A stretch of DNA of 64,000 bases from Verrucomicrobiota bacterium (lineage in GTDB: Bacteria > Verrucomicrobiota > Verrucomicrobiia > Opitutales > UBA953): NCBI GenBank assembly GCA_015061905.1, contig SUVQ01000006.1:1-64000 (forward strand), in the 5' to 3' direction. The notes under the pieces are model-generated. The model was given only the letters and a program-made list of their open reading frames with translations. It was not told the DNA's origin and did no database searches. Positions 1 to 64,000 of this stretch are shown one piece after another. Numbering within the stretch: the stretch's first letter is position 1; every line of letters starts with the position of its first letter. The translations under genes and the position numbers were made by a program.

Positions 1-1327
1 CGCGAATGTCGGCTGCCAAATCGCCGAGGCGTTCCGCGTCGTTCGTGCAGTGCAAAAGCAACGGAATTTGCTCGGCTTCCTGCGTCGTGAGTTTAACCTG
101 CATGAGCTTTGCGAGGTAATCCGTAATATCTTTTTGACGCTCGTCAATATCCGCCTCGCGCTTTTCGAGTTGCTTGAGAACCGCCTGATTTTTCTCGTCG
201 TTTTTATTGTAAAGACAAAGCGTGCAATCGACGATTTTCCAGGATTTTTTCAGCATTTTTCGAAGCGCTCCCGCCGTTTGCGCCAGCGCGATGGACGGCG
301 TGTAGAGCAAGTGTTGCTCCAAGCGTTGGAACTTCGTCTGCCCTTTGTCGAGCGGAATGACGCGCTCGCAAATTTTCGCTAGAAGCGGAATAAATCCGAC
401 CAAGACGACGGTCGCCGTAACGTTGAAAAGCGTGTGCGCGTTCGCAATTTGGCGCGGCAAATCGTTCCCGTCGGAGAACCGCGTTACCGCTTTGAAGAAA
501 ATCGGTTCGCCGTCAATCGTGAACCAGAACGTTCCCGCGATAATAACCACGCCGAGCACGTTGAAAAGTGTGTGTGCGAGCGCCGCCTGCTTCGCCACGC
601 GGTTTGCCGTGAGCGATGCGAGTTGCGCCGTAACCGTCGTCCCGATGTTCGAGCCGAGAATCAACGCCACTGCCGTGTAAATATCGACGAGACCGCCGAC
701 ACCGAGCGCGATAACGATCCCGGAAACCGCCGAACTGCTTTGCACGATAAACGTCGCAACCACACCGACGCCGATTGCGCCGAGGAGCGCGAGCGGCGGA
801 ATCACGCCGTCGACGGGAGCGCAGTTAAAGGTTTGGAAAAGCTGCATGAACGCGGGATCGCTCGCCAAGGTTTTGAGCTGGCTGCTCATCGTCGTCATGC
901 CAAGGAAGATAAAGCCGAGCCCGATGACCGTTTCGCTCCAATTGCGAATCGAGCGCGCGGGAACGAAGCTTAACAGCAAGCCGAGAATGATCGACGGCAT
1001 GATGATCCATTTGATGTCGAAGGCGACAATTTGCGCAGTGATCGTAGTCCCGATGTTCGCGCCGAAAATAATCGCAATCGCCTGAACGAGCGTCAAAAGC
1101 CCGGCGTTGACGAAGCCGATGACCATGACGGTGCTCGCGCTCGAAGATTGAACCACTGCCGTTACGGTTGCGCCGGAAAGGATTCCGACAAAGCGGTTTG
1201 CGGAGAAGAGGCGCAAGACCGTTCGCATTTTGTCTCCGGCAACATTGTGAAGCCCGTCGCTCATCAATTTCATCCCGAAGATGAAAATCGCTAAGCCACC
1301 GAAGACCTGAAGAAGTAGCATTGTCAT
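1..1327 (-). CDS. Na+/phosphate cotransporter family protein with C-terminal PhoU-like domain, 3' end beyond window
   Basis: This is an inner-membrane sodium-dependent phosphate transporter of the NptA/YjbB type. I translated 442 codons from the minus strand; the stop lies outside the window. Two inverted transporter halves are visible, each with a QSSSA motif and a GANIGTT or GSNIGTT motif, the hallmark of the Na/Pi family. After the membrane part comes a soluble helical region, roughly the last 130 residues seen, resembling PhoU-like four-helix domains. The start is the ATG at 1327; a second ATG lies at 1321. No Shine-Dalgarno is obvious. A Pho-box-like repeat lies about 90 bp upstream, which fits phosphate control. 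Confidence 0.9.
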   Translation of the reverse strand, partial: MTMLLLQVFGGLAIFIFGMKLMSDGLHNVAGDKMRTVLRLFSANRFVGILSGATVTAVVQSSSASTVMVIGFVNAGLLTLVQAIAIIFGANIGTTITAQIVAFDIKWIIMPSIILGLLLSFVPARSIRNWSETVIGLGFIFLGMTTMSSQLKTLASDPAFMQLFQTFNCAPVDGVIPPLALLGAIGVGVVATFIVQSSSAVSGIVIALGVGGLVDIYTAVALILGSNIGTTVTAQLASLTANRVAKQAALAHTLFNVLGVVIIAGTFWFTIDGEPIFFKAVTRFSDGNDLPRQIANAHTLFNVTATVVLVGFIPLLAKICERVIPLDKGQTKFQRLEQHLLYTPSIALAQTAGALRKMLKKSWKIVDCTLCLYNKNDEKNQAVLKQLEKREADIDERQKDITDYLAKLMQVKLTTQEAEQIPLLLHCTNDAERLGDLAADIR

Positions 1328-1401
1328 AGTGTTACTTTAGTTGGGTTAAATTTTTGAAAATATTCAAACAATTCGGAAACGATCCCCAATTTCAAACGGA
1401 A

Positions 1402-1407
1402 TGTCAA
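1402..1407 (-). promoter_or_regulatory. Candidate -35 box of the Na/Pi transporter
   Basis: On the minus strand this hexamer is a perfect TTGACA. It lies ten bases beyond the last Pho-box-like heptamer (1417-1445). At 17-bp spacing the -10 would be GATCGT, a poor match, so activator dependence is plausible. Transcription would run into the transporter starting at 1327. Confidence 0.35.
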
Positions 1408-1416
1408 TCGCCCGAA

Positions 1417-1445
1417 AGTTAGGATTTTGTTAGGTTTCTGTTAGG
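1417..1445 (-). promoter_or_regulatory. Pho-box-like triple direct repeat upstream of the Na/Pi transporter
   Basis: On the minus strand the site reads CCTAACA-GAAA, CCTAACA-AAAT, CCTAACT: three 7-bp repeats at an exact 11-bp period with 4-bp A/T-rich spacers. This is the 7+4 geometry of PhoB boxes and the 11-bp periodicity of PhoP-type sites, though the heptamer differs from both. It lies about 90 bp upstream of a phosphate transporter, the expected target. The rest of 1328-1668 shows no gene and must also hold the promoter of the RRM gene at 1669, which I could not identify. Confidence 0.6.
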
Positions 1446-1668
1446 AAATGCTGTCCGGATTGAATAAATTCGCATGAATTTCGGGAACGTGCGCGGTAGT
1501 AAATTTGCGGCTTGATAAATTCCTGCGAAAGCGGATGATTGTGCTTCGTCTTTTCCTTCAGGGAAATCTTGCATCGCGCACGGAAAACCGAAGATTTGTC
1601 GGTTTTGAAACCCGGCGGTCGGGAACGGGTGTTCGCAAGAAAAAAGACAACAAATAGAAATTAGTTAA

Positions 1669-2094
1669 ATGGATAATAAGTTATTCGTAGGAAATCTTGC
1701 CTGGGCGACCACGGAAGATGACCTCCAAGCCTACTTCGGGCAATTCGGCACGGTAGAATCCGTGGAAGTTCTTCGTGATAAATTCACCGGTCGTGCGCGC
1801 GGATTCGCGTTTGTCATTATGGCAACACCTGCCGAAGCGCAAAACGCGATTGAAAACACCGAAGGTCGAGAATTTCAGGGACGCCCTCTCAAAGTCAATA
1901 TCGCACGTCCGCGCGAAGATCAGCCGCCGCCTCGTCGCGGGAACGGCGGATTCCGCCCGCGCTTCGGCGGGAACGCGCCCCGCAACGGCTTTGGCGGCGG
2001 CAATCGCGGAGGCTTCAGCAAAGGTCCGCGCCGCAATTTCGGCGGACCGCGCCGCGGCGGCATGCGCTCGTTTGAAGGCGGAGAAGAACGCTAA
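1669..2094 (+). CDS. RNA-binding protein with one RRM and a Gly/Arg-rich tail
   Basis: A 141-residue protein with one RNA recognition motif at residues 3-82. RNP2 reads LFVGNL (5-10) and RNP1 reads RGFAFVIM (44-51). A Gly/Arg/Phe-rich, RGG-like tail follows from about residue 88. Bacterial proteins of this layout are usually abundant small RNA-binding or cold-inducible factors; a role in RNA folding or stability is inferred. The upstream 200 bases contain no gene, so a sizeable 5' leader is possible. A terminator built from an inverted CGGGAACG pair follows immediately. Confidence 0.9.
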   Translation: MDNKLFVGNLAWATTEDDLQAYFGQFGTVESVEVLRDKFTGRARGFAFVIMATPAEAQNAIENTEGREFQGRPLKVNIARPREDQPPPRRGNGGFRPRFGGNAPRNGFGGGNRGGFSKGPRRNFGGPRRGGMRSFEGGEER

Positions 2095-2112
2095 TATTTT
2101 TCAAAAAAGTAA

Positions 2113-2152
2113 AAAAAACGTTCCCGAAAAAATGCTCGGGAACGTTTTTTTG
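2113..2152 (+). terminator. Rho-independent terminator made of an inverted CGGGAACG pair
   Basis: Stem AACGTTCCCGA / TCGGGAACGTT (2117-2127 and 2136-2146), 8-base loop, A-run before and T-run after. The stem carries one copy of the over-represented 8-mer on each arm. It lies between the converging RRM gene and SpoU methyltransferase, and the flanking A and T runs suit both strands. Confidence 0.85.
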
Positions 2153-2183
2153 TTTTGGTTGAAAAACGCGTAGCGAAAAGCTT

Positions 2184-3014
2184 TTAGGAATTTCTCTGTC
2201 TTACCGCTTCGAAAAGGCAAATCGTTGCCGCCATCGAAACGTTGAGCGAATCCGCCAAGCCCGCTTGCGGAATGGAAACGGGAACGATGCCCGCATCCGC
2301 GCATTTTCCGAGCCAAAAATCCGTTAGCCCGGTCGCTTCCGTGCCCATCAGAATCGCGGCGGGAACGCGAAAATCGCAATCCCAGTAGACTTTTTTTGCG
2401 GCAGGAGACGTGGCAAAAATCGTTGCGCCCTGCGCTTTCAGCCACGCGAAGGCGGCTTCGTTCGAAGCGACTGCAAGCGGCACGGAAAACAGCGTTCCCT
2501 GCGAGGCGCGAATCGCATTCGGGTTGTAAATATCCGTTCCCGCATCGCCGCAACAAATAAGCGCCGTGCATCCGGCAGAATCCGCCGTGCGAAGCAACGC
2601 GCCGAGATTTCCGGGTTTTTCGATGGATTCCGCAACAAGGAACAGCGGCGGCGTTCCCGCGGGAACACGGAGATTTTCAAGCCGGTGTGACCGCATTTTT
2701 GCCACGGCAAGCACGCCTTCCGGTTTTTCACGATAGGAAACTTTTTCAAACGCCGGACGCGAAAGCTCCGCAATCGCCGCCGCCGGAAGCGTCTTTTTCG
2801 CAAGCGCGAAAACCTTTTCCGCAAGCGGATTACGAATCAGTTCCGGACAAAAATAGAACTCGCGAATTTCGATTCCGCTCAGCACGGCTCGTTCCAATTC
2901 TCTCAAGCCTTCCAGCAAAAAGACGCCTTCGGCAACGCGCGCCGCACGTTCCCGCAATTTTACGAGACGCAACACACGCGGATTTTGCCGCGAAGCTATT
3001 TTCTCGAAACTCAT
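2184..3014 (-). CDS. SpoU/TrmH-family RNA 2'-O-methyltransferase
   Basis: A 276-residue SAM-dependent rRNA or tRNA 2'-O-ribose methyltransferase of the SPOUT class. The three SpoU motifs are present: residues 133-145 (with N136), 223-229 (MGTEATG, E226) and 248-262 (IPQAGLADSLNVSMA, with S256 and N258). The N-terminal 95 residues form the usual substrate-binding domain. The exact target nucleotide cannot be told. The ATG overlaps the stop of the zeta toxin gene, and codons 3-16 are duplicated upstream at 3850-3891. The present start therefore seems to have been supplied by the inserted toxin module. Confidence 0.9.
   Translation of the reverse strand: MSFEKIASRQNPRVLRLVKLRERAARVAEGVFLLEGLRELERAVLSGIEIREFYFCPELIRNPLAEKVFALAKKTLPAAAIAELSRPAFEKVSYREKPEGVLAVAKMRSHRLENLRVPAGTPPLFLVAESIEKPGNLGALLRTADSAGCTALICCGDAGTDIYNPNAIRASQGTLFSVPLAVASNEAAFAWLKAQGATIFATSPAAKKVYWDCDFRVPAAILMGTEATGLTDFWLGKCADAGIVPVSIPQAGLADSLNVSMAATICLFEAVRQRNS
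2968..3009 (-). repeat. 42-bp direct repeat, copy 1 (start of the intact methyltransferase gene)
   Basis: Identical to 3850-3891 except for one base (C at 3003, T at 3885). In this copy it encodes FEKIASRQNPRVLR at the start of the methyltransferase. With its twin it brackets the zeta-toxin module at about 3010-3849. Confidence 0.95.
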
Positions 3015-3652
3015 TCTCCTGTGTTTATCGATTTTAATGCATCAAAAATGTCTGCTGCCCACGGGTGGATCTCCGGGCGAGTGTATTTCTCAACTATTTT
3101 ACCGGATTCCGTTCGAAAAAGCGGAAGCCACTCTCGCGCGTCATCATTTTTTACTTCTTCAGAATTGTCGTAAAAATACATTCGGTTCGCATATTGAGCG
3201 ACAAGAACGGCATTTGCCATTGATTTTGTATATCGACTCAAAATTTTTTCCATGGGAACACCATGTCCACCGTCCTCCAAGCGAGTAAGAATCCTCGCTG
3301 CATTGATTTTGGGATGATCCGTTCCGACAAAAAAAACACGAATGAAATATCCGGCATTTTTAGCTCGCATTATAAAATCAATCTTCTCCTCTGCAGAAAG
3401 GACAGTTTCAAAAGCAAAATCCCGTCGCTCCTGTAAGAGGCGTTCCCGCAATGATTTTGCATAATTCGCAGCATTAAGAACAGCCGCCGGATTATTCCAG
3501 TCTCCAAATTTTTCCAGCGCGATATCATCCGGGTTTACATAAACACACCCGCGCATCCATTTATGGCGAAGTTCTTTCAGTTGCTCCGTTATTGATGTTT
3601 TTCCGGAGCCGTTGGGACCGGCAATAACAACAAGCCTGGGATTTACTTCCAT
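3011..3652 (-). CDS. Zeta-toxin-like P-loop kinase
   Basis: A 213-residue P-loop protein of the zeta toxin / predicted ATPase group. Walker A is GPNGSGKT at residues 12-19, and the zeta-type NPDD motif is at 40-43. Zeta toxins phosphorylate UDP-N-acetylglucosamine and poison cell-wall synthesis; that activity is inferred from the family. The ATG overlaps the last codons of a 58-residue ORF upstream (3643-3819), giving a compact antitoxin-toxin pair. Its stop overlaps the methyltransferase start. The module sits between copies of a 42-bp repeat, which suggests it was acquired. Confidence 0.75.
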   Translation of the reverse strand: MEVNPRLVVIAGPNGSGKTSITEQLKELRHKWMRGCVYVNPDDIALEKFGDWNNPAAVLNAANYAKSLRERLLQERRDFAFETVLSAEEKIDFIMRAKNAGYFIRVFFVGTDHPKINAARILTRLEDGGHGVPMEKILSRYTKSMANAVLVAQYANRMYFYDNSEEVKNDDAREWLPLFRTESGKIVEKYTRPEIHPWAADIFDALKSINTGE

Positions 3653-3819
3653 GCAGAAACTTTTTGAGCAGAAGCCATAATGGCGTTTCGCAGATTCTCA
3701 CGAAAACGAGCCTCACGGCGAACTTTCTTTTCAAAAATCCGTCGCGAGACTGCGGACATCAGCTCTTTCAGCTGTGCCTCCGTGGGTTCATTCATTCCAA
3801 GCTCGCTTCTTGTTTCCAT
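3643..3819 (-). CDS. Small ORF preceding the zeta toxin, probable antitoxin
   Basis: A 58-residue reading frame from ATG at 3819. It is rich in Arg, Lys and Glu and predicted mostly helical. Its TAA (3645-3643) overlaps the toxin start by ten bases, so translation is probably coupled. I do not recognise a family. The antitoxin role is inferred from size, charge, order and overlap, as is common for short partners of zeta-like kinases. Its first codons overlap the remnant of the old methyltransferase 5' end. Confidence 0.6.
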   Translation of the reverse strand: METRSELGMNEPTEAQLKELMSAVSRRIFEKKVRREARFRENLRNAIMASAQKVSAWK

Positions 3820-3896
3820 GCGAATACTCTACCCGATTTCTCAAAATTCCGCAACACACGCGGATTTTGCCGCGAAGCTATTTTTTCGAAAGCCAC
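3789..3896 (-). pseudogene. Severed 5' end of the SpoU methyltransferase gene
   Basis: Reading from a GTG at 3896 on the minus strand gives V-A-F-E-K-I-A-S-R-Q-N-P-R-V-L-R, matching the intact methyltransferase from residue 3. It then loses homology and stops at 3789. This looks like the original start of the gene, cut off when the zeta module entered. The preceding gene ends at 3914, so this remnant sits where the second gene of an operon would begin. Confidence 0.7.
3850..3891 (-). repeat. 42-bp direct repeat, copy 2 (remnant side)
   Basis: 41 of 42 bases match 2968-3009 in direct orientation. The copies lie 882 bp apart and enclose only the two-gene toxin module. No integrase or transposase is present between or beside them. 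Confidence 0.95.
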
Positions 3897-3913
3897 GACG
3901 GGAACGCTCAAGC

Positions 3914-4948
3914 TTAGCGCACTTTGCATACTTTGAAATCAAAGCCGTCGCCGGTTTCGTTTTTCAAAACGAAGAGCATGGTTTGATTCCAGTCAAAGAG
4001 GCTGAGTGCCGAGCTGAAAATCGTGCGAGAGGGATTTTCCGGATCGAAAAAGCGATATTCGCAGATTTCCCGGTTTTTGGAAATCGGAGCGGAAGAGAAG
4101 TATTCGCCGCACTTGAGCGTGAACGCTTGTCGCGTGCCGCAGTGTCGGAAAAGCACGTCCCCGATGACTTCTTTGTGAGCCCAATTCAAAACGCGCAAGG
4201 AGCCTTTCGGGAATTTTTTTTCGTCCAAATCCAAAACCTGGATATAAGCGCCCTGCGGATCTTCCGGATTAAATTTCGGCAACAAAATCGCGCCTAAATT
4301 ATCTATGCCGCAAGTATCTATGGTAAAAAGAGGAACAAAATCGCCGTTCGTCTTGCGATAAACCGTAACCATGCCTTTTTCATCCACATCCGGTGTCATC
4401 TCCTGCGAGAAGACGAGCTCAAAGAGCTGGCACCGGTGAAACTCGCCTTTGGTGCGCACGTAGATGTCGTAGCTTTTTTGCGGTTTCATCCAAAATGTGC
4501 AACGGAATTTAATGGATTTTGTTTCCGGTGTCGGTGCGGGCGAAACCGGAGTTTCGACTTTTTCAGATACGGAAGACTCCGGCTGTTTTTCGGTAGCGGG
4601 AACGTCCTTTTTCTCTTCCTTTTTCAAAGGTGCTTTCGGCGCGGCGGGAACGTCGGATTTCTGCGCTTTTGCCGGGTTTTTCTTCGAAGCGGGAACTTTC
4701 GTCGCGTTGACTTCTTCTTTCTTTGCGGGCGTCGACGCGGTGTCTGTCGCGGATGCTTTCGGCTTTTTGTCGGCAACGGGAACGGTTGCAGGCGGAGTTT
4801 TCGACGGAGCCGGAGGCGTTGCAACCTCTTTTGTCGTTACCTGAACGACGGGAACGGGTTTACTCGGTTCTGCGGGACGCGTCGAACAGGCAACGCACAA
4901 AAAGCCGACAGCAAAAAGGCAGAAAAAAAATTTCAAACGGTTTTTCAT
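3914..4948 (-). CDS. Exported, probable lipoprotein with Pro/Lys/Ala-rich linker; paralogue of the next gene upstream
   Basis: 344 residues. An N-terminal hydrophobic segment ends near a Cys (FLCVACS, residue about 21) and suggests a lipoprotein, although the lipobox is imperfect. A low-complexity Pro/Ala/Lys/Thr linker spans about residues 25-145. The C-terminal 200 residues match the product of 4989-5831: both carry F-R-C-x-F-W-x-K-P, a buried GxLLLP-like strand, FPxGS(L/V)RVLN and a final MLF strand. I do not recognise the domain. It is the third gene in a minus-strand run headed by the large Verru_Chthon-type protein, so an envelope role beside it is inferred. Confidence 0.7.
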   Translation of the reverse strand: MKNRLKFFFCLFAVGFLCVACSTRPAEPSKPVPVVQVTTKEVATPPAPSKTPPATVPVADKKPKASATDTASTPAKKEEVNATKVPASKKNPAKAQKSDVPAAPKAPLKKEEKKDVPATEKQPESSVSEKVETPVSPAPTPETKSIKFRCTFWMKPQKSYDIYVRTKGEFHRCQLFELVFSQEMTPDVDEKGMVTVYRKTNGDFVPLFTIDTCGIDNLGAILLPKFNPEDPQGAYIQVLDLDEKKFPKGSLRVLNWAHKEVIGDVLFRHCGTRQAFTLKCGEYFSSAPISKNREICEYRFFDPENPSRTIFSSALSLFDWNQTMLFVLKNETGDGFDFKVCKVR

Positions 4949-4988
4949 AAAATCAAGTAATGTTAAGCTTGGGAGTTTTTTGTAAAAA

Positions 4989-5831
4989 TCAGTTTGCGGG
5001 AGCTGGTGTCGATGCCGCTCCGGTGTCGGGAGCCAGCGGTGCCAACGGGCGGGAATCCTTAATCATTCGGAAATCCAACTGCGGCACGCCGTCGGTATTT
5101 TTTGCAGAATTTCCGTCCGCGGGAACGATAAAGAGCATTACACGGTTCGTTTTGTAAAATGCGGCGGCAGATGAATAAATTTTCATCGGTTTTTTGTTCA
5201 CGACTGCCGCGAGCTGGATTTCGTAAATACGGCGGGCGTCTTCAAAGGGCTTGGAAAGAAATGAATCCCGATTGCGCAATTTGAAATTTTCCGCCTTGTC
5301 GTCCGCCCCTTGCGGAATGAGGCGACCAAGCAATGCGCGCCCGGAAAAGTTCAGCACGCGGACGGAGCCGTAGGGAAAAGCTTTCTCGCTGTAGTCGAAA
5401 ACAAGCTGGGCATTTTCGTTTTGTTTTTCGACCGCACCCGGCAGGAAAAGCACACCGATATCTTTCATTCCGCGCGGATTTATCGACAACATCGGAATGT
5501 ATTCCAAATCTGCAGTCTTAACGCCTTCCGCCTTGCGTTGAGCGATTTCTTCCGGTGTTGCCTTTCGGAAAATCGGAATCGGAAGCGCGCCGCGATATTT
5601 GTAGGGGCGCGCAAACGCCATTTTCAGAATATTGAGGTAGACGTAATTTCGCCCTTCCTTAACGAAGAGTTGCGGTGCATTGGCGGGTTTTTCCCAAAAC
5701 GCGCAACGAAACGTTACCGTATCCGTTTCCGCGGCGGGAACGCTGTTTCCGGAACGACGCGCCTGCGCATTTGCCGTCACGGCAAAAAATAGTGCCGTGA
5801 GTCCGATAAGCAAGTATTTGAAGTATTTCAT
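4989..5831 (-). CDS. Exported protein with FRCxFWxKP domain; paralogue of the downstream gene
   Basis: 280 residues from ATG 5831, chosen because a classic signal peptide begins there (MKYFKYLLIGLTALFFAV, cleavage near ANA-QA); an upstream in-frame extension to 6002 would bury it. The mature part shares a domain with the 3914-4948 product, including F-R-C-x-F-W-x-K-P near residue 45 and FPYGSVRVLN. This copy lacks the long low-complexity linker. The domain is unknown to me. It lies 74 bp downstream of the giant Verru_Chthon-type gene on the same strand. Confidence 0.7.
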   Translation of the reverse strand: MKYFKYLLIGLTALFFAVTANAQARRSGNSVPAAETDTVTFRCAFWEKPANAPQLFVKEGRNYVYLNILKMAFARPYKYRGALPIPIFRKATPEEIAQRKAEGVKTADLEYIPMLSINPRGMKDIGVLFLPGAVEKQNENAQLVFDYSEKAFPYGSVRVLNFSGRALLGRLIPQGADDKAENFKLRNRDSFLSKPFEDARRIYEIQLAAVVNKKPMKIYSSAAAFYKTNRVMLFIVPADGNSAKNTDGVPQLDFRMIKDSRPLAPLAPDTGAASTPAPAN

Positions 5832-5905
5832 AGAGGAAAAATAAAATTTAAAAATACGCAACGCCACAAAGAGGCACGAGGCAATCTTTGCGGCATTTAT
5901 TTCTA

Positions 5906-8900
5906 TCAGATTTCGTCCTGAGAAAGCCAACGGAAGGAAATTATTTTGTAGCGGCGCCCGAACAGAGCGTTCACGGCGGAAAGCTTGTCGTTGCGCTCCC
6001 ATTTTTCCAAAACATGGTTTCGGGGTTGCCCTTCGGACTGGCGTTCCCGATAGTTTTCCAGGAATTTCACGCTGTCAATCATTTCTTCGTTTTCATCCGC
6101 CTGCGGGTTGAAAAACTCGGGAACGCGTTGCACGACGGCCTCGCACCAAGCGCGAGCCTCCGGCGTTCCCGTTATCCCGGAAATATCGCCGTATGCGCGA
6201 ATCGTAAACGTATCGGAACGTGCGGAAAAAGAAGCACCGACATTCGAAAGAATATCGCCCTGCGTTACATAGCCGGGAACGCCCTTCTTTTCCGTTTTTT
6301 CGTCGGTGGAGAAAAGTTGCGGATAACGCTTCGTGTCCGGATTGGTAGCCCCGGAATCGCCGAAACCGCCCGAGCGGTTTTTGTTGATCTTGGAGTCGTC
6401 AATCGCAGCTTGAAGTGCGCCGGCTTTTCCCGTGTTGCCTTTGTCGAGGCGGCGGTTCACGAAATCGCCCATCGACATAAACGGTCCGCGCCGTTTAACC
6501 TGCTCGACCATGGATTCGGCAAGTTTGCGAATTTCGTCTTCGTTGGCTTCGACATACCAACGCCAACCGTTCCCGTCGTCGCCGAAATTATCGCCGACTT
6601 TTCCGAAGCCGCCGAGGGATTTCCCGATGAGGGAAACAAAACGCGCAAACGGAGTATCGGAGATTTCTTTGAATTTTCCGTCGAGCAGAAGCATTTTCCC
6701 CTGAAGCCCGGAAAGCACGGCAATCCAAGCCTCGACACTCGTGGAATTAATGTTAAAGGCGCCGTTAAACGTTAAATTGCGCGCCACCTTTTCCGGATCA
6801 TAGAAATCCTGTTTTACGTCCGCTTCTTTGCGATCTCCGAAATCGCGAATCAGAGACACGCGCTTGTTCGGGAACGGCGAATCCTTTTCCGAGCCGGAGA
6901 AAACTTTTTCGACGAACGCGTCAATATCTTTCGGTTGTGCGGAATCCGCGTTCCCGAAATTAATTCCGGAGAAGAAGTAGCGGTCAAAGAGATTCATATT
7001 TGCGGCAAACGGCGTATCGGCACGCGGTTGCGGCGAGTGAAGATTGGCAACGCGTTCCCCGACTCCGTCCCGCATGTAACCTTCCTCCGGCCAGAAGAAA
7101 AGCTCGTCCAAATTTTCAATCCCGATGTGCGGATAAGAATTTCCGATGACATAGCCGGGCTCCGTATCCAACACGGAACATTCCACGTGCTGAAGTTGCC
7201 CGAGGGAAAGTAGCGGAGCCGTAGGAATTTCGAAAAGCACGATATTGGTCTGCCCTTCGCCCTGCCCGACGCTGTCGCCCCAAAAACCTTTGCCGGAAGA
7301 ATACTGAACCGGGCTCACGCCGGAATCCGTATTAATCGTTTTTTTCCAGCCGAGAGCGACGTTGCGTTCCTTCATGTTCGCATCCCAGGCGCGCGGATCC
7401 ATGACCCACGCACGCGGATTGGTTACCAGCGGTCCCGCGAGCGGCGTTTCCTTTGAAGTCTGATTCCAAACATCAATGTAGGCAAAAAATGTTTTTTCCG
7501 CATTGAGCACGCCGGTGCCTCCGGTTTGTTGTCCGCTTGCCACGTCGTTACGCCAACCGCCGTCCATCGGCAAATAGCGGCGGAAAGCGAGGAGCTGGAT
7601 GAAATTTTCGTCAGAAATTTCAGTCATATCCAACCCTTTGTTGCGCCAGATACGTTGGACACCTTTCACCGTTTCCAAATTTTCTCCGGTTGAAGCAATC
7701 GGATAGTAAAGATTAAACGCAATTTGATCCAAGTCGTTATAGCGGGAATCCGTAGCGGCAACATTTTCAAACGGACCAAAATCAATCTTAAAGTTCAACT
7801 GCTCTTGCGTTCCCGCGCTCGAAGACAACTGAGACAAATTAATATTTGGCAGTCGAATTGCGGCAGCCCCTTTTTCTTCATAAGTAAAGTCCCCGACACT
7901 GATTACCATGTTGCTATCCATTCCCGCCTGATTCATTATCGCCGTCGACGTCGGAAACACTACTTTCACTTCACCCGGCTCCATACGAATCGTTCCGTTC
8001 GAAGCCTTATTCACGTCATCCGTCCCGGCAAAGACACGAGCGACGCAAGCGATATTACCGGCGACATTACCCATAATATCGACAAAATTGTAGGTCATTT
8101 CGTGCTTGTTCGTTCCCGGCCAATTTTTCGGCTTTCCGTTTTCGTCTGTATCCGTTCGAGTCAGACGAAACTGGAAAGGATAAAATTTTGTCCAATACCC
8201 CCCGAGCCCGTAAAATTCTATCGGAACATTATACGGATTATGAATTGTAAAAATCGGATCAAAGCACAGTGCCGCCGTATCCTGGTTCATGATAATGGAG
8301 CTTCGAAGAACCATACGCCGAACAACCGGAGTAATTCGCATTGATTGGGGAATAATAAAAGGAATATCGTAGGTATTTCCGTCGCTGTATGTTTTGCGAA
8401 TCTGCCCGTTGTACTCGGGAAGTAGAGTTCCTCTACTTTTCCAATTTTTCAAAGTGTGGCGGACGGAAACATGAGAGTAACTCGCCTTAGGACCGAACCA
8501 CCCGCCGAGGTTGGTGCCGCGAAACTGCCTTGAGGGATCGCCCGCCGTATACGAATACGGTTTACTGCCGACTGCGATCCAAGAATCTTTATCGCGCGGC
8601 TTCAATCCGCGAAAACCGCGTTGTTCGTCTTCCCGTTTGTAAAGGCGATAATAGTTGCGAACCAAGTCCCAGGTCGGACCGCGCAAATAATCCATATTAT
8701 TGTTCCCGTTACGCGAAGTTTCGCCGGTTGCAATTTCATAAAGATAACCGAGTCCGTCGTCGGGTTGCGTTGTCCACCATTTTTCGTCTGCGGGAACTTT
8801 AAATTTGCTCAGCAAGTTCAAATTGTTCTTTTCGCCGCTCCCGTGAAACTGCTTGATGTCGCGGAAACCTTTTTTCCATGTGCCTTCGCTGAACCAAGGC

Positions 8901-9997
8901 ATTTCGAACGCCAGAGAGAGGTCGGTTTTCAAGCCGCCGTTGTAAGTATCCGTGAAAATCCCCTGTGAAACAAATGAAACGTCGTGGAAGAGCTTGCGCG
9001 CGTTCTCTTTCACTTCCGTTGCGTTCCCGACGCCGAGTGACTCGACGTAAACCGGCAGCGTTCCCGCGTTGGGAACGTAGCCCAAGCGCGTCGCCGACGC
9101 GGTGTTTGCCGCCTCGACATCTTTTTCCCACCAGGATTCAAAACGTTCCAAGCCTTCGACCAAAGAAACGCCGTTACGCTGCGCGACAATATTGAAACGC
9201 TGATTCCAATTCGGATTTTTGACAAATTTTTCATCCGTCCCGTCCGGAATATTGATGCGAGCCTTCACGCCTTCGTCCCCAACCCAGTAAGCGAACGATC
9301 CCGTAATCGGGCGAATGGCTTCGTCCGAAGCCGCCGAATATTTCACCAACGGCACACGGCGCACTTTCACTTCCCGTTCGTCGTAAGAGAGCTCGTCTGC
9401 CGCGTCTTTTCCGGAGCCCAAAGTGCCCTTCCCGACAAGCGTAACCAAGTCTAATTTCTTATCGTCGACACGAAAATCCTCCTGCACGAGTTTCAGAATC
9501 GTCGTATTTGATTTTGTTGCCGTTTCTTTGCTTATCGGGCTTTCGTTAGGTGCGTAAACTTCTTTTGAAGAATCGTAATCGGAAACGAGCCAGCCGAGGA
9601 ACGGTTTTTTGTCCGGAGAATAAATACTCCAATCTCGAAGTTTTGTTTTGTCCAGACCTCCGGTCGCCCAAACGCCGGTCCAAAACCGCTTTCCGTTAAA
9701 CGCTTCGCCGCCGGTCGGCAGAGAGTTGTTTTCCGCGCCGCCGAAAATGTCCGCCGTTGCCGTTACGCGTTGGTCGTCGCCCGTCAAAAGCTGAAGTTGC
9801 CCTAAGGCAACGCGCATTCCGCTGATGGCGTTAATTTGCGCCTGCGTTCGCTTGAGTTTGCTCTCCGTCAGCCGCGCTTGCACGTAAACAAACGAAACCA
9901 GGGTTATCGCAATCATCAGCATCAACGCCATCATGACTAACGAAACGACCAACGAGAACCCGCGACGGGAACGTTTTTCAAAAAAATTAGGGCTCAT
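5906..9997 (-). CDS. Giant pseudopilin-headed protein, Verru_Chthon cassette protein A type
   Basis: 1363 residues from ATG 9997. Residues 8-40 look like a type IV pilin/pseudopilin leader: basic stretch SRRGFSL, then about 22 hydrophobic residues, with a possible prepilin peptidase site at G-F. The glutamate usual at mature position 5 is absent. The remaining 1300 residues are Trp/Asn/Gly-rich and extracytoplasmic. Layout and length fit the family known in Verrucomicrobiota as Verru_Chthon cassette protein A, usually found with shorter pseudopilins. Here the downstream genes are two unrelated-looking exported paralogues instead. A role in a secretion or surface-fibre machine is inferred. Confidence 0.7.
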   Translation of the reverse strand: MSPNFFEKRSRRGFSLVVSLVMMALMLMIAITLVSFVYVQARLTESKLKRTQAQINAISGMRVALGQLQLLTGDDQRVTATADIFGGAENNSLPTGGEAFNGKRFWTGVWATGGLDKTKLRDWSIYSPDKKPFLGWLVSDYDSSKEVYAPNESPISKETATKSNTTILKLVQEDFRVDDKKLDLVTLVGKGTLGSGKDAADELSYDEREVKVRRVPLVKYSAASDEAIRPITGSFAYWVGDEGVKARINIPDGTDEKFVKNPNWNQRFNIVAQRNGVSLVEGLERFESWWEKDVEAANTASATRLGYVPNAGTLPVYVESLGVGNATEVKENARKLFHDVSFVSQGIFTDTYNGGLKTDLSLAFEMPWFSEGTWKKGFRDIKQFHGSGEKNNLNLLSKFKVPADEKWWTTQPDDGLGYLYEIATGETSRNGNNNMDYLRGPTWDLVRNYYRLYKREDEQRGFRGLKPRDKDSWIAVGSKPYSYTAGDPSRQFRGTNLGGWFGPKASYSHVSVRHTLKNWKSRGTLLPEYNGQIRKTYSDGNTYDIPFIIPQSMRITPVVRRMVLRSSIIMNQDTAALCFDPIFTIHNPYNVPIEFYGLGGYWTKFYPFQFRLTRTDTDENGKPKNWPGTNKHEMTYNFVDIMGNVAGNIACVARVFAGTDDVNKASNGTIRMEPGEVKVVFPTSTAIMNQAGMDSNMVISVGDFTYEEKGAAAIRLPNINLSQLSSSAGTQEQLNFKIDFGPFENVAATDSRYNDLDQIAFNLYYPIASTGENLETVKGVQRIWRNKGLDMTEISDENFIQLLAFRRYLPMDGGWRNDVASGQQTGGTGVLNAEKTFFAYIDVWNQTSKETPLAGPLVTNPRAWVMDPRAWDANMKERNVALGWKKTINTDSGVSPVQYSSGKGFWGDSVGQGEGQTNIVLFEIPTAPLLSLGQLQHVECSVLDTEPGYVIGNSYPHIGIENLDELFFWPEEGYMRDGVGERVANLHSPQPRADTPFAANMNLFDRYFFSGINFGNADSAQPKDIDAFVEKVFSGSEKDSPFPNKRVSLIRDFGDRKEADVKQDFYDPEKVARNLTFNGAFNINSTSVEAWIAVLSGLQGKMLLLDGKFKEISDTPFARFVSLIGKSLGGFGKVGDNFGDDGNGWRWYVEANEDEIRKLAESMVEQVKRRGPFMSMGDFVNRRLDKGNTGKAGALQAAIDDSKINKNRSGGFGDSGATNPDTKRYPQLFSTDEKTEKKGVPGYVTQGDILSNVGASFSARSDTFTIRAYGDISGITGTPEARAWCEAVVQRVPEFFNPQADENEEMIDSVKFLENYRERQSEGQPRNHVLEKWERNDKLSAVNALFGRRYKIISFRWLSQDEI

Positions 9998-10103
9998 AAA
10001 AAAGAAATACCTGGGGAATGCGCAAATTCTCACAAAAAACACGGAGTTCTTCAAGGAAATTGAAGTTTTCCGAAACGGGAGACTGCGTTCCCGAAAAGAA
10101 AAA

Positions 10104-10130
10104 CCGCTCCCCACCTAAGGTGAGGAGCGG
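10104..10130 (-). terminator. GC-rich hairpin followed by T-run on the minus strand
   Basis: Stem CCGCTCC...GGAGCGG, followed on the minus strand by TTTTTCTTTT. It lies between recO (ending 10263) and the giant gene at 9997. It may terminate the recJ-recO transcript or act as a leader hairpin for the giant gene. The 9998-10262 gap holds no gene. It also contains ACTAACTTAA at 10147-10156, shared with the leader region at 49680. Confidence 0.6.
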
Positions 10131-10262
10131 CGTGTCTCTTATCTCTACTAACTTAACTCTAACTTCTCTATTCCCCGGCTACACTCTCGTGCTCCGGGAA
10201 AAATTCAAAACTAAGGGAACATTACGAGATGCCGTTTTCAAAAGCAACAAAATTCGTATTTT

Positions 10263-10862
10263 TTAAGAAATAAAAAAATCATTTTCCCGGGAAAGCCAAT
10301 ATTCGAGGCGTGAAATGACGCGCTCGGACTCCGGCGCGGGAACGTCCAGAGCTTCCAGCGGCGTGCGCAAAATCCGCGCCACGCAGGTTTTATCGTCAAA
10401 AGGCAAACTCTCAAACCAATCTTCGCGAACCGGCAATCCGCATTCTCTTGCCAAAAGCCACAGCGACTTGAAATAAGTGGCGTCTTTGCGGGGCTTGTCC
10501 GAAAAAGCTGAAATGGCGTTTCGGCAAAGCGCGTAAACGGAGGCGCGCGCGTCCGGCGGGAACGCGTTGCGGGCGAGCACCGTTGCAAAACGGCTCGCGT
10601 AAACCAGCCCGGAATAATTTCCGGAAATTCCCGTGTGGCGCGCCGTCAGCGTATATTCTTTTGCGAAGCGGGGACCTTCGGAGCCGGCTTTTGCGCGCTC
10701 CAATGTCAGCTCCGCTTCGTCAAACAAATCCGGCACAATCGTTCCCGTTTTTTTAGTAGATTGCCGAATGAGGCAGGATAAAACTCCTTCTTCCTCCGAA
10801 AGTGTCGTTATCAGCCAAAATTTTTCACCGTGAACGGCGCGCCCGAGAATGAAAGCTCTCAT
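10263..10862 (-). CDS. recO: DNA repair protein RecO-like
   Basis: 199 residues. The first 75 resemble the OB-fold domain of RecO (opening strands with E-x-x-G-x-L-S and basic patches). The helical remainder has the RecO-like pattern around GLVYASRFATVLARN. RecO helps RecR load RecA on SSB-coated single strands. It is shorter than the usual 230-250 residues and lacks the C-terminal Cys zinc motif of some homologues. It follows recJ by 17 bases on the same strand, a sensible RecF-pathway pairing that strengthens the call. Confidence 0.6.
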   Translation of the reverse strand: MRAFILGRAVHGEKFWLITTLSEEEGVLSCLIRQSTKKTGTIVPDLFDEAELTLERAKAGSEGPRFAKEYTLTARHTGISGNYSGLVYASRFATVLARNAFPPDARASVYALCRNAISAFSDKPRKDATYFKSLWLLARECGLPVREDWFESLPFDDKTCVARILRTPLEALDVPAPESERVISRLEYWLSRENDFFIS

Positions 10863-10879
10863 GGAAACGTTTCCTTAGA

Positions 10880-12604
10880 TTAAGCCTGCGAGGGACGCCA
10901 CGCGATGAGTTCCGCCTGCTGATATTTCCGCCCGTTGTAATTATTCCACGAAAGCCGAACCGCCAAATCCGCTTGCGTTCCCGCCGCGGGAACGCCTTCC
11001 GGCTTATGCCACGCGACGACTCCGAGCCGCGAAAAATTCGGTAACAGAATTTGGAAACGAAAATTATTTTCTCCGAATGCAATTGCACCCTGCGGCATAA
11101 TCACGTTTCGAATACCGAAAATCGGTTCCGGATTCCCTTCCCCGAAAGGCGAAAGCTGTGCAATCTGATCAAACAGTTCCGCCGTAATTTCCGACGGCGA
11201 AAGCCATGCGGCAATTTCGAGTTCGCGCTCGTTGGCGGAGTCTGCTCCGTTCTTCATCAAGGCTTCTCCGACGGCACGGTCGAGGTATTCGCGAAATTCA
11301 TCTACGTTCCCGATGTCTACGGAAATTCCCACCGCCATCGGATGCCCGCCCCACGAATCCAGCTTGTCGCCATACGGACGCAACACATCAATGAGATTCA
11401 CGCCGGGAACGCCGCGACCCGAACCTTTCGCCAAATTGCCTTCGATACCGAGCACGACACAAGGTTTGTTAAAATGCCTGGAAAGTTTGCCCGCGACGAT
11501 GCCGACCACGCCCGGATGCCACTCTCCGCACGCCACCAGCGCGTGGCGCGTTCCCGCCTGCGGCTCAAGCTGAGCTAAGGCTTCGTCAAAAATTCCGCGC
11601 TCGATTTCCTGACGGTCCCGATTCATTTCGGAAAGTTCGCGGGCGAGATCCGCGCAACGATTTTCGTTTTCGCAAAGAAACATTTCCACGGGCAACGAAG
11701 CATCTGCCAAGCGACCGCTCGCATTAATGCGCGGTCCGATTCGGTGCGAAACATCGACCGGCAAAATATCCGCCGTGTCTGCAATATTGCTTGCGGAAAT
11801 TAAGGCTCGCAGCCCTTTTCGCTTGGTGTTTTTCATTTGGCGCAGACCAAACCAAACCATCGTGCGGTTTTCCGCAACCAGCGGAGAAATGTCCGTAATC
11901 GTGCCCAGTGCCACCAAATCAAGATATTCGCGCAAAATAATATCGAACGATCGCGGATCCCGGCGCGTCCGCATGATTTTGAGCACGCCGTGCAAGACCT
12001 TGAACATTAGTCCCGCCGTGCACATGGGAGAAAAATCCGGTGCGGCGGCAAACGCGGAATTCGGATTCACAAAAATCGCGTCCGGAGCTTCCGCCGTTTT
12101 ACTGCGATGATGGTCGACAATGACCACGTCGATTCCGCGGGAACGCAAAAGCGCCACCTGCTCGTTGGCATTCGTTCCGCAATCCAAAGCAAAAAACAAA
12201 GAGGGGCGATCCCGCGCAAGAACGCGCTCCACAATCGCGGAACTCAGACCGTAGCCCTCTTCGCTCCGTCGCGGAACAAAATAATGCGGTCGCAAGCCGA
12301 AGCGACGCAAGAAGCAAACCAAAAGCGTTACCGCCGTTACGCCGTCCACGTCATAATCGCCGACAATCGAAATCATTTCCCGATTGTCGATTGCCCGCAT
12401 GATACGCTCTGCGGCGGCTTCAAGATTCGGAATCAAAAACGGATCCGTAACATGGGAAAGCTTCGGCGAGAGGAATTTTTCCGCCTCCTCCACGCTCTCG
12501 TAGCCCATTTTTACAAGAATCGACGCAATCGAAGGAAGCAACGCCAGAGCCTCCTCCAATTCGCGCGCAAGGCACGCGTCCGATTCTGTATGTATCCATT
12601 TCAT
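10880..12604 (-). CDS. recJ: Single-stranded-DNA-specific 5'-3' exonuclease RecJ
   Basis: 574 residues, normal length for RecJ. DHH-family motifs are clear: DYDVDG near residue 83, an ALDCG motif, and VIVDHHRS near residue 160. A DHHA1 region with GGHPMAVG and a C-terminal OB-like domain follow. RecJ degrades 5' single-stranded ends in recombination and mismatch repair. recO follows on the same strand. Within the gene at 10978-10995 two CGGGAACG copies form an inverted pair three bases apart, encoding V-P-A-A-G-T. Confidence 0.93.
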   Translation of the reverse strand: MKWIHTESDACLARELEEALALLPSIASILVKMGYESVEEAEKFLSPKLSHVTDPFLIPNLEAAAERIMRAIDNREMISIVGDYDVDGVTAVTLLVCFLRRFGLRPHYFVPRRSEEGYGLSSAIVERVLARDRPSLFFALDCGTNANEQVALLRSRGIDVVIVDHHRSKTAEAPDAIFVNPNSAFAAAPDFSPMCTAGLMFKVLHGVLKIMRTRRDPRSFDIILREYLDLVALGTITDISPLVAENRTMVWFGLRQMKNTKRKGLRALISASNIADTADILPVDVSHRIGPRINASGRLADASLPVEMFLCENENRCADLARELSEMNRDRQEIERGIFDEALAQLEPQAGTRHALVACGEWHPGVVGIVAGKLSRHFNKPCVVLGIEGNLAKGSGRGVPGVNLIDVLRPYGDKLDSWGGHPMAVGISVDIGNVDEFREYLDRAVGEALMKNGADSANERELEIAAWLSPSEITAELFDQIAQLSPFGEGNPEPIFGIRNVIMPQGAIAFGENNFRFQILLPNFSRLGVVAWHKPEGVPAAGTQADLAVRLSWNNYNGRKYQQAELIAWRPSQA

Positions 12605-12673
12605 GTAAAAAAGAGCGCGGATTTTACAGGCTTCGACACGGGAAACGCAAGCGCGGGAACGTGAAAAAACATC

Positions 12674-12702
12674 TTGCGTTTAGGTTTTTGCACAACAATA
12701 AT
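12674..12702 (+). promoter_or_regulatory. Candidate promoter of the PerR/Fur-like gene
   Basis: TTGCGT at 12674-12679, 17-bp spacer, AATAAT at 12697-12702 (five of six to consensus), 32 bp before the start codon. A palindrome AATGA-AA-TCATT at 12700-12711 overlaps the -10 box and could be the regulator's own operator, giving negative autoregulation as is usual for Fur-family genes. Confidence 0.4.
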
Positions 12703-12734
12703 GAAATCATTCCAAATAAAATCGCGATTTCACT

Positions 12735-13175
12735 ATGCATTCCTTTGATCCGGATTCTATTCTTATTTCCCACGGGATTCGTCCGTCGCGCCAGCGCCGC
12801 GCGATTTTAAAATACATCGCCGAACATCCGTCCCACCCGACTGCCGAAGACGTTTATCAGGCTCTTTACAAGACGATAAAAACGCTTTCCCGCACAACGG
12901 TTTACAATACACTTCGGCTTTTTTGCTCCAAAGGCGCGGCGCAAATGGTAACGCTTGAGGAAAACGAAATGCGCTTTGACGCCGCCACGCATCCGCACGG
13001 ACACTTTAAATGCACGGAGTGCGGGAAAATTTTTGATTTCCCCTACGACACGATGTTTGACGATGCTTCCGGAAAACTTCCGGAAGGTTTCCGCCTTGAG
13101 GAAACCCAGCTCTACGTTCGCGGAATTTGCAAAGAATGCAACGAAGCGAAATCCGGAATGAGTGCTTGCGCATAA
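12735..13175 (+). CDS. Fur-family transcriptional regulator, PerR-like
   Basis: 146 residues. The winged helix lies at about 10-80 (PTAEDVYQAL, SRTTVYNTL). The dimerisation domain has a metal site: RFD at 80-82, H86, H88, H90, and the Cys4 zinc pair C93-x2-C96 and C132-x2-C135. The Asp at 82 and the Asp in KIFDF (101) sit where PerR binds its regulatory metal, so peroxide sensing is somewhat more likely than iron sensing. That is inference from motif positions. It diverges from recJ. Confidence 0.88.
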   Translation: MHSFDPDSILISHGIRPSRQRRAILKYIAEHPSHPTAEDVYQALYKTIKTLSRTTVYNTLRLFCSKGAAQMVTLEENEMRFDAATHPHGHFKCTECGKIFDFPYDTMFDDASGKLPEGFRLEETQLYVRGICKECNEAKSGMSACA

Positions 13176-13202
13176 GGCACACGTTCCCGCGCCGCAAAAA
13201 AA

Positions 13203-13228
13203 AACGCGTCCGTCTCCGGGCGCGTTTT
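13203..13228 (+). terminator. Bidirectional terminator hairpin between convergent genes
   Basis: AACGCG...CGCGTT stem with additional inner G-C pairs, preceded by a run of A and followed by a run of T. It lies between the PerR-like gene (ends 13175) and the minus-strand gene ending at 13249, so it can serve both. Confidence 0.75.
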
Positions 13229-13248
13229 TTGTGCGAAAAGCCGTGTGA

Positions 13249-13764
13249 TTACTTAGCTCCGAGAGCAGCGATATTCGGCGATTTTTCAACGCCTTCGACT
13301 TTCGTTCCCGGCGCTGTCGTTACGTTAAAGGAAATTCCGTGTTTCGTGAAATTCAGGTTGAATTTGCGGACAATTTGATTCACGCCCGGAGCGACGACAT
13401 TTTTGCGTTCCCGCAGGGCATCGATTAGCGCATCAATTTGCTCCGGAGAAGCATCGGGCAACGCGAGAAGTTTTTCCCGCGCTGCGGCGACGGCGGCATC
13501 GCCTTCCGTGATGGCGTTCCAAAGCAAAATCGCCACATTCATCGCGCCGCGAATCGCCGTGTGATTTCCGCCCGCCTGCGCAATCACGGGACGGGAAAAT
13601 TCGATAATCATGTTCGCGATATTCGGGCGATTCGGATCTCCCGCCGCCGCCGGGATCGGTTCCGCCTGCTCATTCAGGAGCACTTCGTAGTGGTAGCCGA
13701 CTTCGCGGATTTTGCTGGAGCCGAACGCACCGACTGTTTTTTTTCGGTTGAAAGATGTAGCCAT
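13249..13764 (-). CDS. Conserved-looking hypothetical protein
   Basis: 171 residues, no signal peptide or membrane segment, mixed alpha/beta composition. The N-terminus is basic (SFNRKKTVGAFGSSKIRE), the centre is Ala-rich and helical (residues about 60-115), and the end is strand-rich. I do not recognise a family. It is transcribed towards the PerR-like gene, with which it shares a terminator, and lies 59 bp from the HIT gene start region upstream. Codon use and CGGGAACG content match the neighbours, so it looks native. Confidence 0.65.
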   Translation of the reverse strand: MATSFNRKKTVGAFGSSKIREVGYHYEVLLNEQAEPIPAAAGDPNRPNIANMIIEFSRPVIAQAGGNHTAIRGAMNVAILLWNAITEGDAAVAAAREKLLALPDASPEQIDALIDALRERKNVVAPGVNQIVRKFNLNFTKHGISFNVTTAPGTKVEGVEKSPNIAALGAK

Positions 13765-13822
13765 TTTTTTGTTTTTCTAAAATTAAAAATTATTTTCTAA
13801 AAATCACACGAAATTAAAAAAA

Positions 13823-14161
13823 TCAACCCGGAGGCCACGCGAGTTTGCGCCCGCCGATGAGGTGAACGTGCAAGTGCGGGACGGTTTCTCCGGCATCGGG
13901 ACCGGAATTGATTACCGTGCGGAAACCGCCGCTGAGACCGCGCTCGGCGGCGATTTTTCCGGCGACCGTCAAAAGATGCCCCAGCGTTCCCGCGTCGGAA
14001 TCCATAGCAGCCGAAAGCCGCGAAATTACGCGCTTGGGAATAACGAGAATATGCGTCGGAGCCTGCGGGTTAATGTCTTCAATCGCAAAGCAGATTTCAT
14101 CCTCGTAAACCATTTTTGAGGGGATTTCGCGATCGGCGATTTTTTGAAAAAGCGTTTTCAT
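13823..14161 (-). CDS. HIT-family (histidine triad) nucleotide hydrolase
   Basis: 112 residues, the typical length of Hint/HinT proteins. The histidine triad H96-L-H98-V-H100 is present, with H61 upstream, in the context VPHLHVHLIGGR. Hint enzymes hydrolyse adenosine phosphoramidates such as lysyl-AMP. The gene follows the DUF192 gene on the minus strand with a 48-bp gap. Confidence 0.92.
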   Translation of the reverse strand: MKTLFQKIADREIPSKMVYEDEICFAIEDINPQAPTHILVIPKRVISRLSAAMDSDAGTLGHLLTVAGKIAAERGLSGGFRTVINSGPDAGETVPHLHVHLIGGRKLAWPPG

Positions 14162-14209
14162 GAAAGTGTTTGATGCTGATTTTTTTGCCGAAGAAGGTAA
14201 AGAGGAAAT

Positions 14210-14785
14210 TTAATTTTCGGAAGAAATTTCAAATTTTTCCGGCGAAAATCCTCGCTCGGCGACAAAAGGCGCGAGTGCTTCGGGGGAAAACGACGTTCCC
14301 GCGCAGATTGCATTGCGCTCAAACCAGCCTTCCGGCATCTCGAGCACGAATTTTACCTGATCCGATTTTGAAGAAGTTACGGAAAAATCGTTGGCGCGCA
14401 TTTCCTTTTTCTCAAGCAATTTCCCGCTTGAATCGAAAAAGCCGATAGACAAATTTATCGGAACGCCGCGCATCCAAAATCCGCGCGAATCCGCGTCCGG
14501 ATAAACGAAAAGCATGCCCGAATTTTCCGCCAAGCCCCGACAGCCCGTCAAGCCCTGCTGACGTTCCATTTCCGTAAGTGCCAAGCGAACAAAAATCGTT
14601 GCGTTCCCGAGTTTTAGCGGAAACGCCGCATCAAAACTTTTGCGTTCCCGCAAGATTCCGGGAACGTCGCCGCATTTTTTTTCGCCGGCAAAAAACACGC
14701 ACGCGCCGAAACCGAACAACACGAGAATCGCCGATGCGCCAAGCAGAAGTGCCGCGCGCCCCGATATTTTTTTGAAAAAAAACAT
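14210..14785 (-). CDS. DUF192 family exported protein
   Basis: 191 residues with an N-terminal hydrophobic segment (about 10-32) that anchors or exports it. The DUF192 core covers about residues 55-165: a Q-G-L-T-G-C start, GMLFVYPDADSRGFWM, and INLSIGFFDSSGKL. DUF192 proteins are small beta-barrels of unknown function, usually exported. The gene lies 18 bp after the histidine kinase stop on the same strand. Confidence 0.85.
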   Translation of the reverse strand: MFFFKKISGRAALLLGASAILVLFGFGACVFFAGEKKCGDVPGILRERKSFDAAFPLKLGNATIFVRLALTEMERQQGLTGCRGLAENSGMLFVYPDADSRGFWMRGVPINLSIGFFDSSGKLLEKKEMRANDFSVTSSKSDQVKFVLEMPEGWFERNAICAGTSFSPEALAPFVAERGFSPEKFEISSEN

Positions 14786-14803
14786 TTTGCTTACAGGTTT
14801 CGT

Positions 14804-16003
14804 TTACTTTGTCGGCGGAAGCATGCGCGCGCGCGCTCCCGGTTTGGGGAATTGCAGCGTAACCGTCGTTCCCGTGCCCGGCGTGCTGTCGATTCCGACC
14901 TGCCCTCCGTGTTCCCGCATAATGCGCATGACAATCATCATGCCAAGCCCGTGTCCGTTGTTTTTTGTCGTAAAAAACGGTTCGTAGATTTTGGAAATGT
15001 CATCCCGATTGATACCGCAACCGGAATCTTTGACGCGGAGATAAACAAATTCCTCGTCGCAATTGAGCTCAATCGCGATGGAGCCGCCGTCCTGCATCGC
15101 CTCCATCGCATTTTTCGTCACGTTAAACACCAGTTGCTTCAGCTGAGATTCGTCGCCGAGGACAACGGGAAGCTCTTTGCTCGCCTGAATCATCGAACAA
15201 CGGATATTCCGGTTTTCGAGTTCCACTTTTTGAACGCCGAGCACGTCGATAACGATTTCCACCAGATTCGTTTTTACCAAATCCGGTTTTTGCGGACGAA
15301 TCGCGCCGAGAAAATTTTTCAAAATATCATCGAGGCGGGAAATTTCCTCCAAGCAAATGGCGACAGAGTTTTTCAACGATTTCGTGCTTTCTGCGGGAAC
15401 GTCAAGCTTGGCGAGTTTTCTCCGAATCAGCTCCAAGTGAATTTTCATCGAATTGAGCGGATTCCCGATTTCATGCGCCACGCTGGCGGCGAGCGTGAAA
15501 ATCGAATTCACGCGTTCGCTCTCAATCATTTCCTCGGTGGATTCCCGATCCGCCGTAATGTCGCGCAAAATAACGACGAAACGCGCCGGCTCCGTGCTTT
15601 GGAGCGAAATCCGGCTCAGTTGTAATCTGAGCCAACGATGCTCCGGATAAAAAATTTCCGCATCGCGGGCAATGTTCGGAGCCAAATTGTCCTCACCGAA
15701 AAAATCGAGCGTGCGCGCTAAGTCCGGAACCAATTTCCACAAAATCGCGTTCCCGGTTTCGTTCCCGCGAAGCCCGACCATACGCATTCCGGCACGGTTT
15801 GCGTATTCGATCGTTCCCGTTGAGTCGATGACGAGAATGCCTTCGTCAATCGTATCGAAAAGCATTTCAAAAAGTCCGCGTTCCCGCGCAAGCCTTTGCA
15901 CCAGGATTGTCAGATTCGCGGAGTCCAAATCGTCGAGCCGCCCTAAAATGCGCTCGATAGAGGAAACCCGACGCCCCGCGCCGCTACTTTTTTTTGCCGC
16001 CAT
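14804..16003 (-). CDS. Soluble PAS-domain sensor histidine kinase
   Basis: 399 residues, no membrane segment. PAS domain at about 45-150, then the HisKA H-box at 172-190 (ASVAHEIGNPLNSMKIHLEL, phospho-His 177). The HATPase domain at about 280-390 has N-box KNAMEAM and G-boxes. This is the NtrB/AtoS layout of kinases that partner sigma-54 activators. No response regulator is adjacent; the only one in the window is the NtrC-type gene at 38816, a possible but unproven partner. The start region faces a palindromic repeat element shared with 56190-56412. Confidence 0.9.
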   Translation of the reverse strand: MAAKKSSGAGRRVSSIERILGRLDDLDSANLTILVQRLARERGLFEMLFDTIDEGILVIDSTGTIEYANRAGMRMVGLRGNETGNAILWKLVPDLARTLDFFGEDNLAPNIARDAEIFYPEHRWLRLQLSRISLQSTEPARFVVILRDITADRESTEEMIESERVNSIFTLAASVAHEIGNPLNSMKIHLELIRRKLAKLDVPAESTKSLKNSVAICLEEISRLDDILKNFLGAIRPQKPDLVKTNLVEIVIDVLGVQKVELENRNIRCSMIQASKELPVVLGDESQLKQLVFNVTKNAMEAMQDGGSIAIELNCDEEFVYLRVKDSGCGINRDDISKIYEPFFTTKNNGHGLGMMIVMRIMREHGGQVGIDSTPGTGTTVTLQFPKPGARARMLPPTK

Positions 16004-16040
16004 AATGAGTTCAAGACTATGTGCGTTCCCGCCCTCTCCC

Positions 16041-16238
16041 GCAAGCAGAAGCTTGCTTCGGCAAAAGTTTAAAAGCTAAGATGCTGAAAAGTTTTGTCGG
16101 CTTTGCCGAAAGTTTTACTTTTATAAAAATAAAAAAGAACTCTCTTCCTTGCTTCGTTTGCCAAACAACTAAACTTCCAAGCGCCTAAGCTTTCTCAGCT
16201 CTTGCCGCTCGCGAAACGAGCAACAAATTTCAATTTGC
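16041..16238. repeat. Palindromic intergenic element, copy A
   Basis: A core at 16096-16178 matches 56257-56338 closely, including GTCGGCTT-GCCGA and TTTTACTTTTATAAAA. It is flanked by imperfect inverted arms (16059-16095 against 16171-16207). Small hairpins cap both ends: GCAAGC-AGAA-GCTTGC at 16041 and GCTCG-CGAAA-CGAGC near 16206. The element fills the gap between two divergent genes. The A/T-rich TATAAA in the core could act as a promoter in either direction. Confidence 0.75.
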
Positions 16239-16301
16239 GGGAACGCTGATAATTTGCCATTGTTTTATGCCATTTTATTCACTCATTTCCTTACAGCACG
16301 C

Positions 16302-17750
16302 ATGGACGCAAAAAATCCGCTTTTCGGCATTCAAAAATCTTACGACGCCATCGTCATCGGCAGCGGGCTCGCCGGGCTCACCGGCGCAAACTATCTCGCC
16401 AAGGCGGGACATTCCGTTTTGCTCTTGGAACACCACTACCAGCTCGGCGGACTCGCGACGTTTTTTAAACGCCCGGGCGGACACATTTTCGACATTTCCC
16501 TGCACGGCTTTCCGCACGGCATGATTAAATCCTGCCGCAAATATTGGAGCAAGGAAATCGCGGATTCGATTCGCCAGCTCAAAGACATCCGCTTCATCAA
16601 TCCGGAATTTAATATTCAAACGACATTCGACCGCGAAGATTTCACGCGTATTCTCATTGAAAAATTCAACGTTCCCGCCGAGCGCGTTCACGGATTTTTC
16701 GAGCATCTCGCGCAGATGAATTATTACGACAACGACAAACGCACGACGCGGGAACTCTTCGAAGAATTTTTCCCCGGACGCACCGACGTTTGGCGCCTGT
16801 TGCTTGAGCCGATTGCCTACGCGAACGGTTCCACGCTCAACGAACCCGCGATTACCTACGGAATTGTTTTTTCCAACTTCATGAGCCGCGGCGTTTACAT
16901 TTTCCAGGGCGGAACCGATTTGCTCATTCAAAAAATGACGGAAGAGCTCAAGAAAAACGGCGTCGACATCCGCCGCAACTGCCTCGCGGAAAAGATTCTG
17001 ACCGAAACCGGCACCGACGGCGTTCCCGCAGTGCGCGGCGTTCGCGTCCGCGATATGCGCTTCGGCGAAACGGTCGAAATCGCCTGCAAATCCGTGCTTT
17101 CCAACGCGAATATCCGCAATACCGTGGAAGAAATGCTTGAGCCGGGAACCGTTCCCGCCGATTTTCTCGCGGAATCCGAAGCCGTGCGCGTCAACACCTC
17201 TTCCTGCCAGGTTTACATGGGCATTCGCGAAGGCGAAACGATCCCGCACATCGGCGATCTCGTTTTCACCTCGGAAGCACCAAAATTCGACAGCGACGAT
17301 CTCGTCGATTTGCACACGAGCTCCCGCACCTACTCGGTTTACTATCCGGACACGCGCCCGCAACGCAAAATCCCGCATTATGCGATTGTAACGTCGATTA
17401 ATCAGCGTTTTTCGAACTGGGAAAATCTTTCCGACGAAGCCTACGAAGCGGAGAAAAAACGTATCATCGAGGAATCGTTTGCCGGGCTTGAAAAATACAT
17501 TCCGGACATTCGCGCCAAGGTCGATTGGGTGGAAGCCGCGACGCCGCGCACCGTCAAACGCTATGTGCGCCACCGTGACGGCACCTCATTCGGCACGAAA
17601 TTCGAGGGTTTGAAAATTTCGATGGAATTGCCGGAAAAAGTGCGCGGGCTTTACCACGCGGGATCGGTCGGCATCATCATGTCGGGCTGGCTCGGCACGA
17701 TCAATTACGGCGTCATCACCGCCAACAAAATGGCGTTGGCGATGAAGTAA
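16302..17750 (+). CDS. FAD-dependent oxidoreductase, CrtI/carotenoid isomerase-like
   Basis: 482 residues from the ATG at 16302; an in-frame ATG at 16254 would add 16 residues that do not look like the family N-terminus. The Rossmann FAD motif is [19 protein letters not shown] near residues 17-35, ending in an acidic residue after LLLE. The family covers phytoene desaturases, carotenoid isomerases and retinol saturases. No crtB or other carotenoid gene is nearby, so the substrate is open. The gene diverges from the histidine kinase. Confidence 0.8.
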
Positions 17751-17817
17751 TTTTTCTTTACGGGAACGAAGATGTTCCTGTGTTTGCCGTTTGATTTTGC
17801 TGTTTTACGAAGAGTTT

Positions 17818-18861
17818 TTACGCCTTATCAATTGTGAGCGAAGGCTCAAACGTTATCGGCAATTCCGGCTCCGGTGAAGGCAAGCAGGAATCAAACCAAG
17901 CGGCAAAAGCAATCATTGCGGCGTTGTCTCCGGTGTGCTTCGGGTGCGCCGTTAAAAGCGGAATTTTGTGCTTGGCGGCGATTTTTGTAAATGCTGCGCG
18001 CAAGGCTTTGTTATTGGAAACGCCGCCTGAAAGCCCGATGCTTGCGAAAGTGCGTTCGCGAAGTGCAACTTCCGCTTTGCCCGCGAGCTGAGCGATAATC
18101 GCGTCCTGATAGTCCGCACAGATTTCCGGAAGAGAAGCTTCAAGTTCTTCGTCCGAGATTTTCTCAAGGCGATAGCGCAGACTCGTTTTAAGCCCGGAAA
18201 AGCTGAAACGCTCGCCCTTTTTTAAATTTTCTCCCCGCGGGAACGTGAATTTTCCGCGTTCCCGCGCAAGATTCGCCTGTTTTTCGATAAGAGCGCCGCC
18301 CGGATACGGCATGCCGAGCAATTTTGCGCCTTTGTCAAACGCTTCGCCGGCGGCATCATCCACGGTTTGCGCCAAAATTTCAACCCGGCGGCTTTCTTCA
18401 ACGGAAACTAAAAGCGTGTTCCCGCCGGAAACGACAAGCCCCAAATGCGGAAAATATTTTTTGACTTCGTGCGGGAACGCGGCGGGATTTTTTTCATGCT
18501 CGGGAATGAACGGCGAAAAAAGGTGTCCGCGCAGATGATTTACCGCAAGAAGCGGTTTTTCCCAAACTTGCGCAACCGTCCGTGCGTAAGCGATTCCGAG
18601 AGCAAGGCAACCCGCCAGCCCGGGTCCGCGCGTAACGGCGACAGCATCCGTTTCTTCGGGATTTATTTCACAAGCAAGGCTCGCCAGCAATTCCGGGAAA
18701 TTAGCAAGATGTTCCCGCGAAGCGAGATCGGGAACAACGCCGCCGAATTGCCCGTGCAAGGCAACCTGCGTGTTTACAAGTTCCGCAACGATGCCTTTTT
18801 CGGAATCAAAAACGGCGAGCGCGGATTCGTCGCACGAACTCTCTACCGCAAAAATTTTCAC
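17818..18861 (-). CDS. tsaD: tRNA N6-threonylcarbamoyladenosine transferase subunit TsaD
   Basis: 347 residues, full length. The ASKHA fold starts with AVESSCDES, and the metal-binding H109-x3-H113 pair (NHLRGH) is in place, as is SGGNTLL. TsaD joins the threonylcarbamoyl group to A37 of ANN-decoding tRNAs with TsaB and TsaE, which are not in this window. The start overlaps the stop of the upstream helicase gene by 4 bases, implying coupling. Confidence 0.95.
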   Translation of the reverse strand: MKIFAVESSCDESALAVFDSEKGIVAELVNTQVALHGQFGGVVPDLASREHLANFPELLASLACEINPEETDAVAVTRGPGLAGCLALGIAYARTVAQVWEKPLLAVNHLRGHLFSPFIPEHEKNPAAFPHEVKKYFPHLGLVVSGGNTLLVSVEESRRVEILAQTVDDAAGEAFDKGAKLLGMPYPGGALIEKQANLARERGKFTFPRGENLKKGERFSFSGLKTSLRYRLEKISDEELEASLPEICADYQDAIIAQLAGKAEVALRERTFASIGLSGGVSNNKALRAAFTKIAAKHKIPLLTAHPKHTGDNAAMIAFAAWFDSCLPSPEPELPITFEPSLTIDKA

Positions 18862-20045
18862 CGATTTCGACGACGCGGACGCGCCGCTCCTACGCCGTTC
18901 CCGGGCATAAGCATCAAAGGTTCCGTGCGATAATTGAAACCTTCCAGCTTTTTGCGCTCGATTGTTTTTCCGATAAGTCGCTCTATCGCCTGAAGCTGAA
19001 GCAGTTCGTCCGGCGAAAACAGCGTGAACGCCTCCCCTTCGTCGCCCGCGCGACCTGTGCGCCCGATGCGGTGCACGTAATCTTCCGGATGCTCGGGAAC
19101 GTTGTAATTGATAACGTGGGAAACGCCGGAAATATCGAGCCCGCGCGACGCAATATCCGTGGCGACAAGCACGCTGAATTTTCCGCTTTTGAATCCGGCA
19201 AGTGCCTCCGTGCGTTCCCGCTGAGTGCGGTCCGCGTGCATCGTGGCGACCGCGATTCGGTTGGATTCAAGCCACTCCGTGATGCGGTCGGCGTCGCGTT
19301 TCGTTCTCGTGAAAACAATAACGCTTTTGTAATGCGTGCGTTCAAGGAGCGCGAGAAGCAAATCGTATTTTTGGTATCCGGCAACCGGATACAAGGCGTG
19401 AGAAATCGTATCGGCGGTAATTGCTCCCGTGCGCACGTCGATTTCTTCCGGTTCTCGCAAGGCCCAATCGGCAATTTCCCGAATGGTTTTATTGACCGTT
19501 GCCGAGAAAAGAAGCGTTTGGCGTTCTTTCGGGCACATGCGGATAATGGAGGAAACATCTTCTATGAAGCCCATATCGAGCATGCGATCCACTTCGTCCA
19601 ATACCAAAACTTCTACGCCGGAAAGATCAACAAAACGCTGTTTCCACAGGTCAATCAGGCGCCCGGGAGTCGCGACAACGATTTCCGCGCCGTCCCGCAA
19701 AACTTTCAACTGCTGATCGTAGCGCACGCCGCCGTAAAGCAGCGCAACTTTTCCGGACCAATTTTCGGCGAAAATGCGGAAAGCTTCATCAACCTGCATT
19801 GCGAGTTCCCGTGTCGGAACAAGCACAAGGCAACGCGGTTTTCCCTGCGCTTCGCCCAAACGGGCGAGCGTCGGCAAGGCGTAGGCGGCGGTTTTTCCCG
19901 TTCCCGTCTGCGCGGCGCCGATAATATCTTTTCCCGACAAAGCAACGGGAATCGCCTTTTCTTGAATCGGAGTCGGGGTTTTATACCCGATTTTTTCTAT
20001 TACCGAGAGAATATTTTCGGGGAGTCCTAAATCTGCAAAACTCAT
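18858..20045 (-). CDS. DEAD-box RNA helicase, RhlE-like, with DEVD in motif II
   Basis: 395 residues. Q-motif near residue 25 (TPTPIQ), Walker A AQTGTGKT (45-52), motif III SAT and motif VI HRIGRTGR are present. Motif II reads D150-E-V-D, with Val where the family has Ala; catalytic Asp and Glu are kept, so activity is expected. The short C-terminal basic tail (ARPRRRNR) suits RNA binding. It is probably involved in ribosome assembly or mRNA decay and is transcribed together with tsaD. Confidence 0.9.
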   Translation of the reverse strand: MSFADLGLPENILSVIEKIGYKTPTPIQEKAIPVALSGKDIIGAAQTGTGKTAAYALPTLARLGEAQGKPRCLVLVPTRELAMQVDEAFRIFAENWSGKVALLYGGVRYDQQLKVLRDGAEIVVATPGRLIDLWKQRFVDLSGVEVLVLDEVDRMLDMGFIEDVSSIIRMCPKERQTLLFSATVNKTIREIADWALREPEEIDVRTGAITADTISHALYPVAGYQKYDLLLALLERTHYKSVIVFTRTKRDADRITEWLESNRIAVATMHADRTQRERTEALAGFKSGKFSVLVATDIASRGLDISGVSHVINYNVPEHPEDYVHRIGRTGRAGDEGEAFTLFSPDELLQLQAIERLIGKTIERKKLEGFNYRTEPLMLMPGNGVGAARPRRRNR

Positions 20046-20082
20046 GGATTTTTATAAAACGCGTTCCCGCAAGAGCGGAAAA

Positions 20083-21498
20083 TTATCGGGCTCTGTAATA
20101 GCCGGTTTTATCGTAAATTGCCCAGAAATCGAAGGGATTTTCGAGAACCGGAAGTTCAACAAAGCGTCTGCCCTGAGCGTCGGTTTGTTCCGGCATCGGG
20201 GGCGTCGGCATCATCATCCCGTTGTTCGGCTCTTTGGGCGAGTTTTCCAAGGAAATCACCCCGGTTTCCTCAATGCGATCCGCGATGTGGTCGACCCATT
20301 TCAGCTCAACGGCGCGCTCGCCGTTTTCCTGCCAATCCCCATCCGAATTATGCTCATACATTTGACGGGTAAATTCTTCGAGCGTAAGTCCCATCTTTTT
20401 GGCGACGGGTTCGCCGAAGCGCTTATACCAAAGTTCCCCCATCGCGACGCCTTCGCGAAGCATTGTGAGATTGCCTTGCACGCCGGTGGAAATCTGGTGG
20501 TGCAGAATACGCGAATTTGCGTAGCAGAAAGAGCGTTCCGCCGTCGTCGTAATCACGGCAGCCATGGAAGCGGCAAAACTTTTGACAACGACATACACCG
20601 GAGCCGAGCAACTTTGCATCGCTTTTTGAATTTGATAGCCGGCGGCAACGCTCCCGCCCGGCGAGCTGTCAATCACGATGAAAATCGGATATTCCGAATT
20701 TTGATTGTTAAAGAAATAAAGTTGCTCGCAGACGGTTTTTGCGGATTCCGCCGTGATGGGACCGTTTAACGGAACCCGGCGATCCGAAATGTAGAGGGTG
20801 CCGTCCACAAAAGGTTCTTTGAGATACTTGGGTGAAACAGCCGCTTTCGGCGCCAGGCGGGAAAGTTTTTCCTGCTTTTCCGCCATCGACATGACGTATT
20901 GCGTCCGCATGCTTTCGCCGTTCATTTCCAGTTGTTGTTCGCGCAGAGTCATTTCAAGCAGGCTAAGTTCTTTTTGCTTCGCGCGAAACGTTGCCGCCGA
21001 GCGGGAATTTTCCAAGGCGATGCGACGCTCTATTTCCGTGCGTTCGTCTTCGAGTCCGGCTATCTCTTCGGCAATTTTTGCAGAACGCTCCGCGCGTTCC
21101 GCATCCAAAACCATTTTTTCGAGCTTCATCGCCTGCATCGCCTTCTCGTTTTCCGAAGAAGCAAGCGCGAGGCGAGATTCTATCAGCGATTTTTCAAGGT
21201 GGATTTTGTTGGTTTCTTCGGAAAGTTTTTTGAGTTCCTCCTCAATTTCTTCTTTGGAAAGTGCTTCCGGGGCGTTGGCGGGAACGACTTCAATCTCCTC
21301 GGCAAGGACGACAACCGCTTCCGGTGCGGAAGTTTCCGAAACCTGCAACTCGACTTCTTCTCCGGCGGGAACGCCGTCTCCTCCCGTTTTTGCGGGAACG
21401 TCCGCCGTAGCAACCGGCGTTCCCGCGGCACAGCCGGCAAACATCAATGCCGCGAGCGACAAAGCGGAGCGGGTAAGGTATTTTTTTTCAAACAACAT
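20083..21498 (-). CDS. Exported lipoprotein with coiled coil and ClpP-like protease domain (copy 1)
   Basis: 471 residues. A lipoprotein-like leader ends FAGC (Cys23), followed by an acidic linker and a long Glu/Lys/Ala-rich coiled coil at about 80-215. The ClpP-like domain spans about 225-410. It keeps Ser311 in SFAASMAA, His334 in ILHHQ and Asp403 in WVDHI, matching the ClpP triad, plus the SPGGSV oxyanion loop. ClpP is normally cytoplasmic, so a membrane-anchored, apparently extracytoplasmic relative is unusual. A close paralogue sits directly upstream. Confidence 0.8.
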   Translation of the reverse strand: MLFEKKYLTRSALSLAALMFAGCAAGTPVATADVPAKTGGDGVPAGEEVELQVSETSAPEAVVVLAEEIEVVPANAPEALSKEEIEEELKKLSEETNKIHLEKSLIESRLALASSENEKAMQAMKLEKMVLDAERAERSAKIAEEIAGLEDERTEIERRIALENSRSAATFRAKQKELSLLEMTLREQQLEMNGESMRTQYVMSMAEKQEKLSRLAPKAAVSPKYLKEPFVDGTLYISDRRVPLNGPITAESAKTVCEQLYFFNNQNSEYPIFIVIDSSPGGSVAAGYQIQKAMQSCSAPVYVVVKSFAASMAAVITTTAERSFCYANSRILHHQISTGVQGNLTMLREGVAMGELWYKRFGEPVAKKMGLTLEEFTRQMYEHNSDGDWQENGERAVELKWVDHIADRIEETGVISLENSPKEPNNGMMMPTPPMPEQTDAQGRRFVELPVLENPFDFWAIYDKTGYYRAR

Positions 21499-21540
21499 TG
21501 TCGTTTTTCTTTCTAAATAAAATTTTTAATGAGCAAAAAA

Positions 21541-22941
21541 TTAACGGGCGGCGGCGCGATAGAGATTGTTCGGATCATAAATCATCCATGCATCGCCCGC
21601 CGGGAGCGTCGGCAAGTCAAAATACGGGCGTCCCTGTTCGTCAATTTTTTGTTGGCGGATAATCAGTGTTTGCATTTTCGGGCGTTTTGCTTCGGGCTCC
21701 TTGCGCACAAAAGCGGTTTCGTCAATAGTGTCGACGATGTCCGTGACCCAGTTCCATTTTTTCGCGCCGTCGCCGAATTCCGTCCAATCGCCCTGAGAAT
21801 TGTGCTTATACATTTCGGCGACGTATTCCTCGTAAGTCAGTCCCATTTTAGCGGCGAGCTTATCGTTGATATTGCGCGTCCATTCAACCACCGATTCCAA
21901 TTGCTCCGCCATTTGGCGAAGATTCCCCTGCGTTCCCGACGAGGGTTGGTGTTGCATAATCACTGTGTCTTTGTAGCAGAAGGAACGTTCCGCCGCCGTG
22001 GTAATCATCGCCGCCATGGAAGCCGCATAGCTTTTAACTACAGCGTAGACGGGAGCCTTACTGCTTTCCATCGCTTTGAGAATTTGATAACCGGCGGCAA
22101 CGCTCCCGCCCGGTGAGCTGTCAATCACGATAAAAATCGGATATTCCGTGCTTTGGTTGTTGTAAAAGTAAATGCGTTCCGTGACATAGTTTGCGAGCTC
22201 GGGCATGATTACATCATTGAGCTCGATACGGCGATCGGAAATGTAAAGTTTCCCGTCAGCCAGCGGCTCCTTGAGATAATTTTCCGGAGCGAAAGCGGCG
22301 GCGGGAGCGACGGTGCGAAGTTTTTCCGCCATTTGCACCTGTGCGATTTCACGATTGCGTTGTGCGAGCGTCAGCTCCTGCTTGGCGCGTTCGATTTTAA
22401 AATCAAGGTCTGCCGCGCGCAGAGCGTTCCCGCGCTCCAAAATTGCCAAATCATCGCGTGCCTTTTCCAGAGAAAGCATAGCGTCGAGCTTACGTTTTTC
22501 CGCTTCTATATCTGAAAATTTCGCGTTATTGCGAGCCACACGCAACGCGGTTTCCGCTTCCATGCGGGCACGTTCCGCCGCGCGCGGGGCAAGTTGCTCC
22601 GAGAGGCGCGCACGCGCGAGAGCCATTTCCGCGTCAATGCGTGCTTTCCTTGCAGAAAGCAGGCGGACTTCCATTTGTTTGCGTTGCTCCGGCGTCAATT
22701 CCGGAACCGGCGGCGGGACGGGAACGGGAGGCGTTACCTGTGCAGGTGCCGAGGGGTCTTTTGCTTCTTCGGCGGGAACGCTTTCCGCTTCTGCGTTCCC
22801 GGCAACTTCCGCTTCCTCAACGGAAACCACGGAGACTTTTTCCGTATCGGGATTTTCAGATTCTGCGGGCGATTGTCCGAACACAAACGGAGCTAAAGCC
22901 AACGCCGAAACGGCACTCAGAAAAAACTTAAATGAGTTCAT
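21541..22941 (-). CDS. Exported protein with coiled coil and ClpP-like protease domain (copy 2)
   Basis: 466 residues with a cleavable-type signal peptide (FLSAVSALALAPFVFG-Q). A Pro-rich linker, an Ala/Arg/Glu coiled coil (about 85-205) and a ClpP-like domain (about 220-405) follow. Ser308 (SYAASMAA) and His331 (MQHQP) are conserved. The third position reads W-V-T-D, with Thr400 where copy 1 has its Asp and an Asp one residue later, so the triad may be altered. It is transcribed first, 42 bp before copy 1. Together they look like a two-subunit envelope protease. Confidence 0.8.
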   Translation of the reverse strand: MNSFKFFLSAVSALALAPFVFGQSPAESENPDTEKVSVVSVEEAEVAGNAEAESVPAEEAKDPSAPAQVTPPVPVPPPVPELTPEQRKQMEVRLLSARKARIDAEMALARARLSEQLAPRAAERARMEAETALRVARNNAKFSDIEAEKRKLDAMLSLEKARDDLAILERGNALRAADLDFKIERAKQELTLAQRNREIAQVQMAEKLRTVAPAAAFAPENYLKEPLADGKLYISDRRIELNDVIMPELANYVTERIYFYNNQSTEYPIFIVIDSSPGGSVAAGYQILKAMESSKAPVYAVVKSYAASMAAMITTAAERSFCYKDTVIMQHQPSSGTQGNLRQMAEQLESVVEWTRNINDKLAAKMGLTYEEYVAEMYKHNSQGDWTEFGDGAKKWNWVTDIVDTIDETAFVRKEPEAKRPKMQTLIIRQQKIDEQGRPYFDLPTLPAGDAWMIYDPNNLYRAAAR

Positions 22942-23162
22942 ATTCTACAGGGTAATTATTTTCGTAGGATACGCTTTAACGAATGAATTTACGACAGAAA
23001 AAAAAATAGAACACATGAAAGAGGAAAGAAAATAAAAAGACATTTTACAAGTTCGCGCTTGTATGTAATCCTCAAGCACAGATTTCTCCCGATTTCCCTT
23101 TTCTCCCCTCCAAGAAAAACTTCGCCTTTCCGGCAAAACCCCTCTTTAACCCCTTCCCGCCT

Positions 23163-23843
23163 ATGAAAACGAGCAAACTGACACCCGGCGTAATTTTCGA
23201 TTGGGACGGTGTCGTCGTAGACTCCTCCGGCGCACATCGCCGCAGCTGGGAAATCCTCGCGGAGAAACGGAATCTTCTTCTTTCGGAAAATTATTTCAAA
23301 CTCGGCTTCGGGAAATGCAACGAGGAAATCATTCCGAGAATTTTACGCTGGAGCCACGTTCCCGAAGAAATAAAAGAAATCTCCGATACCAAAGAAGAAA
23401 TTTTCAGAAAAATTATTTCCGAGGAAGGCATTGAGCCGCTTCCCGGCGTGCGGCGGCTTTTGGAAGATTTAAAACTCCGAAAAATTCCCTGCGCAGTCGC
23501 CTCCTCTTCTTGTCGCAAAAATATTGATCTCGCACTTGAAATCACGGATTTAAGAACTTACTTCTCCGGAATCATCTCCGAAGAATGCGCCCTCTCCCGC
23601 AAGCCGATGCCCGATGTTTTTCTCCAAGCTTCCGTTAAACTTGAGCGCAACCCTTCGGAAATCGTTATCTTTGAAGATTCTTTGGCGGGAATCGAAGCAG
23701 GGATTGCCGGCGGTTTTAAAGTCGTGGCGGTTGCGACGACCAATCCCGCGGATTTGTTGCGCCGCACCCGCGCGCATTGCGTTGTCGACTCCCTGACAAA
23801 AGTCAGCGTCGGTCTCATAGACGTGCTTCTGCGGGAACGCTAA
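23163..23843 (+). CDS. HAD-superfamily sugar phosphatase / beta-phosphoglucomutase-like
   Basis: 226 residues. HAD motif I is FDWDGVVVDS (about 14-22), motif II is in AVASSSCRK, and motifs III and IV include RKPMPDVF and FEDSLAGIEAG. The helical cap lies between motifs I and II, as in subclass I HAD phosphatases. Substrates in this group are sugar phosphates or phosphoglycolate; the exact one cannot be told. It converges with the DMT transporter gene and overlaps it by 4 bases. The 220-bp region upstream shows no gene. Confidence 0.85.
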   Translation: MKTSKLTPGVIFDWDGVVVDSSGAHRRSWEILAEKRNLLLSENYFKLGFGKCNEEIIPRILRWSHVPEEIKEISDTKEEIFRKIISEEGIEPLPGVRRLLEDLKLRKIPCAVASSSCRKNIDLALEITDLRTYFSGIISEECALSRKPMPDVFLQASVKLERNPSEIVIFEDSLAGIEAGIAGGFKVVAVATTNPADLLRRTRAHCVVDSLTKVSVGLIDVLLRER

Positions 23844-24748
23844 GCTTCCGCCTTCGGGCGGCTTTTGGTTACCATGTAAACACCGCCGAAAATGATAATC
23901 GCGGCGAGCAGTTTTTCCCATGAAAACGCGTCTTGTCCGAGAATCACGGCGAGAGCGCAAGCGACAATCGGTTGCACGTAATTATACATGCTCGCGGTTG
24001 TCGGGCGAATCCGTTTCACCGCCATCGGAATAAGCATGTAGGCGAGAAAAGTTGCCCCGACGAGCACATACGCCATTGCCGCAAACGTTTTCCATGTCGG
24101 GACCGTAAGAAAGATGCCGCCCGGGCTCAAAATCCCCGGAAGCGTTATCGGCAAAACTTCTATGACGGCGAAAAGGAACATCCATTTCATCATTGTTACC
24201 GCCTGATATTTTACGGAAAGCGGTTTGGAGAAAACGAAATACACGGCGTAAATGAAACTGCTTCCGAAAATGCAAAAATTTCCGGCAAGACTTGATGCGG
24301 CGTTCCCGCCGACGGCACCGGAAAGCAAAACCAGCCACACCGCGCCGAACGCGCCCGTAAAGACCCCGGCGACCTTGAGCCGCGTTATCGGTTCTCGCAA
24401 AATCACAGCCGCAAGTATCATTACGATAATCGGCGTTCCCGTCGTGATTACCGAAGCGTCGATCGGCGAAGTCATGCTCAGCCCCCAAATAAACAGGGCC
24501 TGATTGCCCGCCACACCGCACAGCGAGCAAAGGAAAAGCACGCCGATTTCTTTGAGCGAAAGTTTTTCCTGCGGCAAAAACAGGGAAACACCCCAAAACA
24601 GAATACACGCCGCGACCATGCGCGCGAGCGTGTGAAACTCCGGCGTCAATTGCTCCGCGAGCAACCATTTCGAAACCGCGTAATTGATTCCGAAAATCAG
24701 ATTCGCCGCAAAAATCAGCAAATGGCCCTTCGCGCGCTCCGAAAACAT
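23840..24748 (-). CDS. EamA-family drug/metabolite transporter
   Basis: 302 residues with about ten hydrophobic helices and two EamA repeats, the standard DMT layout. Motifs include NLIFGINYAVSKWLL at the start, PIIVMILAAVILREPITRLKVAGV at the end of the first half, and a matching signature in the second. These are inner-membrane exporters of metabolites such as amino acids. The substrate is not deducible. Confidence 0.9.
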   Translation of the reverse strand: MFSERAKGHLLIFAANLIFGINYAVSKWLLAEQLTPEFHTLARMVAACILFWGVSLFLPQEKLSLKEIGVLFLCSLCGVAGNQALFIWGLSMTSPIDASVITTGTPIIVMILAAVILREPITRLKVAGVFTGAFGAVWLVLLSGAVGGNAASSLAGNFCIFGSSFIYAVYFVFSKPLSVKYQAVTMMKWMFLFAVIEVLPITLPGILSPGGIFLTVPTWKTFAAMAYVLVGATFLAYMLIPMAVKRIRPTTASMYNYVQPIVACALAVILGQDAFSWEKLLAAIIIFGGVYMVTKSRPKAEA

Positions 24749-24794
24749 TTTTTCTCAAAAGAAAAGGCGGGAACGGAAAACCGGAAGCCGGAAA

Positions 24795-25325
24795 TTACCA
24801 GCGACCGTAGTGGATTTTTTCCGGCTTCCACTTATCCTTCGGCTTTTCTCCGGCGGCAGGATCCGGATATCCGATTGCCAAAATCGCCATCGGAATCACA
24901 TTTTCGGGAATGCCGAGAAATTTCGCCGTCGCCGCAGCCCTTTCCTCGCGCGGATACAAGCCGCACCAACACGCGCCGAGTCCTAACGCATGCGCCGCAA
25001 GCAACGCGTTTTCCGTGGCGGCAGAGCAATCCTGCTGCCAGTAAAAACCGAAATCTTCCGCCGGATCCCCGCAAATCGTGATCGCCGCTTGCGCCGACGC
25101 CAACATTCTGGCATTCGGCAAAAACTCAATCATCGCATCAAGCTCTTCGCGTTTCGTCGTAATCACAAATTGCCACATCTGCTTGTTGCAAGCGGACGGT
25201 GCAGACATCGCCGCGCGGCAAATCGTTTCAAGCAATTCGGGCGCAACCGGCTTATTCAAAAAATGCCGCACCGTATGGCGCGTAAAAATAATCTTCAACG
25301 CTTCGTTGTTTTGCATGAACGCCAT
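24795..25325 (-). CDS. Nitroreductase-family FMN oxidoreductase
   Basis: About 176 residues from the ATG at 25325; alternatives are 25316 and, with a longer N-terminus, 25358. It has the R-H-T-V-R-H-F start, the APSACNKQMWQFVI flavin-binding stretch and the C-terminal GLGACWCGLYP and IGYP motifs of small nitroreductases. It probably reduces quinones, nitro compounds or flavin-like substrates using NAD(P)H. It is monocistronic in appearance. Confidence 0.88.
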   Translation of the reverse strand: MAFMQNNEALKIIFTRHTVRHFLNKPVAPELLETICRAAMSAPSACNKQMWQFVITTKREELDAMIEFLPNARMLASAQAAITICGDPAEDFGFYWQQDCSAATENALLAAHALGLGACWCGLYPREERAAATAKFLGIPENVIPMAILAIGYPDPAAGEKPKDKWKPEKIHYGRW

Positions 25326-25425
25326 TCTATCCGCGCGTTCCCGCCCGAAGCGAATCAAAAGTAAAGCCGCGAACGCGAATTAAATTTCTTTCCCAAGCCG
25401 CGCCGCTGTGTTTTAATCACGCTTC

Positions 25426-25593
25426 GTGAACGAACAACCGAAAACATCAGAAAAAGCCCCCGCTCCGCGGAAAACGCCCCTGCGCATGCAACCGCTCGCG
25501 GCAGATTCATTCACCACCTGCGTTTACGCCTGCATTTGGGCACTCGTTATCGGCGAATTTATCGCCCTGTTTTGGCTCGACCTTTTTTCCTGA
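25426..25593 (+). CDS. Small single-pass membrane protein upstream of hisS
   Basis: A 55-residue frame from GTG at 25426. The N-terminal half is hydrophilic and Pro/Lys-rich; the C-terminal half is one hydrophobic helix (about 32-52, with ACIWALVIGEFIALFW). It ends 39 bp before hisS on the same strand, and a similar tiny membrane protein follows hisS. Family unknown. The clear single transmembrane segment and operon-like spacing make it more credible than a random short frame. Confidence 0.5.
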   Translation: MNEQPKTSEKAPAPRKTPLRMQPLAADSFTTCVYACIWALVIGEFIALFWLDLFS

Positions 25594-25632
25594 AAATTGC
25601 CGAAACGATAAAAACTTTCTCAAAAAATTATC

Positions 25633-27042
25633 ATGCAATTCAAATCACTTCCCGGTTTTCGCGAGTTTTATCCGGAAGACTGCGCCCTGCGCAACTTTAT
25701 CTTCGAGCGTTGGCGAAATGCCGCCCGCCGCTTCGGATTCTCCGAATGGGACGCTCCCGCACTCGAACCGCTCGAACTTTTTACCGAAAAATCCGGCGAG
25801 GAAATCGTTTCCCAGCTTTTTAATTTTGAGGACAAAGGCGGACGCAAAGTTTCCCTTCGTCCGGAAATGACGCCGTCGCTCGCCCGCCTCGTCGCCGCAC
25901 GCGCGGGATCGCTCCGCCGCCCGATCAAATGGTTCGGCATCGGCGAAAATTATCGCTACGAAAAACAGCAACGCGGACGCCTGCGCGCATTTTATCAATA
26001 CAACGCCGACATTCTCGGCGAAGCGAGTTGTGCCGCCGATGCGGAAATCATCGCGCTCTGCGTCGAATCGCTCCGCATTTTCGGTCTCGGCGAAGCCGAT
26101 TTTTGCATTCGCCTCAGCGACCGCACGCTGTGGTTCCTTTTCCTCGAAAACCTCGGTATTCCCGATGAAGCAACCGCCGTTAAAGTTCTCGCCGTCGTGG
26201 ACAAACTCGAACGCGTCGCGCACGAAGGTTTGCTCGAAATGATGAGCTCCGCGCTCACGGGAACGCCGCTCGATCCGGCGGGAACGCTCGCCACCATTCG
26301 CGAATTTGTCGCACTCAAATCGCTTGACGAATTAAACGCGTTTTTCTCGTCCCGCTCCGACGCGGAAAAATCTCTGGCACGCTTGGAAGAATGGAAAAAA
26401 CTTCTGAGCCTGCTCAACGCCATGGGCGTCGGCGAATTTATCCGAACGGATTTAACTATCGTGCGCGGCTTGGCGTATTACACGGGCTTTGTTTTTGAAG
26501 CCTTCCAACTCGTCGGCGAAGGACGCGCCCTCGCCGGAGGCGGTCGCTACGACAAACTCGTCAAAAAACTCGGCGGACCGGACATGCCGGCGGTCGGCTT
26601 CGGCATGGGCGACGTTACCCTGCGCAATCTGCTCGAACAGCAGGAACTTTTGCCGCAAATCGGCGACGCACCCGATTTTTACGCCATCATTCTCGGCGAA
26701 GAAAACCGCGCGGAAGCACTCTCCGATGTCGCCCTGCTCCGCGCCTGCGGCTTCCGCGTGGAATACGCGTTCAAAGACGGAAAATTCGGCAAGCTCATTC
26801 AAGCCGCAGAACAAACCGGCGCACGCTACGCACTCATTTACGGCACGAACGAGCTCGCGCTCGGCGTTGTCAAAGTGCGCGACACGCAGGAACGCCGCGA
26901 AATCGCGTTCCCGCGCGAAAATCTGGCGGGAACGCTCTCCGAAATTCTCGAATTCGGACTTCCCGTAATCGAAGAGCCGCATTGCCACGGCGACGGCTCC
27001 TGCGGCGGACACTGCACCTGCGGCAAACACAGCCACGACTGA
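25633..27042 (+). CDS. hisS: Histidyl-tRNA synthetase with a Cys/His-rich C-terminal tail
   Basis: 469 residues, class II. Motif 2 region RPEMTPSLARL, the histidine-binding RGLAYYTGFVFE, and GGGRYDKLVKKLGG are all present, followed by a C-terminal anticodon-binding domain. The RPEM form also occurs in HisZ and eukaryote-like enzymes, but the complete HisRS motifs argue for the synthetase. Unusually, the last 23 residues contain four Cys and five His (H-C-H, C-G-G-H-C-T-C, H-S-H), a likely metal-binding appendage not part of the usual fold. Confidence 0.92.
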   Translation: MQFKSLPGFREFYPEDCALRNFIFERWRNAARRFGFSEWDAPALEPLELFTEKSGEEIVSQLFNFEDKGGRKVSLRPEMTPSLARLVAARAGSLRRPIKWFGIGENYRYEKQQRGRLRAFYQYNADILGEASCAADAEIIALCVESLRIFGLGEADFCIRLSDRTLWFLFLENLGIPDEATAVKVLAVVDKLERVAHEGLLEMMSSALTGTPLDPAGTLATIREFVALKSLDELNAFFSSRSDAEKSLARLEEWKKLLSLLNAMGVGEFIRTDLTIVRGLAYYTGFVFEAFQLVGEGRALAGGGRYDKLVKKLGGPDMPAVGFGMGDVTLRNLLEQQELLPQIGDAPDFYAIILGEENRAEALSDVALLRACGFRVEYAFKDGKFGKLIQAAEQTGARYALIYGTNELALGVVKVRDTQERREIAFPRENLAGTLSEILEFGLPVIEEPHCHGDGSCGGHCTCGKHSHD

Positions 27043-27055
27043 ACTCCGCGTCCCC

Positions 27056-27325
27056 ATGTTTTCTCCGTTGTCCCGGTTTTTTCGGAAGCTTGAGCGCCGC
27101 TACGAGCAAAGCGTCGCTTTCAAGCAACCGGATCTCTGGGAGGAAATTCGCCCGCCGGCATGGGAGCGTTTTATGCGCTGGTTCTTCGGCGCGCCTTTTA
27201 CCGGCGAGGGCTCTCCGGACGCCGTTTTTTGGAAATGGGTTCAGCGCATCGCACTCGTCGCGCTTTACTTTTTTTTTCTGTGGATACTCTACGAAAGCTT
27301 TTGGGCGTGGGGAATTTTTGACTAA
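27056..27325 (+). CDS. Small membrane protein between hisS and rimO
   Basis: 89 residues, starting 14 bp after hisS. A basic aromatic-rich N-terminal part (Trp at several positions) is followed by one hydrophobic helix at about 64-82 (ALVALYFFFLWILYESF). No family recognised. Placement in the hisS-rimO run suggests co-transcription; its job is unknown. Confidence 0.6.
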   Translation: MFSPLSRFFRKLERRYEQSVAFKQPDLWEEIRPPAWERFMRWFFGAPFTGEGSPDAVFWKWVQRIALVALYFFFLWILYESFWAWGIFD

Positions 27326-27396
27326 AAATAAAAAGTTTTTGCAGCGTTCCCGCCCCGCTTCCCGTTTCTTTAAATTTATTTTTTTGAAATTATAAA

Positions 27397-28779
27397 ATGC
27401 TCACCGTCGGAATTGTTTCTTTAGGTTGCCCAAAAAATCAATCGGACTCGGAAGTGCTCATCGGGCACATTCTCGAATCCGGAATGACGCTTACCGCAGA
27501 TCCGCGCGAGGCGGACGCCGTCGTCGTCAACACCTGCTCGTTCATTCTCGATGCACGCAAGGAAAGCTTGGAGGCGATTTCCGAAATGGCGAAAGAAGCC
27601 AAACGCCGCCGCAAAAGTGCTAAGCCGCTTAAAATCGTCGTCGCCGGATGCATGCCGCAACGCTACGGCGAAAAAATCCGCGAAATGATTCCGCAGGCGG
27701 ACGCATTTATCGGTATCGATGAGCTGGAAAAAATTTCGCTGCTCATCGAAAAACTTTGCGGGAACGCCGGGAAGCCGCTCGCGAAAGACGGACGCGTTCC
27801 CGTCGCCGTCTCCAAGCGTCCGCGCTATATTCCGGATTATTCCACGCCGCGCGCGCGCCTCACGCTCCCGCACATCGCCAACGTCAAAATCGCCGAAGGT
27901 TGCAATCACGGCTGCGCGTTTTGTGCGATTCCCGGCATTCGCGGCAAACACCGTTCCCGCGCGATTGCCGATATTGTCGCCGAAGTCAAAACACTCGTCC
28001 AAGTCAACGGCGTAAAGGAAATCAACCTGATTTCTCAGGATACGACTTATTTCGGTATGGACACGTGGCAAAAAACAAAGGTCGGCAAAACCACGAAAGT
28101 TTCTTCCGAAGAAGGCGAATCGCTCGCCGTGCTTTTGCGCGCGCTCAACCGCATTCGCGGCGATTTCTGGATCCGCGTTTTTTACACGCATCCCGCGCAT
28201 TGGAGCGACGAGCTGATTTCCGTTTTCGCCAAATGCAAAAAAGTCGTTCCCTACGTCGATATTCCGCTTCAGCATATTTCCGACAACATGTTGGCGGCGA
28301 TGAAGCGAGAAACCGACGGAAAGTATATCCGCGATTTAATTACAAAAATCCGCAAGGGCATTCCCGGAGTCGTCATTCGCTCGACATTCATTGTCGGCTT
28401 CCCCGGCGAAACGAAGGAAGATTTTGAGGAGCTTTCCGCATTTTTAGGCGAAGAAAAATTTGATCGCGTCGGCGTTTTCCAATATTCCAAGGAAGAAAAC
28501 ACACGTGCGGCGCTGATGCCGGAGCAAGTTGCTCCCGCAGAAAAAGTGCGGCGTTGGAACGCGACGATGGTTCAACTCCAAAAAATTTCGCGGGAACGCA
28601 TGCGCTCCCGCGTCGGCGAGAAAATCCGCGTTCTCGTGGACGAGCCCGGAATCGCGCGCTCTGCCGGCGACGGCTTCGAAGTGGACGGCTTGGTTTTCGT
28701 GCCGAAAAGCCTGCCCGTCGGAGAATTTGCGGAGGTAACCGTTACCGGCTACAAGGCTTACGATTTAATCGCGAAGTAG
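27397..28779 (+). CDS. rimO: Ribosomal protein S12 methylthiotransferase RimO
   Basis: 460 residues. The N-terminal UPF0004 domain has three cluster-binding Cys (11, 47, 85). The radical SAM cluster C169-x3-C173-x2-C176 lies in EGCNHGCAFCAIPG, and a C-terminal TRAM domain ends the protein. The SLGCPKN and IPGIRGKHRSR signatures distinguish RimO from MiaB. It methylthiolates Asp88 of ribosomal protein S12. Confidence 0.93.
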   Translation: MLTVGIVSLGCPKNQSDSEVLIGHILESGMTLTADPREADAVVVNTCSFILDARKESLEAISEMAKEAKRRRKSAKPLKIVVAGCMPQRYGEKIREMIPQADAFIGIDELEKISLLIEKLCGNAGKPLAKDGRVPVAVSKRPRYIPDYSTPRARLTLPHIANVKIAEGCNHGCAFCAIPGIRGKHRSRAIADIVAEVKTLVQVNGVKEINLISQDTTYFGMDTWQKTKVGKTTKVSSEEGESLAVLLRALNRIRGDFWIRVFYTHPAHWSDELISVFAKCKKVVPYVDIPLQHISDNMLAAMKRETDGKYIRDLITKIRKGIPGVVIRSTFIVGFPGETKEDFEELSAFLGEEKFDRVGVFQYSKEENTRAALMPEQVAPAEKVRRWNATMVQLQKISRERMRSRVGEKIRVLVDEPGIARSAGDGFEVDGLVFVPKSLPVGEFAEVTVTGYKAYDLIAK

Positions 28780-28795
28780 ACTTTTTTGAAAAAAC

Positions 28796-29800
28796 CTACG
28801 CCGAAACGAGCTTCAAATGCTCTAAAATAACGGCGATGATTTTTTCGCGGTCGCGGTCCAGGTCGGCTCCGTCGAGATTGAATCCCGCCGCGCGGATATG
28901 CCCGCCGCCGTTGAGTTTTTGCGCGAGCAAATCCACACGGTAAATATCTTCCGCGCCGCGCAGACTGCCTTTGATTCCCGTGTGCGATTGCTCCAGCTGA
29001 CAGGCGATTTTCACGCCGGCGATGCTGCGCAGATAATTGACGAAATTTTCCGCATCCTCGCGCGTCGTTCCCGTTGCGGCAAACGCATCTTTCGGAATCC
29101 ACGCGAGCGCGACTTGCCCGCCGGCAAGCAGTTTCGCTGTCGCCAAATAACGTTGCAAAAGCTCAAGCTTTTGAAATTTTTCCTGCTCGTAAAGCTCACG
29201 GGAAATTTGCGCCGGAGACGCTCCCGCGCGCACGAGAACGGCGGCGATTTCCATGACCTCGCAAGTCGTTGCCGAATACTGAAATTGCCCGGTATCCGTT
29301 GCGATGCCGACGTAAAGAGCTTCGGCGAGCTCCGCCCCGATTTCGATTCCGCAATCCAGACAAAAAGCCGCGAGAATGTGGCAAGTTGCCGCCGCGCTTG
29401 AAATCACGATATTTTCTTCCGTTGCGAAAAATTCATTCGTTTCGTGATGGTCAATCGCGGCAAAAATTCCTTGCGGGAACGCTTTGGCGAGCAAAGTTTT
29501 TCCGAGTCGGGAAAGATTCCCGCAATCCACCGCGACGGCGATGCGCCCGTCATTTTCAAATTCCTCCTCGCTGAAAAACGGTGTTTCCCGCACAAAAGCT
29601 TTCAGATTATACGGCACGGAATGATGATTCACGCAGACGGCATCAATTCCACGGGAACGCAAAATGCGGCAAAGCGCAAGCTGTGCGCCGATGCAGTCTC
29701 CGTCCGGGCGCACATGCCCGAGCACGGCAATCCGCTTTCCTTCAAGTTTTTCCAACAGTGCCGCAAAGCGCGCACTTTCTTTTTCAAAATACTTTTTCAT
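28796..29800 (-). CDS. DHH-family phosphoesterase, NrnA-like nanoRNase/pAp phosphatase
   Basis: 334 residues from ATG 29800; upstream in-frame sequence to 30121 overlaps the der coding region and does not resemble the family. DHH motifs are GHVRPDGDCIGAQLAL (about 28-43), AVAVDCG and AIDHHETN. The DHHA1 domain with LNGGGHIRAAGF closes the protein. NrnA proteins degrade 2-5 nt RNAs and dephosphorylate pAp. It follows der on the same strand. Confidence 0.9.
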   Translation of the reverse strand: MKKYFEKESARFAALLEKLEGKRIAVLGHVRPDGDCIGAQLALCRILRSRGIDAVCVNHHSVPYNLKAFVRETPFFSEEEFENDGRIAVAVDCGNLSRLGKTLLAKAFPQGIFAAIDHHETNEFFATEENIVISSAAATCHILAAFCLDCGIEIGAELAEALYVGIATDTGQFQYSATTCEVMEIAAVLVRAGASPAQISRELYEQEKFQKLELLQRYLATAKLLAGGQVALAWIPKDAFAATGTTREDAENFVNYLRSIAGVKIACQLEQSHTGIKGSLRGAEDIYRVDLLAQKLNGGGHIRAAGFNLDGADLDRDREKIIAVILEHLKLVSA

Positions 29801-29818
29801 AAAATTTTTGGTAAAAAC

Positions 29819-29848
29819 GGGAGAAGCGACCGTAAAATCGCTTCCCCC
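29819..29848 (-). terminator. Terminator downstream of der
   Basis: On the minus strand GGGGGAAGCGA and TCGCTTCTCCC form a stem around TTTTACGG, followed by GTTTTTACC. It lies after der (ends 29934) and before the NrnA-like start (29800), so it would separate the two. Nearby 29850-29880 carries CTCCGTGG...CTCCGTGA, one of the short-period intergenic words also seen at 45780 and 47980. Confidence 0.6.
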
Positions 29849-29933
29849 TAAAAAACTCCGTGGCTTTGTGTCTCCGTGAGCGAATTTTTGGTTCGTATGC
29901 GCTATAAAAGCGGCAGGAATGTCGCTTTTGGCG

Positions 29934-31517
29934 TTAGCGTTTTTTGCGCGGGAACGGAGATTTTTTGCCGCCGTTCTTCGAGGAAGGCGTTCCCGTGCGT
30001 TTTTTAGGCGGAACGATACGGGAGTTCCCACGTGTTTTTGCCGTAGAAGCTCCGCCGACCGTTTCCGTTTGTTGCGCCATGAAAAATGTGCGCTCCTGCT
30101 TGGGTTTTCCCACAAAGTCAAACCTTACGGGAACGCCGCCCAAATCAAATGCCGCGTAGAATTTCGAAAGCAAAAAGCGCTCGTAGGTTTCGTCAATTTT
30201 CTCCTCGGAATTACAAAACAAGCGAATGCGCAGCGGCTTGTTCCCGGTTTGCACCGCATAGTAACACTTGAAACGCCGCCCGCTGACCATTTTCGGCGGG
30301 TTCGCTTCCATTACACCGTGAATGACGCGATTGAGTTGCCCCGTCGGAATCTGCACGTTCATGCGTCCGTAAAGCGCGCGCGCTTCTTTGAGCATCGTTT
30401 CCACGCGCAAGCCTTCGAGCGCGGAGGTGAAAAGCACGGTCGAGCCGGGCAGGAAGAAAAGTTCGCGATTTACCGCTTTCGCAAAGGCGCGGCGAAACTC
30501 GTCTTCGCTTTCGTAGCCGGAAACCGTTCCCGTGCGGAAATGTTTCAACGCCAAATCCCATTTGTTGACGACGACAATCAGCCCCGTTCCCATTTCGATG
30601 ATTTGCCCGGCAAGTTGCTTGTCCAAGCGCGTAACGCCGGTTACCGCATCAATAACAAGAAAACAAACGTCCGCACGCTGCATCGCTTCGTCCGTGCGCA
30701 AAGCGGAAAAATATTCCAAGGTATCAAACTTGTTCTTGGCACGTTTCCCGGCGGTGTCAATCAACTCAAACGTCGAAGTTTCTCCCGTTTTTTTGTCCGT
30801 ATAATCCAAGCGTTGCTTAATCGGATCTCGCGTCGTTCCCGCGACATCGCTGACAATCAGGCGGGAATTTTTCGTCAAAGCGTTCCCGAGCGAACTTTTT
30901 CCGACGTTCGGGCGCCCCGCCAAGCAAATACGAATCGGCTGCGGCGTTCCCGCGTCGGGATTTATAACGTTCCCGTCTTCGTCCTCCTCAACTTCCGCAA
31001 GTCCGATTTCATCTAAAATTTTACGCTTCAAAAATTCGATTCCGCGATTGTGCTCGGCAGAAATCAGAATCGGCGCGCCGAAGCCGAGAGAGAAGAAATC
31101 GCCCTGCTCCATGTGGCGCTCATCGTTGTCCACTTTGTTCACAACGAGCAAAACTTTTTTCCCGAAGCTGCGCAACCGCGCGGCGACTTCATGATCAAGC
31201 GGCGTGCAGCCTTGCGAAACATCCGTCACCAACACGACGAGCTCCGCCGCCTGAATTGCAAACGAAACCTGCTCTTCCACCGCATCGGCAATGACTTTCG
31301 GCGTCGCCTCTTCCGTGAAAAGGCCGATTCCGCCCGTATCCATCAGCAGATAATCATCTACGGGAACGCGTTCCGTAATCAAATCGCGCGTTACGCCCGG
31401 CATATCGTGCACAATCGAAACACGCCGCCCGACAAGGCGGTTAAAAAGACGGCTTTTCCCGACATTCGGGCGTCCCACGATGGCGACGCTGCGCGGTATT
31501 TCATTCTGCTTTGCCAT
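29934..31517 (-). CDS. der: Ribosome biogenesis GTPase Der (EngA)
   Basis: 527 residues. Two tandem G domains, each with a GRPNVGKS P-loop (first at 15-22, second near 198), GVTRD/GTTRD switch motifs and NKxD, followed by a KH-like domain. Der is needed for 50S subunit assembly. The C-terminal extension of about 50 residues is basic and low-complexity (rich in Lys, Arg, Ser, Gly). The gene is very dense in CGGGAACG, with about ten copies counted by eye. Confidence 0.94.
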   Translation of the reverse strand: MAKQNEIPRSVAIVGRPNVGKSRLFNRLVGRRVSIVHDMPGVTRDLITERVPVDDYLLMDTGGIGLFTEEATPKVIADAVEEQVSFAIQAAELVVLVTDVSQGCTPLDHEVAARLRSFGKKVLLVVNKVDNDERHMEQGDFFSLGFGAPILISAEHNRGIEFLKRKILDEIGLAEVEEDEDGNVINPDAGTPQPIRICLAGRPNVGKSSLGNALTKNSRLIVSDVAGTTRDPIKQRLDYTDKKTGETSTFELIDTAGKRAKNKFDTLEYFSALRTDEAMQRADVCFLVIDAVTGVTRLDKQLAGQIIEMGTGLIVVVNKWDLALKHFRTGTVSGYESEDEFRRAFAKAVNRELFFLPGSTVLFTSALEGLRVETMLKEARALYGRMNVQIPTGQLNRVIHGVMEANPPKMVSGRRFKCYYAVQTGNKPLRIRLFCNSEEKIDETYERFLLSKFYAAFDLGGVPVRFDFVGKPKQERTFFMAQQTETVGGASTAKTRGNSRIVPPKKRTGTPSSKNGGKKSPFPRKKR

Positions 31518-31693
31518 AAAAAATCTTTCGTTCCCGTCAATGTCTCAAATTCCGCGCCGCAAGTCGATTGCGAAAACACAGGAACCGTTGAGCATGTCCC
31601 TCCCTGTTTTTTTGAACGGCATCGCCGGAACACTTATCAGTCAGAGGAAGCGGAATCTAAGCATGCGTTCCCGCCCATTTTTTCAGAACATGC

Positions 31694-32866
31694 CTATGGC
31701 TTAGACGCTTTATTCAAATTCTCCGCGAAGCGTTCGGCGTAGAGCGGAAGCCAAGTTACGCCTTTGGAGCCGAAGCCGTTGAAAAGGAATATTTTGGAAA
31801 ATTTTTCGTGCGCGCCGACCTTCGGCAACGTTCCCTGAACGGCGGGACGCACGCCCGCGCGATGCGCGACAATCCGCGCGGAATCCGCGTCCGGCGTTCC
31901 CGCAAAAATCGAGCAAAACGAACGACGAATGCGCTCGGCGACTTCCGGCGTCGGGTGCGAGTCGAGCGTGTCTCGATCGTAATTTGTTCCGACGCGCCAG
32001 CGCGTGCCGCCGAGCGGAATCGCCGCAACCGAGCTTTTTAAAATCTGCCCTTGGAATTTTTCCGTTCCCGCGAGTTCGATTTCGACAAACTCGCCTTTCG
32101 CCGGTTGCCACTTCAAATGCGAAAACCACGGGTTTTCCCGCACGCGAAAGCCTTCGCAAAAAATGATCCCGCCGTGCACTTCGCGTCCGCGCCAGCGCAC
32201 GCCGCCGCGCGAGGCTTCGACATCCGCGTAATCAAAACTCTCTTCAAGAAAAACGCCGCGGGAACGCCACATTTCGCGCGTGCGGGCAAGCAGTTTCGGA
32301 ATATCGAGCCAGCCGGCGCGATTGACGAAAAATCCGCCGAGGCGGTCGGCAAGCCCGCCGCCGCAAAGCGTTCCCGCCGGAACGTCTGCCGAGAGCCAGC
32401 CTTCGTAATCGGGATCTTTTTCGCGCTTCGCCTTAACGCTTTTTTCGTGTTCGGAAGTATAAAAACGATAGAACGGCGTTTCGCGGAAAAACGTTTCACC
32501 GAATCGCTCGGCGAGCTCCGCGTAAACACGCTTGGCGGCGGGAACAAGATCGTCCGCACCGAGCGTTTTGACGATGCGCATTCCCGTTACGGGATTGAGA
32601 ACTCCGGCGGCAACCTGCGAGGCGGCGGTTTTCCAGCCGTCGTCGACGATGAGAACCTTGCGTCCGCGCTTTTCGAGCTCGAGCGCAAGTAGCGTTCCCG
32701 CCAAGCCCTGCCCGACGATGACGAAATCGAGCGCGTCGTCGGCAAGCGGCTTCCCGGCGGTGTTTTTTTTATTTCTTTTGAAAAAACGCAACGTGAGATA
32801 GCCCAAAAACGCCATCAGAACGCCCGTTCCCGCACAGGAAATTTGACTTGGGATTTCAGGCAACAT
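31694..32866 (-). CDS. DAO-family FAD-dependent oxidoreductase with N-terminal membrane segment
   Basis: 390 residues. A hydrophobic helix at about 12-28 precedes a cytosolic DAO domain whose FAD motif VIVGQGLAGTLLALELEKRG starts near residue 49. Late motifs include HRAGVRPAVQGTLP and the C-terminal FNGFGSKGVTWLPLYAERFA typical of DAO enzymes. It resembles glycine/D-amino-acid oxidase relatives; the substrate is unknown. The start overlaps the rlmN stop by 11 bases, so it probably ends that operon. Confidence 0.82.
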   Translation of the reverse strand: MLPEIPSQISCAGTGVLMAFLGYLTLRFFKRNKKNTAGKPLADDALDFVIVGQGLAGTLLALELEKRGRKVLIVDDGWKTAASQVAAGVLNPVTGMRIVKTLGADDLVPAAKRVYAELAERFGETFFRETPFYRFYTSEHEKSVKAKREKDPDYEGWLSADVPAGTLCGGGLADRLGGFFVNRAGWLDIPKLLARTREMWRSRGVFLEESFDYADVEASRGGVRWRGREVHGGIIFCEGFRVRENPWFSHLKWQPAKGEFVEIELAGTEKFQGQILKSSVAAIPLGGTRWRVGTNYDRDTLDSHPTPEVAERIRRSFCSIFAGTPDADSARIVAHRAGVRPAVQGTLPKVGAHEKFSKIFLFNGFGSKGVTWLPLYAERFAENLNKASKP

Positions 32867-33962
32867 TTTTTTCCTTGTCCAGATTTCTCAAACGAAGCTG
32901 ACCGCAGGCGGCATCAATGTCGTGTCCTTTTTCGCGGCGCAGAGTCGCGGGAACGCGGCGCTCCTGCAGGATTTTTAAAAACTGCATTTGGCGGTTGCCC
33001 GACGGGCGTTTCCACGGCAAGCCTTCAACCGTGTTATAAGGAATCAGATTCACGTGCGCGTGGAGTTCCCGCGCGATGTCGGCGAGCTTGCGCGCCTGTT
33101 CGAGCATGTCGTTCACGTCTTCGATGAGAATAAATTCGAGCGTAATCATGCGCCCGTGTTTTTCCGAAAATTCCTTCGCGGCGGGAATGAGTTGCGCAAG
33201 CGGAAACTTGCGGTTGACGGGCATGATTTGCGAGCGCACTTCGTCGGTCGCGCCATGCAGGCTGATTGCGAGGCGGAACTGCATCGGCTCGTCGGCGAGC
33301 TCGCGAATTTTCGGCACGACGCCGCTCGTGGAAATCGTGATGCGCCGCGCGCCGACGCCCAAGCCCCAAGGCGCATTCGCGATGGTGAGCGCGCGCATCG
33401 TTGCATCGTAATTCATGAGCGGCTCGCCCATACCCATGACAACGATGTTGTCAAAATCCGTAAATCCGGTTTCCCGCGTGCCTTTATCGCCGCCTTCCCA
33501 ACAAACGAACATGAGCTGCGCCATGATTTCGCCCGCGTCGAGATTGCGTTTCCAGCCCGCCAAGCCGCTTGCGCAAAATTTGCATCCTTGGGCGCAGCCG
33601 ACCTGCGTCGAAATGCAAACGGTTTTGCGGGAACGCTCTTCGCCCGTGCCTTCCTGCGGGGCGCGAAGAATCACGCATTCGACGAGTGCGCCGTCGCGCA
33701 TTTGGAGCAAAAATTTTTCCGTAACGTCGCTCGACTGCGCGCTTTTCGCGACGAGTTTCGCCGGCATAAAATCATAAGTTTCCGCCAGCCACGCGCGCGT
33801 TCCCGCCGAAATATTCGTCATTTCTTCGAAAGAGCGCACGCGTTTTTTGTAAATCCATTCGAGAATTTGCGTGGCACGAAACGCCTTTTCACCGCGTGCC
33901 TGCAATGCGGCGGCGAGCGTTTCTTTGGTTTCGGAAAAAATCAGCGGACGAGGTTCGGACAT
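32856..33962 (-). CDS. rlmN: 23S rRNA (A2503-C2)/tRNA (A37-C2) methyltransferase RlmN
   Basis: 368 residues. Radical SAM cluster C123-x3-C127-x2-C130 in QVGCAQGCKFCASG; the C-terminal Cys in DAACGQL (near 354) is the one that methylates via a covalent intermediate. The N-terminal helical HhH-like domain is present. It lies in a tight minus-strand run with rph (18-bp gap) and the DAO oxidoreductase (overlap). Confidence 0.95.
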   Translation of the reverse strand: MSEPRPLIFSETKETLAAALQARGEKAFRATQILEWIYKKRVRSFEEMTNISAGTRAWLAETYDFMPAKLVAKSAQSSDVTEKFLLQMRDGALVECVILRAPQEGTGEERSRKTVCISTQVGCAQGCKFCASGLAGWKRNLDAGEIMAQLMFVCWEGGDKGTRETGFTDFDNIVVMGMGEPLMNYDATMRALTIANAPWGLGVGARRITISTSGVVPKIRELADEPMQFRLAISLHGATDEVRSQIMPVNRKFPLAQLIPAAKEFSEKHGRMITLEFILIEDVNDMLEQARKLADIARELHAHVNLIPYNTVEGLPWKRPSGNRQMQFLKILQERRVPATLRREKGHDIDAACGQLRLRNLDKEKNVA

Positions 33963-33980
33963 TTTTTGCCGGAAAAAATT

Positions 33981-34706
33981 TTATGCGAGAACGCGTTTTT
34001 GGATTTCGGAAATTTCGGTAATGCCTTTTTTTCCGAGAGCAATCATCGCGGCAAGTTCATCCGGAGAAAATGTCGCTTCTTCGCCGGAAGACTGAAGCTC
34101 GACAAACCGCCCCGTTCCCGTCATTACGACGTTTGCGTCCACGGCGGCATCTTTGTCTTCCAAATAGCACAAATCAAGAATCGGTGTTTCCTGATACATT
34201 CCGACACTGATGGCGGCGACGGAATCCGTGAACGGATCTTCGGAGAGTTTGCCTGCTTCGATGAATTTTTTGACGGCGAGCTTAGCGGCAACATAGGCAC
34301 CGGAAATGGAAGCGGTGCGCGTGCCGCCGTCCGCCTGAAGCACGTCGCAATCGATCCAAAGCGTCATACCGTCGAGTTTTTCGAGGTTGATAACGGCGCG
34401 GAGTGCGCGCCCGATGAGGCGTTGAATTTCGACGGTGCGCCCGTCGAGTTTACCGCGGGAAATATCGCGGGCTTTGCGGTCGAGCGTCGAATACGGCAAG
34501 AGCGAATATTCTGCGGTGAGCCAGCCGCCTTTCACTCCTTGGATGCGCATCCACGTCGGCACTTTTTCTTCGAGCGTTGCTGCGCAAATAACGCGCGTGT
34601 TGCCGAAGCATGCGAGCACGGAGCCGGCGGCGTGAGGAGCGATGCCGGGCTGAAAGGAAATCGGGCGGAGTTGATCCGCTTCACGGTTGTCGGGTCGGAT
34701 AATCAT
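33981..34706 (-). CDS. rph: Ribonuclease PH
   Basis: 241 residues, full length. RNase PH signatures: RPDNREADQLRPISFQPG, GSVLACFGNTRVICAA, and LDGRTVEIQRLIGRALRAVI, followed by CDVLQADGGTRTASISGAYVA containing the phosphate-site Arg. It trims tRNA 3' ends phosphorolytically. The cluster with rlmN, ybeY and a PgpH-like gene is devoted largely to RNA maturation. Confidence 0.95.
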   Translation of the reverse strand: MIIRPDNREADQLRPISFQPGIAPHAAGSVLACFGNTRVICAATLEEKVPTWMRIQGVKGGWLTAEYSLLPYSTLDRKARDISRGKLDGRTVEIQRLIGRALRAVINLEKLDGMTLWIDCDVLQADGGTRTASISGAYVAAKLAVKKFIEAGKLSEDPFTDSVAAISVGMYQETPILDLCYLEDKDAAVDANVVMTGTGRFVELQSSGEEATFSPDELAAMIALGKKGITEISEIQKRVLA

Positions 34707-34735
34707 AAATGGAATTGGGAATGAGGAATGATGAA

Positions 34736-35701
34736 TCAGGAGTTCGGCAGCATGAGGGATTTTTCACGGGCAAGCATTTGTTCAGCGAGTCCGTGCAGAA
34801 GCGGAAGCGTTCCCGCCGTTACGGTTACGAGATTTTTCAGTGCAGGAAACGCGTGTTGGCGGAAATGCGGTTTCCCCATTTTTGCGGAAAGGAAAAAATA
34901 CGCGCCGAGTGCCTGCATGAGGCGTTGAGCGGCGGCACGAAAAAGATTTTCCTCCGCCGTGCGGTCTGCGGGAACGCCGATTTTTTGGCAGTAAAATTGC
35001 AGAAGAGATTTTCGGGCTTCCGGAGAAATTTCCGTGTAGGGATCGAACAAAAGCGAGGCGACATCATACCAGCCGGTTCCGACGCGCATTCCCTGAAAAT
35101 CAATGAACACGGCGTTCCCGTCTTTCCAGAGAATATTTTGCGATTGGCAATCGCGGTGAACGAGTTGCGGCGGGAGCGCGAGCAGAGTTTCGGCAAGGTC
35201 GGAAAGCTCCTCTTCGAGTGCCGTTTTTTCCGAAGCGGAAAGCGGAATTTTCAAACCGTTTTCCACGGCGTTTTTCAAAAAATAATCGCGTTCCCATTGG
35301 TAATAAGCGCGATTGAAGCCGTCTCTCATCATCGGGAAATCCGGCGGAAGATTTTTTATTCCCTGCGTGTGCAGACAAGCCAAGCCGCATAACGCCGAGC
35401 GGTAAGCGGGAAGAAAATCCGCTGAGTTTTCGCGCTGAAGCGTCCACAAATCGGTATCTCCGAGATCTTCCATGACAAAGAGTTTTTTCTCGGGAAGATC
35501 AAGCAAAACAGCCGGCGCGGGAACGCCGATTTTTTTCAGGAAGCGGGCAATTCCCGCATAATACGCGTTTTCCTCTTTTTCCGTATCGTAAAAACAGAAT
35601 ACGGCGGGAACGCCTTCAAAATCGTTTCGGAAAAAGCGCCGCGTGCCTCCGCCCTTTTTCAGTTCCGTGCTTTCGCTCAATATTTTTTCGAGTGAACACA
35701 T
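34736..35701 (-). CDS. Aminoglycoside-phosphotransferase-fold kinase, AmgK-like
   Basis: 321 residues from the ATG at 35701; the longer in-frame start at 35806 would overlap ybeY heavily. Kinase motifs: catalytic H182-x-D184-x4-N189 (HRDCQSQN) and metal-binding D201 in FIDFQGMRVGTGWYDVASL. That combination is typical of AmgK-type sugar kinases, which phosphorylate N-acetylmuramate/N-acetylglucosamine at C1 in wall recycling. No MurU homologue is beside it, so the substrate is inferred. It begins 1 bp after ybeY. Confidence 0.7.
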   Translation of the reverse strand: MCSLEKILSESTELKKGGGTRRFFRNDFEGVPAVFCFYDTEKEENAYYAGIARFLKKIGVPAPAVLLDLPEKKLFVMEDLGDTDLWTLQRENSADFLPAYRSALCGLACLHTQGIKNLPPDFPMMRDGFNRAYYQWERDYFLKNAVENGLKIPLSASEKTALEEELSDLAETLLALPPQLVHRDCQSQNILWKDGNAVFIDFQGMRVGTGWYDVASLLFDPYTEISPEARKSLLQFYCQKIGVPADRTAEENLFRAAAQRLMQALGAYFFLSAKMGKPHFRQHAFPALKNLVTVTAGTLPLLHGLAEQMLAREKSLMLPNS

Positions 35702-35702
35702 T

Positions 35703-36248
35703 TTACGGGAACACGGGAGTTTTAAGCGGCGCGAGATTTTTTTCGCGAAGCAAGTTGAGCGCGAATGCTTCTGCGGAGCGCATTTCGCGGCGGTCTGCTT
35801 CCTCAATATCGTCCAAGCCCGCGAGATGCAGCCAGCCGTGAACGAGATAAAGCAGAAGCTCGTCCGCTTCGGAAACGTTCAATTCTTTCGCCATGCGTTG
35901 AGCTTGGGCCACGCAAACGCAAATTTCGCCGGCAAAAGCATCGCCGGCGGCAATATCTTTGTCGGAGGCATTTTCGCTTTCCGGAGCGGCGTTTCCGGCA
36001 AGCCGGGTTTTCGGGTGCGTGAAAATCTCGTCGCCCGGGAACGTAATAACGTCGGTTTTTGACGGATCGCCGAGAAAGGCTTCGTGCATTTCACAAATCT
36101 CCTCATCGCCGAGAAAGGCAACCGAGAGCGTTCCCGCCGGAAAAGCCCACGGCGCATTTTCCCGCAGGCAAGCGACGACGGCGGAAATTTCCTCCGCGTC
36201 GATAGAAAAGCCGTCGACTCCGCAAAAAACGTCAACTTCGTTGTTCAT
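35703..36248 (-). CDS. ybeY: rRNA maturation RNase YbeY, third metal ligand His replaced by Asp
   Basis: 181 residues. The zinc site reads H137-G-W-L-H141-L-A-G-L-D-D147; the family motif has His at the last position. Asp can bind zinc, so function may be kept. An insertion rich in Ala, Glu and Asp (about 78-105) follows TDVITFPGDEI. YbeY processes 16S rRNA ends and monitors ribosomes. It lies 6 bp after the PgpH-like gene, an arrangement known from Firmicutes (yqfF-ybeY). Confidence 0.88.
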   Translation of the reverse strand: MNNEVDVFCGVDGFSIDAEEISAVVACLRENAPWAFPAGTLSVAFLGDEEICEMHEAFLGDPSKTDVITFPGDEIFTHPKTRLAGNAAPESENASDKDIAAGDAFAGEICVCVAQAQRMAKELNVSEADELLLYLVHGWLHLAGLDDIEEADRREMRSAEAFALNLLREKNLAPLKTPVFP

Positions 36249-36254
36249 AAATGC

Positions 36255-38630
36255 CTACGCTTCTTTTTTGACGATGCGCACCTTGGTGCGTTTATCCGCC
36301 GGCGTTGCGTCCGCCGGAGTTACGCCGCCCGCTTCTTTCGGATATTCGATTCGATGATGAAACGTGTGAAGCACGGATTTTACGAGACTTGCGCGAATCA
36401 CGGAAATTTGAGCCATCGTAATGGCGCAATCGTCAAATTCTCCGTCGTAAATGCGGGAACGTATGAGCGAACCGACGAGTTCCTCCACCGCTTGCGGCGT
36501 GATTTTTTTAAGGGAACGCGAAGCCGCCTCGACGATATCGCACATCATAATAATCGCCGCTTCCAGCGAGCGCGGTTTCGGTCCGTCGTAGCGGAAGAGC
36601 GTTTCGTCCACAACGGCATTTTCGCCTTCTTCGGAGACGGCGAGGTCTTTTGCTTTTTTGAAAAAGTAGCCGACCAGGCTCGTGCCGTGGTGCTGCTCAA
36701 TAACGTCCCGCACGCGTTCCGGCAAGTGATATTCGGAGGCGAGTTCGGCTCCGTCGCGCACGTGGCTCTTGATAATCAGCGCAGACATTTGCGGCGTGAT
36801 ATCGTCGTGCGGATTGCGATCGCTTCCCTGATTTTCCGTAAAATATTCCGGTTTGAAAGTTTTCCCGATGTCGTGGAACAAAGCGGCACATTTGCAAAGT
36901 GCCGTGTTCGCGCCGACTTCGTGCGCCGCCTGCTCCGCGTAATTAGAAACCATCACGCAGTGGTGAAACGTTCCCGGCGCCACCAATTGCAATTTTCTCA
37001 GCAACGGGTGATTGTAATCCGCAAGCTCAATGAACGTAATATTCGTTCTCGCCCGGAAAACGCCCTCAAGCATTCCCAAAACGCCGGCGGAAACCACACC
37101 GTAAAAAAGCCCGATCAAAATAGCGGAAAGCGTATTTGCCAAAATCTGAAGCCACGACGTTTCCGCGTAATAGCCGACGCACAGCGCCGTCAGCGCCATC
37201 GCCAAGCCCGAGTAAAAACCGGCGCGCACCAACGTCGAACGCTTCATCGCATTGCGTGCCACGCGCACCGCTATCAGCGACGACACGGAAATCATCATCA
37301 GAATTTGGATGTTCCCGCCCAGCATCAGCGAAGCCACTGCGCCGACGAAGAGCGAGGCAAGAATCCCCAGCGGCGCTCCCGCGATTGCGGAGACCGAAAT
37401 CGCAACAATCGCCGGAGACGAGAGCCAAACCAGCGCATCTCCCAAAGAGCCGAATGCCTGCACGGCGGTATCGGATTCCGTTAGTTCCAAAATAACGCGT
37501 ATCAGCAAAATGTTGATAACCGTCATCACGCCCGTAAAAAGCAAACGACGGCGCATCGGTGCGCCTCCGCTCGGAACCAGCAGGCTACGATAAATAATCG
37601 CGATTACGACAACGCAGAAAACGTAAAGCAGATTTGTCAGAAACGAAATCGACACGCCGAGCCGCCGCGTTTCATGCTCCGATTGCGCGGCGCGATACGC
37701 CATCCAGCGTTCTGCGATTTCCTCATCGACGCGCATCCCCGGCAAAAGCAACGGCGTGCCTTCGTTCACGCGGACAACCACCGGCGCAACCGCCGCCACC
37801 GCCGCATCCTTCTGTTTGTTCGTCGTCTCGGCATCAAAAACGACGTTCGGGCGAATCAGCGGAGAAAACATATCCACCACCACGGGAACGGATTGGGTTA
37901 GCCGCTCAACCGGAAAACCGTTAAAAACTTTTCGCCAGCAACAAACTTCAACTTCTTCGGCGAATTTTTTGCGAAATTCAGTCGGAGTCAGACCGTTGCG
38001 CCTCGAAAATGCGGCGGCTACCGGCGAGCGTCCCCTTTCTTCGGCGATCCCGTTTTCCGCCAAATCTCTAAAAATACGCACACTTTCGTCCGTAAGCAAT
38101 TTGTAGCGGTCGGCGGTTACGCAATTGTCAACGAGGCGGGAAACATCAATTGCCAGGCGATTCAAAATGTCCTGCAACGCGGAGTCGCTGTCGGTAACTT
38201 TTTGCTCCTCGAAAATCGAAAGAATCATGTCCAGCCGCTGGGCGCGTTCCTTGGTTTCGTAAATGGCATCAAAATTTTCGGCGATGGCGTTCCCGACCAA
38301 GATATATTTTTCCAAAACCCGGTTAATCTGCTCCATATCCGGACGATACACGGGAACGACATTGTAAAGTGCCTCTTCTTCCTTCGCTCGCTTACGCACA
38401 GCACTTTCGTAGGAAAAATCAAAGGGAGCGTCGAAGCGAAACGTCAATTGCATGCCTTTGAAAATGATCGGCGTATGCGGCGGGCGTCCCCAAAAGGCGA
38501 CGAACGCGACAAGCGCGACAAAGAGCAAGACGCCGACCGCCGAAGAAAGCCAACGGGAAAAGCTCCCGCGAGGAGCTTCCGTTGCCGGTTCACGATGCTT
38601 CTTTTTTTGTCCGTGTTGAAAAATCTGCAT
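36255..38630 (-). CDS. PgpH/YqfF-like 7TM-HD phosphohydrolase
   Basis: 791 residues from ATG 38630. One N-terminal membrane helix (about 28-46) is followed by a large extracytoplasmic 7TMR-HDED domain. A block of about seven transmembrane helices comes next, then a cytoplasmic HD domain with LFHDIGK and a conserved late HD-type Asp (MMCDIVEAAS). PgpH enzymes hydrolyse c-di-AMP; in Gram-negatives the substrate is less sure. It heads the minus-strand run that continues with ybeY, the AmgK-like kinase, rph and rlmN. Confidence 0.88.
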   Translation of the reverse strand: MQIFQHGQKKKHREPATEAPRGSFSRWLSSAVGVLLFVALVAFVAFWGRPPHTPIIFKGMQLTFRFDAPFDFSYESAVRKRAKEEEALYNVVPVYRPDMEQINRVLEKYILVGNAIAENFDAIYETKERAQRLDMILSIFEEQKVTDSDSALQDILNRLAIDVSRLVDNCVTADRYKLLTDESVRIFRDLAENGIAEERGRSPVAAAFSRRNGLTPTEFRKKFAEEVEVCCWRKVFNGFPVERLTQSVPVVVDMFSPLIRPNVVFDAETTNKQKDAAVAAVAPVVVRVNEGTPLLLPGMRVDEEIAERWMAYRAAQSEHETRRLGVSISFLTNLLYVFCVVVIAIIYRSLLVPSGGAPMRRRLLFTGVMTVINILLIRVILELTESDTAVQAFGSLGDALVWLSSPAIVAISVSAIAGAPLGILASLFVGAVASLMLGGNIQILMMISVSSLIAVRVARNAMKRSTLVRAGFYSGLAMALTALCVGYYAETSWLQILANTLSAILIGLFYGVVSAGVLGMLEGVFRARTNITFIELADYNHPLLRKLQLVAPGTFHHCVMVSNYAEQAAHEVGANTALCKCAALFHDIGKTFKPEYFTENQGSDRNPHDDITPQMSALIIKSHVRDGAELASEYHLPERVRDVIEQHHGTSLVGYFFKKAKDLAVSEEGENAVVDETLFRYDGPKPRSLEAAIIMMCDIVEAASRSLKKITPQAVEELVGSLIRSRIYDGEFDDCAITMAQISVIRASLVKSVLHTFHHRIEYPKEAGGVTPADATPADKRTKVRIVKKEA

Positions 38631-38815
38631 TCTAAGAAATTCTGAAACGCTTAATTTTACGCGGGAACGCCAATCCGCGCAAGCCGCAAGCAAAACCGCC
38701 TTTTCAAAACAAAATTTCACGCCACAAATTCACTTGTAAAACAAAATCTTTTTCTATGTAATGCGCCGAAATTTTTTGAGACAGTATTTTCCGATTTGAT
38801 AAATTTTAAGAAATT

Positions 38816-40321
38816 ATGAAACCGCTGATTCTTATTGTTGACGACGAGAAAAACACCCGCGAAGGGCTTGCCGCCACCCTCGAGGAGCAATACGAAGTTT
38901 CCATGGCAAGCAATGCGGACGAAGCGTTCCGCCTTATGGATATCGAGAATTTCGATGTCATAATCACCGACCTGCGCATGGCGGGGCAATCCGGACTTTC
39001 CGTCATAGACCGCGCGCTGGAACTGCCGCAAAAACCCGTTTGCATCATGATGACCGCCTACGGGAACGTCGAAACTGCCGTTGAAGCAATGCGCCGCGGA
39101 GCTTACGACTTTTTGACCAAGCCGCTGAATCTCGAAAAACTCGAAATCGTTATCCAAAGAGCACTCAAAAGCCGCGACACCGAAAAGGAAAATCGCGCGA
39201 TGCGAGCCCGCCTGGACAACAAATTCAGTTTCAAAGGCTTAGTCGGCGAAAGCGACGCGCTCACGTCCTGCGTTGAAAAAGCGAAAAAAGTCGCCGCCTC
39301 CAAAGCAACCGTGCTCCTTCTCGGCGAAACGGGAACGGGCAAGGAACTTTTCGCCCAGCTTATTCACCAAAACAGCCAGCGCGCCAAAGGACCGTTCGTT
39401 CCCGTTCACTGCGCCGCCATCGCCGCCACGCTTTTGGAAAGCGAAATTTTCGGTCACGAAAAAGGAGCGTTCACGGGTGCCAACGAACGCCGCATCGGGC
39501 GTTTTGAATCCGCAAACGGCGGCACGCTTTTTCTGGACGAAATCGGAGAAATTGACCTCGCGACCCAGGTAAAACTTCTCCGCTTCCTCGAAACCCGCGC
39601 CATTGAGCGGCTCGGCTCGCAGAAACAAATCCAGCTCGACGTCCGCCTTGTTTGCGCCACCAACCGCGACTTGGCAAAAATGGTCGCCGAAGGCACATTC
39701 CGTGAAGATCTTTACTACCGCCTTTCCGTCGTCGCGCTGATACTTCCGCCTTTGCGGGAACGCGCGAGCGACATTCCGATTTTGATTAACCACTACATTC
39801 GGCATTTTGCGGCAGAGAACGGACTCAAGCCGCCGAAAATTTCGTCAAAGGCAATGACGATTTTCGGAAAATACACTTGGCCCGGCAACATTCGCGAATT
39901 GCGCAATCTTTGCGAAAACCTCGTCGTTATGCACGCCGGAAGCGAAGTCGGCGAATACGATTTGGATTCCCGCTTTCTGCTCAAGCGCATCGAGCCGGCG
40001 ATGCCCGTCATTCCCAGCACTAACACTTCTCCCTCCGGGGAACCGCTCTCCGAAAAGGAACTTCTTAAGACCCTGAAAAAAGATCGCGCAACCCAACGCG
40101 AAAAAATCAAAAAAGTGCGCATGCAAGCTCTTTCCAAACGGGAAAACGAAAAACGCCTGATGCGCGAAGCTCTCATTCGGGCAAACGGAAACCGCACCGC
40201 AGCGGCGGATTATCTCGGAATTTCCCGACGCACCTTCCACCGGAAACTCCTCGAAGATCCGTCCATCGCCTCCGGCTACACGGCAAAACGCGGCAGACGG
40301 TCTGAGGCTGACAACATTTAA
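38816..40321 (+). CDS. NtrC-family sigma-54-dependent response regulator
   Basis: 501 residues. Receiver domain 1-120 with phospho-Asp52 and Lys102; AAA+ domain at 140-380 with Walker A GETGTGKE (170-177), sigma-54 contact loop GAFTGA (217-222) and the arginine-finger region. A charged linker follows, then a Fis-type helix-turn-helix at about 455-490 (NRTAAADYLGISRRTFHRKL). The histidine kinase at 14804 is the only candidate partner in the window. No -24/-12 promoter was identified by eye. Confidence 0.93.
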   Translation: MKPLILIVDDEKNTREGLAATLEEQYEVSMASNADEAFRLMDIENFDVIITDLRMAGQSGLSVIDRALELPQKPVCIMMTAYGNVETAVEAMRRGAYDFLTKPLNLEKLEIVIQRALKSRDTEKENRAMRARLDNKFSFKGLVGESDALTSCVEKAKKVAASKATVLLLGETGTGKELFAQLIHQNSQRAKGPFVPVHCAAIAATLLESEIFGHEKGAFTGANERRIGRFESANGGTLFLDEIGEIDLATQVKLLRFLETRAIERLGSQKQIQLDVRLVCATNRDLAKMVAEGTFREDLYYRLSVVALILPPLRERASDIPILINHYIRHFAAENGLKPPKISSKAMTIFGKYTWPGNIRELRNLCENLVVMHAGSEVGEYDLDSRFLLKRIEPAMPVIPSTNTSPSGEPLSEKELLKTLKKDRATQREKIKKVRMQALSKRENEKRLMREALIRANGNRTAAADYLGISRRTFHRKLLEDPSIASGYTAKRGRRSEADNI

Positions 40322-40330
40322 AATCTGTGC

Positions 40331-40368
40331 TAAAAGATGCGGCATGAGTTTTTCTACCGCATCTTTTA
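40331..40368 (+). promoter_or_regulatory. 12-bp hairpin with the PstS-like start codon in its loop
   Basis: TAAAAGATGCGG (40331-40342) pairs perfectly with CCGCATCTTTTA (40357-40368). The loop carries the ATG at 40344. It lies 10 bp after the NtrC-type stop codon. It could stop transcription from the regulator gene, mask translation of the PstS-like gene, or both. Confidence 0.6.
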
Positions 40369-41267
40369 TCTTAAAAAGAACCTGTCTCGCTGCGGCTCTG
40401 CTCACGGCGGGAACGCTTGCCCTCCTTGCAGAAACACCCGTGCGCTACTCCGGCTCGGACTTCCTCGCCGGCGAGCCCGAAAAAGCACTGAATGCCCACA
40501 TCGAGAAAAACTACGGCGAAGCCCCGGCGAGCAAACTTCGCGGAAGCATCGCCGGAGAAAAGGAACTGCGCGGCGGCAAAGCAGACTTCGCCCTCCTCAT
40601 GCTTCCCGCCGCCGGAAAAAACATTCCGGAAGTCAAAGCCGGCGAATGGCGCGTGTTCCCGGTCGGCTACCAGGTTGCTTACGTTGCCGCCGCCGCCGCC
40701 AATCCGCTCAATGAAATTACTTTCGAACAGCTTGCCTCCATTTTCGGAAACTTTTCAAAAACCGAAGCCAAAAGCTGGGAAGAACTCGGCGCAACCGGAT
40801 TTTCGCCCTCCATTACGCCCTGCTCCGGCGACCTTTCAAAAACCAACGCGGTAACGTTTTTCCAAAGAAAAGTGCTCCCGAACTTCGCATTCCGCCCCGC
40901 CGTCCGCAATCTTGCTTCCGACGAGAACGCGTTTAAGGAAATTATCAACAATCCCGGAGCCGTCGCCATTGTCGGCAAACAAATGCCCGCCGGAGTTCCG
41001 ATTAAACTTCTCGCCGTCGCCGATAATCACGAGAACGCGAACGCCACGGCATACGCCCCGATTTTTACGAATATCTACAACGGAGACTATCCGCTCACCA
41101 TTCCGCTTTACGTCGTTTATCCCACAAAAAACCGCGTGATGCTGAAGTCCGTTTTGTCTTACTTGTATTCACAGGAAATGGCGGACCAACTTGCAAATGC
41201 CGGATTTTTGCCGCTTGAACCCAAGTTGCGGGAACAGTTCCAAAAAGGCATTGACAATATCAAATAA
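40344..41267 (+). CDS. PstS-like periplasmic substrate-binding protein
   Basis: 307 residues with a signal peptide (about 1-28, ending LLAE). The PBP-like fold matches phosphate-binding proteins: YSGSDFLAGEPEKAL, GKADFALLM, VGYQVAYVAAAAANPLNEITFEQLASIFG and a C-terminal YVVYPTKNRVMLKSVLSYLYSQE. The phosphate-binding TGSGS-like loop is replaced by SGSD. No pstCAB genes follow, so it is a stand-alone receptor, as in some sensing or scavenging systems. Confidence 0.75.
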   Translation: MSFSTASFILKRTCLAAALLTAGTLALLAETPVRYSGSDFLAGEPEKALNAHIEKNYGEAPASKLRGSIAGEKELRGGKADFALLMLPAAGKNIPEVKAGEWRVFPVGYQVAYVAAAAANPLNEITFEQLASIFGNFSKTEAKSWEELGATGFSPSITPCSGDLSKTNAVTFFQRKVLPNFAFRPAVRNLASDENAFKEIINNPGAVAIVGKQMPAGVPIKLLAVADNHENANATAYAPIFTNIYNGDYPLTIPLYVVYPTKNRVMLKSVLSYLYSQEMADQLANAGFLPLEPKLREQFQKGIDNIK

Positions 41268-41310
41268 AAAAGATTTCCTTGCTCTTGCTTTTATTGCTTC
41301 GGCAATCTAA

Positions 41311-41386
41311 GCGGGCGTAGCTCAATTGGTAGAGTACCACCTTGCCAAGGTGGATGTTGGCGGTTCGAACCCGCTCGCCCGCTCCA
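41311..41386 (+). tRNA. tRNA-Gly (anticodon GCC)
   Basis: Cloverleaf with acceptor GCGGGCG (41311-41317) pairing CGCCCGC (41376-41382). D-loop TAGCTCAATTGGTAGA, anticodon stem CCACC/GGTGG with loop TTGCCAA (GCC), T-loop GGTTCGAAC, discriminator T, and encoded CCA at 41384-41386. It reads GGC and GGU codons. Confidence 0.97.
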
Positions 41387-41400
41387 CTTTCAAACAACAA

Positions 41401-41432
41401 AAAATCCCGAGTTCTTCGCTCGGGATTTTTTT
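41401..41432 (+). terminator. Terminator after tRNA-Gly
   Basis: AAAATCCCGAG and CTCGGGATTTTT form a stem around TTCTTCG, followed by more T. The A-run before it also lets it serve the flavin reductase remnant converging from the right. Confidence 0.9.
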
Positions 41433-41446
41433 GTTTTGCTTTTTTT

Positions 41447-42027
41447 CTATGCCTCGACGGGAACGCGAAGCACATCGCCGATTGCGTAAAAATGTCCGCC
41501 GGCAACATAGTGGAGCGTTCGCAAGTCCGACGGTGCTTCTTCAAATTTCCAATGCCCGTTTTCAAAAACACGGGAATCCGCCCAGGCACCGACACACTCG
41601 CCGATAATCAAATCGTAGGCTTTTTCGTTGTGCGGCTCCGAAACGACTTTGAAAATCATCCAGCCGGCGCAACCTTTCACGAGCGGAATTTCAAAACCGT
41701 CCATGTAGAAAAGCTCAGCCCCGCTTTTTTCAATCTTTTCGGGAACGTCATTCTTGCTGACGGAGCCCAAAGCGAGCGTCTCTTTCAAAATCCCGACCGT
41801 CGGTAACTGAAGCGCAAACATTCCGCTCGCATCTATCAGCTTGCGCGTAAAATGCGAGGAATCCACCACGACCGTCGCCTTACACGGCAAAACATCTAAG
41901 GGACACAAGCCCACGTCGCCGGCATCACATCGCACACGCCCGCGTGCACGGCGGAAACCAGCGTTGTCCCGCCGACATTGAGTAAGCGATACGCCTTTTC
42001 CGGCGCAACTTTCGAAATATTTTTCAT
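41447..42027 (-). pseudogene. Flavin reductase-like domain protein, frameshifted
   Basis: From ATG 42027 the frame reads a flavin reductase N-terminus (YRLLNVGGTTLVSAVHAG...MPATWAC) and stops at codon 44. The rest (PLDVLPCKATVVVDSSHFT onward to 41447) continues in another frame. The join is near 41903-41908, in TGTGT, consistent with a two-base insertion between Cys41 and Pro. Without it the protein would be about 192 residues with the FMN split-barrel fold. Either the gene is newly broken or the assembly has an error. Confidence 0.8.
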
Positions 42028-42068
42028 AAAACCAAATTCAAAAAAAAAAACGGCTTTCGTTCCCGCGC

Positions 42069-43970
42069 TCAAAGTTCGGATTTTATCGCATCAAAAGCGG
42101 CTTTGGCGGGAACGCCCTCAATCGGCAAGCCGCCCGTCGGCGGGCAACCTTCCGGCTGAAGAATCACTTTTTTCGCCGCAAAAATCGGACCGGTGCGCAC
42201 GGGATTCGTCGGACCGAAAATTCCGACGACGGGAACGCCGAGCATGTTGGCAAGGTGAAGCCCGCCGGTATCGTTCCCGCAAATAACGCGGCAAGCGGAA
42301 AGTTCGCGCATGTAATCGGGCAAATTCGTTTTTCCGGCGCGGTCGACAACGCGAGCGGAGTCAAGCCCCTCTGCGACCTGCGCGGTAATCGCGGCGTCTT
42401 TTGCCGTTCCGAAAAGGCGAATTTCGAGGCTCGGGAACGCCTCAAGCAAAAGCCCGATCAGCTCGCGCCAGCGCGTGATTTGCCAGCGTTTTTCCGGAGA
42501 ATTTTCCGTTCCGCAAATCAGGCCCACAATCGGTTTGTCGTTTGTATCCGAAGAAGCAATACGCAACGGCGTGAAATCCGGCTCCACGTCCAGAGCGTGG
42601 CGTTCCCGCAACCAACGTGCCCAGACGAGCGTTTGGTGGTTTTTCGTCAAATCCAAATCGGCGGGAACGCGCCAGGATTTTGTCAAAAGCGGACGCGGAT
42701 AGCCCTCGCGCGTCATTCCGCAACGCATCGGCGCGCCGGAAAGCCAAGCTTCCGCATCTCCGCGCAACGAGTTGGTAAACAGCACAAAAACTTCCGGATA
42801 TTCCGGGCGCAAAAGCTTGCGGCACGCGAACCAATAACCGAGCCCCTTGGATTTTGCCGGGAGCGCAATTAACTTGTCCGCGCAATTGAGCAGTTCCAGC
42901 ATCGGCAGGAAATGAGCCCGCGCCACGAGCGTGATTTCCGCGTCCGGACGCGCTTTACGCAAAGTTTGCACGAGAGGAAGCGCCATCACGATGTCGCCCA
43001 GCCAATTCGGCAAACGGATAAAAATTTTCTTCTTTTTCGGCATTTCTTTCAGTCCAAGGAATTTAAGGTTTTCTTCGAGGCGGCTACGGCGGTGGCGAAG
43101 ATTAAAATCGCGCAAGCCTTTCCAACGGTCATGCATCCAAAGCCAGTCGGCGCATGCGGAATCAGACTCGGAAAGCTTGTTCTCCAGCCAGCGATTAATC
43201 GCGAAATTGACCTCGTCTTTTCCCGTTCCCGCCGGCGCGATTTCCTCCGCTCGGATTTCTCCGCGCCAGAACCCCTTGCGCTCGCACCAAGCGGCAATCG
43301 TCTTCGTTCCCGCGTGACCGTGCGCCAGCGTTCCCGCAAGCTCGCTCGACGGCGCGACGCGCCCGAAAAACAGCGACAACACGCCGCGGCGACGCCCCGT
43401 TCCCTGATCCGGCAAAACGCAAACCAAGCCGTTTTCGTGCAGATAAGACAGTGCCTGCGTCAGCCCTCTTTTTCGCGAAAGCAGGCGGCAGCCCCAGCGT
43501 TCCCGCGTGTCTTTCACCCAGCGTTCGATTGCCGGATTGTCAAAAGGACGATAAAATACGCCGACGCGACGCTTTTGCAACGGCGGGTAAACGAGCGGAA
43601 TCGTCGTGAGCCCTTCCATCAGGGAAAAATGCGGAATTGCCACGACAATCGGCACATCTTTCTCAAGAACTGCGTCCAACGCCGCTGTATCCGCAGAAAA
43701 ATTTCTTAAAACCCGCGCTTTCGTGAAATGCGGGAACGCCAGCACCAACATTCCCATTTCCACCATGCGCCGACAACTATCCAAGGCGATTTTTCGCCGT
43801 GCGCGTTCCGTTTTTTCCGGGAAGCAAAGATACAAGTTCCGCAACATCATCTCACGGCGCTTTCGCATGAAAAAATAAACGCCGCTTCCAAGCAAAGAAG
43901 CCGTTCCCGCCGCCATCCATCGGGGCATGAGTGCTACAAAACCGCCTAAAATAACAATTAATGCTCTCAT
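42069..43970 (-). CDS. Fusion of LpxL-like lipid A acyltransferase and GT9 heptosyltransferase-like domain
   Basis: 633 residues. Residues 1-305 are an LpxL/HtrB-like acyltransferase: N-terminal membrane helix, catalytic H-F-S-L-M-E (IPHFSLMEG near 117), and PDQGTGRRRGV. Residues about 315-633 are a family 9 glycosyltransferase: FIRLPNWLGDIVMALP start and GNDTGGLHLANMLGVPVVGIFGPTNP near the end. Separately these enzymes acylate lipid A and add heptose to the core. The fusion implies coupling of the two steps at the inner membrane. Confidence 0.88.
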   Translation of the reverse strand: MRALIVILGGFVALMPRWMAAGTASLLGSGVYFFMRKRREMMLRNLYLCFPEKTERARRKIALDSCRRMVEMGMLVLAFPHFTKARVLRNFSADTAALDAVLEKDVPIVVAIPHFSLMEGLTTIPLVYPPLQKRRVGVFYRPFDNPAIERWVKDTRERWGCRLLSRKRGLTQALSYLHENGLVCVLPDQGTGRRRGVLSLFFGRVAPSSELAGTLAHGHAGTKTIAAWCERKGFWRGEIRAEEIAPAGTGKDEVNFAINRWLENKLSESDSACADWLWMHDRWKGLRDFNLRHRRSRLEENLKFLGLKEMPKKKKIFIRLPNWLGDIVMALPLVQTLRKARPDAEITLVARAHFLPMLELLNCADKLIALPAKSKGLGYWFACRKLLRPEYPEVFVLFTNSLRGDAEAWLSGAPMRCGMTREGYPRPLLTKSWRVPADLDLTKNHQTLVWARWLRERHALDVEPDFTPLRIASSDTNDKPIVGLICGTENSPEKRWQITRWRELIGLLLEAFPSLEIRLFGTAKDAAITAQVAEGLDSARVVDRAGKTNLPDYMRELSACRVICGNDTGGLHLANMLGVPVVGIFGPTNPVRTGPIFAAKKVILQPEGCPPTGGLPIEGVPAKAAFDAIKSEL

Positions 43971-44143
43971 CTCTTGTGCAACGATACGCAGAAACTATCA
44001 GCCGTGCCGCGTATTTTCAAACGCAAAGGCGTTTTCTCCTTGAGAAAAATCCATGAATTTCCGTATTGCCTCGTTCCCGCAAGTCGGCAAAAATCTGCAC
44101 TCCGAAGCGGGGCAAATCCGTTCCCGCCGAAATTTATCTTTTT

Positions 44144-45100
<957 letters not shown>

Positions 45101-45206
45101 AAGCAAAATTTCTCTTTAATCTTTAATCTTTAAGCTTTAAGCTTCTCCGAAGTTGTTCTTTCCCACGGAAAGCCGATTCGGCTTCCGCCGTGAAAATCGA
45201 ATTTTT

Positions 45207-45589
45207 GGGGATGTTCCGGATTCGATCTCGGTTCGGAGGTTGCGACGGCACGCGGACGATGACACTCGGCGTCCTAAAATATGTGTCAGCCAATCAAATG
45301 GCAAAAACAACACCATCGCGTTTGAACGCAGCAATGCGTTCGCGCTTGCCGCCTAATAGCTGCGGCACGGTCACGCCCGCCTACGCCTGCTAAGCGGCCG
45401 GGCTGTTAAAAAAGCAGGTAAAACCTCGAACTTGTCAGCGTTCCCGCGAGGCTAAAAACGGGAACGCGGATAGGTGTTTCCGGGCGCCCTCGCTCTAAGA
45501 AACACCGAAATTCAATCGAGCGGCTAAGCGTGTAGAAGTTTCAGCTGAAAGACCGGGAGACGCGGGTTCAACTCCCGCCATCTCCACCA
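45207..45589 (+). ncRNA. ssrA: Transfer-messenger RNA (tmRNA)
   Basis: 383 nt. The 5' end GGGGATG pairs with CATCTCC before A-CCA at the 3' end. The tRNA-like half has GGATTCGAT near the start and GGGTTCAACTCCC near the end. The tag frame reads G-K-N-N-T-I-A-F-E-R-S-N-A-F-A-L-A-A, then TAA TAG, ending in the ALAA degradation signal. In the pseudoknot region an inverted CGGGAACG pair makes a perfect 9-bp helix (45438-45446 with 45459-45467). tmRNA with SmpB rescues stalled ribosomes. Confidence 0.96.
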
Positions 45590-45605
45590 ATTTTCTCCAA
45601 AAATC

Positions 45606-45640
45606 GCCTGCAAACCTGATAATAAAGGGTTTGCAGGCTT
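45606..45640 (+). terminator. Terminator of ssrA
   Basis: GCCTGCAAACC and GGGTTTGCAGGC form a stem around TGATAATAAA, followed by seven T. The rest of the 302-bp gap to 45892 holds short-period words (CCGTGGGAATCCGTGATTTC) and two direct CGGGAACG copies near 45833 and 45860, but no gene. Confidence 0.9.
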
Positions 45641-45891
45641 TTTTTGCATCTACTAAAAATGTAAATCATCGGTTTAAGCGTGCCTTCGATGCTTTTGAAT
45701 TTTCCCGCAACAAAAACATTCTTTCCCGCCTCTTCCTTTCCCGGCTAAAGAAAAAGAACTTTGCGCTCTCCGCGTTGAAAAATTCCGTGGGAATCCGTGA
45801 TTTCCGTGGTTCTAAAAAACTTCGTGCATTTTCGGGAACGCTTTTTTGTTTTGTTTCGGCGGGAACGCCGGATTAGATTTTTTCGGAAAAT

Positions 45892-47937
45892 ATGAACGCA
45901 GAGCATCCTTTTCTTTCGGAAGATTTTTATGTCGATTGGGCGCAACTGACGCCGGAACGCATCGTTCCCGACATCACATTCGCGCTTGAACGCGCACGCG
46001 GGAACGTTGAAGCGATTTGCACACAAACGCCCGAATGTATTTCTTTTGAAAATACAATTCTCGGTTTCGCCCGCGCCACACGGGAACTCGGTCGCGCGTG
46101 GGGACGCGTCTGCCACCTCGAAAGCGTGGAAAACACACCCGCGCTCCGCGAAGCCTACAACGCCGTTTTACCGAAAGTAACCGAATTTTTCAGCTCGCTC
46201 ACGCTCAACGCGCGACTTTGGGAAAAAATCAAAGTAACCGCAGAACGCATTCCCGCGGGAACGCTCGGTGCCGTGCAGCAGCGTTTTCTCGACGAAACAC
46301 TCGCCGATTTCCGCGAAAACGGTGCGGATTTGCTCGACGACAAAAAATCCCGCCTCGCCGCCATCAACGCCAAGCTCGCCGAGCTCACGACGAAATTCGG
46401 TGAAAACGTGCTCGATTCCACCAACGCGTGGGAAAAATTCGTCGCCGACGAAACGCTCCTCGCCGGCATTCCCGCGAGCGCAAAAACCGCCGCCGCCGCT
46501 TCCGCCAAAGCGAAAAACCGCGACGGAGAATTTCGCTTCACGCTCCAAGCGCCGTCGCTCGTTCCCGTGATGCAATATGCGGAAAACGACGCTCTGCGCC
46601 GCGAGTTTTGGGAAGCCTCCAACGCCGTCGCCCGCGACGACGCGAAGTTTGACAACGCGCCGCTCATCCGCGAAATTCTCGCCCTGCGCGACGAAAAAGC
46701 AAAGCTTCTCGGCTTCGCCGATTTTGCCGATTACACAACTTCGCGCCGCATGGCGAAAAGCGGGAAAACCGCACGCGATTTTGTCGAAAATTTGCGCTCC
46801 CGCGTGGATTCTTTTTTCAAAAAAGAAACGGAAGACCTCGTAAATTTTGCGCGGGAACGCGGCGACGCGACAGCGGCGAAAACGGGAAAACTCGCTCCGT
46901 GGGCACTCGGTTTTTGGGCGGAAAAACTGCGACGCGAACGCTACGATTTTGATGCGGAAAGCCTGCGACCGTATTTTGAAGTCAACGCCGTTATCGCCGG
47001 AGCTTTCGCGATTGCGGAAAAACTTTTCGGCGTAAAAATCGTCGAAAAAACGGGCATTCCCGCGTGGCATCCGGAAGTGAAAACCTATGAAGTTTTCGAC
47101 GGCGAAAAAATGCTCGGCGCATTTTACACGGATTGGCATCCGCGCGAAACCAAGCGCGCCGGAGCATGGATGAATTTTCTCGCGACGCGCGGCGAAGGCG
47201 TTCCCGCGCACCTCGGACTGATTTGCGGCAATATGTCGCCCGCCGTGGACGGCAAACCTGCGTTGCTTTCCTTCGATGAAGTGCTGACGATTTTCCACGA
47301 ATTCGGTCACTTGCTTCACCACGTTTTGAGCGAAGTCGAAATTCCTGAGCTCGCAGGCACGAACGTCGCGTGGGATTTTGTCGAACTTCCCTCGCAAATC
47401 ATGGAAAACTGGTGCAAGCACGCGGAGTCGCTGAGCCTTTTTGCCAAACATTTTGAAACCGACGAAGCGCTCCCGCAGGAACTTTTGGAAAAACTCCTGC
47501 GTGCGCAAAATTTCCGCGCCGCAAGTGCCTGCGTGCGCCAGCTTTCCTTCGGGAAAATGGACTTGGATTTCCACATCGAAACCTCGAAATACAAAGACTG
47601 CGACTTGGAAAATTACTGGAACGAAACGCTCGCCGATTACCTCGTGCCGACGGCGTTCCCGCAGGTTTCCATGGCGCGGAAATTCCTGCACCTGTTTTCC
47701 GAATCCACGGGCTACGCGGCAGGTTATTATTCCTACAAATGGGCGGAAATGCTCGAAGCCGACTGCTTCACGCGCTTTTTGAACGAGGGAATTTTGAACG
47801 AAAAAACCGGACGCGAATTTCGCGAAAAAATCCTCGCGCGCGGGAACGCTGCTCCCGCCGAAACGCTCTTCCGCGATTTTATGGGACGCGCGCCCGACCC
47901 CGCCGCCCTCCTCAAGCGCGAAGGCTTAGCGGAGTAA
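45892..47937 (+). CDS. prlC: M3-family oligopeptidase A
   Basis: 681 residues, the usual size. The zinc motif H469-E-F-G-H473 is followed by the downstream Glu in NVAWDFVELPSQIMENW, which gives the third zinc ligand in this family. It degrades short peptides and cleaved signal peptides in the cytoplasm. I place it with oligopeptidase A/PrlC rather than PepF because of the ELPSQ motif and length. No signal peptide. Confidence 0.9.
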   Translation: MNAEHPFLSEDFYVDWAQLTPERIVPDITFALERARGNVEAICTQTPECISFENTILGFARATRELGRAWGRVCHLESVENTPALREAYNAVLPKVTEFFSSLTLNARLWEKIKVTAERIPAGTLGAVQQRFLDETLADFRENGADLLDDKKSRLAAINAKLAELTTKFGENVLDSTNAWEKFVADETLLAGIPASAKTAAAASAKAKNRDGEFRFTLQAPSLVPVMQYAENDALRREFWEASNAVARDDAKFDNAPLIREILALRDEKAKLLGFADFADYTTSRRMAKSGKTARDFVENLRSRVDSFFKKETEDLVNFARERGDATAAKTGKLAPWALGFWAEKLRRERYDFDAESLRPYFEVNAVIAGAFAIAEKLFGVKIVEKTGIPAWHPEVKTYEVFDGEKMLGAFYTDWHPRETKRAGAWMNFLATRGEGVPAHLGLICGNMSPAVDGKPALLSFDEVLTIFHEFGHLLHHVLSEVEIPELAGTNVAWDFVELPSQIMENWCKHAESLSLFAKHFETDEALPQELLEKLLRAQNFRAASACVRQLSFGKMDLDFHIETSKYKDCDLENYWNETLADYLVPTAFPQVSMARKFLHLFSESTGYAAGYYSYKWAEMLEADCFTRFLNEGILNEKTGREFREKILARGNAAPAETLFRDFMGRAPDPAALLKREGLAE

Positions 47938-47951
47938 AATCGGGAATAAAA

Positions 47952-48089
47952 AACGCAAAGAACGCAAAGTTTTTTTTAACCACGGAAGCACACGGATTTC
48001 CACGGAGTTATTTTTACTATAAAGAGCGTAAGGGGCTTAGCGGATAATTTTTCTCAAAAAAACTTAAAATTCTTTGCGTTCTCTGCGTT
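47952..48089. repeat. Inverted-arm intergenic element built from short-period words
   Basis: Left arm AACGCAAAGAACGCAAAG (47952-47969) and right arm CTTTGCGTTCTCTGCGTT (48072-48089) are complementary at 17 of 18 bases. Between them are CCACGGAAGCACACGGAT-type words and TTTTTACTATAAAG, resembling the core of the elements at 16041 and 56190. It fills the 175-bp gap between prlC and the Nudix gene. Confidence 0.65.
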
Positions 48090-48112
48090 AAAAATTTTTT
48101 AATTAACCGAAA

Positions 48113-48538
48113 ATGAGTGAAATTCCGAAGATTCACGTGGTTGCCGCCGTCGTTGTTCGCGCCGACGGGAAAATTCTCTGCGCACGGCGCGGGAACGCCA
48201 AAAATCCGTGTGTCGCGTGGAAGTGGGAATTTCCCGGCGGGAAAATCGAAGTCGGAGAAACACCGGAAAGCGCACTTGCACGGGAAATTCGCGAGGAAAT
48301 GAATTTTCACGTTGTCGTCGAAAAACACATCTCGCGCGTGAATCATTCCTACCCGAGTTGCGAAATCGAAATGGACGCATTTTTCTGCGTTCCCGCCGAC
48401 GCGTGCTCGATGCCGGAATTACACGAACACGTCGAAATCCGCTGGCTTGCGCCCGAAGAACTTCCCGCTCTTGACTGGGCGGAGGCGGACAAACCCGTTG
48501 TCTGTGCCTGCACAAAAAAGCTTTCCGGTTCGGCATAA
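48113..48538 (+). CDS. Nudix hydrolase, MutT-like
   Basis: 141 residues. The Nudix box is complete at 42-64 (G-G-K-I-E-V-G-E-T...A-R-E-I-R-E-E-M-N-F). EFPGGK and a late WLAPEELPALDWAEAD resemble MutT 8-oxo-dGTP diphosphatases, which clean the nucleotide pool. Sequence outside the box is consistent but does not prove the substrate. A terminator made of an inverted CGGGAACG pair follows. Confidence 0.88.
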   Translation: MSEIPKIHVVAAVVVRADGKILCARRGNAKNPCVAWKWEFPGGKIEVGETPESALAREIREEMNFHVVVEKHISRVNHSYPSCEIEMDAFFCVPADACSMPELHEHVEIRWLAPEELPALDWAEADKPVVCACTKKLSGSA

Positions 48539-48562
48539 ATTCCGCTTTTTCTACAAAAAAAC

Positions 48563-48595
48563 GCGTTCCCGTGAAAATTATCTTCACGGGAACGC
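48563..48595 (+). terminator. Terminator with perfect 13-bp stem from an inverted CGGGAACG pair
   Basis: GCGTTCCCGTGAA (48563-48575) and TTCACGGGAACGC (48583-48595) are exact complements with a 7-base loop. An A-run precedes, giving a U-run on the minus strand. It lies between the converging Nudix and FecR-like genes, and best fits termination of the minus-strand FecR-like gene. Confidence 0.75.
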
Positions 48596-48658
48596 ATGTC
48601 TCTACCCATTAACAGCATCAGGAGAAATACGAGCAAATATCTCGTATTTTCAAAGCAT

Positions 48659-49477
48659 TTAGCGATTTCCGACGGATGCGGCAGAATTTACATCGGGACG
48701 GGGGCGGTCTACGTTATAGCTATCGCCCTCAACGGTTGCCGTGTGGAAATAAAGCGGATCCGTAGCGAATTTGGAAATACGGTCGTTATCATAATTTTCG
48801 CCGAAATCTCCGGAACCGGAAGCGAACGCGTCTGCAACCTGTTTCGAAAGGATACCGGAAACTCGCTCGAACTTAAGTTGCCCCGCGGAGTTGATGCTTA
48901 TCGAGCGTCCGGCGGTCAGAGAAATACCGGCGCGACCGGTAGGCGTTACTTCAATTTCGCCGTCGATGCAACCGACCGCAACGGAAGTATCGCCCACGGA
49001 AGTATAAAACGTCGTTCCCTTCACGGCGACATCTCCGGCACGCGTCTTAACGACAAGGCGCGAAGAAGGAAGAAGCTTTGCAACTTTGAAAAAGGCTGTT
49101 CCCTTGACAAGGCGCAGAGTTGTCTGCGAGCCCGCAGTGCCCTTGGGTTCTTCTTTGAAGGAGGAGAAATCTTTTCCTTCGACGGCGCTCGGGTCGTTTT
49201 GCTCAAACTGAGCGAGGTCGATTGACGTATTCGCTTGCAGGACGATGACGGTTCCGTTCCCGAGGACAATCTTCGCGGAAGCGTCTTTGCCTGTCGATAC
49301 GCGCGTGTTTTCAAGAAACGTCGCGCCGGCAACAAGTTTTTTTTCGGCACCGCCGGCGACGGTATATACAACGTTCCCGCTAACTTCGTTCACGCAGATT
49401 TTTCCCGGAGCGGCGAACAATGCCACTCCGAATGCGAGCACGGTTGCGAAGACGGTTATCAGCTTCTTCAGTTTCAT
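48659..49477 (-). CDS. Exported FecR-domain protein
   Basis: 272 residues from ATG 49477, chosen because the signal peptide (MKLKKLITVFATVLAFGVALFA-A) begins there. A FecR domain covers about 30-200: EVSGNVVY, ASAKIVLGNGTVIVLQANTSIDL, TLRLVKGTAFFKV and VKTRAGDVAVKGTTF. Unlike anti-sigma FecR it has no N-terminal cytoplasmic domain and no ECF sigma gene is near, so a structural or sensory envelope role is more likely. The C-terminal 60 residues are Asp/Asn/Ser-rich. Confidence 0.82.
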   Translation of the reverse strand: MKLKKLITVFATVLAFGVALFAAPGKICVNEVSGNVVYTVAGGAEKKLVAGATFLENTRVSTGKDASAKIVLGNGTVIVLQANTSIDLAQFEQNDPSAVEGKDFSSFKEEPKGTAGSQTTLRLVKGTAFFKVAKLLPSSRLVVKTRAGDVAVKGTTFYTSVGDTSVAVGCIDGEIEVTPTGRAGISLTAGRSISINSAGQLKFERVSGILSKQVADAFASGSGDFGENYDNDRISKFATDPLYFHTATVEGDSYNVDRPRPDVNSAASVGNR

Positions 49478-49635
49478 AGTGTAGTTGGTTTTTTCTGGTT
49501 GTTTTTGAATTATAATTTTCGAGAACTTGAATGAGCCTCTCACTAAGTTCTGTGTCTGAGTTAGATTCAAAATCCGTTTCCTTGCAACAAAATTCTACCG
49601 CCTAAGTATTATTACCGTTTTGATAGAAAATAATC

Positions 49636-49663
49636 CCGCCCCGAACGTTTCCGTCCGGGGCGG
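49636..49663. other. GC-rich hairpin in the FecR-like leader region
   Basis: CCGCCCCG and CGGGGCGG pair at 8 bp, with an inner ACG/CGT. It is about 160 bp upstream of the FecR-like start, followed on the plus side by ACTAACTTAA (49680-49689). The same order of hairpin then ACTAACTTAA occurs at 10104-10156, ahead of another exported protein gene on the same strand. Confidence 0.6.
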
Positions 49664-49696
49664 TTTAATACTACTTAACACTAACTTAATCTATGC

Positions 49697-49727
49697 TCGG
49701 GAACGAAAGCTAAGCCTTCGTTCCCGA
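49697..49727. other. Inverted CGGGAACG pair in a divergent intergenic region
   Basis: TCGGGAACGAA (49697-49707) and TTCGTTCCCGA (49717-49727) form a perfect 11-bp stem with a 9-base loop. It sits between the divergent FecR-like gene and the small basic protein gene, with no T-run, so it is not a gene-end terminator. Confidence 0.75.
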
Positions 49728-49820
49728 AAGGCAACCCCGCACAGGCGGGAAAGGTTTTACCTTATGTTTAGTAGCATTTCTTAAAAATTTAATGAACGCA
49801 AGTATTTTTTTTCTACTTTT

Positions 49821-49848
49821 TTGGTAGTTTTTTTTTCATTCATATAAT
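49821..49848 (+). promoter_or_regulatory. Candidate strong promoter of the small basic protein gene
   Basis: TTGGTA at 49821-49826, 16-bp T-rich spacer, perfect TATAAT at 49843-49848. Transcription would start near 49855 and give a leader of about 90 nt. That leader contains a GATTAAG/CTTAATC stem (49891-49897 with 49922-49928). Confidence 0.6.
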
Positions 49849-49947
49849 TTCGCTTTTTCACGAGTCCCGAGATGAGTTCTGTTTTGCAAGGATTAAGAAA
49901 ATTTGATTTTTTCAATTTAATCTTAATCACTCCAAAACAACAAAATT

Positions 49948-50058
49948 ATGGGCAAACAATACAATAAGGAAAACAAGCGTCGCCGCCGTGCCGCTTACCA
50001 AAAACGTTGCAAAGAACGTATCGCAGAAGCTATCGCGGCGTCGAAGAAACGCAAATAA
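49948..50058 (+). CDS. Very small, highly basic protein
   Basis: 36 residues: MGKQYNKENKRRRRAAY at the start, then QKRCKERIAEAIAAS and a KKRK tail. Arg and Lys make up over a third. It has a good promoter, a defined leader and its own terminator, so it is very likely expressed. Size and charge resemble ribosome-associated mini-proteins. I recall similar short MGKQYNK-type ORFs in Verrucomicrobiota but cannot name a family; ribosome binding is inference. Confidence 0.7.
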   Translation: MGKQYNKENKRRRRAAYQKRCKERIAEAIAASKKRK

Positions 50059-50068
50059 ACCGTTTCGC

Positions 50069-50112
50069 GCGTTCCCGCGTCCGGCTTTCGGCGCGCGGGA
50101 ACGCTCCTTTTT
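50069..50112 (+). terminator. Terminator of the small basic protein gene, inverted CGGGAACG pair
   Basis: GCGTTCCCGCG (50069-50079) and CGCGGGAACGC (50094-50104) form an 11-bp stem, followed by TCCTTTTTT. It lies 10 bp after the stop codon. Confidence 0.85.
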
Positions 50113-50143
50113 TGCTTTTTGCCTGATTTTTCTCACATTTCCG

Positions 50144-50686
50144 ATGTTTTCCCGAAAAAATATTTTCCGAGCGGCTATGTCTGTGCTCCTTTTTGCGACA
50201 TCGCTCTTTTTCGCTTCCTGCAAAGTCCCGCCCTCGCCTCCGCCCACGGCGAACGGCTCCGTTATCCCGATTTCCTACGCCATTTTTTCCTGGAAGGACG
50301 TAAATGATTTTAAGCGCATTTCGGAATATTTCACGGACCGGGAAAACACGGGCTTTAATTGCGTTTTGCGCACCGATCCCGAAACCCGCGAAGGGCTTTA
50401 TCTCGTGCTCGGAATCGAAGTTTCCGAAAAAATTCCCGACGACAGCACGGCAACGCTACGCTATTTCCGTCCGGACAAAGTCGGCGAGCAAACGGCGACA
50501 TTTCGTCTTCCCGAATTTGAATCCTCCGTTCCCGGCGAAATTCTGTTCGGGCTCACCGGCAATGCCTGGCCGAAAGAATTGAAAAAACGCCGCCCAAGCG
50601 CCTGGCAACTTTCCGTTCACGCGCCGGACGGCACCTTGCTCGTCTACCGCCAGTCCTACCTTTGGGAACGGGAACGCGAAAAATAA
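50144..50686 (+). CDS. Lipoprotein of unknown function
   Basis: 180 residues from ATG 50144. Leader FRAAMSVLLFATSLFFASC gives a good lipobox (FASC, Cys about 26) followed by a Pro-rich tether. The rest is beta-rich with no motif I recognise; Trp and acidic residues are frequent, and the end is charged (WEREREK). It lies between the basic mini-protein and agmatine deiminase on the same strand. Confidence 0.7.
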   Translation: MFSRKNIFRAAMSVLLFATSLFFASCKVPPSPPPTANGSVIPISYAIFSWKDVNDFKRISEYFTDRENTGFNCVLRTDPETREGLYLVLGIEVSEKIPDDSTATLRYFRPDKVGEQTATFRLPEFESSVPGEILFGLTGNAWPKELKKRRPSAWQLSVHAPDGTLLVYRQSYLWEREREK

Positions 50687-50710
50687 ACCTTTTCTAATTT
50701 ACGAAATAAA

Positions 50711-51739
50711 ATGTCTCCGCGCGATCTCGGTTTCCGCATGCCCGCCGAATGGGAAAAACAGGCGGCAATTTGGCTGACTTGGCCCACCAATCCCGCGCTT
50801 TGGCCGGGACACTTCGAGCTTTTGCTTCCGCAATACGCCGCATTTGTCGCCGCGATTTCCCGCTACGAACCCGTTTGCCTGAACTGCGCGGCGGGAACGC
50901 TCCGCGAGCAGGCATTGAAATATTTAAACGAAGCCAAGGCGGATCTTTCCGTCATCAGCTTTTTTGACCACCCGGCAAACGACGTCTGGTGCCGCGATCA
51001 CGGGCCGCTTTTCGTAAAAAATGACAGCACCGGTGAAGTCGCCCTCACCGACTGGATTTTCAACGGCTGGGGCGGAAAATTCACCGCCAACCTCGACAAC
51101 GAAATCCCGGAACGCATCGCAAATGCACTCAACATGCGCAGATTCGCGTTCCCGTTCGAACTCGAAGGCGGCGCGATTGAACTCAGCGGCGACGGGCTTT
51201 TGCTGACCACGGAATGCGTTCAAAAAAATCCCAACCGCGCCGACGGGCGAGACGATACCGCCTTCGAAGCCGCACTCAAAACCGGGCTCAACGTAAACGA
51301 AATTCTTTGGATTTCCAACGGCTTGGCAAACGACGACACCGACGGGCACATCGACAACCTCGCCCGCTTCATCGCGCCGCGCGCCATCCTCGCCGTTTCC
51401 GAAAGCAATCCCGCGCACCCGAATTTTTCTCCCCTCAAGCAAAACCTTGAGCAACTCCGCGCTCTTAAAACGCCCGAAGGCGGAAAATTCGACGTGCTTG
51501 AATTGCCCATGCCGGAACCGTTCACGCTCGCCGGACGCGATTTGCCGCCGAGCTACGCGAATTTCCTCATTTTGAACGATGCCGTCATCGTTCCCGTTTA
51601 CGGACAATCCGGCGACGAGCGCGCGCTCGGCATCATCGCCGACGCGTTCCCGCAACGCAAAGTCATCGGCTTGGATTCCCGCATCATTCTCATCGAAGGC
51701 GGCTCTTTCCACTGCCTTTCGCAACAGCAACCCGCATAG
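50711..51739 (+). CDS. aguA: Agmatine deiminase
   Basis: 342 residues. The guanidine-modifying fold has WLTWPTN near residue 22, WCRDHGP (about 93-99), the LEGGAIEL region, the His in DGHIDN and catalytic Cys335 near the end (G-S-F-H-C-L-S-Q-Q-Q-P). It converts agmatine to N-carbamoylputrescine. No aguB or speA is adjacent, so the pathway is incomplete in this window. Confidence 0.92.
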   Translation: MSPRDLGFRMPAEWEKQAAIWLTWPTNPALWPGHFELLLPQYAAFVAAISRYEPVCLNCAAGTLREQALKYLNEAKADLSVISFFDHPANDVWCRDHGPLFVKNDSTGEVALTDWIFNGWGGKFTANLDNEIPERIANALNMRRFAFPFELEGGAIELSGDGLLLTTECVQKNPNRADGRDDTAFEAALKTGLNVNEILWISNGLANDDTDGHIDNLARFIAPRAILAVSESNPAHPNFSPLKQNLEQLRALKTPEGGKFDVLELPMPEPFTLAGRDLPPSYANFLILNDAVIVPVYGQSGDERALGIIADAFPQRKVIGLDSRIILIEGGSFHCLSQQQPA

Positions 51740-51796
51740 CGGCAAACAGAGGTTTTCAAAAAATCTTTGCGGCTTGCGGGAGTTCGCCGGCTCTGA

Positions 51797-52252
51797 TTGA
51801 ATGCGCAAATTATGACTAATGACCAACCGCTCAAACTGCGCATGAAAAAACTCGTTCCCGAGGCAGTCGTTCCCGCTTACGCGAAACCGGGCGACGCCGG
51901 GCTCGACCTCACGGCGACTTCCGTGAAATTTGACGAAGCCACGCGCAAGCTCAAAGTCGGGTTCGGCTTGGCGATGGAAATTCCTTTCGGCTACGTCGGC
52001 TTGTTGTTCCCTCGCAGCTCCGTGCACAAAACCGGCTTGGTGATGTCAAACTGCGTCGGCGTAATTGACTCCGGCTACCGCGGCGAAGTCTGCTCCGTTT
52101 TCTACGTTCCCGAAGGCGCACAGCCTTACGCGGTCGGCGACCGCTGCGCCCAGCTCATCGTTTTGCCCTACCCGCAAGTTCAAACGGAAGAAGCAAGCGA
52201 ACTTTCCGAAACCGCTCGCGGAACAGGCGGATTCGGGTCCACCGGCGCATAA
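51797..52252 (+). CDS. dut: dUTP diphosphatase
   Basis: 151 residues; a second ATG at 51812 would give 146. Five dUTPase motifs are visible: AGLDLTA, PRSSVHKTGLVM, GVIDSGYRGEV, GDRCAQLIVLP and the C-terminal GTGGFGSTGA P-loop-like tail. It removes dUTP and supplies dUMP. The gene heads a plus-strand run that includes truB. Confidence 0.93.
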   Translation: MNAQIMTNDQPLKLRMKKLVPEAVVPAYAKPGDAGLDLTATSVKFDEATRKLKVGFGLAMEIPFGYVGLLFPRSSVHKTGLVMSNCVGVIDSGYRGEVCSVFYVPEGAQPYAVGDRCAQLIVLPYPQVQTEEASELSETARGTGGFGSTGA

Positions 52253-52291
52253 TTTTTTTTCGAAAAAAAACACTCTCATCTTTTCCTCAAC

Positions 52292-52924
52292 ATGAAACTT
52301 GAAGCTAAATACAGCCGCGAATGGCGCGACCGCATGGGCATTATTCTGCTCATGATTGTCGGTAGCTCCGGATGGTTTTTCTACGACGGGCTCGTCGCCT
52401 ACCCGAAATACAACGAAGGCGCCGCCGCCTACGCCCAAATCGTCGAAATGGTAAAGGAAGAAGGCGTTCCCGAAGAATCCGTCCGCACCGAAGCCGCCGC
52501 CCGCTGGGAAAAATGCGCCGCAGAATTTGATGCCGATCCGAAAGAGCCGCCGGAACATCCGAAAAACATTGCCCAGCAACTTCAATTCGGCATCGGGCTC
52601 GGAATTTTCGCCGTCGCGTTTTTGCTTTGGGTTTTGCGCGAAATGCGCCGCGTCATTCGTGCTGACGGGGAAACTTTTGACGGATTGACGACCGCGTTCC
52701 CGCCCTTCAACGGAAAAACCTCCGTCCGCTTCGATTCCGTTTTCGGCATCGACCGCCGCAAGTGGAAAAACAAAGGCATCGCCGTCGTTCACTACAAAAA
52801 CGAAAAAGGCCGTCCCTGCCGCGCAATCATCGACGATTACAAATACGCAGGCTCGGAAGCGATTCTCGAAAAATGCGATGCCGTCATCGCCGAGAAAAAA
52901 GCCGCCTCCGCAAAGAAAGCATAA
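52292..52924 (+). CDS. Two-pass membrane protein of unknown function
   Basis: 210 residues. Hydrophobic helices at about 15-33 and 97-115 enclose an acidic loop of about 60 residues. The C-terminal 90 residues are soluble and cytoplasmic if both helices span, with a strand-rich WKNKGIAVVHYKNEKGRPCRAIIDDYKY that looks loosely like bacterial PH-type domains. Family not recognised. It ends 6 bp before truB, so co-transcription is likely. Confidence 0.65.
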   Translation: MKLEAKYSREWRDRMGIILLMIVGSSGWFFYDGLVAYPKYNEGAAAYAQIVEMVKEEGVPEESVRTEAAARWEKCAAEFDADPKEPPEHPKNIAQQLQFGIGLGIFAVAFLLWVLREMRRVIRADGETFDGLTTAFPPFNGKTSVRFDSVFGIDRRKWKNKGIAVVHYKNEKGRPCRAIIDDYKYAGSEAILEKCDAVIAEKKAASAKKA

Positions 52925-52930
52925 ATTTTC

Positions 52931-53647
52931 ATGAGCGATTACAACGGAATTTTGCTCATCGATAAACCGACGGGCTGGACCTCGCACGACGTCGTCGCCA
53001 AACTGCGCGGCATTCTGCACACGCGCCGAGTCGGACACGCGGGAACGCTTGATCCGCTGGCAACAGGACTGCTCGTTATCCTCGTCGGCACCGCCTGCAA
53101 GGCTTCTCAATATTTGATGAGCCAAGGAAAAATTTACGAAGGCACACTAAAGCTCGGTTGCGTTACCAATACTCAGGATTCCGACGGAGAAATCGTGGAA
53201 GAAAATCCCGTTCCCGCCGAAATCACGACGGAAAAAATCGCGGAAGCCATGCGCTCCATGCTCGGCGACCAATATCAGACGCCGCCCATGTTCTCCGCGA
53301 TTAAAATCAACGGACAACCACTTTACAAAATGGCGCGCAAAGGTCAGGAAACGGAACGCGAACCGCGTTTTATCCGCATTTCCTCCTTCGAAATTATCGG
53401 CGCAAATTTGCCGAGCGTCGATTTTCGCGTCGAATGCACCAAGGGCACTTACGTGCGCACGCTCGCACACGACTTGGGGCGCAAGCTCGGTCCCGGCGCG
53501 TCGCTAACCGCCCTGCGCCGCATCGCCTCCGGCGACCACAGCGTGGCAAACGCCGTCACGCTCGACGCACTTCAGGCAATGTCTCCCGCAGAGATTGAAG
53601 CACGGCTCATCGACGTGCGTTCCTGTGTGCCCTCGCACGCTCTCTGA
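52931..53647 (+). CDS. truB: tRNA pseudouridine(55) synthase TruB
   Basis: 238 residues. Catalytic Asp in GHAGTLDPLATGLLV (near 41), DKPTGWTSHDVV at the start, and the KGTYVRTLAHDLG motif. It makes pseudouridine 55 in the T-loop of tRNAs. The C-terminal PUA domain of longer homologues is absent or reduced. Confidence 0.94.
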   Translation: MSDYNGILLIDKPTGWTSHDVVAKLRGILHTRRVGHAGTLDPLATGLLVILVGTACKASQYLMSQGKIYEGTLKLGCVTNTQDSDGEIVEENPVPAEITTEKIAEAMRSMLGDQYQTPPMFSAIKINGQPLYKMARKGQETEREPRFIRISSFEIIGANLPSVDFRVECTKGTYVRTLAHDLGRKLGPGASLTALRRIASGDHSVANAVTLDALQAMSPAEIEARLIDVRSCVPSHAL

Positions 53648-53659
53648 CGCGTTCCCGCC

Positions 53660-54253
53660 GTGAATCTCGCTTCCTCAGTCGGGCTGGGCTTGGCTCTTGC
53701 GACGGATGCCTCCGTCGTCGCCTTTTCCTGCGGGCTGACTTCGCGGGAACACACCCGGCTTTGTCCGATAAAACTCGCCTTCGTCACGGGCATTTTTCAG
53801 GGCTTAATGCCGACGCTCGGTTTTTTTGCGGCGGGAACGTTCGTGCATCACGTCGGCGAATGGGCAAACTGGCTCGCATTCGGCGTATTTTTACTGCTCG
53901 GCGCAACCTTTATCCGCAATGCATGGACGGAAACACCGGAATGCGCCTGCCGGGGCTGCAACCGTTGCGTTTTGCGCCGCTGGAAAAATATCTTCGCCAT
54001 CGGCATTGCCACGAGCATCGACGCGTTTGCCGTCGGCGCGGGAATCGCCTGCTCGCGTCCGCCGCCCCATGCGGGAACGCCGCTCGCCGGAGAAATTTTC
54101 ATCCCTGCCGTAATTATCGCGGGAACGACTTTTTTCTGCGTGCTCGCCGCTTTCCATTCCACGCGATTTTTCAGAAAACTCCCGACAAAGCTTCTCGGCA
54201 CACTCGCCGGACTCATTCTCATCGCCCTCGGTATCCAGTCTCTTTTTAAATAA
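53660..54253 (+). CDS. MntP-like manganese efflux pump with a Cys cluster
   Basis: 197 residues from GTG 53660, about six membrane helices in two DUF204 repeats. The conserved acidic residues are D16 (ATDASVVAFSCG) and D121 (SIDAFAVGAG). Between the halves is C95-x-C97-x2-C100-x2-C103, which could bind metal and is not a standard part of MntP as I know it. It begins 12 bp after truB. Substrate assignment rests on family resemblance. Confidence 0.8.
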   Translation: MNLASSVGLGLALATDASVVAFSCGLTSREHTRLCPIKLAFVTGIFQGLMPTLGFFAAGTFVHHVGEWANWLAFGVFLLLGATFIRNAWTETPECACRGCNRCVLRRWKNIFAIGIATSIDAFAVGAGIACSRPPPHAGTPLAGEIFIPAVIIAGTTFFCVLAAFHSTRFFRKLPTKLLGTLAGLILIALGIQSLFK

Positions 54254-54535
54254 GAGTGGAACGCGATGTTTTTTACAAAATTTCCGGCTCAAAAAACCGC
54301 CGGAATTTCGAAAATAGCCGCAATTCGTTGCGCAAAACAGCGTTCCCGCCTACCAAAAACTCGCGCAAAGCCGCTAAGCCGCCGAGAAAAATAAGCTTTG
54401 CGTTAAAAACATTTCTGCTCCGTTACGCGGCGGGAACGTTCAGCGTGCGAATAAGGTTTCCGAAAAAAAGTTTTTGAAGGAGAAAAAATCTGATAAGGTA
54501 TCTGCACTTTCACGAAAACCTCCAACTTTTTACCA

Positions 54536-54991
54536 ATGATGAAAAAAGCTCTGTTTGCCCTCCTCGCTCTCGCACTAAGTTCCGTTTTGGCGTTTGCCGA
54601 CGGCGTTGTCGGATTTTGGACTACGATTGACGACGAAACCAAGGAAGCCAAAAGCGTCGTTCAAATTTACGAATACGAAGGAAAAATTTACGGTCGCGTC
54701 GTCGATGTTTTGAAAAACAAAAACGCGACGGCAAAAATTCCCGGCTCTCCGAAAATTCTCGGCTTGGACATCATTTGGGATTTGGAAAAGGACGGGAACG
54801 AATACAACGACGGGAAAATTTTAGATCCGCAAAAAGGCAAAGTTTACGGGTGCGCCATTTGGCGAGACGGAGAAAACCTTATCGTTCGCGGAAAAATCGC
54901 CTTCTTCGGGCGCAACCAAACTTGGCTTCCCAACAAAACCTTTAAGGGCGACGGAAAACCGCTCACGCCGAAGAAGCCGAAAGTCGATTAA
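54536..54991 (+). CDS. DUF2147 exported protein
   Basis: 151 residues; ATGs at 54536 and 54539 are both possible. The signal peptide ends near AFA-D. The body matches DUF2147: VVGFWTTIDDETKEAKSVVQIYEYEGKIYGRV, then ILGLDIIWDLEKDGNEYNDGKILDPQKGKVYGC and a final strand pair. DUF2147 proteins are small periplasmic beta proteins of unknown role. The 282-bp region before it holds a degenerate CCGCTAAGCCGCC-type word and one CGGGAACG copy in each orientation, but no gene. Confidence 0.85.
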   Translation: MMKKALFALLALALSSVLAFADGVVGFWTTIDDETKEAKSVVQIYEYEGKIYGRVVDVLKNKNATAKIPGSPKILGLDIIWDLEKDGNEYNDGKILDPQKGKVYGCAIWRDGENLIVRGKIAFFGRNQTWLPNKTFKGDGKPLTPKKPKVD

Positions 54992-55001
54992 TTCTTTTCA
55001 A

Positions 55002-55037
55002 AAAAAAGCCGGAGAATAACGCCTCCGGCTTTTTTTT
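55002..55037 (+). terminator. Bidirectional terminator between DUF2147 and leuB
   Basis: AAAAAAGCCGGAG and CTCCGGCTTTTTT form a stem around AATAACGC. A-run before and T-run after suit both converging genes. Confidence 0.9.
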
Positions 55038-55052
55038 CGCAACGCGCGCGAC

Positions 55053-56153
55053 TTAGATTTTTTCCAAAATTGCCGCCGCCATGGCTTTGGTGCCGACGGC
55101 GTTCCCGCCGAAAGCAATGTCCGCCGTGCGCGTTCCCGCGTCGATTGTCGCACGCACCGCCGCTTCGATTTCTGCGGCAACGTCGTGCAAGCCGAAGCTG
55201 TGGCGCAACATGAGCGCGGCGGAAAGAATCTGCGCGCAGGGATTCGCCTTGTCCTGCCCGGCAATGTCGGGCGCGCTCCCGCCGGACGGCTCGTAAAGCC
55301 CGAACGGGAAGCCGTAGCGGTTTTTCTGCGCGCCGAGCGATGCGGAAGAAAGCATACCGAGCGAACCGCAGACGACCGCCATTTCGTCGGACAAAATATC
55401 GCCGAACATATTTTCCGTCAGCAAAACGTCGAATTGTCCGGGGTTGGCGACGAGTTGCATCGCGGCGTTATCGACGAGCAAGTGCGTCAGCGTAACATCC
55501 GGCGCAAGCGCGGCGACGCGTTCCGTGACGATTTTATTCCACAAAACGGAAGTTTCGAGCACGTTGGATTTATCGACGAGGCAAATCGTTTTGCGTTCCC
55601 GCCCGCGCGCCGTGGCGATGGCGACGTCGGTGATGCGTTCGATTTCGCTCGTGCGGTAACGCATCGTGTCAACGGCTTCGAGCTCGCCGTTCGGGAGCGT
55701 CGTCGTTTGCTTGGGTTGCCCAAAATAAATTCCGCCGGTGAGCTCGCGAATGCAAACCATGTCGATCCCGTTCGGAATGCGCGCGGGAGCGATTGGTGAA
55801 GATTGCATGAGCGCGGGAAGCAGCAAGCCGGGGCGCACGTTTGCGAAAAGCTCGAAATTTTTGCGAAGCGGCAAAAGCGCGCCGCGTTCGGGCTGTTCGT
55901 TGCGGGGAACGTCTTTCCATTTCGGTCCGCCGACGGAGCCGAACAAAATCGCGTCCGCCGCGCGGCACGCCGCGAGCGTTTCGTCGGGAAGCGCCTTTCC
56001 GCAGGCATCAATGCCGGCGCCGCCGACGGGGTGAACGGAATATTCGAGCGTATGTCCGTGTTTTTTGAGTGCCTTTTCGAGAATCGGCAACGTGGCTTCC
56101 ATGACTTCCGGTCCGATGTAGTCGCCCGGCAAAACGGCAATTTTCAAATCCAT
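55053..56153 (-). CDS. leuB: 3-isopropylmalate dehydrogenase
   Basis: 366 residues from ATG 56153; the longer frame to 56408 reads into the repeat element and is rejected. Motifs: GSVGGPKW, RPGLLLPAL, ELTGGIYFG, the metal-binding ENMFGDILSDE and the NAD-binding GGSAPDIAGQDKANP, all typical of LeuB. The start has G-D-Y-I-G-P-E, with Tyr12 where the family has Gly. It catalyses the oxidative step of leucine synthesis. No other leu gene is in the window. Confidence 0.93.
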   Translation of the reverse strand: MDLKIAVLPGDYIGPEVMEATLPILEKALKKHGHTLEYSVHPVGGAGIDACGKALPDETLAACRAADAILFGSVGGPKWKDVPRNEQPERGALLPLRKNFELFANVRPGLLLPALMQSSPIAPARIPNGIDMVCIRELTGGIYFGQPKQTTTLPNGELEAVDTMRYRTSEIERITDVAIATARGRERKTICLVDKSNVLETSVLWNKIVTERVAALAPDVTLTHLLVDNAAMQLVANPGQFDVLLTENMFGDILSDEMAVVCGSLGMLSSASLGAQKNRYGFPFGLYEPSGGSAPDIAGQDKANPCAQILSAALMLRHSFGLHDVAAEIEAAVRATIDAGTRTADIAFGGNAVGTKAMAAAILEKI

Positions 56154-56189
56154 AATGGCGGGGAAGCTTACGCGCGTTCCCGCGTTCCC

Positions 56190-56412
56190 GCAAATTGAAA
56201 TTTGTTGTTCCGAACGGAACAACAAGAGTGGAGAAGTGGAGAAGTGGAAAAGTGGAGTCGGCTTCGCCGAGAGTTTTACTTTTATAAAATAAAAAAAGGA
56301 TTCTTTTCCTTGTTTCGCAAGCGAAACGACTAAACTTTTAAGCTCTTCCACTCTTCCACTCTTCCACTTCTCCACTTTTTCCAAAGCATGCGCTTCGGCA
56401 AATTTCAATTTT
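56190..56412. repeat. Palindromic intergenic element, copy B
   Basis: AAATTGAAATTTG lies at the left end and its complement at the right end. Arms built from GTGGAGAA-type units (56226-56256) are complementary to CTCTTCCACTCTTCC-type units (56343-56376). The core at 56257-56338 matches copy A (16096-16178). The core carries mini-hairpins CGGC-TTC-GCCG and TTTCGC-AA-GCGAAA around a TATAAAAT. It fills the gap between divergent leuB and the hexosaminidase gene. Confidence 0.8.
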
Positions 56413-56445
56413 CCCTTTTGAGGAAAAATGCTTCAACATAAGCGT

Positions 56446-58650
56446 ATGAAAAAAATATTCGTTCCTGCCCTGCTCGCCTTATCATTGTTCGCCGTTCCCG
56501 CGGTGCAATTGCTCGGCGGATTGGTGCCGCTTCCCGTTTCCGTTGAAAAATCTACAGACGCGCCGCTTGTTTTGAAAAAAAACGAAGCTCGCCCCGCCCA
56601 AGCTCATTCCTCCGTAAAAAACGCTCCGGAACTGCTTGCTTACTTTTACAAAGCGACAAAAGAACGTTACGGAGAAAATTTTTCCTGCCCGATTATTTTG
56701 GCACCGCTTGAAAATCCCGAAATCGTCAACGGGAACGCGGAAGGCTATGTTCTCGAAATCGATCGCGAAAAAATCAAAATTTCCGCACAAAGCTACGCCG
56801 GACATTTTTACGGCATTCAAACGCTTCTGCAAATTCTCCTGCCGCAAATCGACGGGAACGCGACGGAAATCAAACTTCCCACGCAAAAAATCGTCGATTA
56901 TCCTCGCTTCGCATGGCGCGGATTCATGCTCGATTCCGTTCGCCACTATCAATCGCCGGAATGGATTAAAAAATTCATCGATTTACTCGCTTCGCAAAAA
57001 ATCAACACCCTGCATTGGCATTTGACCGACGACCAAGGCTGGCGTATCGAAATCAAAAAATATCCCGAACTCACCCGCCGCGCCGCGTGGCGCAAACACA
57101 TCGGCTTCGGGCTAAACCCGGACCAATCTTCACACTACGACAGTGCCGGCAATTACGGCGGATTTTATTCGCAGGACGAAATTCGTGAAATCGTCCGCTA
57201 CGCCGCAAGCCGCAATATCACAATCGTTCCCGAGATAGAGCTCCCCGGGCACGCCGTTGCCGCGCTCACCGTGTATCCGGAATTCGGATGCACGGGAGGC
57301 CCCTACGAAATTCGCCTCGTAGGCGGAGTTTCCGAAGATGTTTACTGTGCCGGAAACGAAAAAGTTTACAAATTCTGGGAAGATATTTTTTCGGAGGTCG
57401 CCGAACTTTTCCCGGGAACGTTTATCCACGTCGGCGGGGACGAATGCCCGAAAATCCGGTGGAAAAGTTGCCCGAAATGCCAAGCCAAAATTCGCGAAGA
57501 AAATCTGGAAAACGAGCACGAACTTCAAAGCTACGTGATTCGCCGTGTGCAAAAAATCCTCGCCCGCCACGGCAAACGCCTCATCGGCTGGGACGAAATT
57601 CTCGAAGGCGGACTCGCGCCCGGAGCCGCCGTCATGAGCTGGCGCGGCGCAGACGGCGGGATCGCCGCCGCCCGGATGCGCCACGATGTCGTAATGTCGC
57701 CGAACTCGCATTGCTACTACGATTATTCCCAATCCCATTCCGGTGAGCCACGCTCTTTCGGCGGTTTTATTCCGCTTGAACGCGCCTACGAATTTAATCC
57801 GACCCAAGGCGTTCCCGCCGCGTTTCACGAGCACATTCTCGGCGGGCAAGCCAACCTTTGGACAGAATACATTCCGAACGAAAAACACGCGGAATACATG
57901 ATTGCGCCGCGCATTTCCGCGCTCGCCGAAGCCGTCTGGACTCCGCAAAAACAACGCGACTGGGAAGATTTTCAGGAAAGAATGGTCGAACAATACAAAC
58001 GTTTCGAACGCGCCGGAATCCGTTACCGCCGCCCGGAAGGCATTCAAATTCTCCTTGAAAACGATACAATCCGTTTTCTTCCCGATCTGAAAAATGCCGG
58101 CGTCGCCTACACTTTCGACGGAAGCGAACCGACCTTGCAATCTCCGATTGCCAAAACCGAAAGCGTTCCCGTGCCGTCGGGCGAAAATCTTCTCTGCCTG
58201 CGCGCCCGCACAATTTTTCCGGACGGATCCCTCGGGCGCATCAACGAACGCCTGTTGAATTTGCCGAAAGCCACCATCACTTCAACCTTGCCGACCAACG
58301 GGCGCAACGTTCCCGCGCGCGTTTTCGACGGGACCCGCGAAACCGTTTTTTGGACCACCCGCGGACCCAAGCGCGGAGATTGCCTCACGATATTTTTTGA
58401 CGAAATCCAATCCGCCGCCACCGTGCGCTGCATCACCGGAAAAAACGAAACCGGCGGCGGCGGCGACCGGCTTCACCACGGCGTTTTGGAAATTTCGCCC
58501 GACGGCGAGCTTTGGCGCACCGTTGCCCGCTTCAAGGACGGATTTGCCGAAGCAACGCTTCCGGCGGGAACGCAAATTAAAGCAATGCGAATGCGCACAA
58601 CGCTCCCGCAGGACGAATGGCTTCTCGTTCGCGAATTTGAATTGCGCTAA
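56446..58650 (+). CDS. Beta-N-acetylhexosaminidase, GH20
   Basis: 734 residues from ATG 56446 (another ATG at 56428 adds six), with signal peptide MKKIFVPALLALSLFAVPAV. GH20b-type N-terminal domain to about 140, then the (beta/alpha)8 catalytic domain with FMLDSVRHYQ, NTLHWHLTDDQGWRIEIKKYPEL and the catalytic Asp-Glu in HVGGDECPK. The C-terminal 200 residues form a chitobiase-like and discoidin-like tail. It releases terminal GlcNAc/GalNAc from glycans such as mucin or chitin, fitting a host-associated life. Confidence 0.92.
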   Translation: MKKIFVPALLALSLFAVPAVQLLGGLVPLPVSVEKSTDAPLVLKKNEARPAQAHSSVKNAPELLAYFYKATKERYGENFSCPIILAPLENPEIVNGNAEGYVLEIDREKIKISAQSYAGHFYGIQTLLQILLPQIDGNATEIKLPTQKIVDYPRFAWRGFMLDSVRHYQSPEWIKKFIDLLASQKINTLHWHLTDDQGWRIEIKKYPELTRRAAWRKHIGFGLNPDQSSHYDSAGNYGGFYSQDEIREIVRYAASRNITIVPEIELPGHAVAALTVYPEFGCTGGPYEIRLVGGVSEDVYCAGNEKVYKFWEDIFSEVAELFPGTFIHVGGDECPKIRWKSCPKCQAKIREENLENEHELQSYVIRRVQKILARHGKRLIGWDEILEGGLAPGAAVMSWRGADGGIAAARMRHDVVMSPNSHCYYDYSQSHSGEPRSFGGFIPLERAYEFNPTQGVPAAFHEHILGGQANLWTEYIPNEKHAEYMIAPRISALAEAVWTPQKQRDWEDFQERMVEQYKRFERAGIRYRRPEGIQILLENDTIRFLPDLKNAGVAYTFDGSEPTLQSPIAKTESVPVPSGENLLCLRARTIFPDGSLGRINERLLNLPKATITSTLPTNGRNVPARVFDGTRETVFWTTRGPKRGDCLTIFFDEIQSAATVRCITGKNETGGGGDRLHHGVLEISPDGELWRTVARFKDGFAEATLPAGTQIKAMRMRTTLPQDEWLLVREFELR

Positions 58651-58656
58651 AAAAAC

Positions 58657-58692
58657 AAAAAAACGCCCCGATTTTTTTTCGAGGCGTTTTTC
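58657..58692 (+). terminator. Terminator between the hexosaminidase and panD
   Basis: AAAAACGCCCCGA and TCGAGGCGTTTTT pair around a T-run, with T after the stem. It serves the converging genes. Confidence 0.85.
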
Positions 58693-58737
58693 TTTTTCGT
58701 CCGCTAATTTAAGCGGGAACGTGAAATCCGGAAATGA

Positions 58738-59139
58738 TTATTGCTTGAATTTCGCTACGATTTCGGCGGGAGCGACATCGCTCTGAAGCTTCACGATTTT
58801 CGTGTTGCCTTCGCCGAAAACCACCACGCGCGGAGTCCATTTCAAAGCTTCGGCTTCTTCCATATGCGCGAACGACATGATGACGATGAGGTCTCCGACT
58901 TTTCCGAGATGCGCCACCGCGCCGTTCAGACAAAACTCGCGGGAACCGGCGGGCGCGGGAATGGCATAAGTTTCGAAGCGATGCCCGTTGGAAATGTTCC
59001 CGACGAGAATTTTCTCATTCGGCAACATTCCGATCATTTGCATGATTTCACTATCGATGGCAAGGCTACCCTCGTAGTGAAGCTGCGCGTCGGTTACTTC
59101 GGCGCGAAGAATTTTAGTGCGAAGAATTTCCAGTTGCAT
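58738..59139 (-). CDS. panD: Aspartate 1-decarboxylase
   Basis: 133 residues. The self-cleavage site is G24-S25 in HYEGSLAID; Ser25 becomes the pyruvoyl group. VTDAQLHY, NGHRFETYAI, NGAVAHLGKVGDLIVIMSFA are the family landmarks. It makes beta-alanine for pantothenate and CoA. It diverges from lpxK. Confidence 0.94.
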   Translation of the reverse strand: MQLEILRTKILRAEVTDAQLHYEGSLAIDSEIMQMIGMLPNEKILVGNISNGHRFETYAIPAPAGSREFCLNGAVAHLGKVGDLIVIMSFAHMEEAEALKWTPRVVVFGEGNTKIVKLQSDVAPAEIVAKFKQ

Positions 59140-59225
59140 AACCCTAAGAACAAATAAAGCCGCAATAGAATAACTACGGCTTGAAAATCGGCAAGCCTCT
59201 GTTTAGTTTTTCTGCAATTTTATCG

Positions 59226-60413
59226 ATGGAATCTCAGCAACAGGACATGCGTTCCCTCGGCGAACGTTTTGAACAATTCGTCACGGACGTCATTTACGAC
59301 CGCGCTCCCGACAGTCCGGCGGCGCGTGCGTTGGGCAGATTTTTGCGAGTGCTCTCCGTCCTGTTCAAACGCGTTGTCGCCCTGCGGTTTTTCCTTTACC
59401 GCAACCGCATTCTCCGCGACACGCCGCTCGGGTGCAAAGTCGTCGTTGTCGGCAACCTGACGGTCGGTGGCACCGGAAAAACGCCCGTTGTCGAAAAAAT
59501 GGCACGCGTCATGGCTTCTCACGGACGCAAGGTTGCGATTCTTTCCCGCGGCTACAAATCCAAAAAAGAACCGCTTTGGCGGCGCATCGCCCGGTGGTTC
59601 AACCTGGTTCAACGCCCGCTCCCGCGCGTTGTTTCCGACGGGAAAAACGTGCTCGTCGGCGCGGACGTTGCCGGAGACGAGCCCTACATGCTGGCGCGAA
59701 ATCTGGTTTCCTGCGGGGTTTGCGTCGTCGTCGACCGCGACCGCGTTTACGCCGGAGAATACGCCATTCGCCGCTTCGGCGTGGATGTCATCATTCTCGA
59801 CGACGGCATGCAATACCTGCCTTTGCGGGGCTCCATCAATCTGCTTCTTGTGGACAAAACGAATCCCTTCGGGAACGGGCTCATGCTCCCGCGCGGCATT
59901 CTGCGCGAACCGGTGGATCACCTCACGCGGGGAAGCTATATTTTTCTGACCAAATCCGACGGGAAAAACACGCAACCGCTCATCGATAAAATTCACAGCT
60001 ACAACAAGGACGTGGAAATTATCGAATGCACACACCAGCCCAAGAGACTTTGCGCCGTTTTCGGAGATTTACCCGATATTGAGTTGGAAGAAATGAAGGA
60101 TCGCCGGGTCGCCACTTTCAGCGGGATCGCCACGCCGGACAAATTTGAAGAATTTGTTCGCCGCTACGGGGCAAGAATCGCCTACAATCGCCGTTTTTCG
60201 GATCACCACCGTTTTACGGAAAAAGATTTGGACGAAGTTTTTTCCGGTGCCGTTCGCGCGAATGTCGAATTTATCGTAACAACGGAAAAAGACATGGTGC
60301 GACTTTCCCGCGACCTCAAACCGCCGCTACCGATTTATTACCTGCGCCTCGAAATCGAAATTCTCTCGGCGCACGATTCGTTCGAATCCGCCGTTACGCG
60401 CATCTGCTCGTAG
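59226..60413 (+). CDS. lpxK: Tetraacyldisaccharide 4'-kinase
   Basis: 395 residues from ATG 59226; an upstream TTG at 59181 gives a longer frame that is less likely. Walker [14 protein letters not shown] lies at 75-87 after an N-terminal hydrophobic region. The LpxK motif DDGMQYLPL occurs where DDGFQH is usual, followed by PRGILREP. It phosphorylates the lipid A precursor at 4' on the inner membrane and shows the cell makes lipid A. Confidence 0.92.
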
Positions 60414-60576
60414 GCTTTTTCGGGAACGGGAACGCAAACGGAAATTTCCCGTTTCATATTCAGCCTTAATCCGCGTCTCTTCGTTTGTTTTTCTTGAAAA
60501 AATACGCGGGAACGCGCATCATTTGCGCTTTCTCAAGCTTTTTTCGCCGTAAAACCCTTTAGATAAAAATATACCC

Positions 60577-61962
60577 ATGCCCAAAGTTCTTCTGAAAGAC
60601 ATTGATCCCCGCGAGCAAAAGCAAATTGCCGCCGCAGAAAACGCCATCGCCCGCGGAAATCCGCAGTTCGCGGCGGAAACCTGCCAAGCGGTTCTCGGAA
60701 GACACCCGGAATGCACGGAAGTCCGCCGCATTCTCCGCCGCGCCCAAAAAGCCGTAAACGGCAACAAACCGGCAGGCGGCGGCTTCGGAAAACTCCTCAG
60801 CTCCGTTTCTCTTGCCGGAAAGTCCTCCGTCGCAAAGTCAAACCCGACGGCGGCAATGGAGCACGCCGAAAAAATGCTCGCGAAAAATCCTTTCGACATT
60901 CCCGCAAACAAATTGCTCGCCGCCGCCGCGGAAACGCTCGGGCTTTGGGACGCCGTCGCACTCGCCTACGAAGAAATCGTTGCCGTAGAGCCGAAAACGG
61001 AAAATTACAAGCTCCTCGTCAACGCGTATCTGAATGATAACGACGGCGACCGCGCCGAAAAAGCCGTAAACGGAGCATTGAAAAAATTCCCCGGAGACGG
61101 CGATTTGCAGGAACTTGCCCGGCAGGTTTCCGTTAAAATGACGATGAAAAAAAGCTGGGAAGGCGACGGAGACTATCGCAGCAAAATTGCCGACAAGGAA
61201 AAAGCACTCGAACTCGAAAAGAAATCCCGCGTGGTCTCCGATGCGGAATCCGCCGCCGCCGAAATCCCGAAACTCCTCGAAGCGGCACAAGCCGATCCCG
61301 AAAACACCCAAATTTTCCGCGACCTCTCCCGTAATTACAAAATTGCCGGCGACCTCAATGCCGCAATTTGGGCAATCCAGCAGGCACGACAAACGACCAA
61401 CGGAAAAACCGACGCGACACTCGAAAAACTCGAACACTCGCTCACGGCGGAAAACTACGAAAACTGCATTCGCGCCGCCGAAAAAATCGTTGCCGAAAAT
61501 CCCGGGAACGCAGAATACGCCGACTATTTGGAAAAACTTCGCGCCGCCGAAAAAGCCTACAAACTGCAGGCAATCCAAACCCTCGTCGAAAAATATCCGA
61601 ACGACTACAACTACCGCTACGACCTCGGGCTCATGCTCTTAGACGGCGGCGACGTCAACGGCGCAATTCGCGAACTCCAACTCGCGCAGCGCTCACCGAA
61701 AAACCGACATTTGGCAATGCTCAATCTCGGACGCGCCTTCATTGCCGGAAGTAAATTCGACCTCGCGGCAGACCAACTCGCCGTCGCCAAGGGAGAAATC
61801 GGGCTGATGAACGATTTGAAAAAAGACGTCGTTTACGAACTCGCCAACGCTTTGGAAAAATCCGGCAAGCGCGACGAAGCCATCGCCGAATACAAAGCTC
61901 TTTACATGGCGGATTCGACCTACAAAGACGTTTCCGAAAAAATTAACGCTTTTTACAAATAA
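60577..61962 (+). CDS. TPR-repeat protein
   Basis: 461 residues, no signal peptide. Repeated 34-residue helical units are visible, for example near residues 90-150, 250-300 and 345-450 (DYNYRYDLGLMLLDGGDVNGAIRELQLA, and LANALEKSGKRDEAIAEYKALYM). A Gly/Ser/Lys-rich segment lies at about 65-90. TPR proteins mediate protein complexes. The partner is unknown. It precedes a SIS isomerase by 24 bp. Confidence 0.82.
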   Translation: MPKVLLKDIDPREQKQIAAAENAIARGNPQFAAETCQAVLGRHPECTEVRRILRRAQKAVNGNKPAGGGFGKLLSSVSLAGKSSVAKSNPTAAMEHAEKMLAKNPFDIPANKLLAAAAETLGLWDAVALAYEEIVAVEPKTENYKLLVNAYLNDNDGDRAEKAVNGALKKFPGDGDLQELARQVSVKMTMKKSWEGDGDYRSKIADKEKALELEKKSRVVSDAESAAAEIPKLLEAAQADPENTQIFRDLSRNYKIAGDLNAAIWAIQQARQTTNGKTDATLEKLEHSLTAENYENCIRAAEKIVAENPGNAEYADYLEKLRAAEKAYKLQAIQTLVEKYPNDYNYRYDLGLMLLDGGDVNGAIRELQLAQRSPKNRHLAMLNLGRAFIAGSKFDLAADQLAVAKGEIGLMNDLKKDVVYELANALEKSGKRDEAIAEYKALYMADSTYKDVSEKINAFYK

Positions 61963-61986
61963 TCCGTCCAAACTTACGTTCCCGCC

Positions 61987-62604
61987 ATGCCCCTGCACCC
62001 GCAAATCGAACTTTTAATCTCCCGTTATCCGCTTCTCGCGCCCTGCGCCGGAGACATTCAACGCGCCGTGGATCTTCTCGCCGCCTCCTATCGCAACGGC
62101 GGGAAACTGCTGATTTGCGGGAACGGCGGAAGCGCGGCAGACGCGGACCATATTTCCGGCGAACTGCTGAAAGGCTTCTGCTCAAAGCGCCCGCTCAATG
62201 CGGAAGCGCGGGAACGCCTCGGCGAAGAACTCGCCGCGAAACTTCAGGACGCGCTCCCCGCAATCCCGCTCCACAGCCTCGGTGCCATCAACACGGCTTG
62301 GCTCAACGACTGCGACCCGTATTACGGTTACGCGCAACTCGTTTGGGGGCTGGGAAACAAGGGAGATGTGCTTCTCGGGCTTTCCACTTCCGGTAATTCC
62401 AAAAACGTCGGCTACGCGATGGAAGTCGCACGCGCCAAAGGCTTGGTAACAATCGGGCTTTCCGGCACAAGCGGCGGAAAACTTAAAACACTTGCCGATG
62501 TCTGCATCTGCGTTCCCGACTCTACCACCTTTAAAATCCAGGAGCTTCACCTGCCGATTTACCACACGCTTTGCCTCGCGCTCGAAGATATTTTCTTCGG
62601 TTAA
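61987..62604 (+). CDS. SIS-domain isomerase, GmhA-like
   Basis: 205 residues. SIS motifs GNGGSAADADHISGELLKGF near 46-65 and LSTSGNSKNV near 132, with a C-terminal E-L-H-L-P-I-Y-H matching the GmhA active-site region. GmhA converts sedoheptulose 7-phosphate to heptose 7-phosphate for LPS core; DiaA is the main alternative. The GT9 domain at 42069 would use such heptose, which supports GmhA. Confidence 0.8.
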   Translation: MPLHPQIELLISRYPLLAPCAGDIQRAVDLLAASYRNGGKLLICGNGGSAADADHISGELLKGFCSKRPLNAEARERLGEELAAKLQDALPAIPLHSLGAINTAWLNDCDPYYGYAQLVWGLGNKGDVLLGLSTSGNSKNVGYAMEVARAKGLVTIGLSGTSGGKLKTLADVCICVPDSTTFKIQELHLPIYHTLCLALEDIFFG

Positions 62605-62630
62605 GCTAAAAAGCAAAAATCTCCTTTTAC

Positions 62631-62656
62631 AAGCGGCATTCATTGCCGCTTTTTTA
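62631..62656 (+). terminator. Terminator after the SIS isomerase
   Basis: AAGCGGCA (62631-62638) and TGCCGCTT (62644-62651) pair around a 5-base loop, followed by TTTTT. Confidence 0.85.
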
Positions 62657-62719
62657 TTTGCATTCGCGCACCTAAAATCGCGATTGTTCTTTGCGTTCCC
62701 GCGACATAGAATGTGCCGC

Positions 62720-63541
62720 ATGAGATTTCTTCGTTGCGTTCCCGCCCTCTTTGCGCTCGCATTTTTAGCGGCGATTCCGCTCTCCGCACACGCCGCACCG
62801 AAATGGAAACTGGTTTGGTCCGACGAATTTAACGGCAATAAAATCAATCCCCGCTATTGGTCCAAAATCGAACGCGGCACACCGGACTGGAAAAACACAA
62901 TGTCCAAGGATCCCTCTCTGTTTTCCGTAAAAAACGGAAAACTGATTCTTCGCGGAAAAGTAAATCGCAACACGAAAAAGGATCCGTCTCCCTTTATTAC
63001 CGGCGGAATTTCCACTCAGGGAAAAGTTTCTTTTTGCTACGGAAAAATCGAAATCCGCGCCAAGCTCGACTGCGCACAGGGAGCATGGCCCGCGCTCTGG
63101 ATGCTTCCGGAAAAAGGCAGTTGGCCGGACGCCGGAGAAATCGACATCATGGAGCATCTCAATTTCGACGACTTCGCCTACCAAACCGTTCACTCCCGCT
63201 ACACGCACTCGCCCAAAGGCGGCTACCCGCCCAAAGGCGCCACGGGGAAAATAAAACGAGACGACTACAATGTTTACTGCGTAGAGTGGCACCCGACGAA
63301 GCTCATTTTCCGCATCAACGGGAAAGAAACCCTCACTTATCCGCGCGTTCCCGCCGAAGTGCCTGCCGGGCAGTGGCCCTTTGACAAACCGTTTTATTTG
63401 CTCGTCGACATGCAACTCGGCGGAAGCTGGGTCGGGAAAGTCAATCCGAGTCAACTTCCCGTTGAAATGCACGTCGATTGGGTTCGCCTCTATCAAGACA
63501 CCTCAAAAAGTAAACTTTCGATTTCAAACAAGAAAAAATAA
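62720..63541 (+). CDS. Secreted GH16 family endo-beta-glucanase-like hydrolase
   Basis: 273 residues from ATG 62720 (62711 also possible), with a signal peptide ending near SAHA-A. The GH16 catalytic triad is E140-I-D142-I-M-E145 in GEIDIMEHL. Other landmarks are LVWSDEFNG, YGKIEIRAK, GAWPALWMLP and a C-terminal VDWVRLYQ. GH16 enzymes cleave beta-1,3 or mixed-link glucans and related polysaccharides. Exact specificity cannot be told. Confidence 0.9.
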   Translation: MRFLRCVPALFALAFLAAIPLSAHAAPKWKLVWSDEFNGNKINPRYWSKIERGTPDWKNTMSKDPSLFSVKNGKLILRGKVNRNTKKDPSPFITGGISTQGKVSFCYGKIEIRAKLDCAQGAWPALWMLPEKGSWPDAGEIDIMEHLNFDDFAYQTVHSRYTHSPKGGYPPKGATGKIKRDDYNVYCVEWHPTKLIFRINGKETLTYPRVPAEVPAGQWPFDKPFYLLVDMQLGGSWVGKVNPSQLPVEMHVDWVRLYQDTSKSKLSISNKKK

Positions 63542-63586
63542 AAATCAGACAAATCGGCAACACCACGACGCTTTCGTTTATTAACT

Positions 63587-64000
63587 ATGAAAAACGTTTT
63601 TTCTCCCGCCTTCATTTCCGGCATTCTCGCCGCCGTAATCGCGACCTCCTGCGCGCCCGTTTCTTCGGAATCCGCCAAAACGGCTGAACCTGCCTCGCAA
63701 ACGCAAGAAGAACGCGTTCCCGCGCCGACGACAAAGGCGAGCGGGAAAATCGAAGTGCTTTCCCGACACGACACCAACGCCGTTTTCCAAGGTGCACGCC
63801 GCCACGTTTGCATGGGTCGCTCCATGCTTTGCCCGGACCGTTGCGGACATTCGGGAACGCTCGCTGTTTTCAAAATTGAAAATTACAATAAATACGAGCA
63901 ATTCGGAAAATACGGAGACCCGCAGACCGACGAATTTATTTTCATGCTCAAATCCACAACGGGGGAAAGCGATGTCCCGCCTGCCCTTGCCGAAAAAATC
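63587..64000 (+). CDS. Lipoprotein with Cys-rich centre, truncated by window end
   Basis: 138 codons are visible and the frame is still open. The leader ends VIATSC (lipobox, Cys about 22), followed by a Ser/Ala/Thr-rich tether. A segment with C-x5-C-x3-C (near residues 76-86, CMGRSMLC, RCGHSG) precedes a strand-rich region (TLAVFKIENYNKYEQFGKYGD). No family recognised. The Cys spacing suggests metal or haem binding or disulphides. Confidence 0.7.
   Translation, partial: MKNVFSPAFISGILAAVIATSCAPVSSESAKTAEPASQTQEERVPAPTTKASGKIEVLSRHDTNAVFQGARRHVCMGRSMLCPDRCGHSGTLAVFKIENYNKYEQFGKYGDPQTDEFIFMLKSTTGESDVPPALAEKI

Follow-up and report, generated by a model that had tools for sequence, protein, structure and literature searches.

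Inverted pairs of an abundant octamer as predicted intrinsic terminators in a genus of gut Verrucomicrobiota

The use of inverted pairs of DNA uptake signals as transcription terminators is established in both Neisseria and the Pasteurellaceae (PMC1852404, PMC2397512, PMC3630211, PMC12616744). In Neisseria, the DUS (GCCGTCTGAA) is an abundant word that forms close inverted pairs behind genes, with a concentration in tail-to-tail gaps (PMC1852404, PMC2397512, PMC3630211). These pairs, which act as or are predicted to be Rho-independent terminators, make up ~55% of the hairpin terminators. The corresponding share for the USS pairs (AAGTGCGGT / ACAAGCGGT) of the Pasteurellaceae is 16-29%; their loops are variable, and the word itself carries an AT-rich extended flank (PMC1852404). 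For both groups, Kingsford et al. reported a preference for the +- order of the paired copies (PMC1852404). With 5918 copies in 2.4 Mb, the kingDUS of K. oralis has the highest density reported in PMC3630211. Another type of abundant word is HIP1 (GCGATCGC) of cyanobacteria, a very dense iterated octamer that is palindromic, linked to a methyltransferase and lost in some lineages; it reaches 1000-2000 copies per Mb, and ~1 per kb has been put forward as its saturation level (PMC4390886). Use in terminators is, as far as we found, not a described property of HIP1. Canonical intrinsic terminators combine a GC-rich stem-loop with a U-run ~20-40 nt behind stop codons, and their stems are free to vary.

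Here we describe a comparable arrangement in a gut verrucomicrobial genome (G000; 2.08 Mb, 17 contigs), using a sample of stretches amounting to 765-845 kb and whole-genome pattern counts. The window, i.e. the whole stretch of 64,000 nucleotides that was analysed at the outset, is G000:C11:1-64000. As the closest named relatives of the genome comprise Opitutales MAGs recovered from the gut of sheep, goat, deer and buffalo along with Candidatus Spyradosoma merdigallinarum, it is assigned to the genus that includes Candidatus Spyradosoma. The word in question is the octamer CGGGAACG, which is non-palindromic, i.e. differs from its reverse complement CGTTCCCG. As in Neisseria, it is abundant and occurs in close inverted pairs behind genes with a tail-to-tail concentration. 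However, both the word and the phylum are different, the pairs have the order CGTTCCCG...CGGGAACG (hereafter RC>F, the converse being F>RC) rather than +-, and they provide ~29% rather than ~55% of the terminator-like hairpins. Moreover, termination is predicted here, and an uptake function, known for the Neisseria DUS, would hold by analogy. The density of 3.15/kb exceeds that of kingDUS, although a DUS is a longer word than this 8-mer. The Pasteurellaceae resemble this genome in the share of terminators and in their variable loops, whereas their pair orientation is reversed relative to that seen here, their extended flank has no counterpart in the coding copies and the words lack sequence similarity. 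The likeness to HIP1 lies in the density and in the loss from some lineages, but CGGGAACG is not palindromic and is used in terminators. In their position and form the hairpins agree with canonical intrinsic terminators, except that the stem is fixed by a genome-wide word. Several features by which DUS and USS are recognized are found here, namely at least 1000 copies, presence on both strands, clade-specificity, an excess of inverted pairs and competence machinery, while two that are typical though not strictly defining, the +- order and extended A/T flank tails, are absent. We found no report in the open-access literature of such pairs, of this word or of uptake sequences in Verrucomicrobiota or Opitutales, which is not proof of their absence.

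Abundance and distribution of the octamer

The window holds 230 copies of CGGGAACG against 6.7 expected, and the whole genome has 6550, i.e. about one per 318 bp. They are divided between the strands at a ratio of ~1:1 (3233 forward and 3317 reverse), and the reversed word, counted as a control, occurs 85 times. In the sampled stretches the word is denser in noncoding (4.3/kb) than in coding DNA (3.1/kb) and is uniformly spread, with a per-4-kb variance close to the mean. Beyond the 8-mer itself, the coding copies have essentially only a G at position -1 and a C at +1, and no extended flank. Six of the eight members of the genus have the word at high copy number, and it is at background elsewhere; the two low-copy members, G001 and G006, have 1362 and 546 copies, respectively. 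Across stretches the word correlates weakly with GC skew (rho 0.43), and gene strand is correlated too. A Chi- or KOPS-like reading, in which the word would be oriented with replication, is unlikely, there being no strong strand bias. A candidate related dialect, CGTACCCG in genus g2 (G008), was dropped because all 31 matches lie on one strand of a single 20-kb stretch (L066, G008:C2:1-20000), with spacings divisible by three; their source is a giant repetitive ORF.

Inverted pairs behind stop codons

Gene calls over 765 kb of the genome yielded 626 genes (86% coding). Pairs of opposite-orientation copies with a gap of 0-20 were sorted by order, and those within 80 nt after a stop codon were counted as gene-end pairs; the null model assigned every copy a random position in the class it came from (coding, gene end or other), in 200 placements. 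We found 48 gene-end RC>F pairs against 5.8±2.3 expected, the maximum over all placements being 12. In the same 765 kb, neither F>RC pairs (4 vs 6.4 expected) nor direct pairs (4 vs 12.1 expected) are enriched at gene ends, and RC>F pairs inside genes are at chance (29 vs 30.9 expected). The first-pass annotation of the window had proposed that the inverted pairs serve as terminators and had named in advance a comparison with random placement of the 8-mer as the test of this claim; the claim survived that comparison and is strongly supported by the excess. Tail-to-tail gaps are the richest in pairs (27 in 92 gaps, 29 per 100), followed by tandem gaps (39 in 438, 9 per 100) and head-to-head gaps (2 in 78, 2.6 per 100). 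The genome as a whole has 193 RC>F and 63 F>RC pairs, a preference that energy alone is insufficient to explain. As a separate observation, F>RC pairs with a gap of 0-20 are depleted inside genes of the sample (12 vs 31.1 expected), which could result from frame preference.

Several features of the pairs are those of RNA elements. A U-run was scored wherever six or more of the 10 nt following the hairpin were T. By this measure, 38 of the 45 single-sided gene-end pairs have one on the transcribed strand and 19 have one on the opposite strand. Read in the transcript, the base pair that adjoins the motif towards the loop is C-G in 21 cases, U.G in 16 and C.A in 2, and the one outside the motif is G.U in 18, G-C in 14, A-U in 7 and A.C in 3. 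Where the transcript forms a G.U pair, the opposite strand would have an A.C mismatch. Neither a DNA palindrome nor a structure formed by that opposite strand would give such a bias, and the prevalence of G.U over A.C wobbles speaks for an RNA structure under selection. The folds of the pairs have z values of -3 to -8.5, and the commonest loop among the noncoding pairs is of 12 nt (26 of 66). A simple hairpin-plus-U-run search of 624 gene ends recovered 177 terminator-like elements, 51 of which (~29%) contain a perfect RC...F pair, with ~70% being without the motif. We consider it highly probable that the gene-end RC>F pairs are intrinsic (Rho-independent) terminators, as predicted, and polymerase would be expected to stop at them. 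In the mechanism we propose, copies in opposite orientations would often lie close together because the word is so common, and a CGTTCCCG...CGGGAACG pair situated just behind a stop codon could thereby be co-opted as a terminator stem. The transcript would fold as CGUUCCCG, a loop of ~12 nt that often extends the stem and CGGGAACG, followed by the U-run, and between some convergent genes a U-run would be available on both strands. Alternatively, the 3' hairpins could protect mRNA ends rather than terminate transcription.

Other readings of the pairs fare less well. It is very unlikely that they function as DNA-level palindromes, be they protein sites or cruciforms, that merely lie in the gaps between genes: the pairs are indeed perfect palindromes in DNA, and the word is denser in noncoding regions, but the strand-specific U-runs and the G.U/A.C asymmetry would be invisible to DNA binding, the enrichment is limited to the RC>F order, and head-to-head gaps, where promoters lie, are not enriched. 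We likewise give very little credence to the pairs being, in general, copies of one dispersed REP- or MITE-like repeat. Such a family does exist, as nine hairpins of the 845-kb sample (L009:5364, L009:6452, L037:9810, L037:15035, L007:19303, L028:8626, L030:17257, L029:2282 and L039:7479) all have a 12-nt loop of the CGGCTTCGGTCG type and shared flanks, most having downstream and five upstream sequence in common; hence, the 12-nt peak in loop length is partly an effect of this repeat. However, loops and flanks are unrelated among the remaining gene-end pairs, and ~40 pairs vs 5.8 expected are left after removal of the family; thus, this reading is refuted for most pairs and true for a small family. 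In this repeat the terminator hairpin is mostly followed by TTTTTTTTCGCGCGAAGCCGC..AAGCCGCGAAGTTTTT, and genes ending in a common CGCCGCCGCAAATAATTT precede several of the copies. Random coincidence of an abundant word, while compatible with the chance-level rate of intragenic pairs (29 vs 31), is refuted with near certainty by the gene-end count, which was reached in 0 of 200 simulations, and by the recurrence of the enrichment in G001, where the word is a fifth as dense.

In the window, three hairpins with the 8-mer on each arm had been reported at gene ends, and their coordinates, folds and the gene calls confirm all three as lying behind genes. Hairpin 1 (2112-2151, both strands) is a predicted bidirectional intrinsic terminator formed by an inverted CGTTCCCG/CGGGAACG pair between convergent genes. 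Its word copies are at 2119-2126 (-) and 2137-2144 (+), and the predicted stem of 16 bp, including an A-U extension (2112-2127/2136-2151; -22.5 kcal/mol), has fold z values of -6.5 and -6.7 on its two strands and U/A runs on both sides. The gene calls that converge on it end at 2094 (+) and 2184 (-); they match an RNA-recognition-motif RNA-binding protein (1669-2094, +; NF058537, E 4.5e-26, below the curated cut-off) and a SpoU/TrmH-type RNA methyltransferase (2184-2975, -; TIGR00186, E 1.5e-26, also below the curated cut-off). Hairpin 2 (48563-48595, -), another predicted intrinsic terminator, has the perfect 13-bp stem (48563-48575/48583-48595) exactly as originally described, with word copies at 48564-48571 and 48587-48594 and fold z values of -8.2 (+) and -8.6 (-). 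U-runs had been claimed for all three hairpins; this is borne out for the first and third, but that of the second is confined to the minus strand (A7 at 48555-48561). Therefore, hairpin 2 should end the minus-strand gene at 48659-49477, which encodes a putative surface or LapA-type protein (weak sub-threshold matches) and has its 3' end facing the hairpin and U-run. It should not end the plus-strand gene for a MutT-like Nudix hydrolase (48113-48538; NF006530, E 5.3e-28, below the curated cut-off), which stops 25 nt upstream and for which it is a hairpin without a U-run. Hairpin 3 (50069-50113, +), also a predicted intrinsic terminator, has a stem with one bulge (50069-50104; fold z -3.2). Its word copies occupy 50070-50077 and 50096-50103, and the U-run covers 50108-50113. 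The hairpin is placed at a gene end because a 36-aa ORF (MGKQYNKENKRRRR...; 49948-50058, +), read from the sequence and missed by the gene caller with its minimum of 60 aa, has its TAA at 50056, 10 nt before the hairpin; this ORF has no NCBIfam match. In RGIG6493 (L017), both arms of hairpin 2 are kept with a change in the outer base, and the arms of hairpin 3 are kept with a changed loop.

Two further elements of the window lie apart from these terminators. An RC>F pair with a gap of 12 at 45439-45466 (+) is situated inside the tmRNA gene (45207-45589) and is not a gene-end terminator; it is unchanged in RGIG6493 (L017) and may be fixed inside a tmRNA helix. A noncoding stretch at 49634-49726, in a 470-bp gap, combines a GC-rich hairpin (~49634-49667) with an F>RC pair (49698-49726) lacking a U-run; it is possibly a small RNA, for which there was no Rfam match.

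Conservation and decay within the genus

Alignment of 108 kb of G000 and G007 (91.5% identity) showed that 83% of the coding word copies are unchanged in G007, as against 58% of permuted control 8-mers, and that the same is true of 79% of the noncoding copies vs 44% of control 8-mers. The divergence falls from ~10% to 2-7% exactly across the 8 positions, and at third codon positions it is 4.7% inside the word vs 18.3% outside. The word is therefore kept by something other than protein coding, and it is actively maintained. In comparisons with G007 and RGIG6493, the arms of the hairpins are largely retained, whereas their loops and flanks diverge. The number of RC>F pairs per genome is 15-227 in the genus, and 265 further genomes of the order have 0-2 apiece.

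Of the coding copies in G000, 17% persist in G001, vs 22% for the control, so that they are not maintained there, whereas the arms of gene-end pairs are kept in 5 of 8 cases, a small number. A survey of 416 kb of this genome gave ten RC>F pairs, all of them noncoding; nine follow a stop by no more than 80 nt, and U-runs accompany most of the ten. The word has a density of 2.4/kb behind stops vs 0.57 in genes. Whole-genome counts give 74 RC>F vs 7 F>RC pairs in G001 and 15 vs 0 in G006, where simple arithmetic from the copy numbers predicts ~5 and ~1, respectively, by chance. As the gene-end pairs of G001 persist while single copies are at the control level, the terminator function is separable from the genome-wide maintenance of the word.

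One-mismatch words are in excess in G001, with 2.5 per perfect word vs 0.36-0.73 in the high-motif genomes, and 34 of its 45 aligned coding copies are also perfect in G000 (control 24%). These observations favour the copies in G001 being a decayed ancestral set, which is a simpler reading than independent gain, i.e. two independent amplifications of the word in the genus. An M3-peptidase tree places G001 beside G000, but this placement is contradicted by a PilB/PilT/PilB2 tree and by gene-by-gene identity, both of which group G001 with G006 and then G003; an exchange probably affected the M3 peptidase gene in G001. Identity between G001 and G000 is 86-97% for some genes and ~80% or lower for most, the uneven stretches including the M3 locus on C46 and several at 84-91%. 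The conflicting trees and uneven identity suggest that lineages within the genus have exchanged genes. G001, and probably G006 as well, descends from the last common ancestor of the high-motif genomes.

What may keep the word in the genome

We propose that a genome-wide process would keep this non-palindromic, genus-wide word at ~1 per 318 bp, and sequence-biased DNA uptake in natural transformation is the probable candidate for it. Under this proposal, the 8-mer would be a DUS/USS-like signal, with a surface receptor, probably a type IV minor pilin, preferring word-bearing DNA. Transformation by DNA of kin would then spread and keep the copies, with the terminators as a by-product, which is compatible with their reading as terminators. 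Consistent with this are the restriction of a non-palindromic word to one genus, its 6550 copies being equally shared by the strands, and a conservation box of 8 bp with sharp edges that includes third codon positions. The four lowest-density stretches, to which annotation was limited, carry glycosyltransferase, Schlafen/AlbA, Rhs and Ntox16 genes, so that variable or recently acquired DNA may be poor in the word, and the gene exchange visible as conflicting trees points the same way. ComEC, DprA, PilB, PilT, PilC/GspF and 7 prepilins, including a prepilin cluster, are also present, and minor pilins are clustered on C3 (136-139 kb). However, competence and pilus genes are found equally in motif-free genera; accordingly, the presence of ComEC or pilins fails as a discriminator, being seen everywhere we looked. 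Also against uptake, G001 and G006 retain competence genes though their single copies are few or decayed, the coding copies lack an extended USS-like flank, and the RC>F order is opposite to the +- preference of Neisseria and Pasteurellaceae (PMC1852404). As regards the pilus genes themselves, each of the six high-motif genomes has exactly 7 prepilins and no extra PilB/GspE-type ATPase, and the low-motif G001 and G006 have 10-11 prepilins and such an extra ATPase; the pilus/secretion repertoire is possibly linked to keeping the word.

The first-pass annotation had taken the gene-end pairs known from Neisseria and Haemophilus DUS/USS as support for an uptake signal. The parallel lends little weight to that reading, because any very abundant non-palindromic word supplies ready-made hairpin arms and, consequently, co-option into terminators fails to identify the purpose of the word. 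The step from terminator to uptake signal is a plausible analogy. In a less likely, though conceivable, alternative, the 8-mer would resemble HIP1 and owe its maintenance to DNA methylation or a mismatch-repair bias, with terminators co-opted from it in the same way. Its density, comparable to or above that of cyanobacterial HIP (PMC4390886), its even spread and its loss from a sub-lineage, as reported for HIP1, would all fit. Nevertheless, CGGGAACG is not a palindrome as HIP1 is, and its density is ~3x the saturation proposed for the latter.

Word-built gene-end terminators as such are already known, and what is new here is the word, the phylum and the reversed orientation. We see an even chance that this genus has a hitherto undescribed DUS system, to our knowledge the first outside Pseudomonadota and among those of highest density, and that the pairs of G001 have outlived the genome-wide drive, thereby separating the roles in uptake and termination. 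Terminators of this type are documented from two families of proteobacteria, in both of which the word acts as a signal for DNA uptake; their occurrence in a third, very distant lineage, with another word in reverse orientation, suggests that the route from abundant word to hairpin to terminator is a general evolutionary path. Termination and maintenance are hard to separate in Neisseria and Haemophilus, for which, as far as we found, no decayed relative was compared, whereas G001 permits a direct test of copies selected for termination against those kept genome-wide. Gut Verrucomicrobiota thus become candidates for sequence-biased natural transformation.
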